The notes under the pieces are model-generated. The model was not told where the DNA came from, did not search any database, and saw nothing but the letters and a program-made list of their open reading frames with translations. A DNA stretch of 54,478 nucleotides from Gammaproteobacteria bacterium (GTDB lineage Bacteria > Pseudomonadota > Gammaproteobacteria > Arenicellales > Arenicellaceae), in contig JAKVBA010000033.1 of NCBI GenBank assembly GCA_022447525.1, positions 1 through 54,478 on the forward strand, read 5' to 3'. The position numbers and the translations under genes are program-made. Of this stretch, positions 1-54,478 are shown in pieces; position 1 is the first letter of the stretch, and each line of letters begins with the position of its first letter.

Positions 1-306
1 GCTTCGAGGGTTGTTAAAGCAAGTAATCATTGCCTAGAAGATATAGCAAGAATCGACCAGATCTGGAGTAAATATGCGCGTGAAAATAGTAACGGTGATT
101 TACGTCTCTTGGGTGAGTTCGGTATCAGTGATTGTATGTTTGCGCCGGTCGTGATGCGGTTTGCAACGTATCAGCCTAATCTTTCAGATGCAGCTCGTAA
201 CTATATGAAATCGATGTTAGCGAGTCCACCATTAAAACAATGGATCGATGTCGCTCTGCTGGAAACAGAGGTAGTTGATGTTGATGAGGCTGGAATAGAT
301 CGTTAA
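1..306 (+). CDS. Glutathione S-transferase family protein, C-terminal part (partial)
   Basis: Reading frame 1 is open from the first base to the TAA at 304-306, so the window starts inside this gene and only about 101 C-terminal residues are present. The segment GISDCMFAPVVMRF is the helix signature of the all-alpha C-terminal GST domain, in which an Asp follows Ile-Ser/Ala as the N-capping box. The later stretch around LSDAARNYMKSMLASP also matches the end of soluble GSTs. Members use glutathione in detoxification, reductive cleavage or stress responses; the substrate cannot be told. The glutathione-binding thioredoxin-like domain lies outside the window. It is convergent with the peroxiredoxin gene downstream. 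Confidence 0.8.
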   Translation, partial: ASRVVKASNHCLEDIARIDQIWSKYARENSNGDLRLLGEFGISDCMFAPVVMRFATYQPNLSDAARNYMKSMLASPPLKQWIDVALLETEVVDVDEAGIDR

Positions 307-390
307 CTGTACTCAGTTGACAGGATCAAAACCTGATCTCAGCCTTCTTTTGAACTAACTCCTCTTTTGAGTTGACTCTGGCTTACGCAA

Positions 391-420
391 CAAAAGCCAC
401 TTGGGCTGCACGCGAGTGGC
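391..420 (-). terminator. Candidate intrinsic terminator of the peroxiredoxin gene
   Basis: On the minus strand a GCCACT/AGTGGC stem of six pairs, extended by one wobble and one GC pair, is followed by TTTTG. It lies about 65 bp beyond the peroxiredoxin stop codon, in the convergent gap with the GST gene. The T-run is short, so this is a moderate call. Confidence 0.4.
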
Positions 421-484
421 GATGTGGTTAATTGCTTACACATCAGATAGCTCGCATGCAGAGATAGAGCTTAAAAAATCTGGT

Positions 485-952
485 TCACTGGCTTTTCACT
501 AGCATCAAGACCTCTTCAACATGCCCTTTGACTTTGACCTTTCGCATTTCATGAGTAAGCAATCCTTGTTCATCGAAAATAAAGGTGCTTCTTTCGATAC
601 CCATATATTTTTTACCATACATATTTTTTTCTTTGATCACGTCCATCGCTTTGCAGAGAATTTCATCTGGGTCAGATATTAAGTCGAAGTTAAACTCGTG
701 TTTGTTGATGAAGTTACTGTGTGATCGAATACTTTCTCTGGAGCAACCCAAGATTTCCGTATTGGCAGTCGCAAAATCTGCGTATAGATCCCTGAAATTT
801 TGCCCTTGTGTGGTACAACCGGGTGTGTTGTCTTTGGGGTAAAAGTATAGAACAAGCTTCTTGCCCTTCAAATCCTTTCTCAAAGATAGCGTCTGGTTTT
901 TTGTGGTTGCTACCACGAGGTCTGGAATCTTGTCGCCAATTTCAATGCTCAT
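485..952 (-). CDS. bcp: Thioredoxin-dependent thiol peroxidase, BCP/PrxQ type
   Basis: This 155-residue protein has the usual BCP length. The peroxidatic motif PGCTTQ is present with Cys46, preceded by YFYPKDNTP. BCP enzymes reduce hydrogen peroxide and organic hydroperoxides in the cytoplasm, using thioredoxin as reductant. The resolving cysteine found five residues after the peroxidatic one in the E. coli enzyme is missing here (Asn51). Cys70 and Cys100 are the only other cysteines, so this is either a one-Cys form or one with an alternative partner. It lies 32 bp downstream of the HAD phosphatase gene on the same strand and is probably cotranscribed with it. Confidence 0.93.
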   Translation of the reverse strand: MSIEIGDKIPDLVVATTKNQTLSLRKDLKGKKLVLYFYPKDNTPGCTTQGQNFRDLYADFATANTEILGCSRESIRSHSNFINKHEFNFDLISDPDEILCKAMDVIKEKNMYGKKYMGIERSTFIFDEQGLLTHEMRKVKVKGHVEEVLMLVKSQ

Positions 953-984
953 AATTAATCTGTATCAGGGTTGTATTTATTTAC

Positions 985-1647
985 TCAATCTATGATATCC
1001 CAATTGTGATCTACCGCGTGTTTACGCAGTCTGTCATCGGGTGTTACCGCCACAGGGGTTGCAACAATTTGTAGCAGTGGCAGATCGTTAATTGAATCAC
1101 TGTAAAAGTAGCTATCAGCGAGAGTATCCTCGTTGAGCTCGCGCCCTTGGTTTTCAAGCCATTGCTGTAATCGTTTTATTTTCCCACTCTGAAAGCAGGG
1201 TATGCCAGCTAGTTTACCTGTGAAACGTGAGCCATCAAATTCCGCTGTTGTTGCTAATATGGTGTCAACATTTAATCGCTTAGCTATCGGCTCAGTGACA
1301 AAATCGTTGGTAGCAGTGATGATAAGAATTTCATCACCAGCTTCTCGGTGTTTTTCCAGTAAGCTTGCTTTCCCGGTCTCGATCATCGGTTTGATGACCG
1401 ACTCCATAAACCCGTTATGCCATTCAATTAGTTGTTCAAGCGGAGTATTCGCTAGAATTTGAAACTGATATTCACAAAACTCTTCGATGTTCAATTTGCC
1501 ATCAAGGTACTGCTGGTAAAAAAAGTCTTGTTTTTGTTTTTGTTCAACTGGGTCTACAGCGCCGATTTTCGCTAAATACATGCCCCACCCGTGATCACTG
1601 TCACCGTTTAGCAAAGTATTATCCAAATCAAATAAAGCCAATGCCAT
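985..1647 (-). CDS. HAD-superfamily subfamily IB phosphatase
   Basis: This 220-residue protein is related to phosphoserine phosphatases. Motif I is DLDNTLL with nucleophile Asp7 and Asp9; motif II is the Thr of ILIITAT (about residues 111-113); motif III is Lys156; motif IV is SDSIND with Asp184 and Asp188. The four-helix cap between motifs I and II is typical of the IB subfamily, close to proteins annotated as HAD-IB or CicA-like. The Mg-dependent phosphomonoesterase activity follows from the family, but the physiological substrate is unknown. The gene is divergent from rppH and precedes the peroxiredoxin gene by 32 bp. Confidence 0.85.
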   Translation of the reverse strand: MALALFDLDNTLLNGDSDHGWGMYLAKIGAVDPVEQKQKQDFFYQQYLDGKLNIEEFCEYQFQILANTPLEQLIEWHNGFMESVIKPMIETGKASLLEKHREAGDEILIITATNDFVTEPIAKRLNVDTILATTAEFDGSRFTGKLAGIPCFQSGKIKRLQQWLENQGRELNEDTLADSYFYSDSINDLPLLQIVATPVAVTPDDRLRKHAVDHNWDIID

Positions 1648-1767
1648 AAATAAGCGCCTCAGAGTTCGAAAAAATTATGGGTTAATGTGCTTGCTGAAAA
1701 GTACCGTGAAGGCTTCGGGAGGTGAAAAACCCAGTGCGGGAATAACTGAGGCCTTACGGGAAACTAA

Positions 1768-1796
1768 TACAAAAACTTAGTGGATCTGATTATAAT
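1768..1796 (+). promoter_or_regulatory. Candidate sigma-70 promoter of rppH
   Basis: A perfect TATAAT lies at 1791-1796 in the gap between the divergent HAD phosphatase and rppH genes. The hexamer 17 bp upstream (tacaaa) is a poor -35. Transcription would begin near 1803, which argues against the in-frame GTG at 1805 as the rppH start and in favour of the ATG at 1835/1838. Confidence 0.4.
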
Positions 1797-1837
1797 GCAA
1801 ATACGTGACAGGATTGAGCTGTATTTCTCGACCAATG

Positions 1838-2362
1838 ATGAGTTTTGAACCGATTTTTGCAAATGATGGATATCGCCCTAACGTGGGAATAATTATCTGC
1901 AATGCGAAAGGAGAAGTGTTTTGGGCGAGAAGGATAAATGATGATGGATGGCAGTTTCCGCAAGGTGGCGTTAGTCGAAACGAAGGTCTTGTCGAGGCCA
2001 TGTACAGAGAGCTTCAAGAAGAAACTGGGCTGTGCAGTAATCAGGTTAAGTTGGTCGCTCATACTAAGCAGTGGCTCCACTACGATTTGCCCCCAAGTCT
2101 GCTCAGAAATCAACGGCGTCGTACCCCCCTAGGTCCACGTAAAAGAGTTGGCTTCAAAGGCCAGAAACAGATTTGGTTTTTACTTGAGTTAGTTGATGAT
2201 GATTCGGCAGTAAACTTACAAGCTGGTCCAGAACAACCTGAATTTGCCGATTGGAGATGGGTAGATACGAATCATGCTATCAATAATATAGTTGACTTCA
2301 AAAGGTCGGTCTATCAACAAGCCATGGACGAGCTCAAGCAGTTTTTTCCAAGTCATCAATAG
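1838..2362 (+). CDS. rppH: RNA pyrophosphohydrolase RppH (NudH)
   Basis: RppH is a Nudix hydrolase that removes pyrophosphate from the 5' triphosphate end of mRNAs and so triggers RNase E-dependent decay. The N-terminal DGYRPNVGIIICN block, WQFPQGGV and the Nudix box with REL-x-EE-TGL identify the orthologue. From the ATG at 1838 the protein is 174 residues, close to the 176 of E. coli RppH. An in-frame GTG at 1805 and an ATG at 1835 would add 11 or 1 residues. I prefer 1835/1838 because a TATAAT box at 1791 places the transcript start near 1803. No strong ribosome-binding site is seen. It is followed after 8 bp by the transpeptidase-like gene. Confidence 0.95.
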   Translation: MSFEPIFANDGYRPNVGIIICNAKGEVFWARRINDDGWQFPQGGVSRNEGLVEAMYRELQEETGLCSNQVKLVAHTKQWLHYDLPPSLLRNQRRRTPLGPRKRVGFKGQKQIWFLLELVDDDSAVNLQAGPEQPEFADWRWVDTNHAINNIVDFKRSVYQQAMDELKQFFPSHQ

Positions 2363-2370
2363 GTATAAGA

Positions 2371-3816
2371 GTGATTGGTAGAACTTTACCCAAGTATACA
2401 AGGTTGGGATTAGTCCCTCTTTTGTTAGTCATAAACCAAGCCTCTTTTGCTGAAAAAATAGCCAGACACGGTAAAGAGCCTTCGGTGGTACGAGAGCCCT
2501 CAGCGGTACGAGAGCCCTCAGCGGTACGAGAGCCCTCAGCGGTAAAAGAGCCCTCAGCGGTAAAAGAGCCCTCAGCGGTAAAAGAGCCCTCAGCGCTAAG
2601 AGAGCCCTCAGCGCTAAGAGAGCCCTCAGCGATCAATTATTCTTTGCCGCTAAATAAAAAACAGGTAGCTGCTGCCCTTACTCCGCATGCGATTCAAAAC
2701 CGATTTCCTAACAAACTCAACTTTATTGGCTCTGACAAGAAAAAAGTATCTGGGTATGTCGACTATACGTTTGATCGGCACGTACACAATAAACTCGCTG
2801 AAGTTTATCTGCAATATCAGCCGGATTATGCGTGTTTTGTAGCACTTGACGTAGAGACAGGTGCGATAATTAACCTAAGCAGCTTCGTGAAATCTGAAGA
2901 GCAGTGGGATAATTTAGTAATGCGGGCTGATTATCCGGCAGCGTCAGTTTTTAAAATGATCACTGCGGCCGCGGGCCTTGATAGCGGAGTGATTAAAATG
3001 AATAGCGTTTTTCCTTTTAACGGAAAAAGCACTTCCTTATATAAAAGCCAGGTGCTTAGGCATAAAGATAACAAATGGACTCGTAAACCGACTTTAGTGG
3101 AATCATTTGCTAAGTCGATAAATCCGGTGTTTGGGCAAATTGGTATTTTTAAGGTGGGTAAAGACAATTTAAGTCAATATGCTACGAAATTTGGGTTTGA
3201 TACCCCATTGCACAGCGATTTTCATCTTCCTGAGAGTCGTCTGGACCTCAATTTAAATGACAAATGGCTCATAGCTGAGGCTGCCTCTGGTTACACTAAG
3301 AAAATAACATTAAGCCCGATACATGCAGCCCAGTTAGCTGCGATCATTGCAAATGATGGCAAGATGGTTACTCCTTATATGGTAGAGAGTGTTACAGCAA
3401 GAGACGGTGCGACCCTATATCAGAAACAACAAGTTGCAGATAAACAACAGGTAATAAAAGCAACCTCTGCTAAAGATATGAGAGCACTCATGCGAGCGAC
3501 TACAAGGTCAGGTTCGGCAAAAAAATCTTTTCAAGGTATACACCGCTACAAAATCTATAGTGGCATGGAAATCGGCGGTAAAACTGGATCTCTTACCGGC
3601 TATTCTCCAAAAGGAAGACACGACTGGTTTGTAGGTTATGCTCAGAAAAATGGGCGAAAAGTAGCCTATGCCTCACTTATTGTAAATAAAGAAAAATGGT
3701 ATGTGAGAAGCGCCTACGTTGCACGCCAGTTTATCTATCACTATTTTAGCGAGCAGGCTCGCTTGGCTAAGCAGAAATCGAGTACCCCAGTCCTGTCGAC
3801 ACAAGGCGGGAGTTAA
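2371..3816 (+). CDS. Secreted penicillin-binding transpeptidase-domain protein with hexapeptide repeats
   Basis: This 481-residue protein starts with GTG. Residues 1-28 form a signal peptide or N-terminal anchor with a hydrophobic stretch at 13-24. Residues 36-89 are nine tandem EPS-x-x-R/K hexapeptides. The C-terminal domain (about 125-465) is a penicillin-binding transpeptidase-type fold with the three active-site motifs: S192-V-F-K195 (SxxK), S249-I-N251 (SxN) and K404-T-G-S407 (KTG). It resembles the catalytic domain of class B PBPs without their large N-terminal pedestal, so it probably acts on peptidoglycan in the periplasm as a D,D-transpeptidase or carboxypeptidase. It is only 8 bp behind rppH and may be cotranscribed with it. 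The exact activity is not known. Confidence 0.85.
   Translation: MIGRTLPKYTRLGLVPLLLVINQASFAEKIARHGKEPSVVREPSAVREPSAVREPSAVKEPSAVKEPSAVKEPSALREPSALREPSAINYSLPLNKKQVAAALTPHAIQNRFPNKLNFIGSDKKKVSGYVDYTFDRHVHNKLAEVYLQYQPDYACFVALDVETGAIINLSSFVKSEEQWDNLVMRADYPAASVFKMITAAAGLDSGVIKMNSVFPFNGKSTSLYKSQVLRHKDNKWTRKPTLVESFAKSINPVFGQIGIFKVGKDNLSQYATKFGFDTPLHSDFHLPESRLDLNLNDKWLIAEAASGYTKKITLSPIHAAQLAAIIANDGKMVTPYMVESVTARDGATLYQKQQVADKQQVIKATSAKDMRALMRATTRSGSAKKSFQGIHRYKIYSGMEIGGKTGSLTGYSPKGRHDWFVGYAQKNGRKVAYASLIVNKEKWYVRSAYVARQFIYHYFSEQARLAKQKSSTPVLSTQGGS
2476..2637 (+). repeat. Nine in-frame 18-bp tandem repeats
   Basis: Nine consecutive 18-bp units with consensus gagccctcagcggtacga code for EPSAVR-type hexapeptides. 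The unit order is VVR, AVR, AVR, AVK, AVK, AVK, ALR, ALR, AIN. Variants occur in blocks of two or three identical neighbours, as expected from slippage or unequal exchange. The repeat forms the charged, proline-containing linker between signal peptide and catalytic domain of the transpeptidase-like protein. Confidence 0.95.
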
Positions 3817-3843
3817 TTACAATTAAAATTCGACAGTTATAGC

Positions 3844-4329
3844 CTATTTGCGTATTTTGGATATCAAAGTGGTCGTGGAGCGCTCAAACTTAAATTCGAT
3901 AGAGTGAACCTCGCCGCCAGTTTGCGTAACAAAATCAGCACCAACAATCTCGCTAATTTGCCAGTCGCCACCTTTCACTAAATGGTCAGGACAGGTTAGT
4001 TTTATGGTATTTAACGGAGTATCTTCGTCAAAACTAATTACGGCGTCTACACAATGAAGAGAGGCTAAAACAGCCATTCTGTCTTCCAGATTGTTAATCG
4101 GTCGATCATTGCCTTTACCTAGTCGTTTGACGGAAGCATCTGTATTAGCCGCAACGATTAACGATGCACCAAGATTGCGGGCTTGTTCTAGATAAGTGAC
4201 GTGCCCTCTGTGAAGAATATCGAAACATCCATTGGTAAACACTAATGGGCGAGGTAATTGGCTTACGTGCGATAGTATGGTTTTATTATCAGCGTCGGGG
4301 GCGATAATCTTCAAACGATGGTCTAGCAT
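3844..4329 (-). CDS. rfaE2: D-glycero-beta-D-manno-heptose 1-phosphate adenylyltransferase, stand-alone
   Basis: This is a nucleotidyltransferase of the cytidylyltransferase-like family, making ADP-heptose for the lipopolysaccharide inner core. The N-terminal FTNGCFDILHRGH block contains the HxGH signature (H40-R-G-H43), followed by the D-S/A-V-K-R-x-K-G and R-P-x-N-x-x-x-D-R-M segments typical of the C-terminal domain of HldE. At 161 residues it is that domain alone; the sugar kinase half (HldE1/RfaE1) found fused in E. coli is not in this window. It lies 12 bp downstream of dolP on the same strand and is probably cotranscribed with it, so both products serve the outer membrane. Confidence 0.92.
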   Translation of the reverse strand: MLDHRLKIIAPDADNKTILSHVSQLPRPLVFTNGCFDILHRGHVTYLEQARNLGASLIVAANTDASVKRLGKGNDRPINNLEDRMAVLASLHCVDAVISFDEDTPLNTIKLTCPDHLVKGGDWQISEIVGADFVTQTGGEVHSIEFKFERSTTTLISKIRK

Positions 4330-4341
4330 TCTTTTAGTCTC

Positions 4342-4944
4342 TTATTGTTCGCTTTTTGCTTTGTATTCAAATACCCTCACAACTCTTTTGACGCCTCGAA
4401 TCGAGCTGGCGTGCTCGGTAGCTTTGTCGGCTTCTTCGTGCGTGACTATCCCCATCAGGTAAACACTACCCTGGGTAGTAACAACTTTAACTCTATTGGC
4501 GTCTAAACCGGTTTTTAAAATCAGCCGACTTTTGACTTTGCTTGAAATCCAAGCGTCGTTGGCTATGTTATTAAATCGACTCTTTGAGTTGATGGTAGTC
4601 TCGTCTACTATTTGTCTGACCCCTCGAATTTGGCTCAATTTTGGCAGAAGTTCACGTTTAAGCTCGATTGATTCTATTTCACCCGTCAAGAGAAGGATTC
4701 CATTCCATGACTGTGTTTTAAGGTGTACGCCTTTTCTGTATTTCTTATTGGAATTGGCGACATTTTTTGCTGCAAATTCGATGCCGCCGTCGTCGATGTA
4801 TTCCCCAATACTTCTGCGATCGTGGATAATATCTACTGTGGTAATGGCCACGCCGGCTACTAGTGCTGTGGCACAACCGCTTAAGGTCGAGATGGCTAGT
4901 ACCAGAATACAGGCTTTTTGCAGAATCAGTTTTGTGGAAGTCAT
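4342..4944 (-). CDS. dolP: Outer-membrane lipoprotein with two BON domains, DolP (YraP) type
   Basis: This 200-residue protein has a lipoprotein signal peptide with lipobox LSGC (Cys24). The two BON domains lie at about residues 54-120 and 130-196; each carries the GxVxLxG-type core (around ILLLTGEI and SVYLMGIV). DolP binds anionic phospholipid at division sites and supports outer-membrane integrity and BAM function in E. coli. The position downstream of lpoA and yraN on the same strand matches the enterobacterial lpoA-yraN-diaA-dolP order, except that diaA is absent. The 3' neighbour is rfaE2. A long reading frame on the opposite strand is a shadow. Confidence 0.9.
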   Translation of the reverse strand: MTSTKLILQKACILVLAISTLSGCATALVAGVAITTVDIIHDRRSIGEYIDDGGIEFAAKNVANSNKKYRKGVHLKTQSWNGILLLTGEIESIELKRELLPKLSQIRGVRQIVDETTINSKSRFNNIANDAWISSKVKSRLILKTGLDANRVKVVTTQGSVYLMGIVTHEEADKATEHASSIRGVKRVVRVFEYKAKSEQ

Positions 4945-5346
4945 GGGCAGTTGGCTGATTGTATTGTTTAGATTTATTCTTGTGATATTGGTGTTTATGA
5001 GATCAACAATTCTTATTATTTGACTATAGCTCGTTAAGTAGGTGTGACCTTTTTAACCTACGAGTGATTAGACTGTTGGGTTGTATCTAATCATTGTTAT
5101 GCTGTAAGAGTAATGTTTTGGCTTAGAGTCGCTGATTTTCCTTCGAGTTATAAAAAGAGTAAGTTAAATCGCCCAATTTCTTAAACAGTGATCCCTAATT
5201 CTGTTCCAATAAGCATCACAATAGCAATAAATCTGTCTAATAATTCACACATATGGTCCCAAAATGACGTGCTTCATGATTAAGGCTGTTGATCAATGTG
5301 GCTATTTTTTCGATTAAGCTAGAGTGTTGATATTGCTCGACTAAAT
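4945..5346. other. 402-bp gap between dolP and yraN, no gene seen
   Basis: This AT-rich interval sits exactly where E. coli and many relatives carry diaA. I see no reading frame in it resembling a SIS-domain protein and no convincing remnant, and stop codons are frequent in all frames. It must contain the promoter for dolP-rfaE2 (leftward) and any terminator for lpoA-yraN, but no strong consensus elements or hairpin could be picked out by eye. Confidence 0.6.
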
Positions 5347-5703
5347 TTAATCAATTGCGTTTTTTATCCACTCCAATCTGGCATTAAACAAACTTCCGCT
5401 CAGTCCAATAACGTCAAAGCGAGCAGGATATTGGAAAGCTCTTTGCTTGAGTAAATAATGCTTCGCTGCTTTCTTTAATTTAACCTGCTTGTTGATGTCT
5501 ACAGTGTCGGCCGGCGTCCCAAAATCACAGTGTTTTCTGTATCGGACCTCAATGAAAACTAAACAATCCCCATCTAAACCAATTAGGTCTATTTCACCCA
5601 GTTTGCACCGATAGTTTCGTTCGATTATTTTTACACCTTGAGTGCTTAAGTATCTAGCTGCCAATTTTTCGGCGCGATTCCCTAGTATCCCAGTTTTGGT
5701 CAT
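5347..5703 (-). CDS. yraN: YraN family endonuclease-like protein (UPF0102)
   Basis: This 118-residue protein has the usual length for the family. The fold is that of small Holliday-junction resolvase-like or restriction-type nucleases. The conserved core is visible as G-E37-I-D39-L followed by LVFIEVRYR with Glu52, the probable metal-binding site. Biochemical function is not settled. The first 50 bp overlap the 3' end of lpoA in another frame, which indicates translational coupling. No alternative methionine within the first conserved block would remove the overlap. The gene normally follows lpoA, as it does here. Confidence 0.93.
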   Translation of the reverse strand: MTKTGILGNRAEKLAARYLSTQGVKIIERNYRCKLGEIDLIGLDGDCLVFIEVRYRKHCDFGTPADTVDINKQVKLKKAAKHYLLKQRAFQYPARFDVIGLSGSLFNARLEWIKNAID

Positions 5704-7837
5704 TATAGCTTCCCTTGCTTTGAAAATGCTTGGCGTCGTCGCTAATACTCCCCTCAGTACTTTCTTGGTCGTTCTCTAATGGGGTGAGATCCATGCCGGG
5801 ATTCTCCACGATTTCTAATTTTCCCTGAGTAAATTTCGCCCATAGAGGCTGATGAGTTAACTCCCCAGACGCTGTCAGGCTTATTGTGCCAGTATTTCCC
5901 TCGATGGCATAGCGAGAATCGCTTTGGAACTTCCCAAAATTACCAGCAATGCGATAAGAGTCCATGCCCATAGCGTAGAGCATGTTTAACTGGCCAGCGT
6001 AGGGAGATAAGTTGCTAGAGCGAACGACCCAGGGCATTACCGGAAAAACGGTACCATCTAAGTCCATATTGTTGATTTCGTCAACGATGCCATTGTAAAG
6101 AGAAGAGGTGCCATACACTGATATTTGAGCGTTGGTATAGAAATTAATTTGAGGACGAATAACTCGCCCCACCTCAGCATTTGCGAGCAGAAGCACGAAG
6201 TCTAAGTCACCTCGCTGGTATGGTGAAAACTTTGGAGTGAAGCCAAGACTAGAGCTTAGCTGGCGATGTCGTCTCTCACTCGCATGAACGCCGAACAGCT
6301 GTTTTAGTTGATTGCTATGATCGTATTGTTGTGGTGAGTATTCGATTGTGCTGTTGAGCTTGCCACCCAATGCCAACCATCTTTGTGTAAACCCTTTCAG
6401 AACTCTTTCGCTGGTTTGTGAAGAGTGCCACAAAACGCCGGCGCTCAAGTGACCGTCGCGCCAAGCTTTTTCGGCGACTCTTTGTCCCTCGGCTTCAGGG
6501 CTCATCGATAATCGCTGAGCTCCGGTGGTGAGCGGCTTATCGCCACCCATCATCAGAAGTTGGGCAGAGTCATTACTCTGGTTACCATAGAAACTAAGGT
6601 AACCGTTTATTTCATTACTATAGTTTTTGCCTATTGGGCCAATAATATAATCGGCGCCTGCATTAATTGCTGCTGCATAGTATTGGCCAATCTGTAGCGG
6701 GTTGTCGCCAATATCGTAGAAGCGCAGGTCGGGTCTAAATATGGAGGTATTAGAGATATGCTCACGCTCTATACCTGATTTAACCGCATTAGCTGCCTTT
6801 TGGTAGCGTGACGTCAGGGGCAGTAGAACGTAAATTGACTGCGGTGAGGTTGCGCTCCATTCCCCCTTAGTGAGCAGCCTAAAATCGTCATTTTGCAAAT
6901 CGTCACGCCATTGGTTGAATTGCGGGGGAGTATTTTGCACTTCACCAATTTTGCCGATGAGACTCTGTTGAATTCTATTGCGGACTTTGGAGTCCCTCGC
7001 ATTTACGGTGAGTATTTCTCGCTTCGACAAAGGGATCATATTGATGACTTGCCAAATGTAGCGAGTAGTCTCAGCTTTAGCTGTTCCAGATAAGCCACTT
7101 TCTCTTCGAATCAACGTGGATATTGCACTTTCGCTGTTGCCTAAAGCTTGGTGACATAGTGACGCAAGCAGCAGTGCATCTATTTCCTGAGCTGACAGCT
7201 GGATAAGTTCTTCATCCAACGCCTTTGGCTCGATGTAATTACGATCTTCTTGATCTGTTGAACTATCTGTAGCTGATGATGTGTCCTCGTCAGTTGGTTC
7301 GATGAGGTTAGAGTTAGTATCAATTGCAGTATAGATTAGAGGAGCTAGTGTTGTTAATGCTTGTTGGTAGTAGCCTTGAGCATAGTCATCGTAAGCATAG
7401 ACAATGAGCGTTGTATCGTAGTGATCAGCACGGGTTAATGGTTGGCCCATAAGATCAAGAAGCTCCCTGGCCTGTTGAGATCTGTTAGCTTGTATGTAAT
7501 GTTCCGCAGCGCTTAATATTGCTTCGGTTTTAGCTTCATCACTCTCTTGCTGAGCAGCCTGCTCTTGAAAGTGTTGTGCTCTTGCTGCTTGCTCAGCTTG
7601 GGTTTCGTTGTACTCGTATGACTCGCTATCAAGCTTCGGCTCGTTCAGAACTAATGGTGCATCTAATGATTCCTGAGTTTGCTCTTGATTTGCTGTATTG
7701 GAGCCCATAGTCGGAACAGGGCTATATGGATTATTGGCGCAAGCGGTTAATAAAGTAGTCAAAGTAATTCCGAGCCATAATCTAATGGGTATTCTAAAGG
7801 ACGCTGAAGATTGACAGGCTTGTAATAGAAGATGCAT
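5654..7837 (-). CDS. lpoA: Penicillin-binding protein activator LpoA (outer-membrane lipoprotein)
   Basis: This 727-residue protein has a lipoprotein signal ending in LLTAC (Cys33), so the mature protein is anchored in the outer membrane and crosses the periplasm. The N-terminal part (about 85-300) is helical and TPR-like, interrupted by an acidic Ser/Thr/Asp-rich segment near 185-200. The C-terminal part (about 320-680) is the periplasmic-binding-protein-like domain with the segments SIYVLLPLTSRYQKAANAV and ADYIIGPIGK. LpoA stimulates the bifunctional synthase PBP1A. The gene is divergent from rsmI, as in E. coli, and overlaps yraN by 50 bp. N-terminal sequence beyond the lipobox is low complexity, as is usual in this family. 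Confidence 0.93.
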   Translation of the reverse strand: MHLLLQACQSSASFRIPIRLWLGITLTTLLTACANNPYSPVPTMGSNTANQEQTQESLDAPLVLNEPKLDSESYEYNETQAEQAARAQHFQEQAAQQESDEAKTEAILSAAEHYIQANRSQQARELLDLMGQPLTRADHYDTTLIVYAYDDYAQGYYQQALTTLAPLIYTAIDTNSNLIEPTDEDTSSATDSSTDQEDRNYIEPKALDEELIQLSAQEIDALLLASLCHQALGNSESAISTLIRRESGLSGTAKAETTRYIWQVINMIPLSKREILTVNARDSKVRNRIQQSLIGKIGEVQNTPPQFNQWRDDLQNDDFRLLTKGEWSATSPQSIYVLLPLTSRYQKAANAVKSGIEREHISNTSIFRPDLRFYDIGDNPLQIGQYYAAAINAGADYIIGPIGKNYSNEINGYLSFYGNQSNDSAQLLMMGGDKPLTTGAQRLSMSPEAEGQRVAEKAWRDGHLSAGVLWHSSQTSERVLKGFTQRWLALGGKLNSTIEYSPQQYDHSNQLKQLFGVHASERRHRQLSSSLGFTPKFSPYQRGDLDFVLLLANAEVGRVIRPQINFYTNAQISVYGTSSLYNGIVDEINNMDLDGTVFPVMPWVVRSSNLSPYAGQLNMLYAMGMDSYRIAGNFGKFQSDSRYAIEGNTGTISLTASGELTHQPLWAKFTQGKLEIVENPGMDLTPLENDQESTEGSISDDAKHFQSKGSYNDQNWDTRESRRKIGS

Positions 7838-7941
7838 TTTTTCTTTAATCCGATTATTCTGAGCGCGTTTCGGGTAGATATGGTCTGATTATTATTAGAT
7901 CGCTAACCCGAATTGTCTAAGTCTTATTAGGAGTATACCGA

Positions 7942-8826
7942 GTGAGTAACCAAGTTAGCAAAGCTGAACAGAAAAATAAGGTCGGTACCTTATTTGTGGT
8001 CGCAACTCCGATTGGTAATCTTGCCGATATGTCTGATAGGGCCCGTGATGTACTCAAACAAGTTGATTGTATCCTGTGTGAGGATACCCGACATAGTAAA
8101 CGATTGCTAAATCACTATGGAATTAACAATCGCTTGAGATCCTGTCATGAGCACAACGAACTGGAACAAATTCATTGGATTGAATCAGAGCTTCGAAAGG
8201 GACAATCCCTGGCACTAATTAGTGATGCTGGCACTCCTTTGATCAGTGACCCTGGCTTTGCGGTGGTGAGATCATTGAGGATGAGCGGATTAACCGTTCA
8301 GGTGGTTCCCGGACCAAGTTCTATCATTGCCGCTCTTTCAGTGGCGGGGTTGCCCACAGATCGATTTATTTACGAGGGCTTTCTGCCGTCCAGGTCAGCT
8401 GCTCGCACTGAGTTTCTAAAGCAATATCAGAATGAAAAAAGAACCATTGTTTTATTAGAGTCCTCCCATCGAATTGTTTCGACGATCAGAAGTGTTATCG
8501 AAACGCTTGGTGGCGATCGACAGATAGTCATTGCAAGAGAATTAACAAAAAAGTTCGAAACAGTGATAGGTGGTCTGGCGGATGAGGTACTGGAGACGCT
8601 CTTGACTGACGACAATCAAACCCGTGGAGAATTTGTCCTCATGTTAGCTGGTCAGACTGAGGTTTCTGAGTCTGAAGAGGTTTCAGTGAATTTAGAGAGT
8701 CTGCTCAAGGTTTTAGTTGAAGAATTGCCAGTTAAACAAGCAGCCACTCTGGCTGCCAAAATTACAGGGGTTCGTAAGAATGAGGCCTATAAATATGCGC
8801 AGAAGTTAAAAGATGTCTCTTTGTAG
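7942..8826 (+). CDS. rsmI: 16S rRNA 2'-O-ribose C1402 methyltransferase RsmI
   Basis: RsmI is a SAM-dependent enzyme of the tetrapyrrole-methylase fold that methylates the ribose of C1402 in 16S rRNA. Visible signatures are ATPIGNLADM (residues 21-30), E47-D-T-R50, SDAGTPLISDPG (from residue 94) and the VPGPSS loop. The GTG start is supported by AGGAG at 7929-7933, eight bases upstream. At 294 residues the length is typical, including the C-terminal helical HTH-like region. It is divergent from lpoA, and its 3' end overlaps the DacB-type gene by 14 bp. Confidence 0.96.
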   Translation: MSNQVSKAEQKNKVGTLFVVATPIGNLADMSDRARDVLKQVDCILCEDTRHSKRLLNHYGINNRLRSCHEHNELEQIHWIESELRKGQSLALISDAGTPLISDPGFAVVRSLRMSGLTVQVVPGPSSIIAALSVAGLPTDRFIYEGFLPSRSAARTEFLKQYQNEKRTIVLLESSHRIVSTIRSVIETLGGDRQIVIARELTKKFETVIGGLADEVLETLLTDDNQTRGEFVLMLAGQTEVSESEEVSVNLESLLKVLVEELPVKQAATLAAKITGVRKNEAYKYAQKLKDVSL

Positions 8827-10099
8827 GTGCTACGGTCATGCTAAACGGGTATTGAGCGGCTCGATTGTCACGAGCTTTATAGCTCTATGGATGGTCTCAC
8901 AAATGCAGGTCATGGCCTCAGATCTCAAATCAACTTTTGCAGAAAATAGGCTTACGAAGAGTGATTCAATTTTAGTCGTAGAGATCTTGCCAAATGGCCA
9001 GCAAGTCACGCGATTTGAATGGCAAAGCGAAAAATTACTCATCCCAGCCTCATTATCAAAGTTAGTAACCACTCATGTTGCTCTGGATATCTGGGGCAAA
9101 GATTATAGGTTTGAAACCAATTTCTATCGCGACGAAAATACGCTCTGGGTGAAGGGCTTTGGAGATCCATTTCTGGTGTCTGAAGAATTAGAGGAGATCG
9201 CCAAGAATTTAACAGAGTTTGACTTAAAGGGCATTAGACAGATAGCCATAGATTCTACCTATTTCAAAGATGTTGGGGTGCCTGGTCGATCCAAAGTGGT
9301 TGACCCTTATAACGCTCCATTAAACGCCGTCAGCGCAAATTTTAATACCACCATGCTGGCATTCGTAGACAAACAAATAGTCAGCGCAGAGCCGCAAACT
9401 CCATTGACGCCTACCGCGAGTAGGGTTGCTAAAAGAACTAGGCTTGTGGAGGATGGTGACGCCGAGAGAGTAAATTTAGTAGACTCCTCTAATGCTGCTT
9501 CTCACTTTGGTGAATTGTTGATGCTCAAACTAGGATTGGATAAAACCACGGTTCTGACGGGTGTGAAAGTGCCCGATCAACTTGATAGTTTCTATGTACA
9601 TAAAAACTCGCGCAACATGGCAACTAATATCCGCGGAATGATGGAGTATTCGAATAATTTTATCGCAAATCAACTTTTTTTAAGTGTCAGCGGTGCTCGG
9701 GGTATTAGAGATCCAGAGGATGCTATTGACAACAATGAGAAACCGGGTGCGAGCTTTCGGGCTTCACAAACGCTCATTCGAAAGAATCTTGTGGACACGT
9801 TTGGATGGGATGATTTTAGTGTTTTAGAGGGTGCAGGATTGTCACGGCAAAATAGACTCAGCGCCGTTCAGATCAACGATCTTCTGACAAGTCTTCAGCA
9901 GGTGAATTACTTATTTAAAGATTATTCGAACCGTGGAGCTTCAATTAGAGCTAAAACTGGTACATTAAACGGAGTGAGAAGTTTTGCTGGGTACATCAGT
10001 AAGGGCGACAGAAGCTTTCAATTTGTTTTTAATTTTAATCGACACGTGCCCTATCGCCATCGTGAGGCTCTACTCAGAAACCTCACAGCTACGCTGTAA
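8813..10099 (+). CDS. dacB: D-alanyl-D-alanine carboxypeptidase/endopeptidase, DacB (PBP4) family, peptidase S13
   Basis: This 428-residue periplasmic enzyme trims peptidoglycan stem peptides and cleaves D-Ala-DAP cross-links. An N-terminal hydrophobic signal (about residues 15-36) precedes the catalytic domain. The motifs are S80-L-S-K83 (SxxK), S280-N-N282 (SxN) and K381-T-G-T384 (KTG). The inserted region between the first two motifs is typical of class C low-molecular-weight PBPs. It is somewhat shorter than the 477 residues of E. coli DacB. It overlaps rsmI by 14 bp, so translation is probably coupled. Confidence 0.9.
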   Translation: MSLCRCYGHAKRVLSGSIVTSFIALWMVSQMQVMASDLKSTFAENRLTKSDSILVVEILPNGQQVTRFEWQSEKLLIPASLSKLVTTHVALDIWGKDYRFETNFYRDENTLWVKGFGDPFLVSEELEEIAKNLTEFDLKGIRQIAIDSTYFKDVGVPGRSKVVDPYNAPLNAVSANFNTTMLAFVDKQIVSAEPQTPLTPTASRVAKRTRLVEDGDAERVNLVDSSNAASHFGELLMLKLGLDKTTVLTGVKVPDQLDSFYVHKNSRNMATNIRGMMEYSNNFIANQLFLSVSGARGIRDPEDAIDNNEKPGASFRASQTLIRKNLVDTFGWDDFSVLEGAGLSRQNRLSAVQINDLLTSLQQVNYLFKDYSNRGASIRAKTGTLNGVRSFAGYISKGDRSFQFVFNFNRHVPYRHREALLRNLTATL

Positions 10100-10149
10100 G
10101 AATACAGCAACTCTACTCAGGGCGATTAAGCGTAAAGGTAAGATAAACG

Positions 10150-11955
10150 ATGCGTGGGTTTGGTGGTAAACGAAGCAGTGCAAATGGTGTGGAAGAAGAT
10201 GGACTAGTTCCACCAGAGGGTATGAATTGGGCTGCTTTAAAGCAGCTAATACCCTATATGACTGAATTTAAAGGACGAATTCTTCTTGCTCTACTTTGTT
10301 TGATTGGAGCTAAAGTGGCCAGCGTAGGGTTGCCCTTCATCTTAAAGGATGCGGTTGATCAGTTGAATTCAAGCTCTGTGGTGGTGGTTCCTATCGCTTT
10401 GCTGGTAGCCTACGGTGTAGTGAGATTTGCCAATGTTTTGTTTGGTGAACTCAGGGACACTCTCTTCGGGCGGGTTACTGAGCGCGCGATGCGCCGAATC
10501 GGCCATAAAGTGTTCAAGCATCTACACTCATTAGATATTGCTTACCATTTGAATCGTCGAACTGGTGGTGTCTCGAGAGACATCGAAAGGGGAGTCAATG
10601 GAATTAGTTTTTTGATGAGATTCATGGTTTTCAATATCGTGCCCACATTTATTGAAATTGGCATGATTGTCGGCATTCTGTTTGCTCAATATTCCCCATG
10701 GTTTGCGTTTATTGTACTTATCTCAGTAATTGCATACGTTAGCTTTTCTGTAGTAGCCACAGAGTGGCGGACGGCAACGATTCGTGAGATGAACAAAGCC
10801 GAGAGTAAATCAAGTACCCGTTCAGTGGATAGTTTGCTCAACTTTGAAACAGTAAAGTACTTTAATAATGAAGCCTATGAAGCTGCTAGGTACGATGAGG
10901 ACTTAGCTCAGTGGGAGCGAGCCAGACGACGCAATAGATTGACCTTGTTCGGTCTTAATGCGGGTCAAAGTCTGATTATCGCTGCTGCCTTGACTAGTGC
11001 AATGTTGCTCGCTGCTTACAATGTCGAGGGTGGCCAGATGACTATTGGTGAGTTTGTGCTGATTAATGCCCTAATGATGCAAATTTTTATTCCATTAAAT
11101 TTTCTTGGATTTGTTTATCGCGAAATGAAGGGTTCGATGGCCAATATCGATGCCATGTTTGCCTTACTCAAAATTCACCCCGCGGTGGAGGATATCCCTG
11201 GTGCGCGAGAACTCAATGTGAGCGATGGAAGGATCGAGTTTAACAATGTGCAATTTTGTTACGATGAAAGTAGAGAAATACTTAAAAGCATTAATTTTTC
11301 GGTCTTGCCTAAGCAAAAGATTGCCATAGTTGGGGGCAGTGGTTCAGGAAAGTCAACGATTCTAAAAACCCTGTTGAGATTCTATGATTTAACTGCTGGT
11401 AGTATCTTGATCGACGATCAAGATATTAAACAAGTGACGCAGCAGAGTTTACGAAAATCGATCAGCGTTGTGCCACAAGACACCGTACTTTTTAACTCTA
11501 GTATCTTTGAGAACATACAATACGGTGACGTAGACGCGAGTGAAGAGCGCGTATGGCAGGCTATTCGAATGGCGTATTTGGAGGAGTTTATACTCAGTTT
11601 GCCTGATAAAGAGCTCACCCAAGTTGGGGAAAGAGGTTTAAAGCTCTCTGGTGGAGAAAAGCAAAGGGTGGCGATAGCCAGAGCTGTTCTCAAAAATCCT
11701 AAAATAATGGTATTTGATGAAGCAACCTCGTCGCTCGACAGTCGGGCGGAAAAAAATATTCTCGAGGCCATGGACCGAGTGCGCGGCGACTATACCAGCC
11801 TGGTTATAGCCCATCGTCTCTCGACTGTTGTTGATGCCGATCTAATCTTAGTTTTAGATAATGGTAAGATTGCGGAACAAGGTACTCATGCCCAGTTACT
11901 TGCGGCCCAGGGGCTTTATGCAGCTTCATGGTACCTGCAAAATGAGGTTGCGTAG
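10150..11955 (+). CDS. ABC exporter of the Atm1/heavy-metal type (fused permease-ATPase)
   Basis: This 601-residue half-transporter has a six-helix ABC exporter membrane domain (about 30-330) followed by the nucleotide-binding domain. Walker A is GGSGSGKST near residue 395, the signature LSGGE is near 499 and Walker B is IMVFDEATSSLDS. The membrane domain stretch DTLFGRVTERAMRRIGHKVFKHLHSLD followed by HLNRRTGG matches the mitochondrial and bacterial Atm1 group, which exports glutathione-linked metals or sulfur compounds, and acts as a homodimer. The substrate assignment comes from the family only. It starts 50 bp after dacB, and pyrD follows. Confidence 0.88.
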   Translation: MRGFGGKRSSANGVEEDGLVPPEGMNWAALKQLIPYMTEFKGRILLALLCLIGAKVASVGLPFILKDAVDQLNSSSVVVVPIALLVAYGVVRFANVLFGELRDTLFGRVTERAMRRIGHKVFKHLHSLDIAYHLNRRTGGVSRDIERGVNGISFLMRFMVFNIVPTFIEIGMIVGILFAQYSPWFAFIVLISVIAYVSFSVVATEWRTATIREMNKAESKSSTRSVDSLLNFETVKYFNNEAYEAARYDEDLAQWERARRRNRLTLFGLNAGQSLIIAAALTSAMLLAAYNVEGGQMTIGEFVLINALMMQIFIPLNFLGFVYREMKGSMANIDAMFALLKIHPAVEDIPGARELNVSDGRIEFNNVQFCYDESREILKSINFSVLPKQKIAIVGGSGSGKSTILKTLLRFYDLTAGSILIDDQDIKQVTQQSLRKSISVVPQDTVLFNSSIFENIQYGDVDASEERVWQAIRMAYLEEFILSLPDKELTQVGERGLKLSGGEKQRVAIARAVLKNPKIMVFDEATSSLDSRAEKNILEAMDRVRGDYTSLVIAHRLSTVVDADLILVLDNGKIAEQGTHAQLLAAQGLYAASWYLQNEVA

Positions 11956-12040
11956 TTGTTTTTGTGTCGCTGTCTCACGCTTTTTCTTTAATGGTCTGGT
12001 AGACTTCGGCGGGAATAGACCTTCGATAAAAGCCCGATTT

Positions 12041-13129
12041 ATGTTGTATTCTCTAGCCAGACCAGCCCTTTTTTCATTGGATCCCGAAGCGGCCCATGAC
12101 ATAGCTCTTAATAGCCTCTCGACTGTTTCGAAATCCAGGTTTGCCACTAAACAACTCGAACGAGCGACTGGAGCCGGGGTGCCGGATTTGCCTGTGACTT
12201 GTATGGGTATTAATTTTCGTCACCCAGTGGGTTTAGCTGCAGGGCTTGATAAGGATGCAAGGGCATTCCCAGCTTTATCTGCATTAGGCTTTAGTGGTGT
12301 TGAAATGGGTACAGTAACCCCGAAGCCTCAGCCTGGAAACGAAAAGCCGCGTATGTTTCGTCTTGTAGAAGATCAAGCAATAATCAATAGGATGGGTTTT
12401 AATTCAGGGGGAGTCGACGCTTTTCTTGCAAATATTACCAAAGACGATAGAACTGGAGTCGCAGGAATTAATGTGGGTAAAAATGCTGACACACCAATTG
12501 AGAGGGCTGCATCCGACTATGTGAATGCACTTCAAAGGGTCTACTCGCAAGCAGACTACATTACTGCAAATATTTCTTCGCCAAACACCAAGTCATTGCG
12601 TGATCTGCAGAACGCTAATTTCCTCGACAACCTCTTGCTGGATATAAAGCAAGCTCAGCTCAAGTGTGAAAAGGTGCACGGCTACTATGTACCAATTGCG
12701 CTGAAGGTCGCTCCCGATTTAGCGGAAGATGAGATTGAGACTATTGCTGAATTGGTCATTTCGCACAAGTTTGATGCATTAATTGCCACTAACACAACAA
12801 TAGAACGACCAGAATCACTTAAAAGTACTCAAAAACACCAGGCAGGTGGATTAAGTGGGGCGCCAGTTAAAGAAATGTCAACGAAATGCATCAGAGAGTT
12901 TTATCGCCACTTGAACGGTGAAGTACAAATAATTGGGGTGGGTGGTATAAAAACAGCCGATGATGCTTGGGAAAAACTAGTAGCGGGAGCTGACTACTTA
13001 CAAATCTATAGTCAATTTATTTATGAAGGGCCGTCTATGATTAAGAACATTGTTAATGGGTTACTATCTAAGGTAAACCAGGGTGGTTTTGCTTCCTTGT
13101 CTGAGGCAATTAGTGCGGCTAGAAATTAG
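12041..13129 (+). CDS. pyrD: Dihydroorotate dehydrogenase (quinone), class 2
   Basis: PyrD is the membrane-associated FMN enzyme of pyrimidine biosynthesis that oxidises dihydroorotate to orotate with quinone as acceptor. I chose the ATG at 12041, which gives MLYSLARPALFSLDPEAAH, the N-terminal amphipathic helix of class 2 enzymes. The longer open frame back to 11861 overlaps the ABC gene and has no family support. Conserved blocks are GLAAGLDKD, INRMGFNS, NISSPNT with the catalytic Ser, and GVGGIKTADDAWEKLVAGAD for the FMN phosphate. The protein is 362 residues. No clear ribosome-binding site precedes the start. The gene ends about 55 bp before the RNase P RNA gene. Confidence 0.95.
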   Translation: MLYSLARPALFSLDPEAAHDIALNSLSTVSKSRFATKQLERATGAGVPDLPVTCMGINFRHPVGLAAGLDKDARAFPALSALGFSGVEMGTVTPKPQPGNEKPRMFRLVEDQAIINRMGFNSGGVDAFLANITKDDRTGVAGINVGKNADTPIERAASDYVNALQRVYSQADYITANISSPNTKSLRDLQNANFLDNLLLDIKQAQLKCEKVHGYYVPIALKVAPDLAEDEIETIAELVISHKFDALIATNTTIERPESLKSTQKHQAGGLSGAPVKEMSTKCIREFYRHLNGEVQIIGVGGIKTADDAWEKLVAGADYLQIYSQFIYEGPSMIKNIVNGLLSKVNQGGFASLSEAISAARN

Positions 13130-13148
13130 CTTTTAATTTTATCTCTTC

Positions 13149-13177
13149 TTGCTCCGATTAGCTGGAAAGAGTATTCT
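13149..13177 (+). promoter_or_regulatory. Candidate promoter of rnpB
   Basis: TTGCTC at 13149-13154 and TATTCT at 13172-13177 are separated by 17 bp. They would place the transcript start near 13183-13185, which is where the P1 helix of RNase P RNA begins. The agreement between promoter spacing and the RNA's 5' end supports the call. Confidence 0.5.
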
Positions 13178-13182
13178 CCGTG

Positions 13183-13640
<458 letters not shown>

Positions 13641-13648
13641 TTTTCTAA

Positions 13649-14242
13649 CTAGCGATTTCGAAGCTTGCTGATTGTGACTAAACATAGTCCTAAGATCAGA
13701 AAGGCTAGGCTAATGATAAAAATGCTCTTTATCAGGCCGGCAGCGCCGAGCTTTTCGAGGTCGATAAATGGGTAGGGGTAAAACCCAGAATATTCCGCTC
13801 TTACTAAAGCATAAACACAGTAGATTGCGGGGAAGAAGATGCCAGCTATGGCATCCTGCCACGCGAAATAGTGTTGGCTTTGAAACCCAGCCCACCAAAG
13901 GAAAGTTAGGATTGGTATAAAGGTATGAGTGATCAAGTTTGCCAGTAAATCTAAGCCCTGTTGGTTCGCCGGGGAACTTAAAAGTGTGTGAAAAATAATA
14001 CCCACACCCATAATAGCGACGGTAGACATCAAAATAACTAACCTATGAGGTGCGCGCCCGCAGGCGAACAGCGCAAATACAATAAACACTAAGGTGTTAC
14101 TCCAGATTGTGAAGAACTGATACAGAAAAGAAAATGCCTCCAAAAGAGATTTGCCAGACTCTTGGTGCAAATAGATTCTTATTACCAGCCCAGCTAGTGT
14201 CAGTAGAGCGAGTGCTGAGGCTGTTATTTTAGAAATGCGCAT
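13649..14242 (-). CDS. Pr6Pr family integral membrane protein
   Basis: This 197-residue protein has about six hydrophobic helices spread over its whole length. The block FFTIWSNTLVFIVFAL in the second helix and HTFIPILTFLWW in the fourth, with a YPYPFIDLEKLG loop before the last helix, resemble Pr6Pr/DUF-type membrane proteins (six-helix family with conserved T-x-W/Q-S-N). Function is unknown. It is convergent with rnpB, and it lies 24 bp downstream of ispG on the same strand, so it is probably transcribed with ispG. Confidence 0.7.
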   Translation of the reverse strand: MRISKITASALALLTLAGLVIRIYLHQESGKSLLEAFSFLYQFFTIWSNTLVFIVFALFACGRAPHRLVILMSTVAIMGVGIIFHTLLSSPANQQGLDLLANLITHTFIPILTFLWWAGFQSQHYFAWQDAIAGIFFPAIYCVYALVRAEYSGFYPYPFIDLEKLGAAGLIKSIFIISLAFLILGLCLVTISKLRNR

Positions 14243-14266
14243 GACGAAATGTATCTTTTTAGGGTT

Positions 14267-15412
14267 TTATGCTTTCTGCTGTTTTTCTTTTATCAGAGCG
14301 TCCAATTCTACTTTAAGTTTATCCAAAATTGTGTCGTAACCAAAGGCCCCGAGCTTTTCACCCTGACGTTTTAAGTTAACTTGCTTTGGGCCACACCAAA
14401 GACCCAAATCTGCATCATCGGTTTCTCCTGGACCGTTGACTCTGCAGCCCATAACCGCAATTGTGATTTTATGCTCTTCAGCATAAGTGGTCATTTCCTT
14501 TACGTCTTGTGCAAGTTCAATGAATGCCTCATTTTCAACGCGGGAACAACTGGGGCAACTGATGATGTTTAACTTATCTGGATCAAAAGCGACCACGCTG
14601 CGAACTCGACCGGCATAAATGTCGTCGATAATTTCATGTCCAGCATCAACTTCATCGGCTTTAATTTTATTTGGTAAGGTCAGGGAAACTCGAACAGTAT
14701 CTCCTATGCCTCGACCAATGAGCTGTTCAAAAGCAATTCTAGTTTTAACCACTCCCATCGGCGGCATGCCCGCTTCGGTTACGCCTAAATGTAAGGGCAC
14801 ATCCGGGCGAGCCTCAGCAAAGCGAATATTAGCGCTGATTACCTTTTGTGGGTCTGAGTCTTTCAACGACACCACGTAACGTGTAAATCCGATAGAGTCT
14901 AAATACTCACAATGCTCCAGAGCACTGTCTAACATCGGAGATACGGAATCTCTTGGGTCATACTTCTCAAGTTTAGCCGGATCCACAGAACCACAGTTGA
15001 CACCCACTCTCATTGCGCAGTCGTTTGACCCTGCTATGTCCGCCAGATAGCTTACTTTTTCTTGCCAAGTCTTCTTTCTCTCATGATGGAAAAGGTGGCC
15101 GGGGTTGTAACGGATCTTATCAACATGGGGTGCAACAAGCTCGGCCATGCGATAGTTTTCTTGTAGATCTACAGATAAAGTGGCGTCTGTTGCTTTGCGA
15201 ATTTCGGCAAGTGCGGCCGCGTCTTGTTTATTGTCTACGGCAATTCTGACAACACCCGCATTGCGTTCGTGGAGGGCGTTTGTTTGCTCGATAGTGGCTT
15301 CAATATCCTGTGTGCGGGTGGCACACATGCTTTGTACAAGGATGGGGTTATTGTTGCCAATTTTGTTTTTGCCAACGATGACTTCTCGAGTTGGGTTGCG
15401 AGTAATTTGCAC
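14267..15412 (-). CDS. ispG: 4-hydroxy-3-methylbut-2-en-1-yl diphosphate synthase IspG (GcpE)
   Basis: IspG converts MEcPP to HMBPP in the methylerythritol-phosphate route to isoprenoids, using a [4Fe-4S] cluster. The cluster ligands are visible: C286-P-S-C289 and C323 in [11 protein letters not shown], with Glu330 as the fourth ligand seen in the family. The TIM-barrel part starts with the [12 protein letters not shown] and [11 protein letters not shown] blocks. At 381 residues it is the short bacterial form without the plant-type insertion. The gene is followed by the Pr6Pr-like gene, and the CcsA-like gene lies 75 bp upstream on the same strand. Confidence 0.97.
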
Positions 15413-15487
15413 GGTGTTTGAACCTTTGTTTCTTGACTCTTTAAAGGGGAAATGGACGCAGCGCTACTGCTTAACTGGCGCAATAGT

Positions 15488-16327
15488 TTACTGCACTGCC
15501 AATACTTCTGTCACAAATTTGGTGCCGAAATAACCTAATTGTATCAATAGAAATCCTGCAATCGTCCAGTAAACCGCTTGGGCGCCCCGTATGCCATTTA
15601 GAACTCGTAATGATAGTAGTGTCGCGAACACCATCCAGCCAAGCATGGCTAGAATTGTGTGATGCTTGAACTCAAACGGGCGATTGTAAATCTCGACGCT
15701 AAATATGGCTCCGCTTAGCAAGGTCAGACTCAAAAGTATGAACCCGGCCCCAATTAACCTAAACAAGAGCCGTTCCATTGTCTGTAGTGGCGGAAGTGCG
15801 ACGAGCATGGCTGGCGTTACGCGTCTCTTGAATTGTCTCTCTTGATAAGTGTAGAGCAATGCTTGAATTGTGGCGATCGCGAGCAAACAGTAGGCCAAGA
15901 TTGAGACTACAATGTGTATGGAAGCTGCCGTACTCCAACTCGGAATCGTGTTTTGTTCACCCCCCCAATACCAGCCAAACATGATCGATATTATGGTCAT
16001 TGGGAATACAATAATACCGAGCCTTCTAACTGGTAGCCCGATTCCGCCTAAAATGAATATTAAGCACAACAAACCACTTATTAAAATAGTCATCGATCCG
16101 AGACTAAAGTCTATCTGAGTATCGATCACGCTGTAGCGAATTGCCAGCCAAAGATGAAGAGCTGTTGCCATGGCTCCAATGCCAAAAGCGATGGAGATTT
16201 GCCGTGGTGAGATATTGATCGCGTTGCTATCAAGTACTGTGCTGGTAGTGCACAGTGCCTTGGCAATCAAAAATGTAGCAAGAGAATATAGGCCGACGGT
16301 GCAGCTTATTAAAACAGTGTTCAACAT
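15488..16327 (-). CDS. Cytochrome c assembly (CcsA/YpjD-like) membrane protein
   Basis: This 279-residue protein has about eight membrane helices. The region from about residue 120 to 180 (FGWYWGGEQNTIPSWSTAAS followed by IHIVVSILAYCLLAIATIQAL) resembles the tryptophan-containing haem-handling domain of the CcsA/CcmC superfamily. YpjD proteins of this family sit divergently from ffh in E. coli and many gammaproteobacteria, and the same arrangement is seen here. A direct role in cytochrome c maturation is not established for YpjD, and in E. coli the protein has been linked to magnesium/cation handling. No certain assignment beyond the family. Confidence 0.85.
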   Translation of the reverse strand: MLNTVLISCTVGLYSLATFLIAKALCTTSTVLDSNAINISPRQISIAFGIGAMATALHLWLAIRYSVIDTQIDFSLGSMTILISGLLCLIFILGGIGLPVRRLGIIVFPMTIISIMFGWYWGGEQNTIPSWSTAASIHIVVSILAYCLLAIATIQALLYTYQERQFKRRVTPAMLVALPPLQTMERLLFRLIGAGFILLSLTLLSGAIFSVEIYNRPFEFKHHTILAMLGWMVFATLLSLRVLNGIRGAQAVYWTIAGFLLIQLGYFGTKFVTEVLAVQ

Positions 16328-16429
16328 ACTGGTGCTAGTAGCATTAATTTACAGCTGGAAACGGATGAGATTTAACCTCAGTGCAGGTAGAATACCATAC
16401 CTTATTTGTACCCATAGGCATTGATTAGC

Positions 16430-17836
16430 ATGTTTGAACAACTCGGCGATCGTTTACAAGGCACCTTTAAAAAATTACGCGGACAAGCGCGTTTGACGGA
16501 CGACAATATATCCGAGGCAATGCGCGAGGTACGCATTGCCTTGCTTGAAGCAGATGTTTCATTGCCTGTGGTTAAGTCATTCATCAAAGGTGTCAAAGCA
16601 AAAGCCGTTGGCACTGATGTTTCTAAAAGCCTAAATCCGGGGCAGATGGTGATAAAAATTGTGCAAGACGAGCTTGTGCAATTAATGGGGGCCGCCAACG
16701 ACGCTCTAAATCTCGCTCAAACTCCACCTGCCGTGATATTAGTGGCCGGTTTGCAAGGTGCGGGTAAAACCACAACAGTAGGTAAATTAGCTAATCGTCT
16801 ACAACAGCAAGATGGAAAAAAGGTGATGGTGGTGAGTGCCGACGTCTATCGTCCCGCAGCCATTCAACAGCTGAAAACACTAGCTGAGTCTATTGATGTA
16901 ACATGGTGCCCTAGTGAAGTAGACCAAAACCCTGTCACCATTGTCGAGAACGCTAAGCAAGCCGCCAAAAATGGTGTCTATGATGTACTTATCATAGATA
17001 CCGCCGGTCGTTTGCACATTGATAGCGATCTCATGGATGAGATTAAGCTAGTTCATAAAGCCGCAGATCCAGTAGAGACCCTATTTGTAGTTGATTCAAT
17101 GACGGGTCAAGATGCTGTTGTAAGTGCCAAGGCCTTTGATGAAGCTTTGCCTCTCACCGGCGTAGTTTTAACCAAAACAGACGGCGATGCCAGAGGTGGA
17201 GCGGCCCTCTCCATAAGAGAAGTCACCGGTAAGCCAATTAAGTTTCTCGGTATCGGTGAAAAAATAGATGGGATAGAAGCTTTCCACCCCGACCGGGTAG
17301 CCTCAAGAATTCTTGGTATGGGTGACGTTATGACCCTTATCGAGGAGGCTGAGCAAAAGGTCGATAAAAAGAAAGCTGAGAAGCTTGTTAAGAAGCTCAA
17401 AAAAGGAAAAGGTTTTGATTTAGAAGATTACCGAGATCAGGTCATGCAGATGAATAGTCTCGGTGGCATTGAAAATATGCTAGATAAGCTGCCTGGTATG
17501 GGTAACATGAAACTACCTAACAATGCTATGAATGCAGCGATGGGTGATATGAACAAGAGCGTCGCTATCATTAACTCAATGACAGCAAAAGAGCGAAGGT
17601 TTCCGAACTTAATTCAAGGCGGGAGAAAAAAACGGATAGCCAGCGGCTCCGGTACAACAATTCAGGACGTAAACAAGACACTCAAACAGTTTAATCAAAT
17701 GCAAAAAATGATGAAAAAAATGGGTGGAAAGGGAAAAATGGCGAAGATGATGCGTGGTATGGGCGGTATGCCGGGTATGGGTGGTAAATTTCCTCCTGGA
17801 GGTATGGGTGGCCCAGGTGGAGGGATGCCTTTCTAA
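16430..17836 (+). CDS. ffh: Signal recognition particle protein Ffh (SRP54)
   Basis: Ffh is the GTPase subunit of the SRP, which binds signal sequences of nascent inner-membrane proteins and docks with FtsY. The N domain (MFEQLGDRLQGTFKKLRGQ) is followed by the G domain with GLQGAGKTTT, DTAGRLHID and TKTDGDARGGAALS. The M domain is methionine-rich and ends in a Gly/Met tail (MRGMGGMPGMGGKF). I place the start at the ATG at 16430. A TTG three codons earlier extends the frame but has no support. The protein is 468 residues. The gene is divergent from the CcsA-like gene, and rpsP, common downstream of ffh, is absent. Confidence 0.97.
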   Translation: MFEQLGDRLQGTFKKLRGQARLTDDNISEAMREVRIALLEADVSLPVVKSFIKGVKAKAVGTDVSKSLNPGQMVIKIVQDELVQLMGAANDALNLAQTPPAVILVAGLQGAGKTTTVGKLANRLQQQDGKKVMVVSADVYRPAAIQQLKTLAESIDVTWCPSEVDQNPVTIVENAKQAAKNGVYDVLIIDTAGRLHIDSDLMDEIKLVHKAADPVETLFVVDSMTGQDAVVSAKAFDEALPLTGVVLTKTDGDARGGAALSIREVTGKPIKFLGIGEKIDGIEAFHPDRVASRILGMGDVMTLIEEAEQKVDKKKAEKLVKKLKKGKGFDLEDYRDQVMQMNSLGGIENMLDKLPGMGNMKLPNNAMNAAMGDMNKSVAIINSMTAKERRFPNLIQGGRKKRIASGSGTTIQDVNKTLKQFNQMQKMMKKMGGKGKMAKMMRGMGGMPGMGGKFPPGGMGGPGGGMPF

Positions 17837-17986
17837 TTCCCACTTTGTCAGCTAAACGGCTGTTTTCTAATTTCTTTTAGTGATCTTCAGTTTGCTTGAT
17901 GAACACGCTTCAATAAAAGTATAACGCTGTTTTAACTGATCTCAGGTACACTCACAGACGAACTAGATAAACAACACAGCCGTATT

Positions 17987-19786
17987 ATGTCTACCATTGT
18001 AAATCGACGAGATCTGGACTTTTTATTGTACGAAACCTTAGGTCTGGATGATCTGCTAAAGAACGAACGTTTTGCAGACTATGATAAGGAGTCCATTGAC
18101 GCCATTTTTGACCTATCCCAGTCTATTTCCGAAGATGTGTTTCAACCTTTCGCAGCAAAGCTTGATGCTAATGAACCTGTGTTTATTGATGGTGAGGTCG
18201 AGATAATTCCCGAGGTTAGAGAAGCGCTGAATGCATATCGGGAGGCCGGTCTTTTTATGACCGGGTATGATGCTGAGATCGGTGGTATGCAGCTACCATT
18301 GATGGCTCATCAAGCCATAAATGGTATGTTTGTTTGTGCCAATCCAGCGGTGTCTAGTTATGTTTTCTTGACTCAGGGTGCTGCCAATATGTTGAACGCT
18401 TGTGGCTCACAGGCGCTCCGAGATAAGTATCTTCCTAAAATGCTGGAAGGTGATTGGTTCGGTACCATGTGTTTGTCTGAGCCTCAAGCTGGTTCCTCGT
18501 TAGCAGACATCCGTACTAAAGCTGAGAAGCAGGACGATGGCAGCTACAAAATCACCGGGACTAAGATGTGGATTTCAGCTGGTGACCATGAACTTACTGA
18601 TAATATTATTCATATGGTTCTAGCTAAGATTCCAGGCGCCCCTGCTGGCGTGAAAGGGATCTCCTTATTCTTAGTGCCCAAACGAAGAGTTAATGATGAT
18701 GGCTCCATCGGAGAGTCAAACAATATTGCATTGGCTGGTCTTAACCATAAGATGGGGCAAAGAGGGACAACAAATTGCCTACTCAACTTTGGTGAAAGTG
18801 GTGATACCATCGGTTATTTAGTGGGCGGGGAAAATCAAGGCCTGGCTAATATGTTCCATATGATGAATGAGGCGAGGATTGCCGTGGGCATGGGCGCAAC
18901 TGTCATGGGGTTGGGCGGATTTTTATATTCACTGGATTACGCCAGAAATCGGCCACAAGGAAGACACCTGACCAACAAGGATCCAGAGTCGCCAATGGTT
19001 ATGATTTCAGAACACGCAGATGTCAAACGCTTGTTGATGTCGCAAAAAGCGAATGTTGAAGGAGCCTTGGCCCTGATGTACTACTCGGCTAAGTTGTTGG
19101 ATGAGCAGAAAATAGCGGAATCCGAAGAACAGAGAAATCGAGTGACACTCCTACTGGAGCTCTTGACGCCGATATGTAAGTCTTGGCCATCGGAGTTTTG
19201 TTTGGAAGCAAACAAACACGCTATCCAAATATTAGGTGGCTATGGTTATACAAGAGAGTACCCAGTTGAAAGGATATATAGAGATAATCGGTTGAACCAT
19301 ATCCATGAAGGTACCCATGCAATCCATGGTCTGGACATACTGGGACGTAAAGTTCGGATGGCTGGTGGGGCTGCGTTACAGGCTCTGGCTGCAGAAATTA
19401 CATCAACAATTACTGAGGCTGCTATTATCCCTCAGCTACAGGGGCACTGTGCAGACTTAGGTGCGGCCATGAAAAAGGTCGAAACAACTCTTCTGCTTGT
19501 CTCTCAGGAAAAAGATCCAACCTTGGCCCTAGCAAATGCCACTATTTTCCTAGATGCTATGGGGCACGTTGTTATCGCTTGGATGTGGCTCAAACAAGCT
19601 GTCGCCGCTCACAATGGCCTCGATGGTGCAGCAAAAGCAGACGTGGCGTTTTATGAGGGCAAGCTCGCTGCCTGTCGATTCTTCTTTACTTATGAATTAC
19701 CCAAGGCGATGACGCAGTTTAATTTGGTAGGCCAAGTCGACGATACATGCTACGGTTTGTCGCAAGAACAGTTTATCGGTGTTTAG
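17987..19786 (+). CDS. Acyl-CoA dehydrogenase, ~600-residue type with C-terminal extension
   Basis: This 599-residue flavoenzyme catalyses alpha,beta-dehydrogenation of an acyl-CoA thioester. The middle domain has MCLSEPQAGSSLADI and TGTKMWISAG, the FAD-contacting beta-strands. The C-terminal helical domain contains ILGGYGYTREYPVERIYRDNR and the catalytic Glu441 in HEGTHAIHG. A further ~110-residue helical C-terminal domain follows, as in the acyl-CoA dehydrogenases that include the DMSP-catabolic enzyme DmdC and fatty-acid FadE-like proteins. Sequence alone does not settle which acyl-CoA is used. It stands alone, 150 bp after ffh, with no beta-oxidation neighbours. Confidence 0.88.
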   Translation: MSTIVNRRDLDFLLYETLGLDDLLKNERFADYDKESIDAIFDLSQSISEDVFQPFAAKLDANEPVFIDGEVEIIPEVREALNAYREAGLFMTGYDAEIGGMQLPLMAHQAINGMFVCANPAVSSYVFLTQGAANMLNACGSQALRDKYLPKMLEGDWFGTMCLSEPQAGSSLADIRTKAEKQDDGSYKITGTKMWISAGDHELTDNIIHMVLAKIPGAPAGVKGISLFLVPKRRVNDDGSIGESNNIALAGLNHKMGQRGTTNCLLNFGESGDTIGYLVGGENQGLANMFHMMNEARIAVGMGATVMGLGGFLYSLDYARNRPQGRHLTNKDPESPMVMISEHADVKRLLMSQKANVEGALALMYYSAKLLDEQKIAESEEQRNRVTLLLELLTPICKSWPSEFCLEANKHAIQILGGYGYTREYPVERIYRDNRLNHIHEGTHAIHGLDILGRKVRMAGGAALQALAAEITSTITEAAIIPQLQGHCADLGAAMKKVETTLLLVSQEKDPTLALANATIFLDAMGHVVIAWMWLKQAVAAHNGLDGAAKADVAFYEGKLAACRFFFTYELPKAMTQFNLVGQVDDTCYGLSQEQFIGV

Positions 19787-19886
19787 TAATACTGGAAATG
19801 AATCACCAATTAGAAACCGTCTTGATTTTAGGCGCTAAGCCTCAACTGAGTTAGCAATATAAAAACCCAAAAGTTAGGAGTAGACA

Positions 19887-20531
19887 GTGCAGAAGATAAG
19901 CAAAGCGGTTTTAGTTCCCTTGGTTTTAACTCTCTCAGTTCTTTGCGGCTATGTCCAAGCTGCCGGACACGCGAAAGGAACGTTGCTTAAAGATATACCC
20001 AGTGGTAAGTACGACTTAGATCTTGCTCATGCAAGTATTCTTTGGAAGGTGAGCCATTTTGGCTATTCGAACTATATCGGCAGGTTTACCGATTTTTCTT
20101 CCCAATTGAATTTGGATACTGAAAACTTCACTAATAGCTCGGTGTCAGTCGAAATAAAGATCGACTCAATTGATACAGCTTACCCCCACGCTGATGAAGA
20201 CGACTTCGATAAGAAGCTCTCGCAAGGATGGTTTAAGTCCGAAGACTCGCCAGTTATTACGTTCAACAGCACAAAAGTTAGTGAACTAACAGGGCATAGT
20301 TTTACTTTTGAAGGTGAAATGACTATGGCAGGGCAAACACATCCACTGGTGTTTGAGGCGAAACTTAACGGATCGACAGCAGCTCACCCCTTTGCTAATA
20401 ACAAACCATTGGTTGGTTTTTCGGCCCAAGCGATTGTCAATCGTACAAAATGGGGTGTGAGCAAATATGCCCCGAAAGTTGGAGCAGAAGTTACTGTCCA
20501 AGTCGAGGGCGAGTTCGTAAAAGCTGACTAG
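19887..20531 (+). CDS. YceI family periplasmic lipid-binding-like protein
   Basis: This 214-residue protein has an N-terminal signal peptide (about residues 1-25, cleavage after VQA). The rest is the YceI beta-barrel: YDLDLAHASILWKVSHFGYSN at the start is the family signature, followed by the strand pattern ending in WGVSKYAPKVG. YceI proteins bind polyisoprenoids or related amphiphiles in the periplasm, and physiological roles vary. The GTG start at 19887 is supported by AGGAG at 19876-19880 with six-base spacing. A terminator hairpin lies about 115 bp downstream, so it appears to be a single-gene unit. Confidence 0.93.
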   Translation: MQKISKAVLVPLVLTLSVLCGYVQAAGHAKGTLLKDIPSGKYDLDLAHASILWKVSHFGYSNYIGRFTDFSSQLNLDTENFTNSSVSVEIKIDSIDTAYPHADEDDFDKKLSQGWFKSEDSPVITFNSTKVSELTGHSFTFEGEMTMAGQTHPLVFEAKLNGSTAAHPFANNKPLVGFSAQAIVNRTKWGVSKYAPKVGAEVTVQVEGEFVKAD

Positions 20532-20645
20532 TCAGTCACGGTATGTTGCGTTTCTGAATTGGCTTAAAATGTTTGCACAGCTAATCTGACACAATTTGGT
20601 TGCTAAAGACCTTTGTTCAATTAGCACAAAAAACGATCATACACA

Positions 20646-20677
20646 GCGGCCCTGGTTCAGAAGTCGGGGCCGTTTTA
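20646..20677 (+). terminator. Intrinsic terminator after the YceI gene
   Basis: CGGCCC at 20647-20652 pairs with GGGCCG at 20667-20672 around a 14-base loop and is followed by TTTTAT. It lies about 115 bp past the YceI stop and ahead of the MMPL gene. Confidence 0.65.
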
Positions 20678-20766
20678 TGTTTAAATCCTTCGTATCTATA
20701 AACACTATTATTTTAGTGCCTGGTAAATACTTCAGTAATAGAGTTGGCACTTATTGAGAAGAGTCT

Positions 20767-23382
20767 ATGTCATCATCATTAGAGAATAATTTCTACGATC
20801 GTTTAGTATTTGGCCACTCTAAATGGGTTTTGCTGGCCTTTGTGGTTTTGTTGGTGGGTTTATCAAAGTACGCAGCAAATTTTAGGCTTGATGCCTCCTC
20901 TGATTCATTGGTCTTAGAGAACGATCAGTCTTTAAAATATTTTCGTGAGGTGGTGTCTAAATATAGTGCCGCCGACCTTCTGATCGTGACTTATTCTCCA
21001 AAAGGTGATTTATTTGATGATTCGACACTGAACGATTTATCAGCGCTTAGAGAGAAAATTCTCAAGGTTGATATGGTTGCAGGCGTCAACTCAATCTTGG
21101 ATGTGCCTTTGACGCAAAGCCCGCCAGTTACGCTTGCTGAGCTCGCTAGCTCACCGCAAACACTGCTTGACGAGAGAACCGATAGGGAGCTGGTAAAAAA
21201 AGAATTTTTAGAGAGCGAGCTATTTAAAGATCTTTTAGTGAGTGACGACTTAGGCACAACCGCGATAGCTATTTCAGTGCAATCTGATCAGTTGCTAAAC
21301 CAACTACTGACGCGTCGAAACGAATTAAGAGAGCTTCGCGCAAACGAGGCCGCTAGCCCCGAGCAACTGCAAGAGCTCGAGAAAATTACGCTTGAGCATC
21401 AAGCAAGGGCAGAGGAATTTGGAGAACGGCAAGCAATACTCGTAGCCAATATGAGAGAGTTGCTTGATCAACACCGCGATAAAGCAAAATTGTTCCTTGG
21501 TGGTGTGCCGATGATCGCGGCCGACTCTGTCAGTTTTATTGAGGGAGATGTGGTGGTTTTTGGCACAGCTGCTCTAGTCGTGATTGTTTTAATTTTATCC
21601 ATCGCGTTTAGACAACTCGGTTGGATAATCATGCCTCTGATAAATTGTGTGGCGACAGGTTTTTTGATGGTGTGTCTACTCGGCTTGCTTAATTGGCCAA
21701 TTTCAGTAGTTTCATCAAATTTTCTATCTCTGTTGTTAATCATTACTCTATCGCTGAACATACATTTGATCGTTCGTTACAGGGAGCTTGCTAAGGAGTT
21801 TCCTGACAAAGATCAGCGCTCATTGTTGAGTGCGACCGTGAGATCGAAATTCATACCTTGCATATACACCGCACTTACAACGATTGTAGCTTTTGCGTCC
21901 TTGATCGTAAGCGGCATTCGTCCTGTTATCGACTTTGGTTGGATTATGTGCTTGGGAATCACTGTTGCAGTCGTGACTACATTTACCCTATTCCCAGCTT
22001 TGGCTATGTTAATGAAACCTACCAAGGTTGAATCAAATCGTGATGTCTTGTCAAAGCTAGTTCTCAATGGTGCTCAGCAATTACATGCCAAAGGAGGTGC
22101 GGTGAGTGCCTTTTTTGGATTGGTGGGCGCCTTAGCAGTCTATGGCTGTCTCAATTTAACTGTCGAGAATCGGTTTATTGATTATTTCAAGCCAGAAACT
22201 GAGATTTATCAAGGTATGGTGGAAATCGATACCAAACTTGGTGGTACAACACCCTTAGATATTATTCTGGACCCACCCAGTGATTGGGTGCCGCCAACAC
22301 CAACTAATGCAGAGGGTTTGCTTGAATCAGTTGAAAATACTAACGGCGCGGGGAACTATGACATAGACGATTTCGATGATTTTGATACTTATCAGGAGGT
22401 CAGCAGTGAGGACGGTGATGATTTTGATGACTTCGATGATTTTGACTTTGACGAAGAATCTGAAATCGTCGTGCAGGCGCCTAACCTAGTTGCAACCTCG
22501 TATTGGTTTAATACTGAGGGTCTCAATAAGATAAAGGCAATTCAAAAGTCTTTGGAAGCCATTGAGGGCACAGGCAAGGTCATGTCCTTAGCGACTACCA
22601 TGAGTGTATTTAGTCAATTAAGGGGAGCTGGAGAGCTGGATGACATAGATTTAGGCTTCATGTATAACGCCCTATCTGAAGACAATAAGAAAACTTTGTT
22701 TGCGCCGTATTTATCTGCTGATGGTAATCAGATTCATATTAACATCCGTGTGTTTGAAACCACGAGAGGTCTCGATCGCAATAAATTGATTGCAGATATC
22801 CGGTCGATGCTAGTTAATGAGCATGGTCTGGAAGATGAACAAGTAAATATCACTGGACTTGTGGTGATGTATAACAATATGCTCAACTCGCTGTTTAACT
22901 CACAAATAGCGACACTGGGTACCGTGTTTGTGGTCATCTTTTTAATGTTTATTGTGCTCTTTAGAAGCATGAAACTTGCCTTGTTGACCATAGTACCAAA
23001 TGTGTTTTCTGCAGCCGTCGTACTTGGGATTATGGGATTGTTTACGATACCTTTGGATTTGATGACGATCACCATTGCGGCGATCTCAGTCGGTATCGCG
23101 GTGGATAACTCGATTCATTTCGTACATCGATTCACTGATGAGATAAAAGCGCGCGCTGAATATTCGTCGGCCATCGATATCGCCACAAAAAATGTTGGAC
23201 AAGCGATGTTCTACACAACCATCGTTATAACCGCTGGTTTTATGATAATGGTTTTCTCGAACTTCGTACCGACCATGTATTTTGGTGTGCTGACCGGTAT
23301 CGCTATGGTCACAGCATTGATTGCCAACCTAGTGATGCTACCGATGTTAATTAAAGTATTTAAACCAATAAAAGTAGACTAA
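20767..23382 (+). CDS. MMPL/RND-superfamily exporter with an acidic Asp-Phe-rich insertion
   Basis: This 871-residue protein has two repeats of a membrane domain, each made of one leading helix, a large periplasmic loop and five helices. The first core is about residues 265-425 (VFGTAALVVIVLILSIAF onward) and the second about 715-865 with VGIAVDNSIHFVHRF. The pattern is that of MMPL/HpnN-like RND exporters, which move lipids or hopanoid-like molecules. Substrate unknown. Residues 531-566 in the second periplasmic loop form an unusual acidic stretch with repeated D-D-F triplets. The gene starts at ATG 20767, and the carboxylesterase gene follows after 42 bp, probably in one transcript. Confidence 0.85.
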   Translation: MSSSLENNFYDRLVFGHSKWVLLAFVVLLVGLSKYAANFRLDASSDSLVLENDQSLKYFREVVSKYSAADLLIVTYSPKGDLFDDSTLNDLSALREKILKVDMVAGVNSILDVPLTQSPPVTLAELASSPQTLLDERTDRELVKKEFLESELFKDLLVSDDLGTTAIAISVQSDQLLNQLLTRRNELRELRANEAASPEQLQELEKITLEHQARAEEFGERQAILVANMRELLDQHRDKAKLFLGGVPMIAADSVSFIEGDVVVFGTAALVVIVLILSIAFRQLGWIIMPLINCVATGFLMVCLLGLLNWPISVVSSNFLSLLLIITLSLNIHLIVRYRELAKEFPDKDQRSLLSATVRSKFIPCIYTALTTIVAFASLIVSGIRPVIDFGWIMCLGITVAVVTTFTLFPALAMLMKPTKVESNRDVLSKLVLNGAQQLHAKGGAVSAFFGLVGALAVYGCLNLTVENRFIDYFKPETEIYQGMVEIDTKLGGTTPLDIILDPPSDWVPPTPTNAEGLLESVENTNGAGNYDIDDFDDFDTYQEVSSEDGDDFDDFDDFDFDEESEIVVQAPNLVATSYWFNTEGLNKIKAIQKSLEAIEGTGKVMSLATTMSVFSQLRGAGELDDIDLGFMYNALSEDNKKTLFAPYLSADGNQIHINIRVFETTRGLDRNKLIADIRSMLVNEHGLEDEQVNITGLVVMYNNMLNSLFNSQIATLGTVFVVIFLMFIVLFRSMKLALLTIVPNVFSAAVVLGIMGLFTIPLDLMTITIAAISVGIAVDNSIHFVHRFTDEIKARAEYSSAIDIATKNVGQAMFYTTIVITAGFMIMVFSNFVPTMYFGVLTGIAMVTALIANLVMLPMLIKVFKPIKVD

Positions 23383-23424
23383 TAGATATTCGAACGATCA
23401 ATTTATCTAATCAGGAGAGCACGA

Positions 23425-24237
23425 ATGATAGCGATGTGGATAAGATCGAACGCATCATATTTACTCTCATACGCTTCGCTTGTTTTTATCCTTGTGGCCA
23501 TGCCAACTGTTAGTGTTAGTCAGGAAAATAGAATGAAAGAATTCAATATAGAAAGTCTCCCCAAAGGTTCAAGAATGGTTGTGCATGGCACTTCGCCGGT
23601 AACGCATGCCGTTGTATGGCTGCATGGGCTCGGAGCGACCGCGGATGACTTTCCACCCATCGTTCCAGAGTTGGGTTTGAGTGCTGATAGATCAATACTC
23701 TTCGTTTTTCCGCAAGCTCCTGAACGTGCCATTACGATCAATGGTGGCATGAGTATGCCCGGTTGGTACGATATCAAGGGAGTGAGTATCGAAGACAAAC
23801 AAGACGCCGTTGGTATGGCCGAGTCTCAGGCCTTGGTCAATCAAATCGTGGATGAGCTATTAGAATTTGGTATTGCCAGTAAAAACATCGTGTTGGCAGG
23901 ATTTTCGCAAGGTGGGGCAGTTACCTATTTTACCGGAGTAAGGTCCAAGCATAAATTAGCTGGTTTGCTGACACTCTCAACTTACCTGCCATTCGAGGGA
24001 GATACCGAGAAAGAGCAGAGCGGGGTAAATTTTAAAACTCCAATATTTGCGAGTCACGGTAGTTACGACCCTGTTGTGCCGCTCGCGTTAGGAGAGGCGA
24101 GCGTTAACGTACTCAAAGGTCTGGGTTATGATATTAAATGGCAAATCTATCCAATGGAGCATCAAGTGGCTATGGAGCAAATCCAACATATCGGTAAATG
24201 GCTGAATGAAGTATTTAGTAATACCAATAAATACTGA
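23425..24237 (+). CDS. Carboxylesterase/phospholipase-type alpha/beta hydrolase, probably exported
   Basis: This 270-residue hydrolase is of the Abhydrolase_2 family, which holds acyl-protein thioesterases and small carboxylesterases. The oxyanion motif is VVWLHGLGATADDF; the catalytic triad is Ser161 in GFSQGG, Asp215 in SHGSYDPVVP and His246 in YPMEHQV. It has an extra N-terminal hydrophobic segment (about residues 10-32) that looks like a signal peptide, while most relatives are cytosolic. AGGAG eight bases ahead of the ATG at 23425 supports the longer start over the internal ATG at 23533. It follows the MMPL exporter by 42 bp and precedes a parvulin gene by 8 bp. Confidence 0.88.
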   Translation: MIAMWIRSNASYLLSYASLVFILVAMPTVSVSQENRMKEFNIESLPKGSRMVVHGTSPVTHAVVWLHGLGATADDFPPIVPELGLSADRSILFVFPQAPERAITINGGMSMPGWYDIKGVSIEDKQDAVGMAESQALVNQIVDELLEFGIASKNIVLAGFSQGGAVTYFTGVRSKHKLAGLLTLSTYLPFEGDTEKEQSGVNFKTPIFASHGSYDPVVPLALGEASVNVLKGLGYDIKWQIYPMEHQVAMEQIQHIGKWLNEVFSNTNKY

Positions 24238-24245
24238 GTAGAAAA

Positions 24246-24533
24246 ATGTCGAAAATAGCCTGCGCTTCTCACATATTGCTCAAGACCGAGATTGAAGCCC
24301 TCAGGGCTAAAGCCCGACTGGAACAAGGAGAAAATTTCGCTAAGTTGGCAAAGGCGCTTTCGCGTTGTCCGTCAGCAAACAAAGGCGGAGATTTGGGAGA
24401 ATTTAGAAAGGGAGCAATGTTGCCGGCATTCGATAAAGCGGTTTTCGCTAGTGATAGTGAAGACAAGAAATTTATTGGGCCAGTCAAAACCAAAGCTGGT
24501 TTTCATCTGATTCAGGTCTTATACAAGCTTTAG
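24246..24533 (+). CDS. ppiC: Parvulin-type peptidyl-prolyl cis-trans isomerase, PpiC-like
   Basis: This 95-residue single-domain rotamase has no signal peptide. It reads ASHILLKTEIEAL at the start, then FAKLAKALSRCPSANKGGDLGEF and ends with GFHLIQVLYKL, all standard parvulin landmarks, including the Cys-Pro/Ser active-site region and the GGDLG loop. It catalyses proline isomerisation in the cytoplasm. The length matches E. coli PpiC (93). It lies 8 bp downstream of the carboxylesterase gene, likely cotranscribed. Confidence 0.93.
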   Translation: MSKIACASHILLKTEIEALRAKARLEQGENFAKLAKALSRCPSANKGGDLGEFRKGAMLPAFDKAVFASDSEDKKFIGPVKTKAGFHLIQVLYKL

Positions 24534-24733
24534 CGAAGTTCGGTAACACTTGTGCGTGCCAACGATCGTGAGGCAACTACGCTGTCCTTATAGTGTAATC
24601 GGATTGTGAGTTAACAATTAGTTGGCCAAGAATTCAGGCCCTAGCATATTGATGATAAAACCCTTTTTAATAAACTGGCTTGATGAGTTTTTGTTTTATG
24701 GGGTTAGTTAATACATTTTACTTAGTTGTTGTT

Positions 24734-25186
24734 TCAATAATTATGCCCATTCAAGTTCATATCTATGTGCGGGATGCCGTCTTCTAGATACATCGAAGAA
24801 ATAGTCTCAAAACCAAAAGACTGATAGAAACTCTCCAAACGCTCTTGTGCACCGATTTTAATATCTTGATTTGGGAATAAAGCTTGAGTGTGTTCAATAG
24901 CGCGCCTTACCAGCTCTCGCCCAAGACCGCTCCCCCGATGAGTTAAAGCCGTTGTTATGCGGCCTATTGAGGGCTGATCGTAAGTCACACCAGGTGGAAT
25001 AATTCGCGCACATGCCACGATATTATCGTCAATCTGAGCAATTAGATGTTTTGCCTCAAGGTCAGTGAAATCAATATCTGGGTAGGGGCAATTTTGCTCT
25101 ACTACAAACACATCTTGGCGAAGTTTAAGGTAATCAAAGGTTTCTTTGCTTGTTAGCTCAGCGAGTTCTTTTAGTTCCCATTTCAT
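24734..25186 (-). CDS. elaA: GNAT family N-acetyltransferase, ElaA type
   Basis: This 150-residue protein matches the ElaA subgroup of GNAT acetyltransferases. Visible signatures are the N-terminal LRQDVFVVEQNCPYPDID, then the acetyl-CoA-binding segment IGRITTALTHRGSGLGRELV with the R/Q-x-x-G-x-G/A pyrophosphate loop, and the terminal FYQSFGF helix. The acceptor substrate is unknown. It is convergent with ppiC and sits 18 bp downstream of the M24 peptidase gene on the same strand. Confidence 0.92.
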   Translation of the reverse strand: MKWELKELAELTSKETFDYLKLRQDVFVVEQNCPYPDIDFTDLEAKHLIAQIDDNIVACARIIPPGVTYDQPSIGRITTALTHRGSGLGRELVRRAIEHTQALFPNQDIKIGAQERLESFYQSFGFETISSMYLEDGIPHIDMNLNGHNY

Positions 25187-25204
25187 GATCTACTTCTCGG
25201 CTTA

Positions 25205-26434
25205 CTATGCTTCGTAGCCAAATGGATCTTCTATCGAATGCGACGGTGTAGTAAACCACTTAGGTCCATGATTTGTCATGTAGAAGTGGTCTTCTAATCT
25301 AATTCCAAATTCCCCTGGGATACTTATCATCGGTTCATTACTAAAGCACATACCGACATCTAATGGGGTGTTATCCGACGAAACTAAGTATGGCCATTCA
25401 TGAATATCCAAGCCGATGCCATGGCCAGTACGATGTGCCAAACCCGGAGTTTGATAACCTGGTCCATAACCTTGCGATATCAGATAGCCGCGCGCGGCAT
25501 CATCAACGCTTCCACAGGGAGCGCCTAGTTTAGCGGCATTAAATCCTATCGCCTGACTCATTTTCTCTTGATCCCATACTTCTTTGTCTCTCTCACTGGG
25601 AACGCCAAACACATAAGAACGGGTAATATCTGAGTTGTATCCATGTAGTTGGCAACCAGTGTCAATTAAGACCATGTCATTTTCTTCTAGCGCTTTGGGA
25701 TTACTTACTCCATGCGGGTAGGCTGTGTCTTCACCAAATAAGACAATACAGAAATACGATCCCTTTGGAGCCCCCAGTTTGATATGCGCTTTATGGATAA
25801 ACTCACTGACCTCAGTAGTGGTTATCCCCACTGTGAGGATTCTTGCCGCCGCTTTATGCACTTCAAGAGTAATGTCTTTGGCTCGTTGCATAAGTTGTAT
25901 TTCAGCGGATGATTTTCTCATCCTGCACCCCGCCGTAATAGGCTTAGCATTGACGTAACTAGCTTGTGGGCTAGCCTCGCGTATCCCTTCGCTGATGAAG
26001 AATGGGCATGATTCATCAATCCCGATAACTGAACTTTCAATATTTAGTCGGATAAGGACGTCATTGAAAACTTCGTAAGGATTCTCATGTTCCTCCCATC
26101 CGTTGATATTACCGTTTATTACGACGTAACCATTAAGAGTGCTTATTTCGAAATTGGGAGCTATGTACTGCAATTCTCCGTTGGAGGTAAGCAAAGCGCC
26201 AACCATTCGTTCACTAGCACCCCACTTGGTGCCGGTGAAATACAATAGGTTTGTCCCTACATTTAAGTAGATAGCCGCGATTTTATGTTCTTGCATCAAG
26301 TTGCATGCTTTTTCGATCCTCAAACGGTATTCATCAACTGAAATTGGTTTGATGTCACTACTCATATTTGAGAGTTTCATTAATTCAGTTTTACTATTAC
26401 TGCCGCCGACCCCGACTGTTCTTTTAAGAGGCAT
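25205..26434 (-). CDS. M24 family metallopeptidase (Xaa-Pro aminopeptidase/dipeptidase type)
   Basis: This 409-residue protein has an N-terminal creatinase-like domain (about 30-175) and a pita-bread catalytic domain. The five dinuclear metal ligands are visible: Asp258 and Asp269 (LIDTGCQLHGYNSDITRSY), His338 (HRTGHGIG), Glu367 (SNEPMI) and Glu381 (IRLEDHF). It probably cleaves dipeptides or the bond before proline in the cytoplasm. I chose the ATG at 26434 because GAGGAA lies just ahead of it and it starts the MPLKRTVGVGGSNS segment. The frame stays open 32 codons further upstream without family support. It is divergent from yaeQ and is followed by elaA. Confidence 0.9.
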   Translation of the reverse strand: MPLKRTVGVGGSNSKTELMKLSNMSSDIKPISVDEYRLRIEKACNLMQEHKIAAIYLNVGTNLLYFTGTKWGASERMVGALLTSNGELQYIAPNFEISTLNGYVVINGNINGWEEHENPYEVFNDVLIRLNIESSVIGIDESCPFFISEGIREASPQASYVNAKPITAGCRMRKSSAEIQLMQRAKDITLEVHKAAARILTVGITTTEVSEFIHKAHIKLGAPKGSYFCIVLFGEDTAYPHGVSNPKALEENDMVLIDTGCQLHGYNSDITRSYVFGVPSERDKEVWDQEKMSQAIGFNAAKLGAPCGSVDDAARGYLISQGYGPGYQTPGLAHRTGHGIGLDIHEWPYLVSSDNTPLDVGMCFSNEPMISIPGEFGIRLEDHFYMTNHGPKWFTTPSHSIEDPFGYEA

Positions 26435-26514
26435 TGTTTCCTCGCGCATTTCTAAATCTTTCGTTGTACACTTGCTCGGCTTTTTATTCGTACAAAAAAC
26501 TGGAGCGACCTCTA

Positions 26515-27045
26515 GTGGCACTAAAACCAACTATCTACAAAGCAAGGATTGCACTCTCTGATCTGGAACGCAACCTTTACGACAACTTGAATTTGACCGT
26601 TGCTCTGCATCCGTCTGAAACATTGCAGCGTATGGTAGCCAGAGTTCTGGCCTTTTGCTTGAATTACCAAGATGATTTGACGTTTACCAAAGGTTTGAGT
26701 GATGTCGAGGAACCGGATCTTTGGGTTTATACCATCGACGATAAGGTGCAGCTTTGGATAGACGTTGGTGAACCCGATCCAGAGAGGGTTAGAAAGTCAG
26801 CCCGCAAAGCGAGTCAGGTTGTTGTGTATTCTTTTAATCAAAAATCTGATACGTGGTGGCAGCAGAGCAGGGCAAAGATCTCTAAAAATGGGGTAAAGGT
26901 CGTGCGCTTTAATCCCGAAAGTGTGATTTCGCTCTCAGAATTAGTGGAGAGAACAATGGATTGGTCGATCACTATTACCGGGGAGTCTGCTTTTGTCGCA
27001 ACGCCTAATGGAGAGGTCGAAATTGATTGGCAGACCCTAGTCTAG
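26515..27045 (+). CDS. yaeQ: YaeQ family protein
   Basis: This 176-residue protein of the YaeQ family has a PD-(D/E)xK nuclease-like fold. Family landmarks: ALKPTIYKARIALSDLERN at the N terminus, HPSETLQRMVARVLAF, and LWIDVGEPDPERVRKSARKA. Activity has not been shown, although the E. coli gene was once proposed as a suppressor of rfaH loss. The GTG at 26515 fits the family start (V/MALK) and has GGAG nine bases upstream. The open frame extends back to 26434 and overlaps the M24 leader, without support. It is divergent from the M24 peptidase with an 80-bp gap. Confidence 0.93.
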   Translation: MALKPTIYKARIALSDLERNLYDNLNLTVALHPSETLQRMVARVLAFCLNYQDDLTFTKGLSDVEEPDLWVYTIDDKVQLWIDVGEPDPERVRKSARKASQVVVYSFNQKSDTWWQQSRAKISKNGVKVVRFNPESVISLSELVERTMDWSITITGESAFVATPNGEVEIDWQTLV

Positions 27046-27138
27046 TTGTCGTTTAGTTCCTAAAGAGGTTTTCGTTAAAGTATCTATTCCGCAATCGATT
27101 GCAACAAGCTGAGAAGTGTTTCGAGTTGATTGGTTTTT

Positions 27139-27172
27139 GGATTTTTAGAAAAAAAATATTTTTTTTGAATCC
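27139..27172. terminator. AT-rich palindrome downstream of yaeQ
   Basis: An 18-bp perfect palindrome of eight A, TA and eight T (27149-27166) is flanked by GGATT and AATCC arms (27139-27143 and 27168-27172). It could be a bidirectional terminator or a cruciform-prone site between yaeQ and the RND adaptor gene. The GC content of the stem is very low for a conventional terminator. Confidence 0.35.
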
Positions 27173-27313
27173 ATATCTGATTTACCTGCATCTAAAAGTC
27201 AGAGTACGAGAATTTGTTAGCAAACACCGAAAACAAATACTCATTAAATAGAAGTTGATGGCGCATTTGTTTGCGTTCGCCTTTAGATTCCACAAGGTAA
27301 ATAGGTACGGATT

Positions 27314-28693
27314 ATGACACTATCTAATTTTAAACCGTTCATGGTTGGCTGTGCGATCATAGCTGGAGCAGTTGTAGTAGTTATGGGCTTGGGTGCAGCC
27401 AAGCCAGAAGCAGAGAGAGAGGAAAAGGAAAAGCCGCCGATGGTGGTTCGCACGGCGGAGGCAGAGCTCAAGGAGCAAACCGTATTCGCGACTTTTCAAG
27501 GTGAAGTGAGAGCAAAAACAAATATTGAATTAGTTACTCAGGTTACCGGCAAGGTTACTGCTGTCTCAGACAAATTTGTTGAGGGCGGTGAATTTAAAGC
27601 AGGTGAAACCTTGCTTCAAATAGATGATTCAGACTACCAGGTTGCACTTCGATCGGCTGAGGCCAGTGTCGCTTCTGCCCAAGTTGATCTGGAAATGGAA
27701 GAAGCCACGGCGGCAAATCGTGCAAGAGAATGGGTTGATCTACAAGGCAAGTCGATAGAAGAAGCTAATCCGCTAGTATTGAATAAACCTCAAATTGACA
27801 GGGCTAAAGCACGTTTAGCTGCGGCAAGAGCAGAGCTATCCGCAGCCAAATTAAACTACGATAGAACCAAAATCAGTGCACCGTTTGATGGCCGCATAAT
27901 GACTAAATCGGCTGAGTTAGGTCAATTCATGGCTCGCGGCGCAAGCGTTGGTCGCGTATTCGCGGTCGAAGCTATGGAAGTACGTATTCCGATGACGGAC
28001 GTACAAATAAGTGAGTTGGGTTTGCGACTTGGTTATTCGGCCGACGATAAAACAGCTACAGGTATTCCTGCGACTGTGTCCGCTGTCTTTGGTGATTCAA
28101 GAAGAAATTGGCAGGGATATGTCAAAAGTGTGGACGCGAGCGTGGATGCTCAGACTCGTCTTTTGTTTGCAACCATAGTTGTGGATCAGCCGTTCGATGA
28201 GAACAATGCATCTTCGGTGCCGCTGATCCCTGGCCTGTTTGTTGATGTTGAAATTGCCTCACCCGAAAGGATAGTTGGTCTTGAGTTACCACGAACAGCG
28301 CTGAGAAACGGAAATCAGGTATATGCGTATCATCAAGACGTGTTGAGGTTAAAACCGGTAAGAGTCATATACACCTCACAAGACAAGGTAATTATAGCGC
28401 AGGATTCCTCGGAGATCTCTGTGGGCGAACGAATTATCACTTCATCAGTACCAGGTGCGCACGATGGAATGTCGGTTAAGTTAACAAAGGACCAGGAATC
28501 AGAAAAAATCGCCAACTCAGTCCCAAATAAACTGCAGATAGATGAGTCAGTAGAGGGTCCTCAAGAATCACAAGATGTAGCTCAGCCAAGTATAGATGAA
28601 TCAAACAACGATAAGGAATTGGACTCTGAGAAAACCGATACTGGTATGTCTGAAGCTGAATCAAGTAACGCGCTGATCGCGCAGTCGAGCTAA
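27314..28693 (+). CDS. RND efflux periplasmic adaptor subunit (membrane fusion protein)
   Basis: This 459-residue adaptor has an N-terminal hydrophobic anchor at about 8-28, then a lipoyl/barrel-sandwich half (GEVRAKTNIELVTQVTGKV), a helical hairpin (about 100-195) and the second lipoyl half (TKISAPFDGRIMTKSAELGQFM). Beta-barrel and membrane-proximal domains follow to about residue 395. The last ~60 residues are an acidic Ser/Gln/Glu-rich tail that is unusual for the family. It bridges the pump encoded 26 bp downstream to an outer-membrane channel, which is not encoded here. Substrate unknown. Confidence 0.92.
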   Translation: MTLSNFKPFMVGCAIIAGAVVVVMGLGAAKPEAEREEKEKPPMVVRTAEAELKEQTVFATFQGEVRAKTNIELVTQVTGKVTAVSDKFVEGGEFKAGETLLQIDDSDYQVALRSAEASVASAQVDLEMEEATAANRAREWVDLQGKSIEEANPLVLNKPQIDRAKARLAAARAELSAAKLNYDRTKISAPFDGRIMTKSAELGQFMARGASVGRVFAVEAMEVRIPMTDVQISELGLRLGYSADDKTATGIPATVSAVFGDSRRNWQGYVKSVDASVDAQTRLLFATIVVDQPFDENNASSVPLIPGLFVDVEIASPERIVGLELPRTALRNGNQVYAYHQDVLRLKPVRVIYTSQDKVIIAQDSSEISVGERIITSSVPGAHDGMSVKLTKDQESEKIANSVPNKLQIDESVEGPQESQDVAQPSIDESNNDKELDSEKTDTGMSEAESSNALIAQSS

Positions 28694-28719
28694 TCGTAGC
28701 GTTAGGATAGGAGTTAGAT

Positions 28720-31700
28720 ATGAAAAGCATTATTCGCTGGTGGGCTGATAATACGGTGGCTGCAAACCTACTAATGGCCGCGATTATCCTAGCTGGTGTG
28801 TTGGGTTATAACCGACTTGAGCGTGAAATCATGCCAACCATTGCGTTTCCTGGTTTGGAAGTGGTTGTTAGCTGGCCGGGTGCGAGCCCACGAGATGTTG
28901 AGCTTCAAGTTGTGTCGCGGATTGAAGAGTCGTTGAAAGACTTGGAAAGTCTTGATTGGATTCGCTCTGAGTCTGGTGAAGGTTGGGGCGGCGTCTTTAT
29001 GAAGGCTGAGACAACCTCGGATTTTGCCGCGGTAATGGATGATGTGACCAGTAGAGTCAGAGCCATCAATAGTCTACCACCCGATATTGAGCAGCCGCAA
29101 ATAAGACAGTGGATTACGCGTGAAGAAATGATCCGTATAGCTGTTCACGGCAATGTTGGTGAAAAAACACTAAAACACCTGGCGGACGAAATGCGTCGAG
29201 AGGTCGCACAACTGGAAGGTATATCTATTGTAGACACGTTTGGAACTAGATCCGAAGAGATCTCTATCGAAGTCAGCGAAAGTGCTTTACGTCGCTATCG
29301 CTTGAGTTTTGCCGACGTCGCTAGCGCAATTAGGGGTTCATCAATGAACCTATCTGCTGGTAACGTAAGAACCGAAGGTGGTGAATATACACTCAGAACC
29401 AACAACCTTGCGGACAGTGAAGTAGACTTCTCTCAGATTGTGGTTAGACAACTACCGGAAGGCGGCGTTATCCGCGTTGGTGATGTTGCCAAGGTGATTG
29501 ATGGGTTCGAAGAAAATGAAATTTTGGCATCGTTAAATGGAGAGCCAGCCGCCTTGATTCAGGTAATGTCCAGTGAGGTGATGGACGTAGTCCAGATGTC
29601 GGAATCTGTTCATAAATGGATGGAGAAACGTAAAGAAACTCTGCCTGAGGGTGTCAGTTTGACTCTTTGGCAGGACGCCGCTATCGATTTCAACTCACGA
29701 ATGAGCACCATCGGTTGGGCAGCATTCTCTGGTCTGATATTAGTATTTATAGTCCTTTTCTTAACTCTACGTCCAAAGGTAGCGTTTTGGGTGGCTGTGG
29801 GTGTGGCCACCGCCTACGCCGGGACATTTGTTTTTATGCCCGGGCTTGGTGTTTCATTGAACATGCTCTCGACCTTCGCGTTCTTGTTAGTGCTTGGGAT
29901 TGTGGTGGACGATGCTATTATCATTGGCGAGCGAATACACACTGAAGTTGAGCGCGGTAATGTTGGCTTGAATGGTGCTTCGGATGGTGCTTTCCGAGTT
30001 TCGAAGCCGGTAATCTTCGGTGTGCTCACCACTATTATTGCGTTCCTTCCCTGGTTATTTGTCAGTGGTGCTACGTCGGAATTCACTCGGCAAATCACTT
30101 GGGTGGTGATCTTAGCGCTCGCTTTTTCTTTGATTGAGTCGTTATTTATTTTGCCGGCTCATTTATCGAAAATGAAGCCCGTAGAACCTAACAATAAACT
30201 GGCTAAATTCCAAAATAGAATTGCAGAAAGTATCGTTCGTTTCGGAGAAACAAGATACGTGCCTATGGTCGAAAAGGTCATCACCAGGCCATTAATCACT
30301 TTTACGATTTTCTCAGCTTTCTTTATTGTGGTGATATTTGGTTTGCTTGGAAATGGTTACGTACGTTCATCTTTTAATCCAGAAATTGAACGTGAGCAGG
30401 TCGATATCTGGATTGATCTTCGCGAAGGCACTACCTACGACCGAGCTTTAGAAATACTCAAACAGTTGCAGGTTGCTCAAGAAGAGTTAGTTAATGATGT
30501 TAAGCAAAACGCGAAAGAGGGAGAAGCCAATAAGGTCATTGAAAACTGGTATACGCGTGCGCGCAGAGACAGTGTTATAGCGATTATGAAGCTGGCACCA
30601 AACGAGGTGCGAGCCATGTCGGCCAAAGATGTGGCTTTAGATTTGCGCGAGCGAATTGGTGATGTGCCGGAAGCTAAAAATATTAACGTCGGTTATTCAA
30701 TGAATAACAACGGGCCTGATCTAGATATTTCGGTAAGGCATCCCGACTTAGAGCAGTTGCAGTTAGCGATTGACGAAATTACAGATAAATTGCGCACTTT
30801 CTCCTCAGTTTATGATGTATCAAATAACCTTGATAGCGCCAGTGAAGAACTTCGCTTTGATCTGAAACCTGGCGCTGAGCAAGTAGGGCTAAATCTTGGC
30901 CAAGTGATGCAGCAGGTCAGACAGGCTTATTATGGCGAAGAAGTTCAGCGTCTACCAAGAGCCACACAAGACGTGAGGGTGATGGTGCGTTACCCAAAAG
31001 AAAGCCGTAACTCGCTTGAGAGCCTAAAGCACTTTCGCGTACGGACCACTGATGGTCGTGAGGTTCCATTGACTTCTCTAGTTGATATTTCTTACGGGCC
31101 TGGTTTAAAGCAAATCCGCCACTGGGACGGGCTGCGAGCGGGCCGTGTACAGGGCTTTCTAAAAGAACCTGTTTTGCAGGAGATTATGAATGATTTAAAC
31201 GATAATTTTTTTCCAGAGTTAGAGAAAAAGTACCCTGGGCTAACACGTGCTGCAGTTGGTGAGCAGGTCGCCGAGCAAGAGTTTGGTCAAGAGATGGGGC
31301 GTTTAGGCTTTATAGCTTTCGTGGCAGTTTTGTTTTTATTAGCGGTTGCTTTTAAAAGTTACTTTCAACCTGTTGTAATTTTAATTGCACTACCGTTTGC
31401 ATACGCAGGTGCAGTATTGGGACATTTGTTGCTTGATACCTCTTTTTCGATTTTTAGCACCTTCGGAGTCATTGCTGCTTTCGGTGTTGTGATAAACGAT
31501 AACCTTGTTTTGGTCGATGCTTACAAAACTTTCCTAGCGCGAGGAGCCAGCGTTCGAGAAGCGATCATACAGGCCGGTAAATCTCGATTTCGAGCTATTT
31601 TGATAACTTCAGTTACTACTTTTGTCGGCCTTGTACCGCTAATGCTTGAGCAATCAAATCAATCGGCTTTTCTCAAACCAACGGTTATTTCACTGGCCTT

Positions 31701-31851
31701 TGCCTTAGTTGTGGCGTTTTTTGTGACTCTATTTTTAGTGCCAGCACTACTTGTTATGGGGGATAATATCGTTCAGTGGTTCAAAGTAAGAACAGAGAAC
31801 TTAAAGCTAAATTTTCGTTACCGGAAAGCTAAGTTTGACGTGGGAGGCTAA
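28720..31851 (+). CDS. RND efflux permease (AcrB-like inner-membrane pump)
   Basis: This 1043-residue trimeric pump has 12 predicted membrane helices in two halves and two large periplasmic loops. The proton-relay aspartates of TM4 are present as GIVVDDAIII. In TM10 the AcrB Lys940-Asn941 position reads N-D in FGVVINDNLVLVDA, as in a distinct group of uncharacterised RND pumps. The N terminus (MKSIIRWWADNTVAANLLMA) is typical of that group, annotated only as efflux RND permease. It probably exports a hydrophobic or amphipathic compound by proton antiport. It forms an operon with the adaptor upstream and ends in a strong terminator. Confidence 0.93.
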   Translation: MKSIIRWWADNTVAANLLMAAIILAGVLGYNRLEREIMPTIAFPGLEVVVSWPGASPRDVELQVVSRIEESLKDLESLDWIRSESGEGWGGVFMKAETTSDFAAVMDDVTSRVRAINSLPPDIEQPQIRQWITREEMIRIAVHGNVGEKTLKHLADEMRREVAQLEGISIVDTFGTRSEEISIEVSESALRRYRLSFADVASAIRGSSMNLSAGNVRTEGGEYTLRTNNLADSEVDFSQIVVRQLPEGGVIRVGDVAKVIDGFEENEILASLNGEPAALIQVMSSEVMDVVQMSESVHKWMEKRKETLPEGVSLTLWQDAAIDFNSRMSTIGWAAFSGLILVFIVLFLTLRPKVAFWVAVGVATAYAGTFVFMPGLGVSLNMLSTFAFLLVLGIVVDDAIIIGERIHTEVERGNVGLNGASDGAFRVSKPVIFGVLTTIIAFLPWLFVSGATSEFTRQITWVVILALAFSLIESLFILPAHLSKMKPVEPNNKLAKFQNRIAESIVRFGETRYVPMVEKVITRPLITFTIFSAFFIVVIFGLLGNGYVRSSFNPEIEREQVDIWIDLREGTTYDRALEILKQLQVAQEELVNDVKQNAKEGEANKVIENWYTRARRDSVIAIMKLAPNEVRAMSAKDVALDLRERIGDVPEAKNINVGYSMNNNGPDLDISVRHPDLEQLQLAIDEITDKLRTFSSVYDVSNNLDSASEELRFDLKPGAEQVGLNLGQVMQQVRQAYYGEEVQRLPRATQDVRVMVRYPKESRNSLESLKHFRVRTTDGREVPLTSLVDISYGPGLKQIRHWDGLRAGRVQGFLKEPVLQEIMNDLNDNFFPELEKKYPGLTRAAVGEQVAEQEFGQEMGRLGFIAFVAVLFLLAVAFKSYFQPVVILIALPFAYAGAVLGHLLLDTSFSIFSTFGVIAAFGVVINDNLVLVDAYKTFLARGASVREAIIQAGKSRFRAILITSVTTFVGLVPLMLEQSNQSAFLKPTVISLAFALVVAFFVTLFLVPALLVMGDNIVQWFKVRTENLKLNFRYRKAKFDVGG

Positions 31852-31884
31852 TTTTACATGGGTTTATAAAGTCTCTCTTATTTC

Positions 31885-31914
31885 GCCGCCCCAGTAAAAC
31901 GGGGCGGCTTTTTT
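31885..31914 (+). terminator. Strong intrinsic terminator of the RND operon
   Basis: A perfect 8-bp GC stem, GCCGCCCC (31885-31892) with GGGGCGGC (31901-31908), has an 8-base loop and is followed by six T. It lies 34 bp after the RND pump stop codon. Confidence 0.92.
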
Positions 31915-32096
31915 ATGCCCATGGAAGGGCGGTATAGCGCGGTGGCAGGGAGCCAAGGAGCGCATATGCCCATGGAAGTGCGGACCGACTTTTGCTCCTG
32001 CAAAGTCGGCATACACTTCGTCCATGAAGCTAACCCACTTTTGCTCCTGCAAGGTCGGCATACACTTCGTCCGTGAAGTTATATAGCGCGGTGGCA
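31915..32096. repeat. Non-coding region with 42-bp direct repeats and shorter repeats
   Basis: Two 42-bp copies starting acttttgctcctgcaa lie at 31988-32029 and 32037-32078, with two substitutions and a 7-bp spacer. They are bracketed by two copies of tatagcgcggtggca (31933-31947 and 32082-32096) and two copies of atgcccatggaag (31915-31927 and 31966-31978). The arrangement resembles a degraded dispersed intergenic repeat rather than a gene, and no transposase is present. The weak reading frame through it (31864-32097, minus strand) owes its codons to the repeats. Confidence 0.85.
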
Positions 32097-32606
32097 TATA
32101 GGCAACCGTTACAATATTGATGAGCGTTGTAAGCTCTAGAACATATGTAAAAGAGTAGCACCGCCATGCTCAGTTTTTCATACGAATTCAACCTACTGGG
32201 GAACAACGTGTTACTGTTTAAGCTATTCAGAGCTTTATCTCACTAAAAGGAACCATCGTCTGGTTAGATCAGCCGTTGTTTTTCTTTATCTAACTTTCGT
32301 TTTGGCCATACTCTTGTCTGTTTAGTTTTCGGCGTCGTTGGTTGTAATGGTGTTCGTTCGTTTTTGATATTGATCCAGTGTTTATGCTTTTACAAATCCG
32401 GGTCTTTAGCTCTATTTATGGCAGCTATGGCTAATTAGATAGATTTAATCGTGCTCTCGGTAAGGGTGAAAAACACAGTATTGACAATCTTGCACTTATA
32501 GCTGGAATTTAAGTTCCGCTCAAAGTCATAGATTCGATAACAGTGGCTGGGTAGATAGGCTCGGTCTAAGCCTGACGCTATAAAAACTAGTTTGTCTTTC
32601 AGTCCC
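32097..32606. other. 510-bp intergenic stretch, no gene seen
   Basis: Between the repeat region and the DUF3592-like gene I find no reading frame with recognisable protein sequence, no tRNA cloverleaf and no clear terminator for the leftward DUF3592-like gene. A 64-codon minus-strand frame at 32435-32629 overlaps that gene's 3' end and has no supporting features. Confidence 0.6.
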
Positions 32607-33680
32607 TTATGTACGGGTCGGTCTAGCAAACCAGTTTCGTGTGATGAGGGGGTCCAGCACGCGAGATGCAGCTGTTGGTAATAACCAGGTTACCAATAGT
32701 AAGCCTACTATTAGGTTCACTACATACGAGCCGATAAAACCTGCGACAGCCACCAGTGTGAGTGCGCCGATCAATGCAGGCAAAGATGACTCAAATCGCC
32801 CACGCTCTAATTTGCTGTATTTTTTGATCAACGGCAGTAAAGGCAGAATGCGTTTAAGGGCATGATTTTTTACGCTGACGTTTAAAAATTCGAAGCGATG
32901 CTCTGCATCATCATGCTCTATATAAACCAAGTCGGAATTGTGGTCACTTGTGACCTTAGTAATTTCATCGAGAGGTAAAATTAGGATCTCAGAATGACCG
33001 CTTAAGTAGACTAGATCCGAGATAGGCTTGTTTTGTTGAAAGGAAGTCTGCACGGTCGAAAGTTTACTTTTATGAATATCAAAGGTCACCAAATTACCTT
33101 TATCAAGGGCGACAACATACCTATCATCCACATCGAGCCAGCAATTCTCTCGAAAGAACCCTTTTGGTAGAACGTTTTTTGACTCTCTAACCCAAAATAA
33201 GGACAAGATTAGATACACCGCGTAGGCTAGTGCTCCTGAGAAGGGTGCTGCTGATATCAATTGTGGGGTTAAGCTATCTCTAGCTAATACCGATCTTACC
33301 TGACTTTCAAATTGATGCTGGTTGGGATTGCTAGGTGAATAAAGAATACTTAAGTTTTGGCTTAGCTTGGCCGCGTCTAGCGGATTGTTAAACTCTTTTG
33401 TATGGCTATAAGTTTCGGTCTCGACGGAATACTTATAATCGACAGTAACGATTTCTCGATAACGCTTTCTTCCTCTGAAATTTCGATACTCTTCGGTTTG
33501 TTCTGCGATATTCGTGATGGCTGCGGTGGTTTTGGCCGCATTGTAAGTCCAGGCCAGACTGCGTTTTGACAGATGCTGCGTGACGATTGCGCCAAGCATG
33601 GTGGAAAAAATAAACAGGCAAACTACGATAATCTTCGTTCTTGATTTCCTTATCTGCCCCGGCGATTTTATTAGCTCCAC
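32607..33680 (-). CDS. DUF3592-like membrane protein
   Basis: This 357-residue protein starts with GTG, and AGGG and GGAG lie 5-11 bases upstream. A membrane helix at about 18-37 is followed by a beta-rich extracytoplasmic domain containing IVTVDYKYSVETETYSHT and LSILYSPSNPNQHQFES, the signature of DUF3592 proteins. A second helix lies at about 147-165. A soluble region then covers 180-300, and two more helices lie at 305-340. Function unknown. It is on the same strand as the MFS gene upstream, but a 160-bp gap makes cotranscription uncertain. Confidence 0.65.
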   Translation of the reverse strand: MELIKSPGQIRKSRTKIIVVCLFIFSTMLGAIVTQHLSKRSLAWTYNAAKTTAAITNIAEQTEEYRNFRGRKRYREIVTVDYKYSVETETYSHTKEFNNPLDAAKLSQNLSILYSPSNPNQHQFESQVRSVLARDSLTPQLISAAPFSGALAYAVYLILSLFWVRESKNVLPKGFFRENCWLDVDDRYVVALDKGNLVTFDIHKSKLSTVQTSFQQNKPISDLVYLSGHSEILILPLDEITKVTSDHNSDLVYIEHDDAEHRFEFLNVSVKNHALKRILPLLPLIKKYSKLERGRFESSLPALIGALTLVAVAGFIGSYVVNLIVGLLLVTWLLPTAASRVLDPLITRNWFARPTRT

Positions 33681-33801
33681 GTCAACCCTACTCCGTTTAT
33701 AGTTTTTATTTACTTTACTGCACCCAATAAAACTAGTTCAAGATAGGAGGATATGCAAGTGTTTTGAACTGCTACCCATGATATATGAGAAGGGAGTTAA
33801 T

Positions 33802-33827
33802 GGGCCCAAGCCTCGATGCCAGGGCCC
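33802..33827 (-). terminator. Hairpin just downstream of the MFS transporter gene
   Basis: GGGCCC at 33802-33807 and 33822-33827 can form a six-pair GC stem with a 14-base loop, 15 bp after the MFS stop codon on the minus strand. No T-run follows on that strand, so it may be an RNA-stabilising hairpin or a factor-dependent stop instead. Confidence 0.35.
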
Positions 33828-33841
33828 GAAGATCTTTTGGC

Positions 33842-35233
33842 CTAGTTCATTTCCTCTAGAGAAAGACCTTTTGTTTCTTTAACAAGCTTTATGACAAACA
33901 GCACTGACAGCAGTGCGAGAGTTGAATAGATGACATAGGTTATTGACAGTCCTATGGCCGTTAGTAAGATTGGGAAGGTCATGGTGATCAAGAAGTTTGT
34001 ACTCCATTGGCACAAACCGCTTACGGCTAAACCAGCCCCGCGAATTTGATTCGGGAACATTTCACCTAGCATTACCCACATAACTGGCCCCCATGAAAAA
34101 TTGAAGAAAGCTACGTAAGCATTCGCCGCAACCAGCGCAAGAATACCCATATTATCGCTCAATTGCAGTCCGGTGTCGGTGAGTTCGCCAGTGCTGAATG
34201 CAAACGCCACGGTTCCAAGTGTTATTGTCATGCCGATACTGCCGATTAACAGCAGCGGTTTTCTCCCGACCTTGTCTATCAGCGCGAGAGCGATCAAAAC
34301 CGCACCGATACTAAGAAGTCCTGAGATAACATTTGTTAACAATGCATCGGCTTCAGAAAAGCCAACCGCCTGCCAAAGAACAGCGCCATAATAGAATACA
34401 ACATTGATTCCCACTAATTGTTGAAAGCTCGCTAGACCAATACCAATCCAAACAATTTGTCTAATTCGACCTGTGCTGGGGTCCACTAGATCGCTTAATT
34501 TAGGTTGCTCATCATTATTTGACAGAGAGCGCTTTATGTCGCTTACGGTTTGATGTGCACCGTCTTGATCCATTAAAGAACTAAGGACTTTGGTTGCGAC
34601 TTGATGATCTCCTTTTATAACCAAATATCTTGGGCTTTCAGGAATCAAAAAAAGTGCCAGAAGAAAAATCGTTGCCGGGATTAATTCTATCCAAAACATC
34701 CATCGCCAAGCTTGGAAGCCCCACCAAAGTTCTTGAGTTGACCCCCCGGCGATGTCGGCTATTACATAGTTTGATAAAAAAGCCAGAAACAAACCAAAGA
34801 TGATCGCAACTTGTTGGATAGTTGCCAATCGACCTCTAATTGCCGACGGCGCAATTTCCGCAATATAAGCTGGTGTCATAACACTTGCGGCACCGACGGC
34901 TAATCCGCCAAGAATTCTATAAATCATGAATTCTATTGAACCTGACGCAATGCCAGAGCCCCAAGCACTGACTATGAAAAGGACAGCTGCAACAACTAAC
35001 ATGCGCTTTCGTCCAAAATGATCAGCTAACCAACCTGCGAAGAAGGCACCAACCGCACAACCAATCAGCATTGATGCAACCGAAAAGCCCGTGCCCACGG
35101 AATTAGACATAAAAGAAGTTTGTAGGCCTTCTACTGTCCCATTTATAACGCCACTATCAAAGCCAAATAAAAAGCCGCCTATTGTAGCCACACATGAGAT
35201 AAAAATTATTCTAGTCAGGTTATGTTTGTTCAT
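33842..35233 (-). CDS. Sugar porter family MFS transporter
   Basis: This 463-residue transporter has twelve predicted membrane helices. Sugar-porter landmarks are GFLFGFDSGVINGTVEG in TM1, WLADHFGRKRML in loop 2-3, PESPRYLV after TM6, GINVVFYYGAVLW in TM7, DKVGRKPLLL in loop 8-9, and a C-terminal VKETKGLSLEEM. It probably imports a hexose or pentose by proton symport (XylE/GalP group), and the specific sugar is not evident. No sugar catabolic genes flank it. A GC hairpin lies just behind the stop codon. The collagen-like gene is divergent upstream with a 255-bp gap. Confidence 0.93.
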   Translation of the reverse strand: MNKHNLTRIIFISCVATIGGFLFGFDSGVINGTVEGLQTSFMSNSVGTGFSVASMLIGCAVGAFFAGWLADHFGRKRMLVVAAVLFIVSAWGSGIASGSIEFMIYRILGGLAVGAASVMTPAYIAEIAPSAIRGRLATIQQVAIIFGLFLAFLSNYVIADIAGGSTQELWWGFQAWRWMFWIELIPATIFLLALFLIPESPRYLVIKGDHQVATKVLSSLMDQDGAHQTVSDIKRSLSNNDEQPKLSDLVDPSTGRIRQIVWIGIGLASFQQLVGINVVFYYGAVLWQAVGFSEADALLTNVISGLLSIGAVLIALALIDKVGRKPLLLIGSIGMTITLGTVAFAFSTGELTDTGLQLSDNMGILALVAANAYVAFFNFSWGPVMWVMLGEMFPNQIRGAGLAVSGLCQWSTNFLITMTFPILLTAIGLSITYVIYSTLALLSVLFVIKLVKETKGLSLEEMN

Positions 35234-35445
35234 GATTTATTCTAGTTATTGAACCAATGTTTCATGATAACGTACTTTGCGGTTGCATCTAGCCATCACT
35301 CCCCTAATTGCATACGTATACATATGCCTCAAAGATGATCAACTTAAGAATATCTCAGTTTGTCTATATTTTATTCAGTCTGGCCTGCGAGCAGTTAGGG
35401 CACAGTCCGTCTGATGCCTTGTTAAGTTAAAAAAGAACTGCTAGA

Positions 35446-35480
35446 TTGCGATACGAATATTTGTATCGCAAACAGTTTTT
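35446..35480 (+). promoter_or_regulatory. Inverted repeat ahead of the collagen-like gene
   Basis: TTGCGATAC (35446-35454) and GTATCGCAA (35463-35471) are perfect 9-bp arms around an 8-base AT-rich centre, flanked by imperfect CTG/CAG extensions and followed by five T at 35476-35480. It lies 9 bp before the first ATG of the collagen-like gene. No plus-strand gene precedes it, so it is better read as an operator or leader attenuator-type hairpin than as a terminator of another unit. Confidence 0.6.
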
Positions 35481-35488
35481 GGTGAACT

Positions 35489-36388
35489 ATGAAAGAGGGT
35501 TGTATTATGAAAGATGGGCAAAGGTCAGCCTTATTGGCGAAATTAGTTTTTCTGTTGCTTTTTTGTTGTTTCAATTTTAAAAGTCATGGACAAAATAAAG
35601 TGATTGTTATTCCCTTAGCAGCTGACGATAAGATCGCCACTTGGACGGGACCCTGGGTAGCAGATCGAGCTTACAAAGTCTCAGATTTGGCTCAGTTTGA
35701 CGGCAGTACTTATATCTCGGTTGTTTCTCATACCTCAGATCTTTTAAATTTACCTCCATCTCCTAACTTTTGGGAATTAGTTGCGGCTTCAGGCGCAAAT
35801 GGCATGCAAGGCCCCCCAGGTAACGATGGTAACGATGGTAACAATGGTCTTCAAGGCCCTCCGGGTGAGGATGGCTCTCCAGGAGCTAAAGGTGATCCGG
35901 GCGATACACCTCTAGCCGATGGTATAACGATTTTTTCGAGTACTGACTCGGAGGATGATCTAGTCTTTAGTGGTATCACGTACCTTGCCGGGTCAAGCAT
36001 AGAGATTACCACAGACGCTATGGACCCAAGTCAGAAAACCATATCGGTTACACCTCAATCAGCGGGCGATAATTATCAACCGTCACTGGGGTTAACTTGT
36101 ACGATTGCGCTGTCTGGAATTTACCCATCTCGCTCTTTTGACCCCTTTCTCGGGCAAATCTCCTATGTGGGTTTTAATTTCGCTCCAAGGAACTGGGCAC
36201 TCTGTGACGGGCAGCTGCTGGCTATATCTTCAAATAGCGCATTGTTCTCATTGTTGGGTACGACATATGGTGGTGACGGGAGAACAACATTCGCCCTTCC
36301 TGACCTTAGAGGTCGCGTTCCTGTACACCCCGGCACTGGCCCGGGTCTTCCGACCTTTACATTGGGTCAAAAATTCGGTACCCCTTAG
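35489..36388 (+). CDS. Secreted collagen-like protein with CBM-like and phage tail-collar domains, C-terminally short
   Basis: This protein has 299 residues from the ATG at 35489; an ATG at 35507 with GAGGG upstream is also possible. A signal peptide lies at about 13-35. Residues 50-97 look like a carbohydrate-binding 5/12-type module (TWTGPWVADRAYKVSDLAQF, then W95). Residues 102-140 are thirteen G-X-Y collagen triplets. Residues 217-280 are a tail-collar domain (NFAPRNWALCDGQLL, then DLRGRVPVHPGTGPG). The family normally continues 70-100 residues past this point, but TAG ends the frame after GQKFGTP, and neither other frame restores a family-like tail. Probably an exported surface protein. 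The subtilase gene follows after 62 bp. Confidence 0.8.
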   Translation: MKEGCIMKDGQRSALLAKLVFLLLFCCFNFKSHGQNKVIVIPLAADDKIATWTGPWVADRAYKVSDLAQFDGSTYISVVSHTSDLLNLPPSPNFWELVAASGANGMQGPPGNDGNDGNNGLQGPPGEDGSPGAKGDPGDTPLADGITIFSSTDSEDDLVFSGITYLAGSSIEITTDAMDPSQKTISVTPQSAGDNYQPSLGLTCTIALSGIYPSRSFDPFLGQISYVGFNFAPRNWALCDGQLLAISSNSALFSLLGTTYGGDGRTTFALPDLRGRVPVHPGTGPGLPTFTLGQKFGTP

Positions 36389-36450
36389 GCAATGCTCGCC
36401 AGGAGGCGTATTTACCATTTGTGGGTGCGCCTCTCTCAGCTCTCTGAATC

Positions 36451-38208
36451 ATGTCTTTTCCGACCCGCCTTACAAAGTTGGTTATTATCGCTCTGATTAC
36501 AGCTCAGACTCTGTCGCCGGCCTTGTCCGGCGTAAAAAACGATATCGAAAAAGAAAGGACTATAAACATCGTTATCGTCGACGATGGTTTAATGAAAGGT
36601 ATTGAGCCTTTGCATGGTTTTTTGTGGCGCAACCAAGCTGAAATTGTAAATAACCAAGTTGATGACGATAATAATGGTTTGGTCGACGACTACTTTGGTT
36701 GGGATGTAGCTGACTCAGACAATGATGTTGTACCGCCTTTTAGTACTCAAGGGCGCTTTTCACACGGTTCACACATGGCGCTCATCATCGCTCAGACTGT
36801 TCGGCAGTTTTTGGGGGATATGGACGACTACCCGATTAAAATTATACCTATCAAGGCGATATCAGATTCGTCTGAGCTTGGCTTTCTCAAATACGGGTAT
36901 GAGGGATTAGAACATGCTTATAAACTTCCGGCAGACATTATTAATCTGAGTTGGTCTGGTGGTGTGATAACTGATGCTGCGAGGCAGGCTTTCGATGTTG
37001 TAAAAGACAACCCAGATATCGTCATTGTTGGTGCTGCTGGTTCCTTTCCTCAATCCGATCCAAGCTATCCAGCGTCTAACCAAGATGTGATCGGTGTTGC
37101 GGGGATCAATAGGGCAAACAAATTAAGCAGTTCAAATTATGGCATGGAAGTCGATTTATCAGCCCTAGATGAGCCTGCATATCAGGTAGGGCGGTGGTTG
37201 CCGGGAGATCGTGATGATGATCGTGGTTCATCAGCAGCGACCGCGCGTGTTTCTGCAACAGTCGCGTTGATGAAGTATTTTTCACCGGGTATTTCGTCTA
37301 GCAAAATCAAGCAGTGTTTAAAAAACACAGCCACTTCAATTGACAAAGATAACCCTAATTACCCCGGTTCACTCGGAGCGGGTCGTTTGAGCACTATTAA
37401 TGCAATAAATTGTGCAAAGGACGGTTTTGATTCTTTTGACAAAACCAATTTTTCATTGCCCGAAGGTGTTGTCAGTTTCTCTAAGCAAAGTAAAAAGGGA
37501 TCAAGAATCGATATCGAACCGACGATTAAAACGATAGGTCTGCGACTCAAACCCAGATTAGGCGCGGTGGATCGGAGCTCTAGAATAGCTATATATCAAA
37601 GGCTAGAGGGACAAGAACTCGATAAAGCTGATAGTCAAGCGATGAATGAAGTGCACTCGCCGAGTGAAAATGAGATTATTTGGAGTGGTCTGGTAAGAGA
37701 CTTGCCTGCGTCGATAGATACCACAGTGAAGGCGGTGAGCATAAAACTTTTTGCAAGCCGTAAAGTAAAGGAAAGTTTATTTATTGAGTACGAAGCCCTT
37801 CCATTTGATCCAGCTTCAGAGTTTTGCTCAGGTCTTGAAGAAGTTGCATTAAATTTCTCAGAACGAATAAAAATTATTGAAGACAAAAGTTGGGGTAGCG
37901 ATTATGCAAACCTAAGTGACTGCTCATGGCTAGTTAGGTTTCCAGCTGAGTTTGACTTAAACGTAGAAATTCTTGAATTGGATACACAAGAGCAGTTTGA
38001 TAGTCTATCTCTTTTTAACGGTGGTAAACCGCTTAATAGAGATTTGATCGCGAGCGTAAGTGGTCGTCTCAATAAGCACGAGATTTCTCAGTTGCCAAGA
38101 TTTAAATTCGGTAGCGGCGTAACATTACTGTGGTTTCTGAGTGATGCTGAAATCACAGCGGGTGGTTTTAAGATAAAGTTATGGCTGACCGAGAAATCGA
38201 AAAACTAA
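36451..38208 (+). CDS. Secreted subtilisin-family (S8) protein with C-terminal CUB-like domain
   Basis: This 585-residue protein has an N-terminal signal peptide (about 1-26). The S8 domain (about 36-325) has catalytic Asp44 in IVIVDDGL, the calcium-site-like run NNQVDDDNNGLVDDYFGWD, His105 in FSHGSHMALIIA and Ser261 in RGSSAATARVSA. The oxyanion-hole Asn of AAGN reads Ser198 (GAAGSFPQ). After a beta-rich linker (about 330-455), residues 459-580 resemble a CUB domain: Cys459 and Cys491, CSWLVRF, then GGFKIKLWL. It is therefore an exported serine peptidase or inactive homologue with an adhesion module. It lies 62 bp after the collagen-like gene, probably in one operon. Confidence 0.85.
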   Translation: MSFPTRLTKLVIIALITAQTLSPALSGVKNDIEKERTINIVIVDDGLMKGIEPLHGFLWRNQAEIVNNQVDDDNNGLVDDYFGWDVADSDNDVVPPFSTQGRFSHGSHMALIIAQTVRQFLGDMDDYPIKIIPIKAISDSSELGFLKYGYEGLEHAYKLPADIINLSWSGGVITDAARQAFDVVKDNPDIVIVGAAGSFPQSDPSYPASNQDVIGVAGINRANKLSSSNYGMEVDLSALDEPAYQVGRWLPGDRDDDRGSSAATARVSATVALMKYFSPGISSSKIKQCLKNTATSIDKDNPNYPGSLGAGRLSTINAINCAKDGFDSFDKTNFSLPEGVVSFSKQSKKGSRIDIEPTIKTIGLRLKPRLGAVDRSSRIAIYQRLEGQELDKADSQAMNEVHSPSENEIIWSGLVRDLPASIDTTVKAVSIKLFASRKVKESLFIEYEALPFDPASEFCSGLEEVALNFSERIKIIEDKSWGSDYANLSDCSWLVRFPAEFDLNVEILELDTQEQFDSLSLFNGGKPLNRDLIASVSGRLNKHEISQLPRFKFGSGVTLLWFLSDAEITAGGFKIKLWLTEKSKN

Positions 38209-39084
38209 GCGATTAGGATCGATTGGAGAAATATCTTCTCTCATATTCGATAAATTATACGAGGGCTACCTAGGTCTTTACGTGGCAGTTTTAGCGAAAC
38301 TCAGAGCTTTCGGATTCGAAGGCAGAGTGCTTGAGGTCAGAATCGAGTCGGGTTTAAAACGAGGATTTTATAAAGCAAATCCATAGCGCGGTAATTGTGT
38401 AATAGCTAGACATTAACTTTTCAGGGCAGACCGTTAGATCGCTTGGCTTAACCTTGTATTTGTCTCAAAATCTGGTTTGATGTCTGGCTCTGTCTATCCC
38501 AAAGGGCTCAATGGAATATTAGAAAGAAATAGTGCTGTGATTATTTTTGTTACTAACACCGGGTTTTATGGATAACTTGAATTCCATGCAGTTTACTTAT
38601 TGCTAAGAGTGTCGAGTTTTGGGTGGTTAGAGCAAAACTATGACTCGCTACACCTATTATAAGGGTCATCACTGTATTAGAGTCATCACTGTCCAAACCT
38701 TTGTCTACGCGTACTTCTTTCTAAGTTTGGTGTGAGATTTCCTTTTGACAAAATTGTTTATCAAGGCTTTTTGTATCAGGCAGCCTTGGGTCGGTCGAAA
38801 TCACAACCCCGATCGAAAATCATATTTGGTAGACCTTGCTCGACGGACACAATATATCGCGTGTATACGGGTGCTGCGATTGCGTTTATCGCAACAAAAT
38901 TTGCTTGATCGGTTTGCGATGCTATTGCAGTTGCTTTTGCCTTTGATTGCTCAGGAGACTTCAGCAATTTGAGGATCTATTCCTGACTTATCTTCTTATT
39001 TCGATAAAGACTGAGCTTAATTACTGTAAAATCGAGAACCCATGCAGTTATTCAACCCAATTATTAACTAAGAAACATTATCAA
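38209..39084. other. 876-bp region without an identifiable gene
   Basis: All six frames are short and none gives a recognisable protein. Frames at 38745-38972 (plus) and 38776-38967 (minus) overlap each other and show no family signature. Small features seen are a direct repeat GTCATCACTGT at 38665-38675 and 38682-38692, and a TTGCG/CGCAA hairpin near 38881-38900. It may be decayed sequence or hold an undetected RNA. Confidence 0.5.
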
Positions 39085-39654
39085 ATGACGCAGCCTTTAG
39101 ACTTTAGTAAACGACGTAATCCTAATTCAATTGACGATCTATTTATTGAGCGTTGGTCGCCAAGAGCATTTCAAAAAGCCAACATCGAGCAGAGTGTGTT
39201 GACGAAAATAATGGATGCCGCGCGATGGTCTCCTTCGTGTTTTAACGCGCAACCATGGCGTTTCTACACGTCTACGAGCGAAACGTTTGGAGATTTTCTA
39301 GAACTGTTGGTCGAAGGAAACCAAGATTGGGCAAAAGACACCAGTGTTATTGGCTTTCTCGTCGCTGAAAAGAACTTTGAACACAACGACAAACCCAACG
39401 CTCACGCACGATTTGATTGTGGAGCGGCGTGGATGGCGATGACTCTACAAGCAAGGATGGAGGGACTTTATACGCACGGAATGGGTGGAATTCATGCAGA
39501 TAAAGCAGCCGACTATCTTGGCATCGACAAAGTGGGTCAAGAGGTGGTTATGGGTTTTACCATTGGTAAACTCGCTGAGCTGAGTCCAGAACAAGCCAAG
39601 GTGGAAATTCCAAATGAAAGAAAGGCCTTGAGTGAAATTTGGTCTGAGTGTTGA
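39085..39654 (+). CDS. Nitroreductase family protein
   Basis: This 189-residue FMN oxidoreductase is of the nitroreductase fold. Landmarks are FIERWSPRAF near the N terminus (the R-S-x-R/W-F FMN-phosphate region), DAARWSPSCFNAQPWRF (FMN binding), CGAAWMAMTLQARMEGLYTHGMGG and the C-terminal VVMGFTIGKL. It acts in the cytoplasm as a dimer using NAD(P)H; the natural substrate is unknown. I chose the ATG at 39085, since the 46 residues that an upstream start at 38947 would add are unlike the family. It is convergent with the aminotransferase gene and ends at a shared hairpin. Confidence 0.9.
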   Translation: MTQPLDFSKRRNPNSIDDLFIERWSPRAFQKANIEQSVLTKIMDAARWSPSCFNAQPWRFYTSTSETFGDFLELLVEGNQDWAKDTSVIGFLVAEKNFEHNDKPNAHARFDCGAAWMAMTLQARMEGLYTHGMGGIHADKAADYLGIDKVGQEVVMGFTIGKLAELSPEQAKVEIPNERKALSEIWSEC

Positions 39655-39683
39655 GCTTCTTGCTACCAGCATTGAATACTTGG

Positions 39684-39714
39684 TAATGGCCACCTATAAG
39701 GCGGCCATTATTTT
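39684..39714 (+). terminator. Intrinsic terminator of the nitroreductase gene
   Basis: TAATGGCC (39684-39691) and GGCCATTA (39703-39710) form an 8-bp perfect stem with an 11-base loop, followed by TTTT. It lies about 30 bp after the nitroreductase stop and overlaps the last codons of the convergent aminotransferase gene. Confidence 0.7.
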
Positions 39715-41064
39715 CTCTACAGAGAACGAGAAGATATCTACTATTTGATCGATCTCTTGCTTACTTGCAATCAATGGTGGTGAAAACGCGACAGAGTCAA
39801 CCGACGGTAGTGGACGTGCGATAAGACCGTTTTTGTAACATTCAGCGGTAACTTGCGGAGCGATTTTAGTTGACGCTGGAAAAAACGTTTTACTGGAACT
39901 ATCTTGCATAAGTTGTACGGCAGCGAGCATCCCTTGCCCGCGAATTTGCCCAACATAGGCTTTTTCACTTACGGCTCTCGCTAGCTGGTCATGAAAATAT
40001 TGACCGTTGAGAGCAGATTGCTCAACTAAGCCTTCTTGTTCAATAATATCGATATTTGCCATAGCGACTGCAGCGCCAATTGGATGACCTGCATAGGTAT
40101 AGCCATGAGCAAAGCTGCCGTATTTTTCGGAACCCTGCTTTACGACATCCCAAATTTCTTCGGTAATGAATGAGGCTGAGAAAGGGAAGTAGCCGCTCGT
40201 TAGAGCCTTGGCGGTTGTGATCATGTCGGGCTCAATACCGTAGACTTCGCTACCCCACCATTTACCTAGACGACCGTAACCACATACTACTTCGTCGGCG
40301 ATAAATAGAATATCGTATTTCTTTGTGACCTTCTGTATTTCAGCAAAGTAGCCTTCAGGTGGTGTTATTACTCCGCCTGCCCCCATAACCGGCTCTGCAA
40401 TAAATGCTCCGACAGTTTCTGGATCGTGCTCCAATATAAGGGCCTCAAGTTCAGACGCTCTACGTTTTGAAAATTCCAGTTCCGTTTCGTTGTCTTTTGC
40501 GTGTCGAAAGTAATCAGGAGATTCGGTGTGCACAACGCCATCAATTGGTAAGTTGAAGTCCTTATGAAAGGAGGGCAGTCCAGTCAGGCTGGCCGTTGCT
40601 ATTGAGGTCCCGTGATAGGCTTGCCAGCGCGAAATTATCTTTCTTTTTTGTGGTTTTCCAATCAAGTTATGATAGTACCAGACAATTTTCATCAAACTAT
40701 CGTTGCCATCAGAGCCTCCGCTGGCAAAAAAGACTTTTGACATATTGTTCGGTGCGAGCTCCAAAAGTCGATCAGCTAACTCAATTTGAGGTATGTTCGA
40801 CATGCCCGTAAAGGTATGATAATACCCCATGTCGCACGCTGCATTATGCATTGCGTCGGCCAATTCTTTACGGCCATACCCGACATTAACGCACCAGAGG
40901 CCAGCGACTGCATCTATTAGTTTATTGCCGTCGGTATCGTGCAGGTAGACACCCTCGCCAGATTGCATTATGCGCGAGCCAGACTTGGCAAATTCATGAG
41001 CATTGGTGGATGGATGAAGGATGCTATTAGCGTCTAATTGTTTTAAGTCACGAGGTTTATTCAT
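39694..41064 (-). CDS. Class III PLP-dependent aminotransferase (omega-amino acid:pyruvate type)
   Basis: This 456-residue fold-type I aminotransferase transfers a terminal amino group from a diamine or omega-amino acid to a keto acid. PLP-binding residues are visible: the Schiff-base Lys286 in TTAKALTSGYFP, Asp257 in FIADEVVCGYGRLG, and the GSDGND phosphate-binding segment, where most relatives read GSEAND. It resembles SpuC- and omega-amino acid:pyruvate-type enzymes. It is divergent from an Lrp-family gene, and the ast operon follows that gene, so N2-succinylornithine is a conceivable substrate because no classical AstC is present. GGAG eight bases ahead supports the ATG at 41064. Confidence 0.9.
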   Translation of the reverse strand: MNKPRDLKQLDANSILHPSTNAHEFAKSGSRIMQSGEGVYLHDTDGNKLIDAVAGLWCVNVGYGRKELADAMHNAACDMGYYHTFTGMSNIPQIELADRLLELAPNNMSKVFFASGGSDGNDSLMKIVWYYHNLIGKPQKRKIISRWQAYHGTSIATASLTGLPSFHKDFNLPIDGVVHTESPDYFRHAKDNETELEFSKRRASELEALILEHDPETVGAFIAEPVMGAGGVITPPEGYFAEIQKVTKKYDILFIADEVVCGYGRLGKWWGSEVYGIEPDMITTAKALTSGYFPFSASFITEEIWDVVKQGSEKYGSFAHGYTYAGHPIGAAVAMANIDIIEQEGLVEQSALNGQYFHDQLARAVSEKAYVGQIRGQGMLAAVQLMQDSSSKTFFPASTKIAPQVTAECYKNGLIARPLPSVDSVAFSPPLIASKQEIDQIVDIFSFSVEKIMAAL

Positions 41065-41280
41065 GCGCTTTGCTCCATGGAACTTCTTTGAAATTGTAGT
41101 GAAAGTTGAGCGATTTGGTTATTAAGTTAGCACAGGTATTCGACCAAACCAGCGTGACTTGTAAAATCGATATATGATTCTTTTAACAAAAATGCTACAA
41201 AGATTTATGCGGAACGCGTTAAACTTTGAAGAATAAAAATCATAACTAGTAAACCAAAAATCTAAATCAAAGGATACGTC

Positions 41281-41769
41281 ATGAACGAGTTAAGCAAAAT
41301 CAATAAGACTGATTTAAAGATTCTCTCGATTCTTCAAAAGAATGCGCGAATAACTAATCAGCAACTGGCTGAAGAAGTTCATTTATCGGCTAGCGCTTGC
41401 CTCAGTCGAGTAAAGCGCCTCGAATCAGAAGGGATTCTCAAAAGATATATCACCGAGATTAATCTAGAAAAGCTTGCTCCCCACGTTGAGGCATTTGCAG
41501 AGGTGACGCTAGAAAATCATGCACCCGAGGACTTTGAAAAATTCGATGACGCTATCTCTAAAGTAGGTGAGGTGACAGATAGTTATAAAATAAGCGGTGC
41601 ATACGATTACCTGCTTAAGTTTGTGTGTACGGATGTGCGCCGTTACAACCGTATCAGTGATGAACTTATCAAAGGTGGAATTGGTATTGGCAAAATGAAT
41701 ACGCTCATAATCCTGGAGAGAACTAAAGATTTTTCAGGGTATCCGTTGGAGTCATTGATCGAGCTTTAG
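41281..41769 (+). CDS. Lrp/AsnC family transcriptional regulator
   Basis: This 162-residue regulator has an N-terminal winged helix-turn-helix (LKILSILQKNARITNQQLAEEVHLSA) with recognition helix SASACLSRVKRLESEG, then the RAM ligand-binding domain (about 65-150). Lrp-type proteins form octamers and respond to amino acids. AAGGA lies about seven bases upstream of the ATG. It is divergent from the aminotransferase and upstream of the ast genes, so it probably controls one or both, with arginine, ornithine or a related amino acid as possible effector. Confidence 0.95.
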   Translation: MNELSKINKTDLKILSILQKNARITNQQLAEEVHLSASACLSRVKRLESEGILKRYITEINLEKLAPHVEAFAEVTLENHAPEDFEKFDDAISKVGEVTDSYKISGAYDYLLKFVCTDVRRYNRISDELIKGGIGIGKMNTLIILERTKDFSGYPLESLIEL

Positions 41770-41927
41770 ACACGACATTAATCTAAAGCTACTGCAACTA
41801 ACCACCCCTCGCCCTCTGGTGTAATGGCTATTTCCGCTTCGTTGTATCACCAGCGAAAACCACGTGTGTAAAATCTGAACTAGCTTTGATTCGAGTTTCT
41901 TTTCACCTTGTGTGTTGAATAATTTTC

Positions 41928-41943
41928 GAAGAATGGATTCTTC
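41928..41943. promoter_or_regulatory. Palindrome upstream of the ast operon
   Basis: GAAGAAT and ATTCTTC are perfect 7-bp arms around GG, nested in a longer imperfect TTCGAA...CCGAA symmetry. It is located about 92 bp ahead of astA in the 265-bp gap after the Lrp-type gene. It is a plausible binding site for a dimeric regulator; which one is unknown. Confidence 0.45.
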
Positions 41944-42034
41944 CTCCGAATTATCTAGTTAACCTCTGCTTGCTTTCAAAGCCTTATTTTGCTGTCAGCG
42001 TGACAGAATGTGTTCTTCAATGAGGAATACATAA

Positions 42035-43063
42035 ATGATTATTGTTAGAACAGCGCACGAATCTGATCTTGATGGCGTTTTAGAGTTGTCAAGGCAGGCC
42101 TTTCCGGGTATGACTACGCTGCCTCCAGAGCGAGCTGTGTTGATGGAGAAACTGAAAAACTCAAATAGGAGTGTACAAAAAGAAGTCCGTGTCCCTAGCG
42201 ATGAAACCTACTTTCTTGTTATGGAGGATTTGACCAGTCAACAGATTATAGGCACAGCTGCGGTCATTGCGTGTCTTGGCGCTAAGGATGAATTCTACTC
42301 TTACAAACTAAATAAGGTCAGTCAATCGTGTAAAGAGTTAGACAAGCGAGTCTCAGTTGAGACGTTAAATCTATCTAATCACTTTGAAGGATATTCAGAA
42401 GTCGCAACTTTGTACTTAGACGAAAATTTTCGTAAGAACGGTAATGGCTCTTTGCTGGCGCGAACAAGATATCTTTTTATGGCGCAGTTTAGAGATCGCT
42501 TTCCAGAAAGTGTTATGGCCGACTTGCGTGGTTCTTTTGATAAGAATGGAAATTCACCCTTTTGGAATGCGGTAGGGAGCCACTTTTTTGAAATGGATTT
42601 TGCCGAAGCCGATTTATATGGTGCGGTAAATGGTAATCAATTTATTGCCGACTTGATGCCAAAGCAGCCAATTTACGTAAATATGTTGCCTGCAGATGCC
42701 CAAGCGGTGATAGGGCAATGTAACGTCGTCGGTAAACCCGCTATGCGTATGTTGGAGGCCGAAGGATTTCGCTGGAACGGGCACGTGGACATATTTGACG
42801 CAGCCCCTAGTGTCGATACTAAGATAGACGATATAAGGTCTATTAAAGACAGCAAGCTCGCCGAAGTGATTGGTCTGTCTGAGTACGAGGGGGATAGCCA
42901 AGGCTACGTCGCCACTAGTAATATCGAAAGCTTCAAATGTTGTATGAGTACTATTTCAGTGGAAAAAGGTGGTGTTCGATTACCAAGATCGGTGTTGAAA
43001 GCCCTAGATCTTGAACTCGGTGACTCGGTCAGATACCTAATTTATGAACCGGAGTCAAAATGA
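42035..43063 (+). CDS. astA: Arginine N-succinyltransferase AstA
   Basis: AstA catalyses the first step of the AST pathway, succinyl-CoA plus arginine giving N2-succinylarginine. At 342 residues it has the usual length. Family signatures include the N-terminal GNAT-like region with VLELSRQAFPGMTTLP, LYLDENFRKNGNGSLLARTRY, and FPESVMADLRGSFDKNGNSPFWNA. GAGGAA lies eight bases ahead of the ATG. The stop overlaps the astB start in ATGA, which indicates translational coupling. It opens the astA-astB-astE-argC-argB unit. Confidence 0.96.
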   Translation: MIIVRTAHESDLDGVLELSRQAFPGMTTLPPERAVLMEKLKNSNRSVQKEVRVPSDETYFLVMEDLTSQQIIGTAAVIACLGAKDEFYSYKLNKVSQSCKELDKRVSVETLNLSNHFEGYSEVATLYLDENFRKNGNGSLLARTRYLFMAQFRDRFPESVMADLRGSFDKNGNSPFWNAVGSHFFEMDFAEADLYGAVNGNQFIADLMPKQPIYVNMLPADAQAVIGQCNVVGKPAMRMLEAEGFRWNGHVDIFDAAPSVDTKIDDIRSIKDSKLAEVIGLSEYEGDSQGYVATSNIESFKCCMSTISVEKGGVRLPRSVLKALDLELGDSVRYLIYEPESK

Positions 43064-44400
43064 GCACAGAAGTTAACTTTGATGGTCTGATCGGACCAAG
43101 CCACAATTATGGTGGTTTATCACATGGAAACGTTGCTTCAAAAAGTAACGCCTTGCGAATTTCTCAGCCCAAAAAAGCGGCCTTACAAGGGCTTGAAAAA
43201 ATGAACTACCTTCGAGGGTTAGGTCTGGCACAAGGTGTTTTGTTGCCTCAACAGCGCCCTCATCTGCCCACATTGCGATCATTAGGTTTTAGTGGCAGTG
43301 ATGCAGAGATTATAAATCGAGCCAGCAATCAAGCACCGGAGCTCTTAGCACAATGCTATTCAGCTTCAAGTATGTGGACTGCGAATGCTTGCACTGTTGC
43401 GCCCAGTGCCGATACCGCTGATGGTCGAGTTCATTTCACCGCGTCAAATCTATCGAGCATGTTTCATCGTTCGATCGAGCATGAGACCACAACTCGTTTA
43501 CTCAAAAGTATTTTCTCTGACGAAAACTATTTTACTCATCATCAGGCTTTACCATCCGGAGTTCATTTTGGTGACGAGGGCGCCGCTAATCATAATCGTT
43601 TCGCCGAAAACTATGCGGACGCCGGGGTACAGTTATTCGTGTTTGGACGGTATGCCTTTAGAGAAAATAGGTACGCTACTGCAAAGTTTCCGACACGCCA
43701 AACCTATGAGGCTTCTCGAGCGATTAGTCAGCTTCACGGCTTGGACCAGAATCGAGTGGTTTATGCACAACAGAATCCTAAAATTATTGATGCCGGTGCC
43801 TTTCATAATGATGTAGTGAGTGTTTCGAATCTCAACACTTTTTTTATGCATGAGGAAGCGTTTGTCGATAAAGCATCAATGCAGGATGAATTGCGCAGAA
43901 AATACAATGGCGAGCTGCACTTTATTGAGGTTCCCACTGAGCAAGTATCCCTGCAAGCGGCGGTTAAATCCTATCTTTTTAACTCCCAGTTAATTCAGCT
44001 CCCAAATGAACAAGGTATGGCTTTGATTTTGCCGAGCGAGAGTCAAGAGAATGCGGAGGTTTTTGCCTATTTACAAGACTTGAAAGAGCAAGACACGCCA
44101 ATAAAACACGTGCAGTTTGTTGATGTTAGGCAAAGTATGCAAAATGGCGGTGGTCCAGCTTGTTTACGCTTACGAGTTGCCTTGAATCAGGCAGAACTTG
44201 GCGCGGTGAACTCTAAGTTTATTCTCGACGATCAATTATTTGCTGAACTTAATCGCTGGGTGAATAAGCATTATCGAGATGAAATTCATCCTGATGATCT
44301 TCGAGATCCTAAATTAGCCCAGGAGAACTTCTTTGCATTGGATGAGCTAAGTCAAATATTTGATCTAGGCTCATTTTACGAATTTCAAAGAGAGGCTTAG
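43060..44400 (+). CDS. astB: N-succinylarginine dihydrolase AstB
   Basis: AstB hydrolyses N2-succinylarginine to N2-succinylornithine, two ammonia and CO2. This 446-residue member of the amidinotransferase fold starts with FDGLIGPSHNYGGLSHGNVAS, a strong family signature. The catalytic Cys is in QNGGGPACLRLRV and the catalytic His in AFHNDVVSVSN. It overlaps astA by four bases, and astE starts 32 bp downstream. It commits the pathway to nitrogen release, so the operon is catabolic. Confidence 0.97.
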   Translation: MSTEVNFDGLIGPSHNYGGLSHGNVASKSNALRISQPKKAALQGLEKMNYLRGLGLAQGVLLPQQRPHLPTLRSLGFSGSDAEIINRASNQAPELLAQCYSASSMWTANACTVAPSADTADGRVHFTASNLSSMFHRSIEHETTTRLLKSIFSDENYFTHHQALPSGVHFGDEGAANHNRFAENYADAGVQLFVFGRYAFRENRYATAKFPTRQTYEASRAISQLHGLDQNRVVYAQQNPKIIDAGAFHNDVVSVSNLNTFFMHEEAFVDKASMQDELRRKYNGELHFIEVPTEQVSLQAAVKSYLFNSQLIQLPNEQGMALILPSESQENAEVFAYLQDLKEQDTPIKHVQFVDVRQSMQNGGGPACLRLRVALNQAELGAVNSKFILDDQLFAELNRWVNKHYRDEIHPDDLRDPKLAQENFFALDELSQIFDLGSFYEFQREA

Positions 44401-44432
44401 AAAATGGGTGCTGGTGTACCCGGGACGTATAG

Positions 44433-45425
44433 ATGAGTTTTTTGCAAACTACACTAAGCGGCAATTTTGACCAATCTGAGCGGTTGACCATTTTAGGTGA
44501 TGGTACTGAAATTCGGTGGATCGAAAATGGTGTGCTAAGGGTTTCACCTAAGACCGAGATAAAATCATCGAATCAATTGATCATTTCCAGTGGTGTACAT
44601 GGTAACGAAACGGCTCCAATGGAAATCGTTGATGCCATTGTAAGTGATATTTACAGCGGTGCACTGTCGTTAAAAACAGAGGTCTTATTTATTATCGGAA
44701 ATCCAGAAGCTGCAAGAAACCAACAGAGATTTATTGATGATAACCTCAATCGATTATTCAGTGGTAAGCATGAGAAGTTCGATAGTCCAGAGGCTAAAAG
44801 AGCTCAAGTATTAGAGAAAATCGTAGGAGATTTTTATTCTGCAGTATTGGCTCCAGACGGACAAAGGCTACACTACGATTTGCATACGGCTATTAGGGGC
44901 TCCGAACTTGAAAAATTCGCAGTTTACCCCTACCTGCCGGACCAAAATTGGTCCTCTGCTCAAATTGGCTTCTTAGAACAATGTGGAATCCAAGCAGTAT
45001 TGTTATCGAGTCAGCCCAGCGGCACCTTTTCGTATTACACCAGTAATGAATATGATGCGCACTCTTTCACCGTAGAGTTGGGCAAGGTAAGAAAGTTTGG
45101 CGAAAACGATATGTCTCGATTTATTGCGGTCGATCATGGATTGCGTGATTTGATATCTGCTAAAGAATCATTTGTTAACAAGCCAAATTCGATCAAAATT
45201 TTTGCTGTTGTTGAAGAAGTCATAAAGAAAACAGATAGATTTCAGCTACATGTCGAAGATGATGCCAAAAACTTCACCGAGTTTCCGAAGGGTGTTCTGT
45301 TAGCCAGTGATGAAGGTTATGAATACCGTACGCGAATCGACGGAGAAAGATTTGTCTTCCCGATTAGTAATGTACCTTGTGGCCAGCGTGCCATGTTAGT
45401 CGTAGCACCAACTTTTATAGAGTAA
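44433..45425 (+). CDS. astE: Succinylglutamate desuccinylase AstE
   Basis: AstE catalyses the last step of AST catabolism, hydrolysing N-succinylglutamate to glutamate and succinate. This 330-residue zinc enzyme is of the M14-related AstE/AspA family. The zinc ligands His56 and Glu59 lie in SGVHGNETAP, the third His in HYDLHTAIRGS, and the catalytic Glu in FTVELGKVRKFG. It lies 32 bp after astB, and argC starts 15 bp after it. The enzymes that should make its substrate, AstC and AstD, are not in the operon. Confidence 0.95.
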   Translation: MSFLQTTLSGNFDQSERLTILGDGTEIRWIENGVLRVSPKTEIKSSNQLIISSGVHGNETAPMEIVDAIVSDIYSGALSLKTEVLFIIGNPEAARNQQRFIDDNLNRLFSGKHEKFDSPEAKRAQVLEKIVGDFYSAVLAPDGQRLHYDLHTAIRGSELEKFAVYPYLPDQNWSSAQIGFLEQCGIQAVLLSSQPSGTFSYYTSNEYDAHSFTVELGKVRKFGENDMSRFIAVDHGLRDLISAKESFVNKPNSIKIFAVVEEVIKKTDRFQLHVEDDAKNFTEFPKGVLLASDEGYEYRTRIDGERFVFPISNVPCGQRAMLVVAPTFIE

Positions 45426-45440
45426 AAACGTTAAAGTATT

Positions 45441-46499
45441 ATGAATAAAACCAAAGTATCGATTATTGGCGGTTCCGGCTTTCTCTCGGCTGAGTTAATG
45501 CGTAACCTCCTGGTTCGAGATGATGTCGAGTTTCTACGGGTGTCTAGTAAAGACCACATTGGTCAAAATATCGGTCAGGTGCATCGCACTTTTTACGGAT
45601 TAAGTGATCTTGTTCTGGAGGATATTCCTCCGACGGAATGCGTCGATGGTGCTGACATTGTGTTCTTAGCGATGCCGCACATCACAACTGCGAAGGTTGC
45701 GATGGACTTATTCGATACTAATGTTCGTATTATTGATTTGTCCGGCGATTTTAGGCTGAAAGAGTTAGATGATTACACTCGTGTTTATGCACCTAATCAC
45801 CCTTGTCCAGAAAGGCTAGGTACTTTTGTTTATGGAATGCCTGAATTATTTGCTGATGAAATTCGTAATGCTCAATATGTCGCCAATCCGGGATGTTTTG
45901 CAACGTGTATAGCAGCCTCATTGTTGCCGTTGGCAAAGCAAGGACAACTGAGTGGTCACACCGTGCGGTTGGTTGCCCTTACCGGGTCGAGTGGTTCAGG
46001 TGTACATCCTCAAGCGGGCAACCACCATACCATTCGGAGTAATAATATAAAGGCGTATAAGGTATTCAATCATCAGCATACCCCTGAAATACTACAGACG
46101 CTGCGAGCTGCCGGAGGGGAGCAAGTATCACTTGACTTTGTGCCAGTATCAGCGCCTTTGTCTAGAGGGATGATGTCGATCGCACAAGTTGATGCGCCCG
46201 ATGACATCAGTGAAGATGAATTACGTCAGCAATATGAAGACTTCTTTGCTGACTACCCGCTGATTTCAGTATTGCCGAAGGGTATGACACCTGAGGTTGT
46301 GTCGGTTAAAAATACTCTTAGAATAGAAATTGGCCTTGATATCAAGACCGATGAGGTTTCGGGAAAACGAACCCTATGTGCTATTGCTGCTTTGGATAAT
46401 TTAATAAAAGGCGGTGCTGGTCAGGCTATACAAAACTTTAATTTGATGACTGGCAAAGAAAACGCGTATCAATTACAACAACCCGGGATGTGGCCATAG
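45441..46499 (+). CDS. argC: N-acyl-gamma-glutamyl-phosphate reductase ArgC
   Basis: This 352-residue NADP-dependent reductase interconverts N-acetyl (or N-succinyl) glutamyl 5-phosphate and the 5-semialdehyde. The Rossmann motif is GGSGFLSAEL; the catalytic Cys152 lies in ANPGCFAT and the general-base His213 in FNHQHTPEI. The loop between them, with ALTGSSGSGVHPQ then HHTIRSNNIKAYK, looks closer to the LysY/Bacteroidetes-type branch than to E. coli ArgC; this is a visual judgement. Biosynthetic in most organisms, but here it lies 15 bp behind astE in a catabolic operon, so reverse operation on the succinylated semialdehyde is possible. No other arginine-synthesis genes except argB flank it. 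Confidence 0.93.
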   Translation: MNKTKVSIIGGSGFLSAELMRNLLVRDDVEFLRVSSKDHIGQNIGQVHRTFYGLSDLVLEDIPPTECVDGADIVFLAMPHITTAKVAMDLFDTNVRIIDLSGDFRLKELDDYTRVYAPNHPCPERLGTFVYGMPELFADEIRNAQYVANPGCFATCIAASLLPLAKQGQLSGHTVRLVALTGSSGSGVHPQAGNHHTIRSNNIKAYKVFNHQHTPEILQTLRAAGGEQVSLDFVPVSAPLSRGMMSIAQVDAPDDISEDELRQQYEDFFADYPLISVLPKGMTPEVVSVKNTLRIEIGLDIKTDEVSGKRTLCAIAALDNLIKGGAGQAIQNFNLMTGKENAYQLQQPGMWP

Positions 46500-46525
46500 A
46501 AGTTTTTAGTGATAGCGAGTTGACA

Positions 46526-47377
46526 ATGCACCTGAAAAATTCGGAATCGCACCAAAGAAAGAACCCGATTGCTGTTATAAAAGTCGGCGGCGACATGGTG
46601 CTACAAGACAGCGATAGGCTTGCGTTAGCCTCCAATATTAATGATCTTTTGAAGTCAGGTTGGCGCTGTGTTGTGCTACACGGCGGAGGGCCACAACTTA
46701 ATGTATTGCAACAGATTCATGGACTTACTCCACATAAGATTGAAGGTCGGAGGATCACATCGTTAAGTGACTTGAAGGTGGTTAAACAGGCCTTATGCGG
46801 TGAGGTAAACGTTGATTTAGTCTCTGCGTTAGTAGGGCAGGGTATTTCAGCGTTCGGATGCCACGGTGCTTCCGGACAGTTGATCAAAGCCAGCAAACGT
46901 CCACCGATGGACCTCGGCCCGAAGGGAGTGGTTGATTTCGGTGAGGTTGGAGATGTTGTGAAAATCAAAACTAAGATACTTGACACATTATTGGAGGCTG
47001 AGCAGGTCCCAGTAATCGCTTCGCTTGGAATCGATGATCAGGGCAGAGTCTTTAACATTAATGCAGACACCACTGTTGCAGCTATCGCAAGCGCTTTACG
47101 AGCGGATTTATTAATACTTTCCACTAAGGTTGGCGGTATATTCGAAAATATCGATAAACCAGAAACGCGAATTCCTAAGGTTTCACCCAAAATTGCTGAG
47201 CGCTTAATTGATGATCAAATAATCACCGATGGAATGATCCCCAAAGTACGTGAATCTCTCGGATTATTGACCAAAGGAGTTGCTAAAATAGCGATAACCA
47301 ATGCCGCTAATTCCGGTGGGTTTTTAAAAATTGCACAAGGATCGAAACGCATAGGAACAATTCTTGTTAGGGATTAA
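46526..47377 (+). CDS. argB: N-acyl-glutamate kinase ArgB (amino-acid kinase family)
   Basis: This amino-acid-kinase fold protein phosphorylates N-acetylglutamate or a related N-acyl-glutamate. IKVGGDMVL is the N-terminal glycine-rich phosphate loop, VLHGGGPQLN the second, then VFNINADTTVAAIA and the ITDGMIPKVRESL segment. From the ATG at 46526 it has 283 residues. A GTG at 46490 would add 12 residues and overlap argC by 10 bp; neither start has a strong ribosome-binding site. There is no fused acetyltransferase domain as in the Xanthomonas enzyme. It is the last gene of the ast-arg unit. In reverse it would make ATP from an acyl-glutamyl phosphate. Confidence 0.9.
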   Translation: MHLKNSESHQRKNPIAVIKVGGDMVLQDSDRLALASNINDLLKSGWRCVVLHGGGPQLNVLQQIHGLTPHKIEGRRITSLSDLKVVKQALCGEVNVDLVSALVGQGISAFGCHGASGQLIKASKRPPMDLGPKGVVDFGEVGDVVKIKTKILDTLLEAEQVPVIASLGIDDQGRVFNINADTTVAAIASALRADLLILSTKVGGIFENIDKPETRIPKVSPKIAERLIDDQIITDGMIPKVRESLGLLTKGVAKIAITNAANSGGFLKIAQGSKRIGTILVRD

Positions 47378-47500
47378 ACTGGCATTTTCCACAGACGTAG
47401 TTAGCTAAAAAGTTAGAGTTTGACATGCACCAATTCGAGTTGTGCGAATCACTGCAATTTGTCTTTTTGGGCTTCACTAATTGGTTGTTACACTACCGCC

Positions 47501-49684
47501 ATGAAACGCAAAAGTAGATCGATAATAAAAATTGTACTGTCTTTGAGTCTAATTCTCGTGCTGGGCGCCGGCTACTATCTTTACGACCCGAATGATAGCA
47601 ATCCAAGTGCATCCAGTCTGGCGAAAGGTTCCGAGAGTTTTGATGTTGAAATCATTCGCGACCAATGGGGTGTGCCTCATGTTTTTGGTCAGACCGACGC
47701 GGATGTTGCTTTTGGGCTCGCCTATGCTCATGCGGAAGATGATTTTCAGACCATTCAGGAAACCGTAGCGGCGACACGAGGTGTACTAGCAAGCTACCGA
47801 GGTAAAGCGTCAGCTCCGATAGATTACATAGTACGGTTGATGGGAATTTGGGAGATGCTGGAGAAAAACTATGGCAACATTCCAGATGACGTGAAGAATC
47901 TTGTTGATGGCTACGCAGCGGGGATAAATTTGTATGCCTCCCAAAACCCTAACTCGACCTGGCAAGGGCTGGCGCCTTTCACGGGCAAAGACATTATTGC
48001 CGGGTTTATGTTTAAAACTCCATTCTTCTATGGTTTCGATAAGCATCTCCAAGACTTATTCAATGAGGATCGAGATGTTGAAGTCGCCTTGGCTCCAAAC
48101 CGTACAACGAAAGCCTGGCAATTACAAAGACAAGGGACAAATGATCTGGGTTCTAATGCGATAGCTGTGCGAGCCTCTCGTTCAACTGACGCCACGACCC
48201 GATTGTTGATTAACTCCCATCAACCTATGACTGGCCCAGTTGCGTGGTACGAAGCACGTCTTGTGTCAGAGCAGGGGCTTGATATATATGGCGGCTTGTT
48301 CCCGGGCACACCAGTGATTTTACACGGCTTTAATCGGAGCCTAGGATGGGCTAATACGGTGAATCACATTGATTTAGTGGATACTTATAGACTCGAGCTC
48401 AATCCCAATCAGCCTAATCAGTATTTACTAGACGGTCAGTGGAGAGACTTCGAAGTTAGTCATGCCCTATTTAAAGTCAAGCTATGGGGGCCATTTATGT
48501 GGTCAGTCAAGCGAGAAGTGTTACGAAGTGCCCATGGGCCGGTGATACGAAATGGTGACAAAGCTATCGCGGTGCGCTATGCGGGGATGAACGAGCTTCG
48601 GCAACTTGAACAATACTATCGGTTAAACAAGGCGCAATCTTGGTCTGAGTTTTACTCGGCGATGGAAATGAATGCGCTGCCGAGTATTAACTATATTTAC
48701 GCTGATAAAGACGACACAATCGCGTTCGTCCACAATGCACAATACCCTGCAAGAAATGATGCATGGGATTGGAAAAATGATTTGCCGGGCAATGACAGCT
48801 CCTTGATTTGGAAAGAATATCTTCCATTCGAGCGAGTTCCGCTGTTGCTGAATCCGCAGAGTGGTTTGATCTTTAATGCGAATAACACTCCTTTTGTGTC
48901 AACTGATGGAGAAGACAACTTAGTTGAGGTTGATTTCCCTCAATCGATGGGGTTGGCTAAGGACAATACTAATCGAGCTTATCGCCTCATGGAAATGAAT
49001 GATGGAGTCACAAAGATTTCGAAACAGACGTTGTTGCAGCAGAAGTTTGATATCGAATATTCCAAACAGTCTGAATATTATAAAATACTAGAAAAGGTTT
49101 TGGCACAGGATTGGTCGGATGATCGCAGTTTGGTTGAGGTTCAAAATAGGATCAAAGCATGGGATAGGAAGGCTAATATAGATAACCGCTACACGGCATT
49201 ACCAATACAAATACTACGTAATATTTTACGAGCACAAGACCCTGAAGATCATTCGCCGGAAACCCTCAGAGAAGCTGCCCAGCATGCTGTTGAAAAACTA
49301 ACAGAGGTGTATGGGCGGGTCGATCCCAAATGGGGTGAGACAAATCGATTAATTCGAGGTGATTTTGATAAGCCAGTCAACGGCGGCCCTGATTTGTTGA
49401 GAGCTATTTATTCTATGGAAGAGACCGAAGACGGCCGTCCATACGCGACTCATGGCGACACCTGGATGGCGCTCGTCGAATGGTCTGCAAACGGCGAGCA
49501 AAGAGCGGATGTTCTTCATCAGTTTGGTAGCGCTACGCTTGCACAAAGCTCCAGACATTATTCCGATCAGGCGAATTTGTTTGTTGAGGAAAAATGGCGA
49601 ACAGCAATACTCAGTAAAGAAGAGGTATTGAAAAGCGCCTCTCGCGTTTACTCGCCTGGATCAGCTTCGTCGTCTCAACCCTAA
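47501..49684 (+). CDS. Penicillin acylase family Ntn-hydrolase, exported
   Basis: This 727-residue precursor has an N-terminal hydrophobic signal or anchor at about 9-28. The alpha chain shows RDQWGVPHVFGQTDADVAFGLAYAHAEDDF. The maturation site is before Ser218 in TNDLGSNAIAV, whose Ser becomes the N-terminal nucleophile of the beta chain. The beta chain has NSHQPMTGPVAWYE and LGWANTVNHIDLVDTY. The family cleaves amides such as acyl-homoserine lactones, beta-lactam side chains or bile-acid-like conjugates; the natural substrate is unknown. I chose ATG 47501, which starts MKRKSRSIIK, over the TTG at 47420. It lies 123 bp after argB. Confidence 0.9.
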   Translation: MKRKSRSIIKIVLSLSLILVLGAGYYLYDPNDSNPSASSLAKGSESFDVEIIRDQWGVPHVFGQTDADVAFGLAYAHAEDDFQTIQETVAATRGVLASYRGKASAPIDYIVRLMGIWEMLEKNYGNIPDDVKNLVDGYAAGINLYASQNPNSTWQGLAPFTGKDIIAGFMFKTPFFYGFDKHLQDLFNEDRDVEVALAPNRTTKAWQLQRQGTNDLGSNAIAVRASRSTDATTRLLINSHQPMTGPVAWYEARLVSEQGLDIYGGLFPGTPVILHGFNRSLGWANTVNHIDLVDTYRLELNPNQPNQYLLDGQWRDFEVSHALFKVKLWGPFMWSVKREVLRSAHGPVIRNGDKAIAVRYAGMNELRQLEQYYRLNKAQSWSEFYSAMEMNALPSINYIYADKDDTIAFVHNAQYPARNDAWDWKNDLPGNDSSLIWKEYLPFERVPLLLNPQSGLIFNANNTPFVSTDGEDNLVEVDFPQSMGLAKDNTNRAYRLMEMNDGVTKISKQTLLQQKFDIEYSKQSEYYKILEKVLAQDWSDDRSLVEVQNRIKAWDRKANIDNRYTALPIQILRNILRAQDPEDHSPETLREAAQHAVEKLTEVYGRVDPKWGETNRLIRGDFDKPVNGGPDLLRAIYSMEETEDGRPYATHGDTWMALVEWSANGEQRADVLHQFGSATLAQSSRHYSDQANLFVEEKWRTAILSKEEVLKSASRVYSPGSASSSQP

Positions 49685-49887
49685 CATACACAAATAATGT
49701 ACAAGCATCCAACAGACGTTACTTTTAGCGCAGACGGATGATCGATCACAGGTTACCAAGGCAATACAATTGCACTAGTTTGAGATTAATTAGCTTTCAT
49801 TGACGAGCTGAACCATATTCACGTGTCAGAACGGAGGTTCTGGTTATACTGTTGCTAAACCAAGTTAACGTATAATTGGAGTGAGTA

Positions 49888-51063
49888 ATGGATAACGCGT
49901 TTTCCGCTGCGGACATAGAATTTCAACGAGAAGTTCGAGAATTCTTTAGCAATGAATTTACCCCAGACCTTAAAGCAAGAGCTCAAGAAGGCTCAGATGT
50001 AAAGGGTGTTGCGATCGAATGGCAACACAAACTTTACGAGAAGGGCTGGATTGCACCAGGTTGGCCCAAGGAGTTGGGAGGTACTGGTTGGAGCCCGGTA
50101 CAAAAATTTATCTTTGAAACAGAGCGTTGTGAGGCCGGAGCACCTGATGTCGTTCCTTTCGGTTTAAAAATGGTAGCACCAGTCATTATTCACTTTGGTA
50201 ATGATGAGCAAAAAGCCAGATTCCTTCCACGAATCTTAAAAAGTGAAGACTGGTGGTGTCAGGGTTATTCTGAGCCAGGTTCAGGGTCAGACCTTGCCGC
50301 ATTGCAGACGAAGGCCTCGCGAGATGGTGACCACTATGTGGTAAATGGCGCAAAAATATGGACTACCTATGCACAATATGCTGACTGGATTTTTTGTTTG
50401 GTTAGAACTGGTAACTTCGAAAAAAAGCAACAGGGCATTAGCTTTTTGCTAATTGATATGAAATCAGAGGGTGTCAAGGTCAATCCAATTCATTCGATAG
50501 ACAACCATCATAGTCTGAATGAAGTTGTATTCGATAACGTCAGGGTGCCAGTTGAAAATCTGATTGGGCAAGAAAACCAGGGCTGGACCTACGCTAAGGC
50601 GTTATTGGCGCATGAAAGGACTTCGATTGCCGAAGTATCAAATAGTAAGCGAAACTTGGCTGAAATTATTGAACTCGCTAAGCATCAAACTAACCATAAA
50701 GGCCGCCTGATTGATGATCCTTATTTTCAAAGTCGCTTGTCTGATATAGAAATAGAACTGATGGCGCTCGAGTATATGGATCTTCGCGTTTTGGCATCGA
50801 TGAGTGCTGGTGACACACCTGGGCCTGAAGCGTCTCTATTGAAGATCAAAGGCACCGAAATCCAACAAGCGTTGCAAGAGTTACGCATGGAGACCATTGG
50901 TGCATACTCAGCATCACTGCGCCAAGATTCTTATCAAAATGAATTACATAAAGAAGGCTCGTCTGCACGTAAAGAGTATATGTATGGGCGTGCAGCCACT
51001 ATTTATGGAGGCTCAAACGAAGTGCAAAGAAACGTGATCGCAAAAGCCGTATTGGGTCTATAA
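49888..51063 (+). CDS. Acyl-CoA dehydrogenase, larger subunit type (PimC/FadE29-like)
   Basis: This 391-residue acyl-CoA dehydrogenase opens the beta-oxidation operon. It contains QGYSEPGSGSDLAALQT and VNGAKIWTTYAQYADW in the FAD-binding middle domain, and the probable catalytic base Glu243 in LLAHERTSIAEV. The C terminus MYGRAATIYGGSNEVQRNVIAKAVLGL is the FAD-contact helix. Such proteins commonly pair with a second half-size paralogue as in pimeloyl-CoA dehydrogenase or the mycobacterial steroid side-chain enzymes. The partner here starts 26 bp downstream. Substrate unknown; neighbouring thiolase and HADH show that it belongs to an oxidation spiral. Confidence 0.9.
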   Translation: MDNAFSAADIEFQREVREFFSNEFTPDLKARAQEGSDVKGVAIEWQHKLYEKGWIAPGWPKELGGTGWSPVQKFIFETERCEAGAPDVVPFGLKMVAPVIIHFGNDEQKARFLPRILKSEDWWCQGYSEPGSGSDLAALQTKASRDGDHYVVNGAKIWTTYAQYADWIFCLVRTGNFEKKQQGISFLLIDMKSEGVKVNPIHSIDNHHSLNEVVFDNVRVPVENLIGQENQGWTYAKALLAHERTSIAEVSNSKRNLAEIIELAKHQTNHKGRLIDDPYFQSRLSDIEIELMALEYMDLRVLASMSAGDTPGPEASLLKIKGTEIQQALQELRMETIGAYSASLRQDSYQNELHKEGSSARKEYMYGRAATIYGGSNEVQRNVIAKAVLGL

Positions 51064-51089
51064 GCTAGAAAACGTAAAGGTATTAAAGA

Positions 51090-52226
51090 ATGAACTTTGA
51101 ATTTAACGAAGAACAGATGATGCTTAAAGATAGCATCATTAAATGGTCACAAGATAATTATAGTTTTGACCAACGACGTGTTTCCGCTGATAATCCTGAG
51201 GGTTTCAGTCGTGCACATTGGGCAACCTTTGCTGAGTTAGGGTGGTTATCTGTGCCATTTGCCGAAGAGTATGGTGGCTATGGTGGTAGCATCATTGATT
51301 TGGCAGCAATCATGCAAGAGTTTGGCAAAATGCTCGCGACCGAGCCACTGGTACCGACCATGGTCTTGTTTGGTGGGGTGCTATCAGCTTCCAGCAACGA
51401 GGACATCAAAACAGAGCTTATTCCCCAAATCATAGACGGTAGCCTTCTGGGTGCAGTAGCAATCTATGAACCACAGTCGCGCTTTGATATGAGCAACATC
51501 ACAACGTCGGCTTCTGTCGAGGGTGATGGTTATCTTCTAAATGGAAGTAAATCGGTGGTACTTGGTGGCGCAGTGGCTGATAAAATTTTGGTGCTAGCTA
51601 GGACCTCAGGTGAGCAAAATGATGAAGTCGGTGTTAGCTTATTTGTCATCGATGGCAATGCTGATGGCGTGAGTCGTAATGCGTTTGAGTTAATGGATGG
51701 TCAACAGGCATGTGACGTTGTTTTACAAAACACGCCAGCTACTTTGGTGAGTGAGTTAGATCAGGCATACGGACCACTCATGGATGCTATGCAATCGATC
51801 AGTGTCGCGCTAGCAGCCGAAGCAACCGGTATTATGGAGCGACTCAATCTCACCACGGTTGAATACACCAAAACTCGCAAACAATTTGGTGTCCCAATCA
51901 GTTCTTTTCAAGCTCTCCAGCATAGAATGGTGGACACTTTCATGGCCTACGAGCAGGTCAAGTCATTGTTGGTGGGTACTTTGTGCGAATTGACTGACGA
52001 TAAATCTTCGCCGGAGCGAGCTAGTAAACTTGTGTCGGCTTTACGCACCCTAGTTGCCAAAAACGGTAAGCTTATCGGTGATGAAGCTATACAACTGCAT
52101 GGCGGTATGGGTTTGACAGACGAATTGGATGTTGGTCATTATGTTAAACGTTTGATGATGATCAATCTGATGTTTGGTAATGCAGACTTTTACCAACAAC
52201 AATTCAATGAAGTCGCATACGGTTAG
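51090..52226 (+). CDS. Acyl-CoA dehydrogenase, smaller subunit type (PimD/FadE28-like)
   Basis: This 378-residue protein belongs to the partner group of heteromeric acyl-CoA dehydrogenases. The middle domain is divergent: where typical enzymes read SEPxxGSD, this one reads AIYEPQSRFDMSNI. The C-terminal half has TRKQFGVPISSFQALQHR and AIQLHGGMGLTDELDVGHYVKRL, both FAD-contact segments. No catalytic Glu is evident at the position used by the larger subunit. It probably forms an alpha2-beta2 complex with the product of the gene 26 bp upstream. It precedes the HADH gene by 3 bp, which suggests strong coupling. Confidence 0.88.
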   Translation: MNFEFNEEQMMLKDSIIKWSQDNYSFDQRRVSADNPEGFSRAHWATFAELGWLSVPFAEEYGGYGGSIIDLAAIMQEFGKMLATEPLVPTMVLFGGVLSASSNEDIKTELIPQIIDGSLLGAVAIYEPQSRFDMSNITTSASVEGDGYLLNGSKSVVLGGAVADKILVLARTSGEQNDEVGVSLFVIDGNADGVSRNAFELMDGQQACDVVLQNTPATLVSELDQAYGPLMDAMQSISVALAAEATGIMERLNLTTVEYTKTRKQFGVPISSFQALQHRMVDTFMAYEQVKSLLVGTLCELTDDKSSPERASKLVSALRTLVAKNGKLIGDEAIQLHGGMGLTDELDVGHYVKRLMMINLMFGNADFYQQQFNEVAYG

Positions 52227-52229
52227 GCT

Positions 52230-53132
52230 ATGAAGTCGATAGATGACATAAATCGTATTTTGGTTGCGGGCGCAGGTACGCTTGGAATGCGTATAGCCCT
52301 TAGGTGTGCTTTGGATGGTTACCAAGTAAATATGTTCGACATAAATTCCGAACAATTAAAAACAGCCGTGAGCATGCAGGCCCATATTGCCGGGAAATTA
52401 CTAAAAGACGGTGATGTGAGTGCCGAGCAAGTGGCGTTGGCACAGCAGAGTATTGCAGTCTATGATGACTTGGATGAGGCAGTGATAGGCATTGATCTGG
52501 TGAGCGAATCCGTTGTAGAAGATCTTGATATCAAGTTCGCCTTCTACCGAGATTTAAGTCCTAAACTTGAACGTGGAACAATTGTCACAACTAATACTTC
52601 GTATTTGTTGCCGTCTCAATTAGTGAGTGCAGTGCGTGAGCCAGAAAACTTTTGCGCCTTGCATTTTCATGACGTTTTTACGCAAGTAGTATTGGACGTG
52701 ATGCCTCATCCAACTACTTCTCAACAAACCGTGGATTTGTTGATGGAATTCGGTAAACGAATTAATCATGTTCCAGTCTATATCCAAAAGGAAAACAATG
52801 GCTATATTTTCAACGCTATGTTTGGTGAGATCTTGGCGAAAGCCGGAGAGATGTATGTCAACGGGGTTGGCAGTATCGAAGACATTGATCGCTCATGGAT
52901 GGGGAATTTTCATACACCGTCTGGGCCATTCGGAATGTTGGATCTCATTGGTCTTGATACTGCCTGGCACATCATGGCAAAGAATATGAGGCCAGAAGTA
53001 AAACCATTTGCCGATGAGTTGAAACGTCGTATCGATGCAGGGGATTTGGGTTATAAGACAGGAGCAGGTTTTTACGCCTACCCAAGACCTGAATATACCA
53101 AGCCTGGCTTTTTGACGAGCCAGTCTAAATAG
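52230..53132 (+). CDS. 3-hydroxyacyl-CoA dehydrogenase, NAD-dependent
   Basis: This 300-residue stand-alone HADH-type enzyme is not fused to an enoyl-CoA hydratase domain. The Rossmann motif is VAGAGTLGMRIA. Further landmarks are TTNTSYLLPSQL, the ALHFHDV segment with a catalytic-type His, and GPFGMLDLIGLD in the C-terminal helical domain. It oxidises 3-hydroxyacyl-CoA to 3-ketoacyl-CoA. Most of the family reads FFNP after the His, while this one reads FHDV, so substrate preference may differ. The gene begins 3 bp after the second acyl-CoA dehydrogenase stop and is 33 bp before the thiolase. Confidence 0.92.
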   Translation: MKSIDDINRILVAGAGTLGMRIALRCALDGYQVNMFDINSEQLKTAVSMQAHIAGKLLKDGDVSAEQVALAQQSIAVYDDLDEAVIGIDLVSESVVEDLDIKFAFYRDLSPKLERGTIVTTNTSYLLPSQLVSAVREPENFCALHFHDVFTQVVLDVMPHPTTSQQTVDLLMEFGKRINHVPVYIQKENNGYIFNAMFGEILAKAGEMYVNGVGSIEDIDRSWMGNFHTPSGPFGMLDLIGLDTAWHIMAKNMRPEVKPFADELKRRIDAGDLGYKTGAGFYAYPRPEYTKPGFLTSQSK

Positions 53133-53165
53133 GACCCCAATCAGCTTATTTATCGGAGAATAAAA

Positions 53166-54344
53166 ATGAAAGAAGCCGTTATCGTCTCTACCGCAAGAAC
53201 GCCTATTGGCAAGGCATACAAAGGTGGATTTAATAACCTTAATGGACCAACACTCGGTGCCGCTGCGGTTTCAGCGGCGATAGAACGAGCGGGTATTGAA
53301 GCAGAGGAGATAGACGATGTGATTATGGGAGCGGCCCTGCAGCAAGGGAGTACGGGTGGCAATGTGGCGAGGCAGATAGCACTGCGCTCCGGTTTGCCCG
53401 TTACTGTCTCTGGTATGACCATTGATCGACAGTGCTCATCGGGTTTGATGTCTGTTGCCACCGCTGCAAAACAAATTATCAGTGATGGACAGTCCGTGAC
53501 CGTTGGGGGAGGGTTGGACAGCATCAGTCTTGTTCAGAACGATAAGATGAACATGCATCGAGCCATTGACCAAGAATTGGTAGCAATGCATCCGCATATT
53601 TACATGCCGATGTTACAAACCGCAGAAGTGGTGGCAGAGCGTTATGGTATTTCCCGTGATGAAATGGATGCCTATGGTCTTCAATCTCAGCAACGAACGG
53701 CCGCTGGCTACGAGGCAGGTCGTTTCGATCAAGAGCTTACTCCGGTTAGTTGCACAAAATTAGTTTTTGATAAAGAAACCAACCAGACCTCAGAGCAAGA
53801 AGTGACGGTGACTCGGGATGAAGGAGTCAGAGCGACAACGGCTGAAGGTCTAGCAAGTTTGAAAACCGTTATCGAGGGTGGCACGATTACTGCGGGCAAT
53901 GCGTCACAACTTTCGGATGGGGCCTCGGCCCAAGTGCTGATGGATGCTAGACTTGCAGAGCAGCGAAATATAGAACCCCTTGGGATCTATAGAGGTATTG
54001 CGGTAGCCGGCTGCAAGCCAGATGAGATGGGTATTGGTCCGGTCTTTGCAGTGCCAAAACTACTAAAAGCAAATGGTTTAAAAACCGATGATATCGGTCT
54101 CTGGGAGTTAAATGAGGCCTTTGCCGTCCAAGTGCTGTATTGTCGCGATCACATTGGGATTGATAACGACAAACTTAATGTTAATGGCGGAGCTATATCG
54201 GTGGGACACCCTTATGGTATGAGCGGTTCTCGTATGGTTGGGCACGCCCTAATTGAGGGTAAAAGACGCGGTGTTAAATACGTCGTAATTACCATGTGTG
54301 TTGGTGGTGGCATGGGTGCTGCGGGGTTATTTGAGGTAGTCTAG
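53166..54344 (+). CDS. Acetyl-CoA acyltransferase (thiolase)
   Basis: This 392-residue thiolase cleaves 3-ketoacyl-CoA with CoA to acetyl-CoA and a shortened acyl-CoA. The nucleophile Cys90 is in TIDRQCSSG, His348 in [11 protein letters not shown] and the general acid Cys378 in [17 protein letters not shown] is also present. AATAAAA-type leader and GGAG precede the ATG. It is the fourth gene of the operon, downstream of HADH. No enoyl-CoA hydratase is present, so that step must be coded elsewhere. Confidence 0.96.
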
Positions 54345-54366
54345 TTGGTCAATTGAGGAGATGGCA

Positions 54367-54478
54367 GTGAGTGAAGCTTATAAACTTTTTGGAGCAGAGT
54401 TTTCACTGTACTCGGGTAAAGCTCGCTCATATTTGCGTAAAAAAGGGGTCAATTTCGAGGAAGTCATTCCCTCGGTAT
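54367..54478 (+). CDS. Glutathione S-transferase family protein, N-terminal part (partial)
   Basis: The frame runs off the window end after about 37 residues. AYKLFGAEFSLYSGKARSYLR and KKGVNFEEV resemble the thioredoxin-like first domain of GSTs, with a Ser/Tyr-rich glutathione-contact loop. I prefer the GTG at 54367, as GAGGAG (54355-54360) then lies six bases upstream; the ATG at 54361 would be directly against that box. It is 16-22 bp behind the thiolase and likely belongs to the same operon. The subtype cannot be told from this fragment. Confidence 0.72.
   Translation, partial: MSEAYKLFGAEFSLYSGKARSYLRKKGVNFEEVIPSV

Follow-up and report, generated by a model that had tools for sequence, protein, structure and literature searches.

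A probable phosphorolytic variant of the AST pathway encoded by an astA-astB-astE-argC-argB operon

An operon of a gammaproteobacterial contig (the window, all 54,478 nucleotides that were analyzed) combines three catabolic ast genes with argC and argB. We give a probability of roughly 0.8 to the reading that it encodes a phosphorolytic variant of the AST pathway, in which ArgC and ArgB would replace AstD with substrate-level phosphorylation. Slightly less secure, yet still likely, is a fuller version in which this ATP-conserving pathway uses a pair akin to a Myxococcota-type one and of separate origin from the Bacteroidetes succinyl enzymes, with a class III aminotransferase in the place of AstC in Arenicella-like and Porticoccaceae-like genomes.

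Results

Family calls were made from bit scores against curated cut-offs (Table 1). As the initial annotation had described, astA, astB, astE, argC, and argB lie on one strand; inspection of the open reading frames (ORFs) showed all five to be intact, and their families were over the curated cut-offs. The astA and astB genes overlap by 4 bases, and the start of argB overlaps the end of argC. That start is uncertain, being either a GTG at 46490 or an ATG 12 codons downstream, and the N-terminal length of ArgB was taken from ORF starts because the extracted sequences carry up to 12 added residues, which makes a scripted count of that length unreliable.

TABLE 1 Features of the operon and its neighborhood, with positions in the window
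Feature	Position	Strand	Evidence
Class III aminotransferase, probable AstC (succinylornithine transaminase) stand-in	39694-41064	-	PF00202, 303 bits; NF004767/PRK06105, 582 bits (cut-off, 517)
Lrp/AsnC-family regulator, probable local regulator	41281-41769	+	Pfam HTH_24 and AsnC_trans_reg
astA, arginine N-succinyltransferase	42035-43063	+	TIGR03243, 372 bits (subfamily cut-off, 284); PF04958, 399 bits; structure match, 1yle
astB, N-succinylarginine dihydrolase	43060-44400	+	TIGR03241, 665 bits (cut-off, 538)
astE, succinylglutamate desuccinylase	44433-45425	+	TIGR03242, 362 bits (cut-off, 306)
argC-type semialdehyde dehydrogenase/acyl-phosphate reductase, AST clade; proposed phosphorylating succinylglutamate-semialdehyde dehydrogenase	45441-46499	+	TIGR01850, 313 bits (cut-off, 233.6)
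argB-type amino-acid kinase, AST clade; proposed ATP former from succinylglutamyl phosphate and ADP	46490-47377	+	TIGR00761, 184 bits (cut-off, 151.3)

The AstA, AstB, and AstE families occur together in the operon, as expected of the AST pathway, with the reservation that AstA scored 345 bits against the narrower TIGR03244 model, under its cut-off of 391. The sole match of AstA in a search of solved structures was 1yle, titled "Arginine N-succinyltransferase, alpha chain." By curated profile scores, no gene of the astC or astD family lies inside the operon. The earlier statement that astD is missing from the operon thus stands, and the parallel statement about astC stands for the AstC family, but the adjacent, conserved class III aminotransferase is a likely stand-in.

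That aminotransferase belongs to a subfamily different from AstC/ArgD, being over the cut-off for NF004767/PRK06105 and under that of the argD model (217 versus 410 bits). In all five Porticoccaceae-like loci that reach upstream, it immediately precedes astA, in the same orientation. The Lrp/AsnC regulator adjoins the operon in six loci (L079, L082, L084, L106, L212, and L213). Both genes are part of a conserved neighborhood that extends beyond the operon, and the aminotransferase probably stands in for AstC.

The operon-type ArgC proteins form one clade, as do the operon-type ArgB proteins, each with support of 100/100, and both clades have members in Arenicella, Porticoccaceae-like genomes, Kangiella, Pleionea, Aliikangiella, and others. 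We rejected the initial annotation's suggestion that ArgC is closer to the succinyl branch of the Bacteroidetes; in both trees the sister is a Myxococcota-type pair, and only one alignment column in ArgC and one in ArgB are common to the operon clade and Bacteroidota alone. These findings also bear on a further idea, in which ArgC and ArgB would work in the synthetic direction on succinylated intermediates and thereby salvage succinylglutamate. Available text of PMC7311316 describes such a succinyl-type arginine biosynthesis in Bacteroidetes, with an N-succinylglutamate kinase. However, neither operon protein groups with the Bacteroidota clade, the operon contains AstB and AstE, and no argF-type match was found in 29 loci with operon-type argC (L079 to L107). 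This is the least probable of the alternatives that we considered.

Residues C152, H211, H213, E216, and R242 of ArgC and K31, R88, N189, D193, and K252 of ArgB are kept in all 24 clade rows of the alignments; we take the catalytic residues to be Cys/His in ArgC and Lys/Asp in ArgB. Arg87 of ArgB, which adjoins the NAG-binding R88, is likewise present in 24/24 clade rows; the position is Leu in 10/10 of the Firmicutes-labelled group and Gln or His in 7/9 Bacteroidota. An excerpt of PMC3236213 describes Arg66 of E. coli NAGK as NAG-binding. The Myxococcota-type sister pair also has Arg87 (6/6) and occurs in six genomes that gave no AstB and no AstD match; therefore, Arg87 is no marker of an AST role, and as a sign of succinyl specificity it is at most suggestive.

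The initial annotation had set against its proposal a plain biosynthetic role, with an astD elsewhere in the genome and these argB and argC genes as the only copies. None of the six AstD matches in the source genome, a draft that is 96.5% complete, reached the cut-off (best, 270 versus 579 bits). A second argC lies after ribosomal protein genes (contig C165, 22575-23603) and a second argB on another contig (C167, 21844-22617), each 33% identical to its operon counterpart. The operon pair are thus neither sole copies nor placed with biosynthetic partners, their partners being the ast genes. The only ArgD-family gene over the cut-off in the genome-wide transaminase search, which used the argD model, is on a different contig, beside genes that read by eye as argF and argG.

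With further copies of argB and argC in the genome, a plain biosynthetic role for the operon pair is unlikely, and we rejected it. The specific form of this idea, that a second biosynthetic argC-argB set sits behind the ast genes by happenstance and serves acetyl-route arginine synthesis, agrees with the curated family models, which name both proteins as acetyl enzymes, and with four of the 25 clade-or-sister genomes (G115, G121, G123, and G129), in which the operon-type ArgC is the sole ArgC found. However, the source genome and the other 21 have another ArgC match; in 14 of these 21 the match was over the cut-off, and 2 of the other 7 have an internal stop. This other ArgC follows a long fused synthase-kinase ArgB (typed by length and context) in both Aliikangiella genomes and in one Kangiella genome out of two. 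In addition, breakdown and synthesis in one operon would be a futile cycle, and all but one of the 32 clade genomes also have AstB. We consider this explanation very unlikely.

Gene order, which the earlier note had suggested checking in relatives without astD, was conserved. The order astB-astE-argC-argB recurs in 12 same-genus loci (astE in 12/12, astB and argB in 11/12 each), and the two gaps, one astB and one argB, fall at sequence ends; given this recurrence, the order is not due to chance. Among loci L079 to L107, argB comes next after argC in 28 of 29, the exception (L106) ending inside argC, and astE immediately precedes argC in 21; two of the other eight (L086 and L099) are truncated close to argC. 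In two loci of Kangiella (L091 and L093), the cluster lacks astE. In both Aliikangiella genomes the fetched stretch contains argC-argB without an ast gene, and astA and astB are elsewhere, beside an ArgD/AstC-type gene.

The occurrence of operon-type argC and astD is nearly perfectly exclusive. In a survey of 109 genomes of the order, 21 had AstB, and none of the 13 with operon-type ArgC had AstD. The remaining eight AstB genomes had astD beside astB and no operon-type argC, with AstD over the cut-off in seven. One genome (G022) that we considered as a possible AST genome with neither route was rejected as such, since its astD is present beside astB in two overlapping pieces. In a class sample of 370 genomes, AstD was over the cut-off in 19/19 AstB genomes outside the source genus and in 0/4 AstB genomes within it. 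Another 19 genomes with operon-type ArgC had AstB in 18 cases and lacked AstD in 16, bringing the clade to 32 genomes, with AstD absent in 29. The three with both AstD and argC-argB are Colwellia RSH04, where astC-astA-astD-astE-argC-argB form one run, and two Kangiellaceae metagenome-assembled genomes.

Fisher values were 5e-6 for the order and 3e-14 for the pooled genomes, but both ignore relatedness, and the pooled value assumes that the 19 class genomes are without operon-type argC, which was checked only in fetched stretches around astB. The independent support from the AstB tree is thin: of four independent pairs on starred branches, none changed the same way, two to three changed in opposite ways, and one to two showed no difference (sign test, P = 0.25 to 0.5), and we claim no significance from them.

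A generic GabD-like aldehyde dehydrogenase might instead perform the AstD step, leaving ArgC and ArgB with another task or as a redundant side route. The genome's six aldehyde dehydrogenase matches, two of which adjoin aminotransferase genes that read by eye as GabT-like, and the three clade genomes with both AstD and argC-argB are compatible with this. Such an enzyme would leave unexplained both the absence of AstD from 29/32 genomes with operon-type argC and the lack of any AstB genome without AstD among the 19 that the class sample contributed from other genera, and we regard it as improbable.

Discussion

The replacement of AstD by ArgC and ArgB, as the initial annotation had proposed, is well supported by comparative genomics: second copies, no AstD, near-perfect exclusion, conserved order, and kept catalytic residues. 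The 3/32 clade genomes that carry AstD too argue against strict replacement. In the pathway that we propose, AstA and AstB, judged by family membership, would make succinylarginine and then succinylornithine, and a transaminase, probably the neighboring class III enzyme or possibly ArgD, would yield succinylglutamate semialdehyde. The dedicated ArgC would convert the semialdehyde, phosphate, and NADP+ to succinylglutamyl phosphate, from which the dedicated ArgB and ADP would form ATP and succinylglutamate, and AstE would free succinate and glutamate. By joining phosphorylating oxidation to transfer to ADP, the pair would thus replace the hydrolytic AstD and conserve energy. We infer the reverse direction, the succinyl substrate, and the ATP yield from the sequences and their context. 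For ProA variants with ArgC activity, excerpts of PMC4271523 and PMC6941894 give semialdehyde, phosphate, and NADP+ as the practical assay direction.

We found no published description of this pathway variant in open-access papers. In the AST route as described so far, the energy of the aldehyde oxidation is, to our knowledge, not captured as ATP. If our reading is true, one ATP would be gained at the aldehyde step by biosynthetic-family enzymes running in reverse, the names acetylglutamate kinase and reductase given to the pair by curated models would be corrected, and the apparent AstD gap in Arenicella, Kangiella, Pleionea, Aliikangiella, and Porticoccaceae-like genomes would be filled. There would then be two energetic versions of the AST pathway; as both are found within one genus, natural comparison pairs exist.

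The AST genes are known as astCADBE in E. coli and as the aru genes in Pseudomonas. The operon resembles these systems in its clustered AstA, AstB, and AstE families, but it has an ArgC-ArgB pair and no AstD, and in Arenicella-like and Porticoccaceae-like loci it is adjoined by another class III aminotransferase in the absence of an AstC-family gene. With biosynthetic ArgB (N-acetylglutamate kinase) and ArgC (N-acetyl-gamma-glutamyl-phosphate reductase) the pair share families, catalytic residues, and argC-argB adjacency; they differ in forming their own clades, in their identity of 33% to the genome's other copies, in their catabolic operon, and in residues near the acyl site, and the role proposed for them is the reverse reaction with succinyl substrates. 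Succinyl-type synthesis in Bacteroidetes would have succinylated intermediates in common with the operon pathway, but it runs in the biosynthetic direction, and its enzymes fall into different clades in both trees. In glycolysis, glyceraldehyde-3-phosphate dehydrogenase and phosphoglycerate kinase carry out a phosphorylating aldehyde oxidation and then form ATP from the acyl phosphate; the protein families and substrate are different, and the likeness to the proposed ArgC-ArgB route would be an analogy of mechanism only.

An argC-argB pair at the end of an arginine catabolism operon

In the window, five intact, close-packed genes on the forward strand encode AstA, AstB, AstE, ArgC and ArgB, as judged by curated models, which bears out the coordinates and gene names of the initial annotation. 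The operon is a real, conserved variant of a known pathway, that of arginine succinyltransferase (AST), and is probably functional. Bit scores are given here as the score "of" the model's curated cut-off.

Features of the window and of three related loci
Feature	Sequence	Position	Strand	Remark
Class III aminotransferase	window	39694-41064	-	5' of the operon, divergent
Lrp/AsnC regulator	window	41281-41769	+	5' of the operon
astA-astB-astE-argC-argB	window	42035-47377	+	
Penicillin-amidase family gene	window	47420-49684		directly 3' of argB; top NCBIfam match acylase PvdQ, 173 of 950 bits
astC-astA-astD-astE-argC-argB	L092	3010-9921		Colwellia sp. RSH04
astD in two pieces	L070	63-1450		genome G022
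argC-argB with M20-family deacylase gene	L113	6733-9856		Myxococcota-type

Identity between the window and loci of the same genus averaged 86% for ArgC (12 loci), well above the values for AstE (58%; 12), ArgB (63%; 11) and AstB (71%; 11).

The argC and argB genes of the operon are extra copies. The initial annotation had raised the question of a second set, and the window's genome, a 3.62-Mb draft that is 96.5% complete, has one further copy of each. The other ArgC, on contig C165 behind two ribosomal protein genes (neighbors identified by eye from translations), and the other ArgB, on contig C167, are each 33% identical to those of the window. On contig C147, argD and argF lie together with argG nearby (by eye).

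AstD and the AST-type ArgC

The proposal is that ArgC and ArgB, run in reverse on succinyl substrates, replace AstD. The initial annotation saw no astD in the operon, and in the draft genome as a whole none of six matches reached the AstD cut-off (best, 270 of 579 bits). Among 14 control genomes the model exceeded its cut-off in two, E. coli and Caulobacter.

We refer to the clade of the window's ArgC and ArgB as AST-type. Of 109 genomes of the order, 13, all in the window's genus, have this ArgC (77 to 100% identity and at least 498 bits; next matches, at most 222 bits). AstB was found in 21 and AstD over the cut-off in 7, and there was no overlap between the 13 and the 7. Three of the astD genomes (G002, G008 and G011) belong to the window's own genus, with the gene order ArgD/AstC-type gene, astA, astD, astB. 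In the last AstB genome, G022, astD is present as two overlapping pieces adjoining astB, a frameshift or an assembly error. In a class-wide draw, 23 of 370 genomes had AstB; AstD exceeded the cut-off in all 19 of these outside the window's genus and in none of the 4 inside it. No AST-type argC or argB was present in the stretches fetched around astB of those 19.

Wider distribution

GTDB species genomes were scanned with an alignment of 12 AST-type ArgC proteins, and the best 80 of 172 relatives were taken. Among the matches listed, 29 loci (L079 to L107; 59 to 89% identity) are AST-type, with argB after argC in 28 and astE immediately 5' of argC in 21. Their labels include Arenicella (contig positions pair two genomes of the window's genus with loci of this label, G006 with L079 and G015 with L081), an Exilibacterium-labelled MAG, Porticoccaceae- and Cellvibrionales-labelled MAGs, IMCC1989, Kangiella, Pleionea, Aliikangiella, Colwellia RSH04 and one Desulfobacterales, among others. 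The Desulfobacterales-labelled MAG (L105), its label being that of another phylum, has AstB in the same genome; its AST-type pair reflects either transfer or contamination. Six further listed loci (L108 to L113; 44 to 46% identity; two titled only Deltaproteobacteria) carry what we call the Myxococcota-type pair. The remaining listed matches, L114 to L158, are more distant (at most 39% identity), and most adjoin other arg genes.

Genome-wide searches covered 25 genomes from the 35 loci L079 to L113 (19 AST-type and 6 Myxococcota-type). AstB was found in 18 of the 19 and AstD in three, G114 (Colwellia RSH04), G121 and G123; neither was found in the six Myxococcota-type genomes. With the 13 genomes of the order added, AstB was present in 31 of 32 AST-type genomes and AstD was not found in 29. 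Of the 25 genomes, 21 gave a second ArgC match, which exceeded the cut-off in 14 and had an internal stop in 2; 5 of the 6 Myxococcota-type genomes are among these 21. The search found none in G115 (Kangiella). In G113 (Kangiella) and both Aliikangiella genomes, the second ArgC lies behind a long ArgB (394 to 423 residues) that, by length and context, is of the fused synthase-kinase kind.

The genomes in which AstD and argC-argB occur together argue against strict replacement of AstD. Colwellia sp. RSH04 has both in a single run of genes, apparently an operon, and two Kangiellaceae MAGs have an ArgD/AstC-astA-astD cluster plus astE-argC-argB. A quick AstB tree was built from 58 genomes and has several long branches; it requires at least 6 changes for argC-argB and 7 for astD. 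Its starred branches gave four independent pairs (0 changing the same way, 2 to 3 opposite, 1 to 2 with no difference), so significance was out of reach.

The transaminase step

We infer that the class III aminotransferase stands in for AstC, although ArgD could serve instead. Against the ArgD model, the window's gene reached 217 of 410 bits. Among 8 distinct Arenicella-like loci whose sequence extends far enough, 7 (L079, L082, L083, L084, L106, L212 and L213) have a relative with 72 to 82% identity upstream; the eighth, L081, has only a relative of 37% identity. Among the matches listed, this aminotransferase gene is directly 5' of astA on the same strand in all five Porticoccaceae-like loci that reach upstream (L085 and L087 to L090). 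In its place, an ArgD/AstC-type gene is present in the three stretches of the genus that carry astD, and Kangiella L091 has a gene that passes the AstC model with 679 of 610 bits.

Ancestry and residues of ArgC and ArgB

In careful trees (72 rows for ArgC, 62 for ArgB), the 24 AST-type rows of each protein formed one clade with 100/100 support. In both, the neighbor was the Myxococcota-type pair, and the main Bacteroidota clade was separate. Mean identity to the window's ArgC was 46% for Myxococcota-type, 34% for canonical gamma, 34% for Bacteroidota and 32% for Firmicutes-labelled proteins. The trees and identities therefore do not sustain the initial annotation's impression, by eye, that the ArgC active-site loop is closer to the Bacteroidetes succinyl branch.

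An M20-family deacylase gene is near argC-argB in all six Myxococcota-type loci; the two tested (L109 and L113) were below the ArgE and DapE cut-offs. This deacylase may parallel AstE, and the loci possibly encode a parallel acyl-glutamate route.

Cys152, His211, His213, Glu216 and Arg242 of ArgC are kept in 24/24 AST-type rows. His195, His196, Arg199, Ser186 and Gln212 occur in all 30 AST- and Myxococcota-type rows, and canonical gamma rows mostly differ. This set is not unique to the two types: four "other" rows carry most of it, His195 is in 8/10 Bacteroidota rows, and Gln212 is in 3/10 Firmicutes-labelled rows. An alignment shows that 5eio, by its title a bifunctional lysine/arginine-type reductase, shares the His-His-x-x-Arg pattern.

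In ArgB, Lys31, Arg88, Asn189, Asp193 and Lys252 are kept in 24/24 AST-type rows. Arg88 occupies the position of E. coli Arg66, which an excerpt of PMC3236213 describes as NAG binding. Beside it, Arg87 is present in 24/24 AST-type and 6/6 Myxococcota-type rows; this position is Leu in 10/10 Firmicutes-labelled rows and the genome's other ArgB, and Gln or His in 7/9 Bacteroidota rows. The extra arginines could hold the succinyl carboxylate.

Some AST-type ArgB proteins (e.g., L107, L094 and L104) start just ahead of the first strand and lack the long N terminus of the genome's other ArgB; the window's ArgB has a longer N terminus, its start being uncertain. Because the arginine site of yeast NAGK is partly at the N-terminal helix (excerpt of PMC3329491), arginine may not inhibit these short kinases, a property that would fit a catabolic role.

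Mechanism

Among the matches listed from open-access PMC, none of the titles and abstract openings reports argC/argB inside an AST operon. None of four spellings of "succinylglutamyl phosphate" occurs in open-access PMC, and a word search found no argB, argC or astD in the main text of the GapMind catabolism paper (PMC9007349). For ProA variants, rather than ArgC, excerpts of PMC4271523 and PMC6941894 give semialdehyde plus phosphate plus NADP+ as the practical assay direction. In the window's organism, ArgC followed by ArgB would act on the succinylated semialdehyde in the predicted oxidative direction and would yield ATP. As in glycolysis, oxidation of an aldehyde to an acyl phosphate followed by phosphorylation of ADP is favorable overall.
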